NCBI GenBank assembly: GCA_947445225.1
Contig: CANFCX010000014.1
Location: forward strand, 1-35,888
Reading direction: 5' to 3'
DNA from: Rhodospirillales bacterium
GTDB taxonomy: Bacteria; Pseudomonadota; Alphaproteobacteria; CACIAM-22H2
DNA: 35,888 nt
The position numbers and the translations under genes were made by a program. Below, piece after piece: positions 1 to 35,888 of this stretch. The first letter of the stretch is position 1. Every line of letters begins with the position of its first letter. The notes beneath the pieces were generated by a model. The model did no database searches, had not been told where the DNA came from, and was given only the letters and a program-made list of their open reading frames with translations.

Positions 1-11
1 AAACGTGCCAT
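1..11 (-). CDS. start of a gene running off the left edge
   Basis: On the minus strand an AAAAGGAG Shine-Dalgarno (18-25) stands six bases before an ATG at 11..9, followed by GCA CGT TT, so the protein begins Met-Ala-Arg. It lies just downstream of parC in the same direction and is probably the next gene of that run. Only three full codons are visible, so the product cannot be named. A Met-Ala-Arg start is shared by CTP synthases of this class among many other proteins, which is not evidence enough for a call. Confidence 0.5.
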
Positions 12-58
12 GAGTGACTCCTTTTCATGCCCGGGACGATCTGGCCCCGGAGCCAATA

Positions 59-2280
<2,222 letters not shown>

Positions 2281-2284
<4 letters not shown>

Positions 2285-3057
2285 TTGCTAGATATAGTAG
2301 CCGAAGGCGCGCTTCCCACCAAGCGTTGATAGTGCGAGACCATTCGCCCCCGAGCCGCCGGCAGTGGCTTGTTCAGCCCGCCAAAAACGTGCCGCTCGAG
2401 AAAGAACCCGGTCATCGTTAGACCCCGCGCAATCTGATCGATGTCGGCCGGCAGCGATCCATCCGCGAGAAACATGGGCAGCGACAACAGCCGGTCGCGA
2501 TACGCCTCCCCCGCCGCCAGCGAAACCGCACGTCCGCTGCGCGGCGAGACGTAAGCCAAGCCATCCTCAGAACCGGTGGCCGCACAAACCGAAAGATCGA
2601 GGCCGAACCCCAAATCCCTGAGAAGATCGAGTTCCCAACGCACATACAGCGCGGACCAAACCGCCACCTCGCCCCCGGCATTGTCGCGGGTCAACCCGCC
2701 CAGAAGGTGAAGCATCGAGGCAAAAATAGTGGCGTGGGGTTCGCGTTCCGGCAAGGCGCCATCGGCCACGGCGCAGGCCGATGACAGCACGGCAAGACGC
2801 AGCGGATCGTCCAAAACCGCGGCCGAATACGCGCGATCAAGCTCCACCGTGTAGGTGCCGAGGTGGTCGGCCAGTCGCGCCCGCCACTCCGCATCCAACA
2901 AGTTTCCGGGCTCCATCAGATTGCGCCGGGTTCGGCCGGCGCCCCCCCTGACCAGACCCATATGCCGGCCATGATTCCGCGTCAGCAGCGAAACGATCGC
3001 GGCGCTTTCGCCATGTTTACGCGCGCCCAGCACGATGCCTTCATCGGACCAATCCAT
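2281..3057 (-). CDS. recO: DNA repair protein RecO
   Basis: RecO is the recombination mediator that works with RecR and RecF to load RecA onto SSB-coated single-stranded DNA and to anneal strands. The 258-residue protein starts [17 protein letters not shown], the typical N-terminal OB-fold opening, followed by [12 protein letters not shown] helical domain with the family pattern [18 protein letters not shown] follows. Length is normal for alphaproteobacteria. It sits 93 bp downstream of era and overlaps parC by four bases (ATGA). The era-recO order is conserved in many proteobacteria and supports the call. Confidence 0.93.
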
Positions 3058-3150
3058 GGGCCTGCTCTATCCGAATTCGGCGGCAACCGAAAGGCGCGCG
3101 GTTCGGCCAGATACCGATCGTGTGCCGCACCCACACTCTGCGCAACGATC

Positions 3151-4071
3151 CTAGGCCTCGAATTCGAGTCCCCAATCGCGATAATAGCTGCGCTCCTCCG
3201 ACCAATTGTCGCGATGTTTGACGTGGAGGAATAGATGCACGCGGCGTCCCAAGATGCTCTCCAGCTCCTTGCGCGCGGCGGCACCGATCTTTTTTACCTG
3301 CGAGCCGCCCTTGCCCAGGACGATGGCTTTCTGCCCCTCGCGCTGGACATAAATCACCTGATCGACCCTCGCGCTACCGTCGTCGAATTCCTTCCAGGAT
3401 TCGGTCTCCACCGAAATTGCATAGGGCAGTTCTTGGCGCAGTTGATTAAAGACCTGCTCCCGGGTGATTTCGGCGGCCAGCAACCGCTCCGGCATGTCGG
3501 AAAGCTGATCGTCCGGATACAGCCAGGGCCCACGCGGCATGTGTTCAACCAGGAACCGCTTGAGGTCGGCGACTCCGTCGCCGGTGATCGCCGAGATCAT
3601 GAAGGTGTCGGTGATGATTCCGCTTCCGACGATCTGTTCGGTCAATTGCAGCAAAACTGGCGGCTTCACGAGATCGATCTTGTTGAGCGTCAGCACTGCT
3701 CGGCGATGGATGCCCTTCAATCCCTCCAGAATTCGGGTGGCATCGTCGTCCATACCCTTGGCCGCGTCGACGACAAGAAGCACGACATCGGCATCGGTCG
3801 CGCCCCGCCACGCGGCATCGACCATGGCCCGTTCCAGGCGGCGCTTGGGCGATCTAAAAATCCCCGGTGTGTCGATGAAGACAAGTTGCGCGGCTCCGGC
3901 GACCGCGATTCCGGTAACCCGCGTGCGAGTCGTCTGTACCCTCGGTGAAACAATGCTGACCTTGGCGCCGACGAGCCGGTTGACCAGCGTCGACTTTCCC
4001 GCGTTGGGCGCGCCGACGACGGCGACCAGGCCGCAGCGCTGCACAGGGGATTCAACCGGCTGGTCAATCAT
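3151..4071 (-). CDS. era: GTPase Era
   Basis: Era is an essential GTPase that binds the 3' end of 16S rRNA and helps mature the 30S subunit. In the 306-residue protein the P-loop GAPNAGKST is at residues 20-28, the switch II motif DTPG at 67-70 and the base-specificity motif NKID at 130-133. The C-terminal type II KH domain carries the expected VLGKGGSQVKKIG loop at about residues 250-265. The gene overlaps the end of rnc by eight bases, the classic rnc-era pairing that links rRNA processing and subunit assembly. The start Met is the only one that fits the N-terminus ahead of the P-loop. Confidence 0.97.
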   Translation of the reverse strand: MIDQPVESPVQRCGLVAVVGAPNAGKSTLVNRLVGAKVSIVSPRVQTTRTRVTGIAVAGAAQLVFIDTPGIFRSPKRRLERAMVDAAWRGATDADVVLLVVDAAKGMDDDATRILEGLKGIHRRAVLTLNKIDLVKPPVLLQLTEQIVGSGIITDTFMISAITGDGVADLKRFLVEHMPRGPWLYPDDQLSDMPERLLAAEITREQVFNQLRQELPYAISVETESWKEFDDGSARVDQVIYVQREGQKAIVLGKGGSQVKKIGAAARKELESILGRRVHLFLHVKHRDNWSEERSYYRDWGLEFEA

Positions 4072-4813
4072 GCGCCGACCGATCTCTTTCCAGGTGGTTG
4101 AGGAGTTGTTCGGCGGCCGCCCGTTCGGCTACCCGCTTGGAGCTTCCGCTGGCGACGGCTTCTTCTTCGCCCTCCACCGTCACGGCAACCGTGAAGACCG
4201 GGCGATGCGGCGGACCCTCGGCGGCCACGGTCCGATAACTCGGCAGCGGGCGGCCACGCGCCTGCGCCCATTCCTGAAGGGCCGTTTTTGGATCGCGCGG
4301 GGGGCCGATTGCGGAATCGACCAGAGGCATCCATTCCCGTTCGATAAACCGCGTCGCGACCGTCATGCCGCCATCCTGATAGAGGGCGGCGATCACGGCT
4401 TCCAGGGCATCGGCAAGGACTCCGGGATTTTCGCGGCCGCCGGAATCATCCTCGCCGCGAGACAGGCGCAAATGCCGTCCGAGCTCGATGCGGCGGGCGA
4501 CCGTCGCCAGGGCTTCTCGGCTGACCAGGGCGGCGAGGCGGCGGGCAAGTTCGCCTTCCCGTTCCTGGGTGAACCGGCGGACCAACAGATCGGCGACGAC
4601 GAGGGCAAGAACGCGGTCCCCCAAAAACTCCATGCGCTCGAATTCATGGGCCTGCGCGGCACTGCCGCGTTCCCCGAGGCTGGCATGGGTCAGAGCCTTG
4701 TCGAGCAGCTGCGGTCGCGCGAAATCGTGGCCGAGGATGGATGCCAGCGGAGCCGGGGTCGGGGTAACGGACTCCCGAACGGATTCCGGCTGGTCGGAGG
4801 AAACCCCGCTCAC
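4064..4813 (-). CDS. rnc: Ribonuclease III
   Basis: RNase III is the double-strand-specific endonuclease that processes rRNA precursors and structured mRNAs. The signature ERMEFLGDRVLALVVAD holds the first catalytic acidic residues, and ENPGVLADALEAVIAALYQDGG holds the second metal-binding set. A double-stranded RNA-binding domain fills the C-terminal third, starting at DPKTALQEWAQARG. I place the start at the GTG at 4813, which overlaps the lepB TGA as GTGA and gives 249 residues. The ATG at 4873 would add 20 residues lying wholly inside lepB, which have no family counterpart. The V codons further in are GTT and cannot be starts. Confidence 0.93.
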   Translation of the reverse strand: MSGVSSDQPESVRESVTPTPAPLASILGHDFARPQLLDKALTHASLGERGSAAQAHEFERMEFLGDRVLALVVADLLVRRFTQEREGELARRLAALVSREALATVARRIELGRHLRLSRGEDDSGGRENPGVLADALEAVIAALYQDGGMTVATRFIEREWMPLVDSAIGPPRDPKTALQEWAQARGRPLPSYRTVAAEGPPHRPVFTVAVTVEGEEEAVASGSSKRVAERAAAEQLLNHLERDRSAHD

Positions 4814-5556
4814 TCGATGGATCGCAGCAGCCGGCTGAATCGGATGCCTTCGAACCACCGCCACACTTCCCATAATTGGGCATTGCCGTTGACGGAGAAA
4901 AACAGGACCTCGGCGCGGCCCACCAAGTTCTCCGCGGGGACGAACCCCACGCCAACCGCGGTCGGCATGCGACTGTCGAGCGAGTTGTCGCGATTGTCGC
5001 CCATGGCGAAATAGTGCCCTTCGGGCACGGTATAGACCATCGTGTTGTCCAGGCTGCCGAAGTCGCTCAATTCGACGATGCGGTGCGCTCGGCCGTTCGG
5101 CAGCGTTTCGATATATTGCGGGATTCGGGTCTCGTTGCCGAACCGATCGCGCTCCACAAAATCCTCGACGCGCTCACGCTTTACCACCTCACCATTGATG
5201 TAGAGGCTGCCCTCCTTGACCTGAATGGTGTCGCCCGGAAGTCCGACGATTCGCTTGATGTAGTCGGTCTTGAGGTCGCGCGGCAGCTTGAATACCACGA
5301 CATCGCCGCGATCCGGTTCGTGAAACATGAGCCGGCCGGCGAAAGCGGGTTGGCTCAGAGGCAGCGAATGCCGGCTATAGCCGTAGGAAAATTTCGCCAC
5401 AAATAGATAGTCGCCGACCAAGAGCGTCGGGATCATCGACCCCGACGGAATATTGAAGGGCTCGAAGGCGATCGTGCGAATGCCAAGTGCGATGATGATC
5501 GCGTAGACCAGCGTCTTCACGGTCTCAAACAGGCTCGATTTCTTATGCGCGGCCAT
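4810..5556 (-). CDS. lepB: Signal peptidase I
   Basis: LepB is the membrane-bound serine-lysine protease that removes signal peptides from Sec and Tat substrates. The 248-residue protein has an N-terminal membrane segment at about residues 11-30. The nucleophile box IPSGSMIPTLLVGDY follows, with catalytic Ser40. The general-base lysine is Lys101 in TDYIKRIVGLPGD. The conserved C-terminal box GDNRDNSLDSR is also present. Its stop overlaps the rnc GTG start (GTGA), so lepB-rnc-era forms one coupled block. It would process the exported cytochromes, ankyrin protein and transglycosylase elsewhere in this window. Confidence 0.96.
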   Translation of the reverse strand: MAAHKKSSLFETVKTLVYAIIIALGIRTIAFEPFNIPSGSMIPTLLVGDYLFVAKFSYGYSRHSLPLSQPAFAGRLMFHEPDRGDVVVFKLPRDLKTDYIKRIVGLPGDTIQVKEGSLYINGEVVKRERVEDFVERDRFGNETRIPQYIETLPNGRAHRIVELSDFGSLDNTMVYTVPEGHYFAMGDNRDNSLDSRMPTAVGVGFVPAENLVGRAEVLFFSVNGNAQLWEVWRWFEGIRFSRLLRSIE

Positions 5557-5663
5557 GGTTTCGCGTCGCCCTCATCGGCAGAAAAAACACGGGAAGCTTC
5601 AAATAATGGCCGGCATTGCCCGAAGCAAGTTCGTTCGCCGCGAGCCATGCATGAATTGAGGCG

Positions 5664-6086
5664 TCATTCGGCGGTCGCGGACTCCACGCTCTTGGGCACC
5701 GCCGAGATGATCACGATCGCCTGCGCGATCGGATGGTCGTCGGTCAGGCTGACATCGATACGCGCTTCCATGCCCGCCGGGGTTATCTCCGACAGACGGC
5801 GCCGGGCGCCCCCGGCCAAGGTGATCGTCGGTTGCCCGCCGGGTCGATTGACGACTCCCATGTCGCGCCAGAAAACACCGCGGCGAAGGCCGGTACCGAG
5901 CGCCTTGGCGCAGGCTTCCTTGGCCGCGAATCGGCGGGCATAACTTGCCCCCCGATCGACGCGCCCCTCGGCGCGGCGCCGCTCGGCGTCGGTGAAGACG
6001 CGCATCGTGAAACGCTCCCCAAACCGCGCCAGAGTCTGTTCAACGCGGCGTATGTCCACGATGTCGCTGCCGATGCCGAGAATCAT
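5664..6086 (-). CDS. acpS: Holo-[acyl-carrier-protein] synthase
   Basis: AcpS transfers 4'-phosphopantetheine from CoA to apo-ACP, activating it for fatty-acid synthesis. The 140-residue protein starts [14 protein letters not shown], with the Mg-binding Asp8, and carries the second signature [14 protein letters not shown] with Glu57. The length is normal for the AcpS type of phosphopantetheinyl transferase. It lies 16 bp after pdxJ and 107 bp before lepB in the same direction. The pdxJ-acpS-lepB order is a standard alphaproteobacterial arrangement. Confidence 0.95.
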
Positions 6087-6102
6087 CGCTGCCGAACCGC
6101 CA

Positions 6103-6855
6103 TCACGCCCGAAGCTCCCTTATCCGTTCCCGCCTTGAATCGTCCATCAACGCCCGCATCCGCGCGATGGCCGCGCCGAGCCCGCTGAAAATAGCCTCCC
6201 CGACCAGGAAATGCCCGATGTTCAGCTCAACGATCTCGGGAATGGCGGCGACCAGGCCAACGTTATCATAGGTGAGGCCGTGGCCGGCATGGCATTCCAG
6301 TCCCAGTTTCCCGGCATGTTCCGCGGCCGCGACCAATCGGCCCAATTCATCGACTTGCTGGCGCCCCGTCGCATCGCAATAAGCGCCGGTGTGAAGTTCG
6401 ATGGCCGGCGCGCCGATCTCTAGGGAGGCATCCAACTGCGCCGGCTTCGGGTCGATGAACAGGGCGACCTTAATACCGGCATCGACCATCGCCTTTACCG
6501 CCGGCTCCAACTGGCGGCGGCCGCCCGCAACATCGAGACCGCCCTCGGTTGTTACCTCCCCTCGCCGTTCCGGAACCAGACAGGCGTGAGCCGGCCGCAC
6601 GGCCAGGGCGATGGCCAACATTTCGGGCGTCGCCGCCATTTCGAGATTGAGCGGCAGGTCGATCTCGCCGCGCAAACGCCGAATGTCGTCATCGCTGATA
6701 TGACGGCGATCTTCCCGCAAATGAGCCGTGATGCTGTCGGCACCGGCCTGGGCGGCGGCGCGGGCGGCGCGCAGCGGGTCGGGATGCCGGCCGCCGCGGG
6801 CGTTTCGGAGAGTCGCGACGTGATCGACGTTCACGCCCAGTCTGATTCGGTTCAT
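6103..6855 (-). CDS. pdxJ: Pyridoxine 5'-phosphate synthase
   Basis: PdxJ condenses 1-deoxyxylulose 5-phosphate with 3-amino-2-oxopropyl phosphate to give pyridoxine 5'-phosphate, the last ring-forming step of DXP-dependent vitamin B6 synthesis. The 250-residue TIM barrel opens with [17 protein letters not shown], continues with [15 protein letters not shown], and ends with [18 protein letters not shown], the phosphate-binding region. All are diagnostic. It lies 28 bp after rsh. In many relatives pyrE sits between the stringent-response gene and pdxJ, but here it does not. Confidence 0.96.
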
Positions 6856-6883
6856 CGGAATCTGTCCACGTGCGGTCGATCGT

Positions 6884-9028
6884 TCAACCGCGCGCCCGTT
6901 CGACCGAATTGATCGCCGGAGTCGCCCGCAACGCGGCGATGATGTTGGACAAATGTTTGACGTCGCGGACCTCGACGTCGATCAGCATCTCGAAAAAATC
7001 GCGCGAACGGGTTGTGATCTTAAGGTTGGCGATGTTGCCGAGGTTCTTGGCGATGACGGTCGACAGACTGCCCAGGCTCCCGGGTTCGTTGGCGACGACC
7101 AGGCTGATTCGGCCGACGTGAAGACCGTCATCCTCGGCGCCGGGATTCCAGGCGATGTCGAGCCAACGTTCCGGCATGTCGGCAAAACCTTCCAGCGTAT
7201 CGCAGTCGATGGTGTGGATCGTGACACCCTTGCCCGTCGTGACGATGCCCACGATGCGGTCGCCGCGCAAGGGATGGCAACAACCGGCGAAATGGACGGC
7301 CATGCCGGGAATGAGTCCACGAATCGGCACCGCCATGTCGCGTTCGGCCGGCTTGGCGGCGCGCGCCTTGGCCAATGACACGACATTGGCCGGCTTCTTC
7401 GCGCGCTCGGACGGAAAAACCGCGTTGAGGATCTCGCGACCCGTGTGCAGCCCTTCGCCGACGATCGCATACAGATCGTCGACGGTCGGAGCGTTGAAGC
7501 TGGAAAGGACACCCTCCAGGGCCTTTTCGGTCAGGTCGTGATCCTCCTGGCGAAAGGCCTTTTGCACGATTGAGCGGCCAAGATCTGTGTATTGGGCGCG
7601 CTGTTGCATGCGGACAAAGCGTCGAATGCGGGCCCGGGCCTTGCCGGTGACGACGAAACGTTCCCAGGTCGGCGACGGCGTCTGCGCCTTCGAGGTCACG
7701 ATCTCGACCTGGTCGCCATTGGTCAGCGCCGTGCGCAGCGGCATCATGCGCCCATTGATCTTGGCGCCGACGCAATGATCGCCAACCTGCGAGTGGACGG
7801 CGTAGGCGAAATCCACCGGCGTGGCGCCGCGCGGCATCGAGATGATTTCGCCCTTGGGCGTGAAGCAGAAGACTTGATCCTGGAACATTTCGAGCTTGGT
7901 GTGCTCGAGAAATTCCTCCGGACCGGATGCGTGTTCGAGAATGTCGAGCAATTCGCGCAGCCAGCGATATTGACGCCCGTCCCGCCACCCGGCCCCTTGT
8001 TTGTAGATCCAATGGGCGGCGACGCCGAATTCCGCGACTTCATGCATTTCGCGCGTGCGTATCTGAATTTCGATGCGCTGGCGTTCCGGGCCGATCACGC
8101 CGGTGTGCAGCGATTTGTAGCCATTTGGCTTGGGAGTGCTGATGTAGTCCTTGAACCGGCCCGGTACCACCGGATACCGGCCGTGAATGAAACCGAGCGC
8201 CCGATAACAATCGCCAATGGAATCGACGGCCACGCGGAAGGCCATCACGTCGGAAAGTTGCTCGAACGTGATGTTTTTTTGCTGCATTTTCTGCCAGATG
8301 GAATAGGGCGTCTTTTCACGGCCGGAGACGGTCGCATCCACCCCATTGTCGACCAAATTCCGGCTCAATTCCTGAGTGATCCGGCCGATGAGATCGCCCC
8401 CCTGGTCGCGCAGAAATTTCAGCCGCGCCAAGATGGAGTCGCGCGCGTCCGGCTGCAGCTCCGCGAAGGCAATATCCTCGAGTTCGTCCTTGATCGCGTG
8501 CATGCCGATGCGTTCGGCCAGCGGCGCGTAGATTTCCATGGTCTCGCGCGCGATACGGCGCCGCTTTTCGGGTGCCGTGATGTGCGCCAGCGTGCGCATG
8601 TTGTGCAGGCGGTCGGCCAGCTTCACGAGAAGGACGCGGATGTCCTCCGACATCGCCAGCAGTAGCTTGCGGAAATTTTCCGCTTGGGTCGTCTGTTCCG
8701 ATTGCAGCTCCAGGCGCGAGAGCTTAGTGACGCCGTCAACCAGCCGAGCGATCTCGCGCCCGAAATGGCTTTCGATTTCCGGCAATGTCGCCAGCGTGTC
8801 TTCGACGGTGTCGTGCAGAAGCGCGGTGGCAATGGTCGAAGCGTCCAAGCGGTATTGCGTCAGAATACCGGCCACTTCCAGGGGGTGCGAAAAATACGGA
8901 TCGCCCGACGCGCGCAGCTGCTTGCCATGCGCCTTCATGGAAAAGACATAGGCGCGGTTGAGCATGTCCTCATCCGCGGTGGGATCGTATTGTTTGACGC
9001 GCTCGACCAGCTCGAACTGACGAATCAT
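6884..9028 (-). CDS. rsh: Bifunctional (p)ppGpp synthetase/hydrolase (Rel/Spo homologue)
   Basis: This enzyme makes and degrades the alarmone (p)ppGpp. The 714-residue protein has the usual long RSH layout. An N-terminal HD hydrolase domain carries His48 and the HDTVED motif at 72-77, intact and therefore probably active. The synthetase domain carries [16 protein letters not shown] and the [19 protein letters not shown] segment. A TGS domain ([24 protein letters not shown]), a zinc-finger region ([18 protein letters not shown]) and a C-terminal ACT domain (ending at INSVERARG) follow. Both catalytic domains look functional, as expected for the single RSH of alphaproteobacteria. It lies 65 bp downstream of rpoZ, a conserved pairing. 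The symbol could equally be spoT or relA. Confidence 0.96.
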
Positions 9029-9093
9029 TCTAGGCGATCCCGTCCTGCCGGCCCGCCCCCGGCCACGCCGGGGGAGCTATTGCCGCCGCGCTG

Positions 9094-9480
9094 CTATTCC
9101 TTTTCCTCGGTACCGTCGGCGCCGCCACCGTCGGCGGAGTCTTCGGCCAAATCCTCGGCATCGTCGGCGCCGGTGCCGGCCACGATCGCGTTGTCCGACA
9201 GGTCCGGCTCAGGGGCCAAGAGCTCCATCCGATCCTCTTCCGGTTCGTCCGGTTCGACATGTTTTTGCATGCCTTGGATCAGGGTTTGTTTCAACACGGC
9301 GAGATCGACGGTCTCGTCGGCGATCTCGCGCAGAGCAACAACCGGATTCTTGTCGTTGTCGCGATCGAGCGAAAGCGGCGCACCGGCCGCGATTTGGCGC
9401 GCACGCTGCGCGGCCGTCATCACCAGCTCGAATCGATTCGGTATCTTAAGGATGCAGTCTTCGACGGTAACACGGGCCAT
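9094..9480 (-). CDS. rpoZ: RNA polymerase omega subunit
   Basis: Omega helps assemble RNA polymerase by chaperoning the beta-prime subunit, and it carries part of the ppGpp site in proteobacteria. The 128-residue protein starts [20 protein letters not shown] and continues with [13 protein letters not shown], then [11 protein letters not shown]. These are the family hallmarks. The last ~50 residues form an acidic, low-complexity tail rich in Asp, Glu, Ala and Gly, longer than in E. coli omega but common in alphaproteobacteria. Its location ahead of rsh links polymerase and alarmone genes. Confidence 0.95.
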
Positions 9481-9532
9481 ATGGCAATTTTCCCTAATAC
9501 TGTCCGAAAAGATTCAATATATGAACGATTTA

Positions 9533-9636
9533 GGGCGGAGGCAAGGAGAGTCGGCTGAGCGCAATGGAGGGAACACCAATCCCGCCGGCGCCTTCACTGC
9601 GCGGGGGGACCGAAGTCGCTTGCTGCGCCTCCGCCC
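9533..9636. other. 104-nt rod-like inverted-repeat structure of unknown role
   Basis: The ends GGGCGGAGGC (9533-9542) and GCCTCCGCCC (9627-9636) are perfect 10-bp complements. By hand the interior folds further. AAG pairs with CTT, TCGG with CCGA, and GCGCAATGGAGG with CCTTCACTGCGC (one A-C mismatch and one G-U on one strand), closing a roughly 20-nt loop. This gives about 28 pairs separated by internal loops. It lies in the divergent rpoZ/NYN spacer with no reading frame that looks real. No T-run follows on either strand, so a simple terminator is unlikely. It may be a small RNA, an mRNA leader or a DNA repeat. I could not match it to SRP RNA, tmRNA or 6S RNA by eye. Confidence 0.45.
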
Positions 9637-9734
9637 AGAGCCCCAGCCCAACGATGAAAGCGATGGCGGGGGTTCGGCCAAACGGCTATGGTCGGCCGAG
9701 GGTGAGATTAAAAAAAGCATAAGGATTTTTCATT

Positions 9735-10325
9735 ATGAATTTTCATTCGACTGAAAGAATTGCTCTATTTATCGACGGATCTAACCTTTATTCGGCGGCT
9801 CGGTCCCTTGGGTTTGACATCGACTATCGTCGGCTTCTCGATCAATTCTCTGAAAAAGGCCGGCTGATCCGAGCTTTCTATTACACGGCCCTGGTCGAAG
9901 ACCAGGAATATTCGCCGATGCGGCCCTTGGTCGATTGGCTCGACTACAACGGCTACACCATGGTTACCAAACCAACGAAGGAATTCACCGACGCCTTCGG
10001 CCGCCGCAAGATCAAAGGCAACATGGACATCGAGCTGGCCATCGACATGCTCGAAATGGCGCAGCATCTCGACCACATCGTGTTGTTTTCCGGCGACGGC
10101 GATTTTCGCCGTTTGGTCGAGGCCGTGCAGCGCAAAGGCGTCCGCGTGAGCGTCGTTTCCACTTTACGCTCGCAGCCCCCGATGATCGCCGATGAGCTGC
10201 GCCGACAGGCCGATGTTTTCGTCGAATTGCAGGATTTGATGCCAGCGATTAGCCGAGGCACCGTCGCGCGCGATGCACCGCCGGGCAACAACCCACCGGG
10301 GCCGCGGCTGTTCGAAAGCGCGTGA
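9735..10325 (+). CDS. NYN domain (LabA/DUF88-type) putative ribonuclease
   Basis: This 196-residue protein is a PIN-like NYN-domain protein. The acidic residues expected for metal-dependent RNA cleavage are visible: Asp14 in LFIDGSNLY, Asp98 and Asp104 in NMDIELAIDML, and Asp121 and Asp123 in FSGDGDF. The C-terminal 25 residues are Pro/Gly-rich and look disordered. An AAGGA site lies nine bases before the ATG. Its stop overlaps the next gene's GTG as GTGA, so it is probably co-translated with a uracil-DNA glycosylase. NYN proteins of this type are often found near smpB, dapA and rpoZ in alphaproteobacteria, but the substrate is not known from sequence. Confidence 0.88.
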   Translation: MNFHSTERIALFIDGSNLYSAARSLGFDIDYRRLLDQFSEKGRLIRAFYYTALVEDQEYSPMRPLVDWLDYNGYTMVTKPTKEFTDAFGRRKIKGNMDIELAIDMLEMAQHLDHIVLFSGDGDFRRLVEAVQRKGVRVSVVSTLRSQPPMIADELRRQADVFVELQDLMPAISRGTVARDAPPGNNPPGPRLFESA

Positions 10326-10954
10326 GGGCCCCCGACCGCGACTGCCCGTCTTGTCCGCGCCTTGTCGAATTTCGCCAGGTCAATCGCGCGCAGTCGCCCG
10401 ATTGGCACAATGGGCCGGTACCGTCCTTCGGCGGGTTTGATGGCCGACTCCTCGTTGTCGGTCTGGCGCCCGGGCGGAAGGGCGCCAATCGAACCGGAAG
10501 GCCCTTCACCGGCGACGAAGCGGGCAATCTGCTTTACCCCACGCTGCTCCGCCATGGCTTCGCCCAAGGCGCATTCAAAGCGCGGGCCGATGACGGATTC
10601 ACGTTGCGCGATTGTCGTGTGACCAACGCCGTGCGTTGTGTGCCGCCGGCCAACCGCCCGCTCCCGACCGAGATCGCGGCCTGCCGCGGATTCTTGAGCG
10701 ATGAAATCGCGGCCCTGCCCAATTTGCGTGTGATCCTCGCCTTGGGTGCCATCGCGCATGCGGCGGCACTCGCCGCTCTGTCCGTCAAGCCACGGGGTTT
10801 TGCCTTTTCCCATGGCGCCCGGCACGCACTTCCTTCCGGACTGGTGCTGGTCGACAGTTATCACTGCTCCCGGCTCAACACGAATACCGGCAGGCTGACA
10901 CTGGCGATGTTCGATACGGTCGTGGCCGGGCTGCGTCAATTAATCGGCGACTAG
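10322..10954 (+). CDS. Uracil-DNA glycosylase, family 5 (UdgB) type
   Basis: This enzyme removes uracil and probably other deaminated bases from DNA to start base-excision repair. Motif A is GLAPGRKGANRTGRPFTGDE (47-66) and motif B is HCSRLNTNTGRLT (181-193). Both match the family 4/5 pattern, and the absence of a polar catalytic residue in motif A points to family 5. Four cysteines, Cys8, Cys11, Cys106 and Cys121, match the [4Fe-4S] ligands of these families. Motif B has Cys where many members have Pro (HPS). The start is GTG within the NYN gene's stop (GTGA). The gene is 210 codons long. It ends on a CTAG shared with the convergent MATE gene. Confidence 0.9.
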   Translation: MRAPDRDCPSCPRLVEFRQVNRAQSPDWHNGPVPSFGGFDGRLLVVGLAPGRKGANRTGRPFTGDEAGNLLYPTLLRHGFAQGAFKARADDGFTLRDCRVTNAVRCVPPANRPLPTEIAACRGFLSDEIAALPNLRVILALGAIAHAAALAALSVKPRGFAFSHGARHALPSGLVLVDSYHCSRLNTNTGRLTLAMFDTVVAGLRQLIGD

Positions 10955-12375
10955 ACCTTCATCGCCTTCCAGCTACCCCGGCGGAACATCGCCACGCTGG
11001 CGAGGGCGTGGAGGGAATAGGCGGCGGCAATGGCGTAGAAGACTCCCGACGGTCCCATCTCCAGCGTCAGCGCCAGGACATAGGCGAGCGGAATCTTGAA
11101 CAGCCAGAAACTCACCAGGCTGAGATAGGTCGGCGTCGCCGTATCGCCGGCGCCGTTGAAGGCCTGAACCGCTACCATCCCGCAAGCATAGAAGAAGAAG
11201 CCGAACGCAATGATGCGCAAACACTCGACTCCGAAGACGACGACATCTTCCTCTTCCGTGAACAGGCGCACGAGCGGCTCGGTGAAGACGACGAAGCCAA
11301 TGCCGACCAACCCAAGAAACACCATGTTGAAGAGAGTCGCCACCCATACCGAGCGTTCGGCGCGGTCGGGCCGGCCCGCACCCAGATTCTGTCCGACCAG
11401 GGTGGCTGCCGCATTGGCCAGCCCCAACGCCGGCAGCAGAGCAAAGATCGCGATGCGGATGGCGATGGTGTAGCCGGCCAGCGAGGCGCTGCCGAAATCC
11501 GCCAGGATGCGCACGAGGCCCAGCCAGCTCGTCGTCTCCACGAGAATTTGCAGCGTGCCGGTGCCCGCGATTCGCATCAATCCCGCGGCGGTGTCGAGAT
11601 TGGCGCGCACATGGCGGAGACGCAGGCGCAACCGGCCGCCAGGGCGAGTTAGCGCCGCGAACTGATAAGCGACGCCGCTGAGGCGGCCGATAGTGGTGGC
11701 GATGGCGGCGCCAGTCACACCCATCGCCGGCACGGGCCCGACGCCGAAGACAAAGACGGGCAGAAGAACGATGTTCAAGATGTTGGCCAGCCATAGCGCG
11801 CGCATGGCGATGGCGGCGTCGCCGGCCCCACGGAACACGGCGCTGAGGACAAAGAGCAGAACGATGCTGACATTGCCCCCGAGCATGAGCGTCACATAAC
11901 CGGCTCCCAATTCGACCACAGCGGGCGAAGCCCCCATGAGCGCGAGCAGCCGCTGCCCATAGAGCGCGCCGAATATGCCGATGACCACGGCCGCCAGTAT
12001 TGCAACCGCGATGACCTGGACGGCCGCGATGGCCGCGCCTTCAAAATCCTTTTCGCCGATACGTCTGGCCACAACAGCGGTCGCCGCGGCCGAGAATCCG
12101 AGGGCCAGGGCGTAGAGCATCGAGAGAAGTGTCTCGGTCAACCCGACGACGGCCACCGCATCGGCGCCAAGCTTGGAGACGACGAAGATATCGACCACGC
12201 CGAACAGCGACTCCATGGCCATTTCCAGGACCATGGGCACCGCGAGCAGAAGAACCGCGCGGCCGATCGGCAGCTTGGTGAAATCCTGCCGGGACCCGCG
12301 GAGCGCCTCGCCGATCGTACTCCACGCTCCTTGCCGGGCGACGTCCACGGGCGGCGAGGGATCGGCCTCGATCAT
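10951..12375 (-). CDS. MATE family efflux transporter
   Basis: This 474-residue inner-membrane protein belongs to the multidrug and toxic compound extrusion family, which export cationic drugs or metabolites by Na+ or H+ antiport. About twelve hydrophobic segments fall in two similar halves (for example [19 protein letters not shown] and [20 protein letters not shown]). The recurring family motif occurs in the first half as [20 protein letters not shown] and in the second as [20 protein letters not shown]. The substrate cannot be told. The start ATG overlaps the smpB stop as ATGA, an unexpected partner for smpB. The stop TAG lies in a CTAG shared with the convergent glycosylase gene. Confidence 0.9.
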
Positions 12376-12848
12376 CCGCGGTGACGCAGAAGCCGTGCCT
12401 TGTCCCGCTGCCAGTCACGCTCGCGTTCGGTCTCCCGCTTGTCGTATTTCTTCTTGCCGCGGGCAAGACCGAGCTCGACCTTCGCCCGGCCCTTTTCGTT
12501 GAAATAGATGGAAAGCGGAACCAGCGTCATGCCCTGCCGCTGCAATTCTGCGAGCAGCTTGTTGAGCTGACGTTTGTGGACGAGCAGCTTGCGCGGCCGC
12601 CGGGTTTCGTGGTTTAGGCGGTTGCCGCCCGCATATTCCGGAATATAGGCATTGAGAAGATAGAGTTCGCCCTGCTTCGGCCCGGCATAAGCGTCCTGGA
12701 TATTGCTGCGGCCGGCGCGAAGGGCCTTGACCTCGGTGCCGGCGAGCGCGATTCCGGCTTCGAGCGTGTCGTCGATGAAGAAGTCGTGGCGGGCCTTGCG
12801 GTTCTGCGCCACGAGCTGGCGCTCCCCGCCGGTCTTTGCCTTGGCCAT
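12372..12848 (-). CDS. smpB: SsrA-binding protein SmpB
   Basis: SmpB binds tmRNA and delivers it to stalled ribosomes for trans-translation. The 158-residue protein has the oligonucleotide-binding core with [35 protein letters not shown] and [14 protein letters not shown]. The basic C-terminal tail ([21 protein letters not shown]) inserts into the mRNA channel. I chose the ATG at 12848, because the longer upstream frame has no family resemblance. It lies 19 bp after dapA and overlaps the MATE gene. A tmRNA gene was not found in the window. Confidence 0.95.
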
Positions 12849-12867
12849 GGCGCTTTCGCCTTCGCCA

Positions 12868-13743
12868 TCAATTGAGAAGCCCGGCGTCGACGAGAGCCTG
12901 GCGGACCCGATCCTCGGTCGACGGCGCGACCTCGGTGAGCGGCAGGCGCGTCTCCGGGCTGCCCAGTCCGAGCAGACTGGCTGCATACTTGACCGGGCCG
13001 GGACTGGTTTCAACGAACAGCGCGTCGTGTAGAGGCATCAGACGGTCGCGCACGTCCCACACCGTCGTCAAATCGCCCTCGGCCCAGGCATTGTGGAGCC
13101 TGGCGCACAGGGCCGGCGCCACATTGGCGGTGACGGAAATGCAGCCGGTGCCGCCCTGGGCCAGGAAGGCGGTGACGGTCGCATCTTCTCCCGAAAGCTG
13201 GCAGAAGCGCGGACCAAGGGCGATTCGGGTCCGTAGCGGCCGCGCCAGATCGTTGGTCGCGTCCTTGACGCCAACGATGTTGGGGAGCTTCGCCAGCCGA
13301 GCCATCGTATCGACGCTCATATCGACGATGCAGCGGCCGGGAATGTTGTAGATCACAATCGGGAGATCGACCGCGTCATGGATCGCCTTATAATGCCGAT
13401 ACAGCCCCTCCTGCGTGGGCTTGTTGTAATAGGGCGTGACGACCAGGGCGGCATCGGCGCCCGCCTGCTTGGCGTGATTGGTCAATTGGATCGCTTCCTC
13501 GGTCGAATTCGACCCAGTCCCGGCGATGATGGGTACCCGCCCCCGCGCGGCCTCGACGCAGAGGTCGATGACTCGACGATGTTCTTCATGGCTCAAAGTC
13601 GGCGATTCGCCCGTCGTTCCACAGGGCACGAGGCCATGGGTGCCTTCGCGCACCTGCCATTCGACAAAAGATTGAAATGCCTTTTCGTCGACCACCTTTC
13701 CCTTGAAGGGAGTGATCAAGGCGACGAGGGAACCCTTGAACAT
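12868..13743 (-). CDS. dapA: 4-hydroxy-tetrahydrodipicolinate synthase
   Basis: DapA condenses pyruvate with aspartate semialdehyde in lysine and diaminopimelate synthesis, which feeds peptidoglycan. The 291-residue TIM-barrel protein starts [20 protein letters not shown]. It carries the [15 protein letters not shown] pocket (41-55), Tyr132 in IYNIPGR, and the Schiff-base Lys160 in VGVKDATND. The ATG at 13743 follows a GGAGACCAAG site and fits the family N-terminus. The upstream extension in the same frame is not supported. It is the first gene of a dapA-smpB-MATE unit, divergent from the lytic transglycosylase gene. Confidence 0.96.
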
Positions 13744-13891
13744 CTTGGTCTCCGCTAGAGCGGTAGCGGGCGCACCATAACCGCTCGCTCCACGGGCGAC
13801 AAGGATAGCCGCCGGCCAGGCGCCGATAGTTCTCTGGCCGTCGCCGTGGCGCCCGCGTAATATAGCGGCTGACACAAGATTCGGGGGCTGA

Positions 13892-15859
13892 TTGCTCGGG
13901 CGAACTATTCCTGCGATGTCGGTGGCGGTGTTGGTCGTCGGCCTTTGGCCGGTGAAGGCCATGCCGGCCGGCGTGCTGCCGGCGCATGATCGGGCGATGG
14001 CGACGGCTGCCTATGCCGCCGCGATCGGCGGGAGATGGGCCGACGCCCGTAAACTATCGGCCGGCGCGCACGAACCGCTGCTCGGCAAATTTGTCGATTG
14101 GCTGCATTTCCTGCAGCCGCGATCCAACGCGCGGTTCGAGGACATCGCCGCCTTCATCGGCGCCAATCCCGACTGGCCCGACATGACCACGCTTCTTCGC
14201 CGCGCCGAGGAGGCGCTCGAGGAACAGACACCCGACCGTTTGGTTCTATCTTGGTTTGCAAACCGCAAGCCTCTGACGGCCGATGGGGCGATTCGCTTGG
14301 CCGCGGCGTTGGCTTCCACGGGAGAGAACGAGAAAGCCAAGACTCTCGTGCGTGAAACCTGGGTCCAAGGGGTGTTCGGGGACAAGCAAGAAAAACACCT
14401 GCTGACCCGCTATCGCGGCTGGATCAACGCCGAAGATCATGTCGCCCGCCTCGATCGCACCTTATGGGAGGGACGGCGGTCCGAGGCTCGCCGGATGCTG
14501 CCGCGAGTGGATGCCGACCATCGGGCCGTGGCGGATGCCCGCCTTAAGCTGATGGACGCGTCGCCCGGCGTGGACGGCGCATTAAAGCGCATCCCCGCTT
14601 CGCTTCAGAACGATCCCGGCCTGTTGTTCGACCGCGCCCGGTGGCGGCGGAAAAAGGGACAGGACGACGCCGCGCGCCAAATCCTTCTCAATGTCGCCGA
14701 TCTCGGACGTCCCGAGGCTTGGGTCACGGAGCGCTCGCTTCTTGCGCGGCGAGCACTCAAGGTCGGCAATATCAGCGAGGCCTATCACGTTGCTCGCGAC
14801 CATCGACTGTCGTCCGGCACCGCCTGGGCGGATGCCGAGTGGCTCTCGGGCTGGATCGCGCTGCGTTTCCTCAACGATCCCGACGTCGCCTTGCCACATT
14901 TCACGAAATTGTACGAAGCCACGCGCCTGCCGGTGAGCCGCGCGCGGGGCGCTTATTGGGCCGGACGCGCCGCCGACGCGATCGGCGACCGCGAGGGCGC
15001 GAATCTGTGGTTCGCCCGCGCGGCATCGTATTTCACCACTTTTTACGGACAATTGGCGGCGTCGCGTGTTCCGGCCGACGCCGTGCCCACGGGCGAAGAT
15101 CGCGTCATGCCAACCGAAGCCGAGCGCGCCGCGTTCAACAGCCTCGAACTTGTCCGCGCCGTCCGGCTTCTCAGCGAATTGGGCGACCGCGACTATGTTC
15201 GCCCCTTTGTCCTAAGGCTGACGGCGTTGGCGCAGACGCCGACAGACCACGCCCTGGTGGTTGAGATCGGTGAAGGTCTTGGCCGCTTGGATTTGGCCGT
15301 TGCCGCGGCCAAACGTTCCATACAAAGCGGCGTGCTTCTTGTCGGGCCGGGATATCCGATCATCCGCCTTGACGCGCGGGCCGATCTTGAGCCGCCGCTC
15401 GTGCTGGCGACGATTCGGCAGGAGAGCGCCTTCGAAGGCGCCGCGGTCAGCAGCGCCGGGGCCCGCGGGTTGATGCAGTTGATGCCGTCGACGGCCAAGG
15501 CAGTCGCGAAGGAACTCGGACTGCCCTATACCGACCGGATGCTGACGACCGATGAATCCTTCAACATCAGGCTTGGCACGGCGCATCTGGCCGACTTGGT
15601 CGACGGTTATGACGGCTCGTATGTGCTGGCATTGGCCGCCTACAACGCGGGCGGCTCGCGCGTGCGCCAATGGTTGCGGGAATTCGGCGATCCACGGCGC
15701 CCCGACACGGACGTCATCGATTGGATCGAGGCGATTCCCTTCGAGGAGACGCGCAACTATATCCAGCGCGTTCTGGAAAATCTCCACGTCTATCGCCGGA
15801 GACTTGGCGAGGTTCGGTACACGACCGATCGCAGCTTCGACACGGCTCGCTGGCGTTAG
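13892..15859 (+). CDS. Soluble lytic murein transglycosylase (Slt70-like)
   Basis: This periplasmic enzyme cleaves the MurNAc-GlcNAc bond of peptidoglycan with 1,6-anhydro ring formation. A signal-peptide-like start ([17 protein letters not shown]) is followed by a long helical superhelix of about 450 residues. The goose-type lysozyme (SLT) domain comes at the C-terminus. Its catalytic Glu511 is in TIRQESAFE, followed by [25 protein letters not shown] and [17 protein letters not shown] keep the TTG at 13892, which directly follows an in-frame stop and a GGGGG site and supplies Arg4 to the signal. The ATG at 13916 is the alternative. It is divergent from dapA and reads toward the dehalogenase gene 12 bp on. 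Confidence 0.92.
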
Positions 15860-15871
15860 GTTTCCCCGGCG

Positions 15872-16555
15872 ATGCCCGACGCCATTCGTGACATCGATGC
15901 CTGCGTCTTTGACGCCTATGGCACACTCTTCGACCACACATCGGCGGTCATGCGCTGCCGCGCGGTGCTTGGCGAAAAGGCCGATGTGGTTGCCGAACAA
16001 TGGCGCCGCAAACAACTCGAATACACATGGCTGCGGAGCCTCATGGGGCGCCATGCGGATTTCTGGCAAGTTACCGGCGAAAGCCTCGATTACGCCTTGG
16101 CGCCGCTCGGAACGCCCGATCCCCAGCTGCGGGCCACAATGATGCAGCAATATCTCAGCCTCGATGCGTATCCTGATGTGCGGGATGCGCTTCAGCGCCT
16201 GCAGCAGGCCGGGATGAAAACGGCGATCTTGTCGAACGGCACCCCCACGATGCTGGCCGCGGCCCTAAATGGTTCCGGTCTGGCACCCTTCATCGGGCAG
16301 GCGTTGTCGGTGGACGCGGTCAAAGTCTTCAAGCCGCACCCCTCGGTTTATCAACATGCCGCGGATCGTTTGTCGGTGCCGGCCAATCGCATCTGCTTCG
16401 TTTCCGCCAATGCCTGGGACGCCGCGGGCGCGGACGCCTTTGGCATGCGCGCGGTATGGGTAAACCGCGCCAAGGCTCGACCCGAATATCTGCCGGCCCT
16501 GCCCGAGGCCACGATTGACACACTGGCGGCGCTGCCGAAGCTGCTCGGCCTATAG
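15872..16555 (+). CDS. (S)-2-haloacid dehalogenase, HAD type II
   Basis: This 227-residue protein is a HAD-superfamily enzyme of the L-2-haloacid dehalogenase type, which hydrolyse 2-haloalkanoates to 2-hydroxyacids by an aspartate ester. The known active-site set is visible. The nucleophile is Asp14 in VFDAYGTLFD. WRRKQLEYTWLRSLMG spans 45-59, and SNGTPTML starts at Ser121. Lys154 and Tyr160 lie in KPHPSVY, and Ser178, Asn180 and Asp183 in VSANAWDAAGA. The cap domain lies between. No haloacid transporter is beside it, so the real substrate may differ. It probably shares a transcript with the upstream transglycosylase gene. Confidence 0.93.
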   Translation: MPDAIRDIDACVFDAYGTLFDHTSAVMRCRAVLGEKADVVAEQWRRKQLEYTWLRSLMGRHADFWQVTGESLDYALAPLGTPDPQLRATMMQQYLSLDAYPDVRDALQRLQQAGMKTAILSNGTPTMLAAALNGSGLAPFIGQALSVDAVKVFKPHPSVYQHAADRLSVPANRICFVSANAWDAAGADAFGMRAVWVNRAKARPEYLPALPEATIDTLAALPKLLGL

Positions 16556-16601
16556 TCGACGCGGCGGTCGCGCGGGCCGGCCGCACGAAACGAGGCGATC
16601 G

Positions 16602-17636
16602 ATGCCATCCTCGCCGATATCCAGTCTGGACCCCGCCCCGCGACTTCAAGATATCGAGTACGCGGCAGGGCGTATCGCCGGGATTGCCGTTGCCACGCCG
16701 CTGCTCGAATCCAGCCTTCTCAACCAACGTCTAGGCGGGCGCCTCCTGTTCAAGGCGGAGGTGCTGCAGCGGACAGGATCGTTCAAGTTTCGCGGCGCTT
16801 ATAACCGTATCTGCCGCCTCGACGACAATGCGCGGCGCACAGGCGTGGTTGCCTATTCCTCCGGCAACCATGCCCAGGCCGTCGCGGCGGCGGCACGGCT
16901 GCTCGAATTGCCAGCGGTGATCGTGATGCCGCGGGATGCACCGGCGATCAAGATCGAGATGACGCGCGCGCAGGGCGCCGAAATCGTCTTCTACGACCGA
17001 CTCCGCGACGTCCGCGAGGTGATTGGCGCCCGCCTCGCCGCCGAGCGAGGGGCGATATTGGTCCCACCTTATGAAGACCGGCTTGTTATCGCCGGCCAGG
17101 GCACGATCGGTCTGGAGCTTGTCGATCAGGCTGAGGCATTGAACGCCAAGCTCGACGCCGTGCTCGTCCCCTGCGGCGGCGGCGGCCTGCTGGCGGGATG
17201 TAGTCTTGCCCTGGCCCACCGCCTGCCCGGCGTTGATGTCATGTCGGTCGAGCCCGAGGGTTATGACGATACCGCCCGTTCCCTTGCCGCCGGACACCGA
17301 ATCGCCAACGCCGCTGGCCGGTCCAGCTTTTGCGACGCGCTGCTGACGCCGATTCCGGGCGAGATCACCTTCTCGATCAATTCGCGACTTGCGTGCGGCG
17401 GCCTAACGGTCACCGACGATCAAGTCGCCGATGCCATGGCGGCGGCGTTCCAACATCTGAAGCTGATCGTCGAGCCCGGGGGCGCGGTCGCCTTGGCCGC
17501 GGCCCTATCGGGCCGATTTGACGCCCGCGGCAAGACGGTCGCGGTCGTTTGCTCCGGAGGCAATGTCGACGCCGGGACCTTCGCCGCGGCCCTGCGCCGG
17601 GCCGAGGTATCGCGCGGGTCGGGCGTGACGAACTAG
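16602..17636 (+). CDS. Threonine/serine dehydratase, PLP-dependent
   Basis: This 344-residue fold-type II PLP enzyme most resembles catabolic threonine dehydratase or serine racemase. The PLP lysine is Lys62 in TGSFKFRGAYN. The substrate loop SSGNHAQAVA begins at residue 86, and the phosphate-binding loop CGGGGLLAG is at 191-199. There is no C-terminal ACT-like regulatory domain, so it is not the biosynthetic IlvA form with isoleucine feedback. The start ATG at 16602 follows CGAGG at good spacing and removes 29 residues overlapping the dehalogenase gene. The stop lies in CTAG, shared with the convergent response-regulator gene. L-Thr to 2-oxobutyrate or L-Ser to pyruvate are the likely reactions. 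Confidence 0.88.
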   Translation: MPSSPISSLDPAPRLQDIEYAAGRIAGIAVATPLLESSLLNQRLGGRLLFKAEVLQRTGSFKFRGAYNRICRLDDNARRTGVVAYSSGNHAQAVAAAARLLELPAVIVMPRDAPAIKIEMTRAQGAEIVFYDRLRDVREVIGARLAAERGAILVPPYEDRLVIAGQGTIGLELVDQAEALNAKLDAVLVPCGGGGLLAGCSLALAHRLPGVDVMSVEPEGYDDTARSLAAGHRIANAAGRSSFCDALLTPIPGEITFSINSRLACGGLTVTDDQVADAMAAAFQHLKLIVEPGGAVALAAALSGRFDARGKTVAVVCSGGNVDAGTFAAALRRAEVSRGSGVTN

Positions 17637-19075
17637 GTCTCCGACGCGGCCTCTTGTTCGTCGTCCCAGCCTTGACGCTTGCGGTAGATCGTCGAGGGGC
17701 TGACGCCCAGATATTTCGCCGCTTTGGTGATGCTGCCGCCGCACAGACGGATGGCGTCCTCGACCGCGTCCTGCTCGACCCGCCACAGGGGACGGATCGC
17801 GGCCTCGGCATTGGCGCCATGTCCGTCGCCGGCGTCGACCCGGTGTCCGGCGGCGCCCGCCCCCCCTGGCGCATAAAGGGGCGCGGGCAACATCGCGGGG
17901 GTGACGATATCGCCGTCGTGCAGGACCACGATGTTGCGAATGACGTTTTGGAGCTGGCGCACATTGCCGGGCCAGGAATAGCCGCGCAACAACGCAGAGG
18001 CCTCGGGCGAGAACCGGGTGAAGTGCTTTTTCTCCTCCCGAGCGAACCGGACCAGGAATCGGTCGGCGATCACCAAAACATCTTCCTCGCGGTCGCGCAA
18101 AGGCGGCAGCTCGATGGGCACGACATGCAGCCGGTAATAGAGGTCCTCGCGAAAGCGCCCGGCGCGCACTTCGGCTAGGGGATCACGATTGGTGGCGCAG
18201 AGGATACGCACATCGACTTGTTCGGTTTTGGAACCGCCGACCTTTGTGAAGGTTCCGGTTTGCAGGAAGCGCAGCAATTTCGTCTGCAAGCTGGATTCCA
18301 GTTCGCAGACTTCATCGAGAAACATCGTCCCGGTATCGGCGCGGGTGGCGGCCCCTTCGCGATCGGCCACGGCGCCGGTAAAGGCGCCCTTCACATGGCC
18401 GAAGATTTCGCTCTCCATCAGGTCCTTGGGAATGGCGCCGCAATTGATGGCCAGGAAGGGTTTGGTCCGGCGCGGGCTTTGGCGGTGAATCGCCTCCGCG
18501 CAGAGCTCCTTGCCGGTTCCGCTATCGCCGGTGATAAAAACCGTGGCTCGGCTCGGCGCGGCGCTTTCGATAATGCGATAAACCGCCTGCATGGCGAGAG
18601 ACGAGCCGATGAAGCCGCCATATTCATCGCGGCCGAAATCGCGCTTGAAGCTTTCGACGATTTGGCTGAGCCGTTGCCGTTCTAGCGCGTTGCGTACCGT
18701 GACCATCAGACGTTCCGGCGCAAAGGGCTTCACGACAAAGTCGAAGGCGCCCTCTCGCATTGCCTCGACGGCCACGTTGATCGAGCCATGAGCACTGACC
18801 ACGACCACCGTGATCGGCCATTCCTGCGCGCGCACCTGTTTCAAGATGTCGATGCCGTTCATATCCGGCAATTGGAGATCGAGAAGCATGACCTGGGGCA
18901 TCCGCGCCGCGATGGCGGCAAGCGCAGCGGCGCCATTCTCGGCCACGCTGAGGGTACAAGCCTCGTGTCCAAGGATTTCGCAATAGGCGCGCGCCAAGGC
19001 CGGCTTGTCTTCCACCAAGAGGACAATGGGAAGATTTGCGGCGGCCATCGCCCCATGAGCGGATTCGCGCCCCAT
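17633..19075 (-). CDS. Sigma-54-dependent response regulator (NtrC/LuxO-like)
   Basis: This 480-residue transcriptional activator has three parts. The receiver domain carries phospho-acceptor Asp66 in MLLDLQLPD and Lys116 in VVKPFAP. The AAA+ sigma-54 domain has Walker A GDSGTGKE (183-190), GAFTGA (230-235), Walker B MFLDEV (251-256) and the GNVRQLQN region. The Fis-type helix-turn-helix at the end reads GGSITKAAKYLGVSPSTIYRKRQ. The intact GAFTGA loop means it should contact sigma-54. No histidine kinase gene is adjacent, so the partner is elsewhere. The receiver-AAA+-HTH layout and sequence feel are LuxO-like, but target genes cannot be told. A shorter start at Met10 (19048) is possible. Confidence 0.92.
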   Translation of the reverse strand: MGRESAHGAMAAANLPIVLLVEDKPALARAYCEILGHEACTLSVAENGAAALAAIAARMPQVMLLDLQLPDMNGIDILKQVRAQEWPITVVVVSAHGSINVAVEAMREGAFDFVVKPFAPERLMVTVRNALERQRLSQIVESFKRDFGRDEYGGFIGSSLAMQAVYRIIESAAPSRATVFITGDSGTGKELCAEAIHRQSPRRTKPFLAINCGAIPKDLMESEIFGHVKGAFTGAVADREGAATRADTGTMFLDEVCELESSLQTKLLRFLQTGTFTKVGGSKTEQVDVRILCATNRDPLAEVRAGRFREDLYYRLHVVPIELPPLRDREEDVLVIADRFLVRFAREEKKHFTRFSPEASALLRGYSWPGNVRQLQNVIRNIVVLHDGDIVTPAMLPAPLYAPGGAGAAGHRVDAGDGHGANAEAAIRPLWRVEQDAVEDAIRLCGGSITKAAKYLGVSPSTIYRKRQGWDDEQEAASET

Positions 19076-19124
19076 GGAACGACACTATCGGAACATACGG
19101 TAGCCGATCAAGCCGGCCATCGCC

Positions 19125-19820
19125 CTAAACGGCCGTTGCCCCGCGAAAACCGGTGGCGACGAGGAAGACCTCGGCGGAGTCGGGGCGGCTGGCCGGGGGT
19201 TTGGCTCGCTTCACCGACGAAAATAGACGCTTCAACGATTCCATCACTTCGCCTTCCTCACCACCTTGAAGAAGCTTGGCGACGAAGGTCCCGCCCGGAA
19301 CCAGGGTGGCGGCCGCGACGCGAAGGGCCGCGTCCACGAGCGCGGCCGATCGCATGTGATCGGTCTCGCGGTGGCCGGTTGACGCTGGCGCCATGTCGCT
19401 CAGGACGATTTCAGCCTTGCCTCCCAACGCCGCCTTCACCGTTTCCGGGGCATCGGGCCTCAGGATGTCGACTTCCAACACCTTGGCACCTTCGATCGAC
19501 GGCAGGCGGCCGAGGTCGACCGAGAGCACACCGCCGCCGCATCGTTCAACGGCGACTTGGGTCCATCCGCCCGGGGCGGCGCCCAGATCGACGACACGCC
19601 TGCCGGGCTTGAAGAAGTGGAAGCGATCGTCGAGGTCGAGCAGCTTGAACGCAGCACGCGAGAGATACCCTTGACGTCGGGCCGCGGCGACAAAGGGATC
19701 GCGTTGTTGGCGGCGCAACCAAAGCTGCGACGAAAGCGTGCGCTGGCGCGGTTTAGTTCGAGCCTTGCCTTCGGCGCCTTCGGTCGAGCGGCCGGGTTTG
19801 CCGCCCTTCTTACCCTTCAC
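19125..19820 (-). CDS. rlmE: 23S rRNA 2'-O-methyltransferase RlmE (FtsJ/RrmJ)
   Basis: RlmE methylates the ribose of U2552 in the 23S A-loop using SAM, a late step of 50S maturation. The 231-residue protein has a basic N-terminal ~25 residues, then GYLSRAAFKLLDLDDRF. The SAM motif is VVDLGAAPGGWTQVA. The catalytic tetrad K-D-K-E is Lys59, Asp142 (IVLSDMAP), Lys182 (FVAKLLQGG) and Glu217 (SAEVFLV). The start is GTG at 19820, overlapping the phosphatase gene's TGA as GTGA, so translation is probably coupled. Confidence 0.95.
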   Translation of the reverse strand: MKGKKGGKPGRSTEGAEGKARTKPRQRTLSSQLWLRRQQRDPFVAAARRQGYLSRAAFKLLDLDDRFHFFKPGRRVVDLGAAPGGWTQVAVERCGGGVLSVDLGRLPSIEGAKVLEVDILRPDAPETVKAALGGKAEIVLSDMAPASTGHRETDHMRSAALVDAALRVAAATLVPGGTFVAKLLQGGEEGEVMESLKRLFSSVKRAKPPASRPDSAEVFLVATGFRGATAV

Positions 19821-20863
19821 GACGCGTGCGCCGCATCCATGGTTGCGGCTTCGATCAGGCCGAGAAGAATGCCTTCGCGCAGGCCCCGATCAGCGACCCG
19901 CAGCCGCCCCACGGGCCACTGCCGGCAAATAGCGTTCAGAATGGCACAGCCGGCCAAGGTCAGGTCGGCCCGATCGCTGCCGATACAGGGAAGCGCCGCG
20001 CGCTGGGCGAAATCCAAACCGGCCAAACCTTCGATGATGTTCGAGATTTCGGCAAAGTCGAGAAAAGAGCCATCGACCTGGTTCCGGTCATAACGCGCCA
20101 ATCCGAGACGGATGCTTGCAAGTGTCGTGACCGTTCCCGAGGTTCCCAGCATTTGCACCTGCCCGGCGGCGATGGCCGCGCCGATTCGGTGGCGTTCCTC
20201 GAAGGGCCTTAGAAGTTCTTCCACTTCCGCGCCCATGCTGTTGAAAACCGCTGGGTTGATAACATCGACCCCGTAACGTTCGGCCAATGTGACCACGCCG
20301 CAGGGCAACGACACCGCGGCGATGAATTCCGGGGAAAGCCCGGGGATGAGGCGCAGCCACATGACCTCGGTGCTGCCCCCGCCGATATCGAACAAGAGGG
20401 CATGGGGTTTGGTGTGATCGAGCAAAGGGGCGCAGCCCGCGATCGCGAGCCTCGCCTCGACACCGGGCTGAATTGTTTCGAAGCGAATGCCGGTTTCCTC
20501 GAAAACGGTTTGCAGGAAGGCCTCGGCATTGCCGGCTCGGCGGCAGGCTTCGGTGGCCACGGCGCGGGCCTGCGTGACACGGCGCCGGCGCATTTTCGTG
20601 GCGCAAATCCGCAGCGCGTCGACGGCCCGCCCCATCGCCGCCTCGCACAACATGCCGGTCGCGGCGACGCCTTCCCCCAGGCGCACGGTGCGCGAGAAGG
20701 CATCGATGACGCGAAATCCCGGATTGCTCGGGCGAGCAACGAGCAGACGGCAATTATTCGTGCCCAGGTCGAGCGCGGCGAACACCGGCGGAGCACTGTC
20801 GCAAGTCGGTGTGGCTCGTTCCTCGTATCGCGCGGCTCGAGGTCTTGAGGCGAGCTCGTACAC
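19817..20863 (-). CDS. Ppx/GppA phosphatase family protein
   Basis: This protein of about 348 residues belongs to the exopolyphosphatase/guanosine pentaphosphate phosphohydrolase family. The ASKHA nucleotide-binding motifs are present: ALDLGTNNCRLLVARP near the N-terminus, LLFDIGGGSTEVMW in the middle, and GTSGTVTTLASIRLGL. It has only the two ATPase-like domains and lacks the extra C-terminal HD-like domains of E. coli Ppx, as is usual for the short form. It may degrade polyphosphate or pppGpp; sequence does not decide. I favour the GTG at 20863, six bases after a GGAG. A TTG at 20875 is the alternative. The GTGA overlap couples it to rlmE. Confidence 0.88.
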   Translation of the reverse strand: MYELASRPRAARYEERATPTCDSAPPVFAALDLGTNNCRLLVARPSNPGFRVIDAFSRTVRLGEGVAATGMLCEAAMGRAVDALRICATKMRRRRVTQARAVATEACRRAGNAEAFLQTVFEETGIRFETIQPGVEARLAIAGCAPLLDHTKPHALLFDIGGGSTEVMWLRLIPGLSPEFIAAVSLPCGVVTLAERYGVDVINPAVFNSMGAEVEELLRPFEERHRIGAAIAAGQVQMLGTSGTVTTLASIRLGLARYDRNQVDGSFLDFAEISNIIEGLAGLDFAQRAALPCIGSDRADLTLAGCAILNAICRQWPVGRLRVADRGLREGILLGLIEAATMDAAHAS

Positions 20864-21071
20864 ACTCCGCTCCAATTCGATTCGCCCCAGGGTGGGCTAA
20901 TTCACAACTTCGTGAACGATAACGCAATGTTTCGATCACGCAAGCATTAAGATATTCGTCAAAGCGACAACGGATGGTCCAGCAATCTATTCCCAAGATT
21001 CGCCGCAGGCCGCGGCCAAACTATTCAACAAAGTCCGCCTATGTTAAAAGCCCGATCCGGCGCGGCCCCGC

Positions 21072-21145
21072 TGGGGGATAGTTTAACGGTAGAACTCTGG
21101 ACTCTGGATCCAGGTGTCGTGGTTCGAATCCACGTCCCCCAGCCA
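21072..21145 (+). tRNA. tRNA-Gln (anticodon CTG)
   Basis: The 74 nt form a full cloverleaf. The acceptor TGGGGGA (21072-21078) pairs with TCCCCCA (21135-21141). The anticodon stem CTGGA/TCCAG encloses the loop CTCTGGA, with anticodon CTG at 21104-21106. The T arm is GTGG-TTCGAATC-CACG. A G discriminator and an encoded CCA end (21143-21145) follow. It reads codon CAG. No attachment-site duplicate or integrase is near, so it does not look like an integration point in this window. The gene sits 14 bp from the convergent stop of the metallo-beta-lactamase gene. Confidence 0.97.
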
Positions 21146-21159
21146 ATTTGCTCGTCAGG

Positions 21160-22035
21160 CTACCGATCACCCTCGACCAAGGTGACTGGAAGCTTCAGGT
21201 AGCGGACCCCGTTGGACTCGGGTTCCGGAAATCTTCCCGCCCGAATGTTCGTCTGAATCGACGGCAGCAACAGGAGCGGCGCCCCGAGTTCGGCGTCGCG
21301 AATCTTGCGCCAGGCCGCGAATTCGTCGGCGCTGCGTCCGAGCAGATGAACATTCCTTTTTTCCTCCGCCACGGTCGTCTCCCAGGCGTAGTAGTCGCGG
21401 CCCGGAGCTTTGTAGTCGTGACAAAGGAACAAACGGGTCTGGTCGGGCAACGCCAGCAACCGATGCGCCGAGGCATAGAGCATTCGAGCGTCGCCGCCGA
21501 GGAAATCGGCGCGCGCGGTCCCGTAATCGGGCATGAAGAGCGTGTCGCCGACGAAGACCGTGTCGCCGATCCTATAAGCCACGTCGGCCGGAGTGTGTCC
21601 GGGCACGTACATCACGTCGACCTCGGTGTCGCCGATCCGGAATCGTTCCCCGTCCGTGAAAAGTCTGTCGAATTCGGATCCATCGCCCGAAACATCGGTG
21701 AGGTTGAACACCGCCCGAAAAATTCTCTGCACTTCTTTGATGTGCTCGCCAATCCCGATTCTGGCGCCCGTCTTCCGTTTCAAATACGGCGCCGACGACA
21801 AATGATCGGCATGGGCGTGAGTCTCCAGCACCCATTCGATCGTCACCCCCTCTGCCTTCGCGGCCGCCAGAATCCGGTCGGCGGAAACCGTCGACGCATC
21901 ACCGGAACGGAGATCGAAATCCAGCACCGGATCGAGGATTGCCCCCCGCATCGTTGCTCGATCCCAAATCAGATAGCTGACAGTGTTGGTCGACTCGTGG
22001 AAAAAAGAGCGGACAACAAAACTTTCGCTTTTCAT
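21160..22035 (-). CDS. Metallo-beta-lactamase-fold persulfide-dioxygenase-like protein
   Basis: This 291-residue MBL-fold protein carries THAHADHL (His73, His75, Asp77, His78), His147 in VPGHTP, Asp164 in FVGDTLFMPD and His206 in LCHDY. MPDYGTARADF and AWETTVAEEKRNVH are marks of the ETHE1/Blh group. These are iron(II) dioxygenases that oxidise glutathione persulfide to sulfite in sulfide detoxification. It lacks the fused sulfurtransferase domain of Blh. No sulfide:quinone reductase or BigR regulator is adjacent, so the substrate is an inference. The ATG at 22035 comes four bases after the ankyrin gene's stop; the upstream frame overlaps that gene and is not real. Confidence 0.87.
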   Translation of the reverse strand: MKSESFVVRSFFHESTNTVSYLIWDRATMRGAILDPVLDFDLRSGDASTVSADRILAAAKAEGVTIEWVLETHAHADHLSSAPYLKRKTGARIGIGEHIKEVQRIFRAVFNLTDVSGDGSEFDRLFTDGERFRIGDTEVDVMYVPGHTPADVAYRIGDTVFVGDTLFMPDYGTARADFLGGDARMLYASAHRLLALPDQTRLFLCHDYKAPGRDYYAWETTVAEEKRNVHLLGRSADEFAAWRKIRDAELGAPLLLLPSIQTNIRAGRFPEPESNGVRYLKLPVTLVEGDR

Positions 22036-22039
22036 GTGA

Positions 22040-22756
22040 TTAGGGGATCGCCCCTGCCGCCGAGAGGATATTGACGATCTCGCCCTGCCGCCGGCTTTGA
22101 GCATGGGCGAGCGGCCTCTTGCCGTCGCGATCGCCGAGATTGACGGAGGCGCCGGCCGCGACCAAAAGCCGGACAATTTCGGTGTGACGCGCCCCGCCAT
22201 CTCCCAGGATGATCGCCTCCAACAACGCGGTCCAGCCAAGGTTGTTGATATGGTCGATGTCGATCGCGGTGCCGAGCAGCTCACGCACCGTCTCGACATG
22301 TCCGTAATGCGCGGCGGGTATCAACGCGGTTCCGCCATAACGATTGACGCTTGCGAGGTCGGCGCCGCTGGCCAGGGTCAAGCGCAAGATCTCGATGTGT
22401 CCCGAGGCTCCAGCCAAAAGATAGGGGCTGTCCTGGATATGGTCCTTGGCGTTCACATCCGATTTGGCCGCAATCAGGACGCGTGCAGCCTCCACATGAT
22501 TGCCCTGAGTCGCGGCCAGCAGCGCCGTGCGGCCGCCGCCATCGCGGGCGTTCACATCGGCTCCGCCGCCGATGAGGCGAGCAACTTCCTTGGCGTCGCC
22601 GCGACCGGACGCCGCTATCAGGGCCTGTTCGGCGGCGATCGCCTGCGCGGCGGCAGGCTGTTCAACCGACATCCAGAGAAGAAAACCCGCAATCAACCGA
22701 AGGAGCCGCGACGACGGCAAGCCGGCCGTTCCGCAGGTTGGGTGCAATCTTGCCAT
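22040..22756 (-). CDS. Exported ankyrin-repeat protein
   Basis: This 238-residue protein has an N-terminal signal sequence (RLLRLIAGFLLWMSVEQPAAAQA), so it is probably periplasmic. About six ankyrin repeats of ~31-35 residues follow. They include GRTALLAATQGNHVEAARVL, GGTALIPAAHYGHVETVREL and a longer variant with GDGGARHTEIVRLLVAAGAS. Consensus TPL and GH/GN positions are partly kept. It has no enzymatic domain and probably serves as a protein-binding scaffold. The next gene, four bases on, is the persulfide-dioxygenase-like gene, so the two are likely one transcript. Whether they work together is unknown, since the partner has no visible export signal. Confidence 0.88.
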   Translation of the reverse strand: MARLHPTCGTAGLPSSRLLRLIAGFLLWMSVEQPAAAQAIAAEQALIAASGRGDAKEVARLIGGGADVNARDGGGRTALLAATQGNHVEAARVLIAAKSDVNAKDHIQDSPYLLAGASGHIEILRLTLASGADLASVNRYGGTALIPAAHYGHVETVRELLGTAIDIDHINNLGWTALLEAIILGDGGARHTEIVRLLVAAGASVNLGDRDGKRPLAHAQSRRQGEIVNILSAAGAIP

Positions 22757-22982
22757 CCGATGAGACTATCCCATGACGTGTCGGCGTGCATGGGGTGAGT
22801 GAGAGTGATCTCGGGCAAACACCGTGACCTTCGGCTCGGCGAACGTGTTTCTCAAGCCCCGCCTATCGCCGATTTTGATATGTTGCCTGATCTCATAATG
22901 CTGCCGTGCCGTTCAGCGAGGGACCAACCGTGCCGAAAGTTCGCCAGAGATCGACGGTCGCGCTCGAACGAAATCCAACGGC

Positions 22983-23315
22983 GTGACCGAACCGCGCCTC
23001 AAGACCGAGCTGTGGATTCAGAGTCAGGTTCGGCTCTGCGACATCAATTTCATGCCGATCGCGATCCGGCGCCGTGGTGATCCCGACGCGGGCGCGGTGC
23101 TGCTGCGGCTGTTTCGCGACCGCGACCGTTCGCTTTTGCTGAAGCGCGCCACCGAACCGCCCGGGTGGATGATCGTGGCGGGGCGCACCGAAGTCGACGG
23201 AGAATCGGCCGAGGCCTACATCGCCCGCGAGATATCCCGGGACCGCGATCTGTGGGTGGTCGAGATCGAAGACCCGAAGCGGCGTTATGAACCGGACGGG
23301 CCGGTTCAATCCTAA
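22983..23315 (+). CDS. DUF1491 family protein
   Basis: This 110-residue soluble protein resembles the DUF1491 family, which is mostly alphaproteobacterial and has no assigned role. Visible marks are LWIQSQVRLCDINFMPIAIR near the start, a central GAVLLRLFRDRDRSLLLKR strand-like stretch, and AYIAREISRDRDLWVVEIED near the end. The start is GTG at 22983 with only a weak ribosome site. It is divergent from the ankyrin gene (226 bp apart) and convergent with pssA, whose stop lies 17 bp away. No function can be inferred from context. Confidence 0.8.
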   Translation: MTEPRLKTELWIQSQVRLCDINFMPIAIRRRGDPDAGAVLLRLFRDRDRSLLLKRATEPPGWMIVAGRTEVDGESAEAYIAREISRDRDLWVVEIEDPKRRYEPDGPVQS

Positions 23316-23331
23316 GGTGAAGCTGTCGATT

Positions 23332-24153
23332 CTATGACGACGGCAGTTCAGCCTGTTGCTGGGCGGGAGGCAGCGCAGGCTCGGCCATGCGTTTGAACCG
23401 GCCATGGGCGCGAACACTGAAGGGAATACTCGCCAAATAGGCGGTGTTGATGATGAGCAATGTCAGCCAAGGCGCGCTGACGACCGCGGCGGCGAAGGCG
23501 CCAGCAACCAGCAGAACCGGCACCATGTAACGATGCGAAATCCGAACCTGCTTCATGGAGTAGGTCGGGATTTGGCTGATCATGAGAACCGCGACGCAGC
23601 AGACGACACCGCCGGTGAAAAGCGTGCCCGAAGCCAACTCGCCGCCGAACTGAAAGCTGATCATCATCGGCAGAAGGACAAGCGCGGCACCGGCCGGCGC
23701 GGGAACGCCGGTGAAAAAACCAGCGGCCCAGGGCGGCGGCGCGGGATCGCCGAGTCGGGTGTTGAACCGCGCCAGCCGCAGGGCACAACACACGGCAAAC
23801 AGCAGAACCAAGGCCCAGCCGAGGCCGCCGGCGGAATGCATCGTCCACAGATACAGCAACACAGCGGGCGCCACACCGAAACTGACGAAGTCCGAAAGCG
23901 AATCGAGCTCGGCGCCGAATTTGCTCGTTCCGCCAAGCAACCGCGCAAGCCTTCCGTCGAGCCCGTCGAGGATGCCCGCGATGAGCACGGCGAAGACGCC
24001 GAATTCCCAGCGCTCTTCCAGGCCGAAACGAATGGCCGTCAGGCCCGCGCACAAGGCCAGGACGGTCAGTACATTGGGAACGATTCGGTTGATGGCCGGC
24101 CGGCGCAGCCGCGAGCCGCGCATCCGAAGCCTTACCGGGCGGCGGCTAAGCAC
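23332..24153 (-). CDS. pssA: CDP-diacylglycerol-serine O-phosphatidyltransferase
   Basis: PssA makes phosphatidylserine from CDP-diacylglycerol and serine at the inner membrane. The full CDP-alcohol phosphotransferase signature is visible, running from DGLDGRLARLL to FGAELDSLSD, and it carries the metal-binding aspartates. Several membrane segments surround it, and VPNVLTVLALCAGLTAIRF at the start is typical of the type II enzyme. The GTG at 24153, just after the psd stop, gives 273 residues. An ATG at 24123 would give 263, and an ATG at 24204 lies inside psd. The psd-pssA pair supplies both steps to phosphatidylethanolamine. Confidence 0.93.
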   Translation of the reverse strand: MLSRRPVRLRMRGSRLRRPAINRIVPNVLTVLALCAGLTAIRFGLEERWEFGVFAVLIAGILDGLDGRLARLLGGTSKFGAELDSLSDFVSFGVAPAVLLYLWTMHSAGGLGWALVLLFAVCCALRLARFNTRLGDPAPPPWAAGFFTGVPAPAGAALVLLPMMISFQFGGELASGTLFTGGVVCCVAVLMISQIPTYSMKQVRISHRYMVPVLLVAGAFAAAVVSAPWLTLLIINTAYLASIPFSVRAHGRFKRMAEPALPPAQQQAELPSS

Positions 24154-24154
24154 G

Positions 24155-24877
24155 TCAGCGCACCTCGCCGGTGCGCGCCGGTTCGCCCGAGGTGAGATCG
24201 GCAAGCACGGTTTCGCCGCCGATCACGCGCTGGCCCACGACGACGAGCGGCGCAACACCAGTCGGGAGATACAGATCGACGCGGCTGCCGAATCGGATCA
24301 TGCCATAACGCTCGCCCGAACGAACCGTCTGCCCTTCGGCGAGAGTACACAAAATCCGGCGCGCGATCAGCCCCGCAACTTGAACAAACGCCAGATCTCG
24401 CCCGTCGGCCAGGACCAGCCGCACGGCCATGCGTTCGTTGGCCTCGCTGGCCTTATCAAGCGAAGCGTTGATGAAACGGCCCGGGCGATAGGCCAAGGAC
24501 TTGACGACTCCATCGGCGGGGACTCGGTTGACGTGAACGTCGAATGTGCTGAGGAAAATGCCGATACGCGTGCGCGGTTCGCTGCCCATCCCGATCTCTT
24601 CCGGCGGAAGCGCGGCGGCGATGCTGACGACCCTGCCATCGCCCGGGCTGACGACGAGCCCCGGACGAGAGGGCGTCACACGTTCCGGATCGCGAAAGAA
24701 ATAGACGCACCAGCCTGTGATGATCGCCCCGATCCATCCAACGGAGACATCGATCAACGCCATCATGATCGTCGCCAGGATGGAAATGGCGATGAACGGC
24801 CACCCTTCGGGATGAACCGGGGCAACCACCAACTTCAACGTTTGCTGTAACGAAATGGCTGCGGACTCCCTAATCAT
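24155..24877 (-). CDS. psd: Phosphatidylserine decarboxylase proenzyme
   Basis: Psd decarboxylates phosphatidylserine to phosphatidylethanolamine. The 240-residue protein has two close hydrophobic N-terminal segments (IAISILATIMMALIDV and GAIITGWCVYFF), then VSPGDGRVVSI and the region with FDVHVNRVPADGVV. The Gly-Ser self-cleavage site is in YGMIRFGSRVDLYLP near the C-terminus, where the Ser becomes the pyruvoyl group of the alpha chain. The short length places it with the PSD-A form rather than the E. coli form. The start is the ATG at 24877; the longer upstream frame is unrelated. It lies 50 bp after the LysM gene in the same direction, so the three may share a transcript. Confidence 0.94.
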   Translation of the reverse strand: MIRESAAISLQQTLKLVVAPVHPEGWPFIAISILATIMMALIDVSVGWIGAIITGWCVYFFRDPERVTPSRPGLVVSPGDGRVVSIAAALPPEEIGMGSEPRTRIGIFLSTFDVHVNRVPADGVVKSLAYRPGRFINASLDKASEANERMAVRLVLADGRDLAFVQVAGLIARRILCTLAEGQTVRSGERYGMIRFGSRVDLYLPTGVAPLVVVGQRVIGGETVLADLTSGEPARTGEVR

Positions 24878-24927
24878 GGAACGATCGCCGGCACGCGGAG
24901 CCGAACGACGCAGCTGAAAAATCCAGG

Positions 24928-26292
24928 TCAGTTGACCTGGGGTACGATGAAGACTTGTCCGGGATAGATCATGCTCGGGTCGCGAATCTGATCGCGGTTG
25001 GCCTGATAGATGACGGTGAAGCGAACACCCTGGCCATAGGAACGGCGGGCGATTCGCCACAGGCTATTTCCGGGTTGAACGATCACGCGGCCCTCGTTGG
25101 GCAATTGCAGTGAAAGATCGGCGCGGACAAACGGTACTTCGAGACGCGCAACCACCCTTCCGCCGGGCGAGATCTGATCGACACGCAAAGTATGTACACC
25201 CGGGTCGACTGGTTCCTGCGGTGTGACAGTCCAGTCACCGGCGACACTACTCTCCGCGCGGCCGACGGGTTGGTTGTCGACATAGACCTGAACCGATTCG
25301 CCGGGCGGTGATCGTCCGCCGAACACCACGTTCCCCGCGGCGTCGTAATCGACCGTGTCGAGATTGAGCGCCTGTCCTTCGGGGTTCGTCGAGGGCGCCG
25401 GCGCGGGCTCGACCGACGGCACCTGGAGAACGGTGGAACGACCCGCTCCTTCGCGCGGAGCGAGCAGGGCCAATGGGGGAGTCGGTCGCGCGGCGGCTTC
25501 GCCGGCCAGATCCCTGCCCGGTTGCGGCACCGCAAGAACGACGACGTTATCGGAGCGTTGCGCCGGACGGTCGGGTAACTCGGCCTTCAGGCTCAGCTCC
25601 CGATTGCCGGGCGCGAGGCGTTTGTCGGGAATGACGACCCACTCTCCACGTGCATCGGCCTTGGCCCGCGCGATCTCGGTCTCGCTGTCATAGACAGTGA
25701 CAACCGAATCGGGCTCGGCGCGCCCGGCGATGACCGCATCTCCCAAGGGGCTGACCCGCACGACGTCAAAGGACGGATTGGAGGGCGCAGGCGGCACCGT
25801 TTGCGGTACTGGCGCCGGGGACGCGGCGGCCGGTCTTGCCGGCGCAGGCGCGACGACCGGCGGCTCAGGCAAGGCCGCCTGGGTCGTGGCGGGCGGCCTG
25901 GATGTGGGCGGTGGAATCGGGTCGGGTACCGGCTGCGCCTCGGCGCGCTGCGGCGGAGGTATAGGTGCCGGTGCGACCGCCGCCGGCGGTGGCGTCGGTG
26001 CGGGCGCGATGACCGGCGATTGTGTTGTCGGGACCTGGGTGGCGACCGCCTGGTTTGTCTCCGGGGCCGGGCGGATCGCGGGCGGTGCCGCGGGCGCCGG
26101 CGATGCTGGCGCTACCGTGGGGGGAGCTGCGGTCGCAGCCGTCTCAACCGCGGGAGGTACGATCCTTGCCGGCGCGTCGGCAAGCGGAACCGGGCGCCAG
26201 TCCTCGTCGCGGAGCTGTATCCACGCCAAGATCGTCGCCGCAACGACAAGAGAGGAGCCTAGTACGACAACGACCAGCGGTCGGTTGGTCAA
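24928..26292 (-). CDS. LysM-domain protein with Pro/Ala-rich linker
   Basis: This 454-residue protein begins with a hydrophobic membrane anchor or signal segment (VVVVLGSSLVVAATILAWI). A Pro/Ala/Thr-rich linker occupies roughly residues 40-170. Two Ig-like repeat units follow, seen as VVRVSPLGDAVIAGRAEPDS with VVTVYDSETEIARAKADARG, and YDAAGNVVFGGRSPPGESVQ with VYVDNQPVGRAESSVAGDWT. A C-terminal LysM domain (VIVQPGNSLWRIARRSYGQG to YPGQVFIVPQVN) binds peptidoglycan. The start is a TTG at 26292 after an AGAGG site; the upstream ATG frame stops at once. It probably spans the periplasm as a wall-binding protein, but no partner is known. Confidence 0.85.
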   Translation of the reverse strand: MTNRPLVVVVLGSSLVVAATILAWIQLRDEDWRPVPLADAPARIVPPAVETAATAAPPTVAPASPAPAAPPAIRPAPETNQAVATQVPTTQSPVIAPAPTPPPAAVAPAPIPPPQRAEAQPVPDPIPPPTSRPPATTQAALPEPPVVAPAPARPAAASPAPVPQTVPPAPSNPSFDVVRVSPLGDAVIAGRAEPDSVVTVYDSETEIARAKADARGEWVVIPDKRLAPGNRELSLKAELPDRPAQRSDNVVVLAVPQPGRDLAGEAAARPTPPLALLAPREGAGRSTVLQVPSVEPAPAPSTNPEGQALNLDTVDYDAAGNVVFGGRSPPGESVQVYVDNQPVGRAESSVAGDWTVTPQEPVDPGVHTLRVDQISPGGRVVARLEVPFVRADLSLQLPNEGRVIVQPGNSLWRIARRSYGQGVRFTVIYQANRDQIRDPSMIYPGQVFIVPQVN

Positions 26293-26354
26293 CTCAACAT
26301 CCTCTCACGCCGCCCACGCAATTACGGTAGTACGCAATATCGCGGGGTGCAACG

Positions 26355-26371
26355 TCCATGGAGGAAAAAAC
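26355..26371. repeat. left arm of 17-bp perfect inverted repeat
   Basis: The plus strand reads TCCATGGAGGAAAAAAC. Its exact reverse complement occurs at 26895-26911, 523 bp away, bracketing the cytochrome c' gene and its terminator hairpin. On the minus strand this arm supplies the T-run of that terminator. Identity stops at the 17-bp boundary at both ends. Confidence 0.9.
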
Positions 26372-26400
26372 AAGCGCGAAGAGTCTCCCCTTCGCGCTTG
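26365..26400 (-). terminator. Rho-independent terminator after the cytochrome c' gene
   Basis: CAAGCGCGAAG (26371-26381) pairs with CTTCGCGCTTG (26390-26400), giving an 11-bp stem and an 8-nt loop. Read on the minus strand, six T residues follow directly (26365-26370). It lies 30 bp after the cytochrome c' stop and should end that transcript before the LysM gene. Confidence 0.88.
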
Positions 26401-26429
26401 CCTGACACCGAAGTATCGCTCGAAAAAAC

Positions 26430-26894
26430 TTATCTGCTCCGGAAAGTCTCGTGGCAACCGCCGCAGGCCTGCTGAGTGGCCGTGATCTGGGCCTTCAGCG
26501 CGTTTTCATCGGTGCCCTTGGCAGCCACGATCAACTTCGCCGATTCCGTCTCGAGCTTTTTCGCGGCGGCAACGAAGTCGTCCCTCTTGGACCAGATTTC
26601 GGGCTTCGCACGAGTCTCCGCGCCGGTGTTGGACCCGGCGGGGAAGAGAGCGGGAATTTGCATGCTGATGGCGTTGATGGCCGTCGCAAATTCGACAAAT
26701 CCGCCTTTGAACGTCACGGTGCCCTTGGCGAATTCGCCCATCGCACCCATGTGCGACGTGTTGGCCGTCATCAAGGACTTCCGGTATTTGATCACATTGG
26801 CCGGTTCATCGGCCGCCTGGACCAAACCAGCGACGCCGGTTAGGCAAATGGCGAGCCCGGCGATCATCGCCGTCTTGTTCACACGATACTTCAC
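26430..26894 (-). CDS. Cytochrome c' (paralogue A)
   Basis: Cytochromes c' are periplasmic four-helix haem proteins whose five-coordinate haem binds NO and CO; proposed roles are NO protection or electron transfer. This 154-residue protein has a signal peptide (MIAGLAICLTGVAGLVQAAD). It has the family segments KYRKSLMTANTSHMGAMGEFAKG and LFPAGSNTGAETRAKPEIW, and the C-terminal haem motif CGGCH at 144-148 followed by ETFRSR. I chose the GTG at 26894, seven bases after GGAGG, over the ATG at 26969, which puts 25 unrelated residues ahead of the signal. The GGAGG lies inside an inverted repeat whose other arm follows the gene. Confidence 0.92.
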   Translation of the reverse strand: MKYRVNKTAMIAGLAICLTGVAGLVQAADEPANVIKYRKSLMTANTSHMGAMGEFAKGTVTFKGGFVEFATAINAISMQIPALFPAGSNTGAETRAKPEIWSKRDDFVAAAKKLETESAKLIVAAKGTDENALKAQITATQQACGGCHETFRSR

Positions 26895-26911
26895 GTTTTT
26901 TCCTCCATGGA
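26895..26911. repeat. right arm of 17-bp perfect inverted repeat
   Basis: The plus strand reads GTTTTTTCCTCCATGGA, the exact reverse complement of 26355-26371. On the minus strand it carries the GGAGG ribosome-binding site of the cytochrome c' gene, ending one base before the GTG start. The flanking bases of the two arms differ. Confidence 0.9.
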
Positions 26912-27029
26912 TATTCCGGCGGGGCGTTCCCAGCCGGTGTGCACGCGACATAAACACGCAGCGCCGCACATTATTCCCGACCGACCGGGGCGCGGATTCA
27001 CATCACAACGTCTTGATCGCGAAAATGGA

Positions 27030-27055
27030 AGCGGCGAGCCAATAGGCTCGCCGCT
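27030..27055 (-). terminator. candidate terminator hairpin between cytochrome c' genes
   Basis: A perfect 11-bp stem, AGCGGCGAGCC paired with GGCTCGCCGCT, encloses the 4-base loop AATA. Read on the minus strand it follows cytochrome c' gene B by about 50 bp. The downstream sequence TTCCATTTTC is only weakly T-rich, so termination may be partial. If it works, paralogue A has its own promoter in 26912-27029. Confidence 0.5.
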
Positions 27056-27105
27056 CTGCCAAACCGACGGCCCACCACCATAGGGGCGGGCAATGTCGCC
27101 GAATA

Positions 27106-27591
27106 TTATTTCGCCGCGGGAGGCAGCGGCTTGCGGAAGGGCTGATGGCAGCCGCCGCAGGCCTGAGCGACCTTGCCGATCTGCTCCTTCATGGCCGCTT
27201 CATTGCCGGCCGTGGCCACCTCGGCCAGCTTTGTGGACTCTTCACCCAGGCGCTTAGCAGCGGCAAGGAAATCGGCGTTCTTCTGCCAGATCTCGGGCTT
27301 GGCATTGGTCCTGCCGGTATCGGTGCCCGCCGGGAACATGCCGGGGATCTCCAGCGACGTTCCGACCAAAGCTGCCGCGTAGGCCTTGATCGTGTCCTTG
27401 GTCACCACGGTGACTTCGCCTTTGGCATAAGCATTGAGGGCGTTCAAATACCCGCCATTGCCCTTCATCGCCGACTGGCGATACCGAATCATGTCGAGCG
27501 GGCGTGCCTGGGCAAATGCCTCAGCCACGATTCCCGCCATCGCCACGGCAACGGTTCCGATCGCCAAGCCGATAACCAAACTGCGTCTCAT
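27106..27591 (-). CDS. Cytochrome c' (paralogue B)
   Basis: This is a 161-residue exported haem protein of the cytochrome c' family. The signal peptide is MRRSLVIGLAIGTVAVAMAG, with cleavage probably after the AFAQA region. Family segments are IRYRQSAMKGNGGYLNALNA and MFPAGTDTGRTNAKPEIWQK. The haem motif CGGCH is at 145-149, followed by QPFRK and a short Pro/Ala tail that A and C lack. The ATG at 27591 has a strong GGAGGGAG site and replaces a longer frame with a poor N-terminus. It follows the diheme cytochrome gene by 64 bp and so probably shares its transcript. Confidence 0.92.
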   Translation of the reverse strand: MRRSLVIGLAIGTVAVAMAGIVAEAFAQARPLDMIRYRQSAMKGNGGYLNALNAYAKGEVTVVTKDTIKAYAAALVGTSLEIPGMFPAGTDTGRTNAKPEIWQKNADFLAAAKRLGEESTKLAEVATAGNEAAMKEQIGKVAQACGGCHQPFRKPLPPAAK

Positions 27592-27655
27592 CGAACTCCC
27601 TCCATCTTTCGAAATCGTCTTACACTTGAACGCGCCGCGGGCAAGCCCACAGACA

Positions 27656-28573
27656 TCACCTTGGTTTTTCAATCTTGTGGTCGACCGCCGGCAACGACAA
27701 AAGGTATTTGGCCATCGCCGTCCGATCGGCGTCGGTCAACTTGCTTGTACTTTCGCGTATGACTTCTGCCATCAGGCTTCCGACCACATCGCCACCCGGC
27801 ACGGCACCGGTCTTCAGCATATAAGCAAGGTCGATGTCGTCCCATTCGCCGATACCGGTCGCCTCATGCGGCGTGATATTCGGGGCCATCTCGCCTTCCG
27901 GCCCATCGATCGATCCAGCCATCCACCTGCTGCGATCCATGCCCCCCAACAGGTTGCGGGGCGTATGGCATTCGGCGCAATGGCCGAGCGCCTCGGTCAG
28001 ATAGGCACCGCGGTTCCATTCCGCGGATTTCGCGGGATCGGGCTTGTAGACGCCTTCCGTGAAGAAAAGCATCTTCCAACCGACCTGCAAGAACCGGAGA
28101 TTGAAGGGAAAACCGATATCGTGGGGTTTGTTGGCAAGGGCCACTGTCGGCAGCGAAAAGATGTAGGCCTTCAAATCCTTGATGTCCTGATCGGTCATCA
28201 AAGTGAATGACGTGTAGGGAAAGACCGGAAAATAGTGAGATCCGTCCGGCGACACACCTTCACGCAAGGCCCGCGTGAAATCGCCATCTGACCATTTGCC
28301 GATGCCGTTCACCGGGTCGGCGGTAATGTTGGGGCTGTAAAACGTGCCGAACGGCGTGGGCAAGGCCCGACCGCCGGCCAGCAAGGCGCCCTTGTTCTTC
28401 GTGTCGGTGTGGCACGGCGCGCAATCGGCGGCTCTGAAGATATATTCCCCGCGCTTGATCGCATCGGCATTGGCCTGCGCCGCTGCCGGCGCCGCGGCCG
28501 CTAGCATCGCGCCCGCGATCGCGAACACGGAGGCGAGGCCCTTCAGGACCACGTTCGCCGGAGTGGCAGTCAT
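27656..28573 (-). CDS. Periplasmic diheme cytochrome c
   Basis: This 305-residue exported protein has two class I cytochrome c domains. The haem motifs are CAPCH (51-55) and CAECH (199-203). The repeated TFYSPNITADPVNGIGKWSD and APNITPHEATGIGEWDD units each carry a candidate Met or other sixth ligand region. The architecture resembles cytochrome subunits of membrane-bound alcohol, gluconate and sorbitol dehydrogenases, but no dehydrogenase gene is adjacent. The signal peptide ends near AAAAPAAAQA. I chose the ATG at 28573, where GGTGATC matches the 16S rRNA tail; an ATG at 28591 is possible. It lies between two cytochrome c' genes in the same direction, suggesting joint electron transfer. Confidence 0.9.
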   Translation of the reverse strand: MTATPANVVLKGLASVFAIAGAMLAAAAPAAAQANADAIKRGEYIFRAADCAPCHTDTKNKGALLAGGRALPTPFGTFYSPNITADPVNGIGKWSDGDFTRALREGVSPDGSHYFPVFPYTSFTLMTDQDIKDLKAYIFSLPTVALANKPHDIGFPFNLRFLQVGWKMLFFTEGVYKPDPAKSAEWNRGAYLTEALGHCAECHTPRNLLGGMDRSRWMAGSIDGPEGEMAPNITPHEATGIGEWDDIDLAYMLKTGAVPGGDVVGSLMAEVIRESTSKLTDADRTAMAKYLLSLPAVDHKIEKPR

Positions 28574-28608
28574 CGGATCACCGTCTTTCATCAGCCTGGC
28601 GGAATTAA

Positions 28609-29079
28609 TTAGCGGTTGACGCGGAACGGCTCGTGGCAGATCGCGCAGGCGCGGCTCATGTTCTCGATCTCGTTGGTAAGCACCTGGTTGTCACTGCCCT
28701 TGACCGCGGCCAACAACTTCTCGCCGGCGGCGACGACTTGAACGACGATCTTGTTGAATTCATCCGTCTTTTGCCAGATGGCGGGATCGGCGATGGTGTC
28801 GCCGCCCTTTTCCGTGCCCTTGGGAAACACCGACGGAATCTCTTTCGAGCCGGCGATAATGGCTTCGGTCCAACCCACGAAGCCCGCCTTCGACGTGGTC
28901 CGTCCCTTGGCGAAGCTGGACATCGCGTCGAGGTGATCGCCCATGGCCGTCATTACGGCCTTGCGATAGGCAATGATCTTCTCGGGCTCGTTGGCCGCGG
29001 AGGCGGAGAAATCGACGCCGACCAGCGCCGCCAAACCAATGCCGCCAATGATCAATCCCTTGGTAACGCTCCGTCGCAT
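28609..29079 (-). CDS. Cytochrome c' (paralogue C)
   Basis: This is a 156-residue exported cytochrome c' family protein and the first gene of the cytochrome run. The signal peptide is MRRSVTKGLIIGGIGLAALVG to FSASA. Family segments are IIAYRKAVMTAMGDHLDAMS and VFPKGTEKGGDTIADPAIWQK. The haem motif is CAICH (145-149), followed by EPFRVNR. The x-x residues in the haem motif (Ala-Ile) differ from Gly-Gly in A and B. The ATG at 29079 has a GGGAGGAATTG site; a further upstream ATG adds 11 residues without support. It lies 35 bp before the diheme gene and is divergent from the LOG gene. Confidence 0.92.
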   Translation of the reverse strand: MRRSVTKGLIIGGIGLAALVGVDFSASAANEPEKIIAYRKAVMTAMGDHLDAMSSFAKGRTTSKAGFVGWTEAIIAGSKEIPSVFPKGTEKGGDTIADPAIWQKTDEFNKIVVQVVAAGEKLLAAVKGSDNQVLTNEIENMSRACAICHEPFRVNR

Positions 29080-29275
29080 CAATTCCTCCCGTCGCGCATT
29101 AATATCAGGCACACCTAGGCCGCTTCGATCGAAATACAGCCCGATCTGGTCCAGCGTAGGGCAAGTCTGTATAGCAGAGCACTATGCCCTGTGGAAGCCC
29201 CCGCGGCGCGGGCTTTCCGGCGCGGGCGGCGGCACCGGCGCAGGTCGTCGATTTCCTGGTGTAGGACCCTCGCCC

Positions 29276-29860
29276 ATGGCCGAAATCCAATCCTTGTGTG
29301 TTTTCTGCGGGTCATCAAATTCTGGGCCACCGGCGCATCGCGCGGCGGCGGCTCGATTTGGTGCGCTGCTCGCGCATTCGGGCATCCACCTGGTCTTTGG
29401 CGGCGGCCGCGTCGGTCTCATGGGGGTCGTGGCCGATGCCGCGCTGGCGGCCGGCGGGCAGGTGACCGGGGTCATTCCGAAATTCCTGGAGGACATCGAG
29501 GTTGGTCACCCGGGAGTCACGCGATTGCTGGTGGTCGACAGCATGCACACGCGGAAACGCAAGATGTTCGATATGTCCGACGCGTTCGTGATCCTGCCGG
29601 GCGGCCTGGGGACGTTGGATGAGATGTTCGAGGTCTTGACCTGGAAATATCTCGGCCTCCACGCCAAGCCCATCGTCATCGCCGATTTCGACGGCTATTG
29701 GCGACCACTGCTGTCGCAGGTCGCGAGCCAGATACAAAACGGCTACACCGCGATGGAAGCTCAAAAAATGTTTTCGGTGGTCGATCGAGTCGAGGATATC
29801 CTGCCCGCCATCGAATCCGCACGTGTCCCACCCGCCGCCCCGGCATCCGAACGGCTGTGA
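29276..29860 (+). CDS. LOG family protein (cytokinin riboside 5'-monophosphate phosphoribohydrolase type)
   Basis: This 194-residue Rossmann-like protein belongs to the LOG/TIGR00730 family, often misnamed lysine decarboxylase. The hallmark [16 protein letters not shown] is present, along with [20 protein letters not shown] at the start and [20 protein letters not shown]. Known members release the base from nucleoside monophosphates, including cytokinin riboside forms. The bacterial role is unclear. The ATG at 29276 follows AGGA and matches the family start; the longer frame into the cytochrome region is spurious. icd begins 53 bp downstream in the same direction. Confidence 0.9.
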
Positions 29861-29913
29861 GCCGGTCGGCCTCCGCCGCCGAGACGCTTCGATTCCGCAA
29901 CGGGAGTACAGAT

Positions 29914-31128
29914 ATGAAGAAGATCAAGGTCGCCAATCCCATCGTCGATGTCGATGGCGACGAAATGACGCGCATCATCTGGAAGATGATCAAGGATCGA
30001 TTGATCCTCCCCTATCTCGACATCGACGTGAAATATTTCGACCTGGGCATCGAGAACCGCGACGCCACCGAAGATCGGGTCACGGTCGAAGCCGCCGAGG
30101 CGATCCGGAAATACCGCGTCGGCGTGAAATGCGCGACGATCACGCCCGATGAGACTCGCGTCACGGAATTCAAACTAAAGAAGATGTGGAAATCACCGAA
30201 CGGCACGATCCGCAATATCCTTGACGGCACCGTGTTTCGCGAACCGATCATCTGCAAGAACGTGCCGCGCCTGATCACGACCTGGACCCAGCCCATCGTC
30301 ATCGGCCGCCACGCTTTCGGCGATCAATATCGCGCCACCGATTTTCGCGTGCCCGGCCCCGGCAAGCTGACGATGACGTTCACGCCCATCGGCGGCGGCA
30401 AACCGGTGCAATACGATGTGTTCGATTTCCCCAGTTCGGGCGTCGCGCTTGGCATGTACAATTTGGACGACTCCATTCGCGGCTTCGCCCGCGCTTGTTT
30501 CAACTACGCGCTGAACCGCGGCTGGCCGCTTTACCTCTCGACCAAGAACACCATCCTCAAAGCCTATGACGGACGCTTCAAGGATATCTTCCAAGAGGTG
30601 TTCGAAATGGAATTCACCGGTCCCTTCGCGGCGAAGAAATTGAGCTACGAACATCGGTTGATCGACGACATGGTCGCGACAGCGCTCAAGGTCAGCGGCG
30701 GTTTCGTCTGGGCCTGCAAGAATTACGACGGCGACGTGCAATCGGATTCGCTGGCCCAGGGGTTTGGATCGCTCGGCCTGATGACGTCGGTGTTGCTGAC
30801 GCCCGACGGCAAGGTCGTGGAGGCCGAGGCCGCGCATGGCACGGTCACGCGCCATTACCGCGAGCACCAGCAGGGACGCGAAACCTCGACCAACCCGATC
30901 GCCTCGATCTTCGCGTGGACGCGGGGCCTCGCCTATCGCGGCGAGTTCGACGGGACGCCCGAGGTCAAGCGTTTCGCCGACACCCTGGAAAAGGTCTGCA
31001 TCGACACCGTCGAAGCGGGCGACATGACCAAAGACCTCGCCGTGCTGGTCGGGCCGAAGCAGAAATGGCTGACGACGCGCCAGTATTTCGACAAGGTCGA
31101 TGCGAATTTGAAAAAGGTCTTGGCCTAA
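29914..31128 (+). CDS. icd: NADP-dependent isocitrate dehydrogenase
   Basis: Icd oxidatively decarboxylates isocitrate to 2-oxoglutarate in the TCA cycle, yielding NADPH. The 404-residue protein is of the eukaryote-like homodimeric subfamily II, not the E. coli type. It starts [20 protein letters not shown] and carries the Asp-rich metal site in [19 protein letters not shown]. The substrate and cofactor segments [19 protein letters not shown] and [16 protein letters not shown] follow. The ATG at 29914 has a GGGAG site. The upstream frame overlaps the LOG gene and is not real. The gene is followed by a hairpin and converges with alaS. Confidence 0.97.
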
Positions 31129-31137
31129 GGCGAAATC

Positions 31138-31159
31138 GGGCGGGCCGTTAGGCCCGCCC
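31138..31159. terminator. bidirectional terminator hairpin between icd and alaS
   Basis: GGGCGGGCC (31138-31146) and GGCCCGCCC (31151-31159) form a perfect 9-bp stem with loop GTTA. It lies between the convergent stops of icd (31128) and alaS (31168). Neither strand has a long T-run, so it may be a Rho-assisted or weak terminator, but its position fits both genes. Confidence 0.6.
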
Positions 31160-31167
31160 CACAAACG

Positions 31168-33822
31168 TTAGGCCGCCTTTGGCGCGGCGGCCAGCGCCCC
31201 TTCGATCGCGGCGAGCGCGGCATCGGCCTTGGACGGGTCCGAACCGCCGGCCTGGGCCATATCGGGGCGGCCGCCGCCGCCCTTGCCGCCGAGTGCCGCG
31301 GCCCCGGCCTTGACCAAATCCACGGCGGAAAATCGCCCGATCAAATCCTCGGTGACGGCCACGACCAGCGAGACCTTGCCCTCGCCCGATGCCACGATGG
31401 CGACGACGCCGGAACCCACTTGTTTCTTCAAATCGTCAGCCATTGTCTTGAGCTCTTTGGCCGGCACGTCTTCGAGCTTACGCGCGGCGAAGCGCACGCC
31501 CCCGATCTCCTTAGGGGCGGGCGCGGCGGCCGCGCCGCCACTGGCCATGGCGCGGCGCGCCTCGGCCAATTCACGTTCGAGCCGCCGCCTTTCCTCGATC
31601 AAGGCAACAACACGCTGCGGCAGCTCCGCCGGGCTCGCCTTGGCCGCCAGCGCCGCCGCGCGCAGCAATCCCTCTTCCTCGGCGACATGCGCCTCGGCCG
31701 ACGCGCCGGTGAGCGCCTCGATGCGCCGAACCCCGGCGCCGACCGCGCTTTCGCCGACGATCTTGAACAAGCCGATGTCGCCCGTACGCTGCACGTGAGT
31801 GCCGCCGCACAATTCGGTCGAGTAAAACCGGCCTTCGTCGCGGCCCATCGATACGACCCGGACTTCGTTGCCGTATTTCTCGCCGAACAGGGCCAAGGCG
31901 CCTTCTTTCACCGCCAGATCCGGCGTCATCAGGCGTGTCCGCGTCTCGGCATTCTGGCGAATGCGGCGGTTGACCTCACTTTCCACGCTGCGGATGTCGT
32001 CGGGCGACAGCGGCTTGGGATGGCTGATGTCGAAGCGCAGGCGATCGCGCGCCACGAGCGAACCCTTTTGCGTGACATGTTCACCCAAGCGGCGCCGCAG
32101 CGCCTCGTGGAGTAGATGTGTCGCCGAATGATTGCCCCGAAGCCCGGCGCGGCGTTCGCCATCGACCCGCAATTCGACGACATCGCCCAGTTTGACCGAG
32201 CCGCGGGTAACCTTGCCGACATGGACGTGGAGATCGCCCGCGTACTTGGCGGTGTCGGCGATCGCGATCTCCGTGCCCTGCGCGGAGAACATCGCGCCGG
32301 TATCACCCATCTGCCCACCGGATTCGGCGTAAAAGGGGGTCTGATTGACGACGACACTGATGTCGGCGCCGGCTTCCGCCTGCGCGATTTCCTTGTCGCC
32401 GGAAAGCAGCGCCACGATCTTGCCTTCCGCCGATTCGGTCTCATAACCCAGGAATTCCGTGGCGCCGAGCCGCTCGCGCAGCGTGAGCCAAATCTGCTCC
32501 GTCGCCGCGTCGCCCGAACCCGCCCAAGCCGCCCGCGCTTCATTGCGCTGGCGTTCCATCGCACTGTTGAAACCATCGAGATCGACCCGCCGCCCGAGTC
32601 CGCGCAATACATCCTGCGTCAGATCCAGGGGAAAGCCGTAGGTGTCGTAAAGGCGAAAGGCGATTTCCCCGGGAAGCGCGCCGCCCGCCGGCAGCTTCGC
32701 CATTTCCTCGTCCAACAGCCTTAGCCCGCGATCGAGCGTCTGCTTGAAGCGGGTTTCTTCAAGCTTCAAAGTCTCGGCGATGAGGGCGTTGGCACGAATC
32801 AATTCGGGATAGGCTTGGCCCATCTCATGGGCCAGCGCCGGCACCAGCTTCCACATCAAGGGATCGGTGCAACCCAACAAATGTGCGTGGCGCATGGCCC
32901 GGCGCATGATACGCCGCAGGACATAACCGCGGCCCTCGTTGGACGGCAGGACGCCGTCGGCGATCAGGAAACTCGCGGCACGCAGATGATCGGCGATGAC
33001 GCGATGAGAAACCGCCTGAGAACCGTCGGCCGGCACACCCGAGGCATCGGCCGATGCTACGATAAGCGCGCGCATGAGATCGGTATCGTAGTTGTCATGT
33101 TTTCCCTGCATGACCGCGGCGATGCGTTCCAGACCCATGCCCGTGTCAATCGAGGGTTTGGGCAGCGACAGCCGTTTGTCGGGCGCCACTTGCTCGAACT
33201 GCATGAAAACGAGATTCCAAATCTCGATGAAACGGTCGCCATCGGCTTCCGGGCTGCCCGGCGGTCCACCGGGAATGTGATCGCCGTGATCGTAGAAGAT
33301 TTCGGAGCACGGTCCGCACGGACCGGTATCACCCATCGACCAGAAATTGTCGGAGGTGGCGATCCGAATGATTCGGCTTTCGGGAACGCCCGCGATCTTT
33401 TTCCACAGATCGAAGGCCTGGTCGTCATCGGCGTAGACCGTGACCAGGAGCCGATCCCGCTTTAGCCCATATTCCTTGGTGATCAGGTTCCAGGCGAGTT
33501 CGATGGCGACGTCCTTGAAATAGTCACCGAAGGAAAAATTGCCCAGCATCTCGAAAAAGGTGTGGTGTCGCGCGGTATAGCCGACATTTTCAAGATCGTT
33601 GTGTTTGCCGCCGGCCCGCACGCATTTCTGCGCCGTCGCCGCCCGCTTGTAGGGTCGCGTCTCCGCGCCGGTGAAGACGTTCTTGAATTGCACCATGCCG
33701 GCGTTGGTGAACAGCAAGGTCGGATCGTTGCGCGGCACCAGGGGGCTTGAGGGCACGGCGGCGTGGCCGTGCCGCTCGAAATAAGACAGAAAGGCGGCGC
33801 GAATATCGTTGGCGCTGGGCAT
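31168..33822 (-). CDS. alaS: Alanyl-tRNA synthetase
   Basis: AlaRS charges tRNA-Ala and edits mischarged Ser and Gly. The 884-residue protein starts with the class II catalytic core: [20 protein letters not shown], then [13 protein letters not shown] and the [17 protein letters not shown] segment. A tRNA-binding region follows. The editing domain carries [13 protein letters not shown] and the zinc-type [13 protein letters not shown] motif. The C-terminal oligomerisation domain is Ala/Gly-rich and ends in a DHHA1-like [20 protein letters not shown]. Length and order are normal. It sits 263 bp downstream of recA in the same direction, the frequent recA-alaS neighbour order. Confidence 0.97.
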
Positions 33823-34052
33823 GGCTTCGTCCTTGAGGAAAACCGCAGGCGCGCCCGGAACTTGGGGCCCTCAAGGCTCCCGCATCCGCGCGGCCGGTCC
33901 GGCATCGCCGTGTTGATGTAGCCTGGGGCCGGAGATGTGTCCAGAAGGGGCTAGGCGGATCGGACCCGCGCACGCGGAAGGGGTCCCGATTTGTCCCGCG
34001 GCTTAAGGCCTCGGACGGCGACCGTTCAAGACCCCGCGCGCCGAAAGGACCA

Positions 34053-34076
34053 GGGCCGGAGGATTGGCACCGGCCC
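34053..34076 (-). terminator. candidate recA terminator hairpin
   Basis: GGGCCGG (34053-34059) pairs with CCGGCCC (34070-34076) around a 10-base loop, 10 bp after the recA stop. The sequence beyond on the minus strand (TGGTCCTTTCGG) has a weak T-content, so it is a tentative terminator. The rest of the 33823-34085 spacer shows no gene. Confidence 0.4.
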
Positions 34077-34085
34077 CGATTTGGT

Positions 34086-35159
<1,074 letters not shown>

Positions 35160-35212
35160 GATGCACCTTTCCTTATTTCACAGGGTTTTAAGTGATGCAA
35201 CGTAAGGCCAAT

Positions 35213-35227
35213 GTACATGATTTGTTC
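35213..35227 (-). promoter_or_regulatory. LexA-box-like site 2 upstream of recA
   Basis: On the minus strand this reads GAAC-N7-GTAC, close to the alphaproteobacterial SOS operator GAAC-N7-GAAC. The second half-site has GTAC instead of GAAC. It lies 54 bp upstream of the recA start. The longer consensus shared with site 1 is GAACAAAnnnTGTACAnT. Confidence 0.55.
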
Positions 35228-35266
35228 CGACCTTTTTCCGCTTGGACGCGGTTGCGTTGGGACCGG

Positions 35267-35294
35267 ATTGTACACATTTTGTTCTCATATACAA
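35267..35294 (-). promoter_or_regulatory. candidate recA promoter overlapping LexA-box-like site 1
   Basis: On the minus strand TTGTAT (35289-35294) and TACAAT (35267-35272) stand 16 bp apart as -35 and -10 candidates. The -10 matches consensus at five of six positions, the -35 at only three. The second LexA-like site, GAAC-N7-GTAC, covers 35270-35284, that is the spacer and part of the -10. This is a good position for repression. Confidence 0.5.
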
Positions 35295-35323
35295 GCCCCA
35301 ATGAAGCCAATGAAGCAGGTATG

Positions 35324-35788
35324 TCACTGAGACAGAGCGGGAGGCGAGGCGCGCCGAAAAAGCTGGTTGACCATCGTGCGTAGTTCCGCGTCGCAGGCGC
35401 GACCACTGTCCACGAATTCGATCACCTTATCGACCTGTTCCTCCGACTGCATAGGCAACCGGAGGACTTCTTCGGTTTGCTCGAGTGTCAGGTAGCGACT
35501 GAGGTGTTCATAGGGATTTGGTGGCTCCTTCCAGTTCAGCCAGTTGCCAAGCATCGCTTTCCAGAACATACGTGCACCGAAGTTCTTGCTTTCTTGGAGG
35601 CATCGCTCGCAATCGCGCAGTTCGCTCAAATTATCGGAAGCCAGCGCCTCACCGTACCAAGCATGAAAATTGGCCACGCGGCACCGATATTCTTCAAACA
35701 ACACTTTTAGGTCGATGTCCTTAGGCAACGAAAGGTAGGTGTCAACGCCGGAGAGAAAGTGCATCGGCGCGCCGGAGTAAAAATGCAT
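35324..35788 (-). CDS. hypothetical protein
   Basis: I do not recognise this protein. It is 172 residues if started at 35842, 154 residues from Met19 (35788), or 146 from Met27 (35764). It is hydrophilic and helical-looking, with Trp-rich segments (FHAWYGEALAS, FWKAMLGNWLNWKEPPNP) and EQTEEVLRLPMQSEEQVDKVIEFVDSG. There are no membrane segments. The region before 35788 encodes a palindromic hairpin, so I prefer the later start. Base composition is lower in GC than its neighbours, which hints at acquisition, and it is upstream of recA in the same direction. Confidence that it is a gene is moderate. Confidence 0.55.
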   Translation of the reverse strand: MHFYSGAPMHFLSGVDTYLSLPKDIDLKVLFEEYRCRVANFHAWYGEALASDNLSELRDCERCLQESKNFGARMFWKAMLGNWLNWKEPPNPYEHLSRYLTLEQTEEVLRLPMQSEEQVDKVIEFVDSGRACDAELRTMVNQLFRRASPPALSQ

Positions 35789-35798
35789 CAGGGATGAA

Positions 35799-35830
35799 CG
35801 CAAGAAGGCCCCCGCGGGGGCCTTCTTGCG
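35799..35830. terminator. 32-bp perfect palindrome, terminator-like
   Basis: Two 16-base halves, CGCAAGAAGGCCCCCG and its exact complement, abut with no spacer. The central six bases would be forced into a loop in RNA. Following bases are GTTC on the minus strand and TTTC on the plus strand, giving weak T-tracts. It probably ends a transcript that enters from the right edge, though bidirectional use is possible. Confidence 0.6.
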
Positions 35831-35888
35831 TTTCGGCGTCATCCCTCAGGTCAGCCGTCCGGGGGGGTCGGTGGATCGGGAGCCGCGC

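Follow-up and report, generated by a model that had tools for sequence, protein, structure and literature searches.

In the analysed stretch of the genome of a freshwater Rhodospirillales bacterium (the window, 35,888 nucleotides), the 3' untranslated region (UTR) of a cytochrome c' gene is nearly entirely a reversed copy of the first ~38 nt of the gene, comprising the Shine-Dalgarno (SD) sequence, the GTG start and six codons, with a hairpin between the two blocks of the copy (Table 1). We suggest, with slightly less than even confidence, that this arrangement is the scar of an inverted duplication, mostly without function, which now supplies the U-tract of the terminator; we rank this explanation above RNA regulation and above coincidence. 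The repeat is probably not a dedicated switch.

Table 1. Features of the cytochrome c' locus, with positions in the window
Feature	Position	Strand	Basis and remarks
5' arm, block 1: TCCATGGAGGAAAAAAC, with SD GGAGG, abuts GTG	26895..26911	(-)	sequence, repeat search
cytochrome c' gene	26430..26894	(-)	ORF; PF01322 profile match, E 1.7e-31
block 2, 5' side: TGAAGTATCGTGTGAACAAG; final two bases of GTG and six following codons	26874..26893	(-)	fold, shuffle test, pair count
block 2', 3' side: TTTTTTCGAGCGATACTTCG, directly after stop codon	26409..26428	(-)	pairs with block 2 at 14 Watson-Crick and 4 G-U positions of 20
intrinsic-terminator-like hairpin (AAGCGCGAAG ... CTTCGCGCTT)	26372..26407	(-)	sequence and folds; between blocks 2' and 1'
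3' arm, block 1': GTTTTTTCCTCCATGGA; terminator U-tract first, then anti-SD CCTCC	26355..26371	(-)	sequence, repeat search
leader of downstream LysM gene	26293..26354	(-), same strand as cytochrome c'	93.5-100% identical in congeners

The cytochrome c' open reading frame is intact, with a GTG start at 26894-26892 on the minus strand, a TAA stop and the SD sequence GGAGG 7 nt upstream of the start. The translated product of 154 aa has a signal peptide and a CGGCH heme motif; both the PF01322 profile and the CxxCH motif near the C terminus place it among cytochromes c'. The gene belongs to a minus-strand cluster at 26430-29112 in which three cytochrome c' genes adjoin a cytochrome c gene carrying two CxxCH motifs.

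Block 1 is the sequence TCCATGGAGGAAAAAAC, which is found at 26355-26371 on the plus strand and exactly again at 26895-26911 on the minus strand, with a spacing of 523 nt. Our repeat search confirmed what an earlier note on this DNA had described, namely perfect 17-bp arms around the cytochrome c' gene, a ribosome-binding site (RBS) within the right arm, and a left arm that supplies the T-run of a terminator: the T-run behind the hairpin is the beginning of block 1'. The gap of one base which the note placed between arm and start has to be corrected, as the arm directly touches the GTG. The hairpin is 92-97% identical to its congeneric counterparts; it is absent from the list of a simple terminator scan. 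The adjoining 62-nt LysM leader matches one congener fully and the other at 93.5% identity, a higher conservation than that of the neighbouring cytochrome c' coding sequence.

No third copy of the 17-mer with up to three mismatches exists in the window, where shuffles predict 0.02 matches. In the 2.6-Mb genome, the search with up to two mismatches returned a single extra site, inside unrelated sequence, a looser search gave just scattered one-mismatch matches, and CCATGGAGGAAA did not occur again. Lacking a relevant third copy in the genome, the 17-mer was rejected as a mobile repeat or shared regulatory site. A family-wide feature of cytochrome c' was likewise rejected, since no similar repeat accompanies two neighbouring paralogues or the distant loci L004-L020 and L036. 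No known RNA family matched, and no plasmid relatives were found. The genome also contains compact inverted repeats. At 35797-35832 of the window, AACGCAAGAAGGCCCCCG and its complement form a perfect palindrome of 36 bp, which occurs four times in all (contigs C14, C25, C35 and C40), always within ~70 bases of a contig end, and so is probably part of a repeated element at which the assembly broke. No compact perfect palindrome in the survey was longer than a 29-bp inverted repeat without spacer at L082:8611-8668, and at L124:6705-6792 a nested inverted repeat, AT-rich and built around TTATACTCA / TGAGTATAA, has four related copies in 90 bp.

A second inverted block of ~20 nt (26874-26893 versus 26409-26428), overlooked in the earlier note, is collinear with the first and includes nine Watson-Crick pairs in one run. 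Because it was spotted in the transcript fold before testing, its shuffle figures are somewhat optimistic: with G-U pairs scored and block 1 given, such a match was reached in 1 of 5000 shuffles of the 3' side and in 3 of 5000 of the 5' side, and by identity alone in 21 of 5000. The score of 12.2 compares with 4.3-7.1 for six neighbouring genes in the same test.

The same locus is present in the same orientation in two congeneric genomes, which makes three species in total. Congener 1 is a lake metagenome-assembled genome (MAG) with the record label Asaia bogorensis (contig CAMDDQ010000003.1), and congener 2 a Baikal-deep MAG labelled Rhodospirillaceae (SHVT01000055.1). Our relatives scan of genome contigs found these two and a distant homologue, with no orthologous locus beyond the genus. 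In both congeners the two blocks can still be made out, in unchanged order, so the feature is older than the species. Block 1 has 14 Watson-Crick pairs, 1 G-U pair and 2 broken pairs in congener 1, and 16 Watson-Crick pairs with 1 G-U pair in congener 2; block 2 has, out of 20 positions, 14 Watson-Crick and 4 G-U pairs in the window, 13 and 4 in congener 1, and 11 and 4 in congener 2. Ten pairs vary: 6 are broken in some species, 3 are G-U swaps, 1 is never paired, and none shows compensatory change on both sides (in three species, two of which have a damaged gene). This points to decay rather than upkeep, although the missing covariation is weak evidence, since pairing may no longer have been under selection once the gene was damaged. 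The earlier note had proposed to compare close genomes for conservation of both arms. The arms are indeed there in both congeners, but they are no better kept than their surroundings among the three species: identity is 88-89% for the RBS arm, 90-92% for the coding region, 94-100% for the 3' arm and 93.5-100% beyond it.

The gene itself appears to have been damaged recently in the two relatives. In congener 1 it has an in-frame TAG and has lost the heme-ligand histidine (CGGCR), and in congener 2 the frame changes at both ends. Third codon positions nevertheless hold most of the differences (10/1/26 and 8/5/29 over the three positions), so to judge from the substitutions the gene looks to have been working there until lately, unless those assemblies are in error. 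The cytochrome c' cluster at 26430-29112 is retained in both congeners, with the first of its three genes damaged, and the neighbouring paralogues have open frames in each of the three species.

How surprising is such a repeat? The earlier note held that identical 17-mers this close are unlikely by chance. Length alone does not bear this out: a repeat finder applied to ~1.38 Mb of the genome, with 100-1500 bp between arms, gave at least 4 more exact inverted repeats with arms of 17 bp or longer (L045, L055, L058 and L087, which are GC-rich), and roughly 0.1 exact spaced repeat of such length is expected per window of this size. What is surprising is the position of the repeat together with block 2. 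According to a Gumbel fit to 20,000 shuffles, and with 2400 genes as an assumption, a 17/17 repeat linking the RBS and the 3' end of one and the same gene is expected 5.7e-6 times per gene, or ~0.014 times per 2400 genes; for one mismatch (16/17) the values are 1e-4 and 0.24. The latter is the fair figure, because in both congeners the RBS arm has a G within its A-run, and the perfect 17/17 would most simply reflect a recent single change in the window species. In the coincidental case, an A-rich SD spacer would have met a terminator T-run, with ten extra letters added by luck and block 2 noticed post hoc. The other spaced repeats in the genome are in favour of this, as is the A-run, which is complete in the window species only and leaves an ancestral 16/17 state within chance reach genome-wide. 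The chance overlap of T-tract and SD, offered in the earlier note as a fallback, does account for part of the match, but the ten letters beyond A6C agree as well (expected 0.002 times per 2400 genes, or 0.06 with one mismatch), they are followed by the collinear block 2, rare among shuffles, and CCATGGAGGAAA is found nowhere else in the genome. Spaced 17-bp repeats are thus not rare, yet position and second block make a purely chance origin of both blocks unlikely, and we regard coincidence as a rather doubtful explanation.

Two further explanations would give the repeat a function. In the invertible element imagined in the earlier note, recombination between the arms would flip the 523-bp unit and rebuild the gene on the opposite strand. 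Flipping would restore SD and GTG, and the T-run as well, and the 17-bp arm falls within the 10-40 nt reported for inverton arms (PMC11892184). As a switch of direction, however, the idea is not supported, on several counts. The assemblies of three species show a single orientation. In neither congener are the two arms identical, and they diverge independently between species, so they are not homogenised. No serine recombinase (PF00239) was found in the genome, which is ~97.5% complete, and the three tyrosine-recombinase (PF00589) matches, two XerC/XerD-like and one integrase-like fragment, are all on other contigs. A flipped gene would also lose its upstream region and so have no clear ON state, and cytochrome c' is not a surface gene. 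On the congeners, the arm divergence and the recombinase searches, we rejected inversion as the main reading and consider it extremely improbable.

The other functional explanation is pairing between the 5' and 3' ends of the mRNA. The 3' UTR is complementary to the gene's own SD, as in icaR mRNA, and the complementary part would be present in read-through RNA only. Read-through or imprecisely terminated RNA might fold its 3' UTR onto SD and start, which would block ribosomes and perhaps invite double-strand cleavage, leaving properly terminated mRNA as the only form to be translated. The read-through transcript has a predicted fold of -278.6 kcal/mol (z -6, 20 shuffles), in which the arms close the molecule around the intact terminator hairpin. 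The predicted probability that the SD is unpaired is 0.64 for RNA ending at the hairpin, 0.56 at U6, 0.20 for RNA ending UUUUUUCC and ~8e-5 for read-through RNA, so any effect would be confined to RNA past the terminator. The earlier suggestion that read-through pairing hides the RBS was right in its arithmetic and even understated (a fall from ~0.6 to 8e-5), but it finds no covariation behind it, in only three species. The three species' block 1 duplexes (-26.6, -17.2 and -27.5 kcal/mol) favour pairing, and the sole species with an intact gene is the one with a fully paired block 1. Against it, the transcript without the arm already has z near -5, and the anti-SD lies beyond the terminator U-tract and would be missing from most mRNA. 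Regulation of the icaR type is possible by analogy, but cis pairing as the explanation of the repeat seems to us unlikely on these predictions. Less likely still is a self-silencing mRNA, in which read-through transcripts would lock their own ribosome site while terminated mRNA would remain accessible, so that translation would be coupled to termination. Were such pairing selected, it would offer a simple route to termination-dependent translation and an alphaproteobacterial case of an icaR-like interaction between 5' and 3' ends.

We therefore return to the inverted-duplication scar as our tentative choice. In a genus ancestor, an event of the replication template-switch type would have copied ~38 nt of the 5' end of the gene (SD, GTG and six codons) in inverted orientation at its own 3' end. 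The terminator hairpin would have been set into the copy or have arisen beside it, and the duplication would then have decayed, with the T-run of the copy now acting as terminator U-tract. Normally terminated mRNA would stop before the anti-SD part; the joining of 5' and 3' ends, masking the ribosome site, would be a passive side effect limited to read-through mRNA. The sequences themselves show the two blocks in their order, present in three species and decaying in the relatives, whereas the duplication origin, the lack of a selected function and the termination before the arm are what we infer. The 17/17 match of block 1, the rarity of block 2 in shuffles, the unchanged block order and the decay in the congeners, and the absence of such a repeat from the other tested cytochrome c' genes support the scar. 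On the other side, the relatives scan gave no outgroup without the repeat and no orthologous locus outside the genus, and block 1 alone, with one mismatch, could be expected by chance (0.24). Moreover, the four transitions that separate the two copies, of which block 2 has three and block 1 of the inferred ancestor has one, all run in the direction that keeps G-U pairing, about a 1 in 16 outcome and a hint, from the substitutions, of RNA selection. Template-switch copies are usually made at a range shorter than 500 bp. If the scar is real, it clearly exemplifies how a gene's start, copied in reverse, can seed the 3' UTR and terminator of that gene.

Among known systems, invertons (DNA flipped by enzymes between short inverted repeats) resemble this locus in repeat length (PMC11892184). 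They differ in that here no inverted state is seen, no recombinase neighbours the repeat, and a whole gene without its upstream region is inside. In the icaR mRNA of Staphylococcus aureus, pairing of the 5' and 3' UTRs was proven by mutation and compensation and relies on a 7-nt UCCCCUG motif, 260 nt after the stop in a long 3' UTR and inside the mature mRNA (PMC3868564). The cytochrome c' 3' UTR likewise has an anti-SD stretch that could pair with the transcript's own SD; unlike in icaR, the match covers 17 + ~20 nt and the anti-SD is past the terminator U-tract. Template switching is reported to make reverse-complement repeats in one step (PMC8794818). Although here the event is deduced and the copy lies >450 bp away, split by a terminator hairpin, the locus shares with template-switch mutations a reverse-complement copy of a nearby stretch and the capacity to form a stem.
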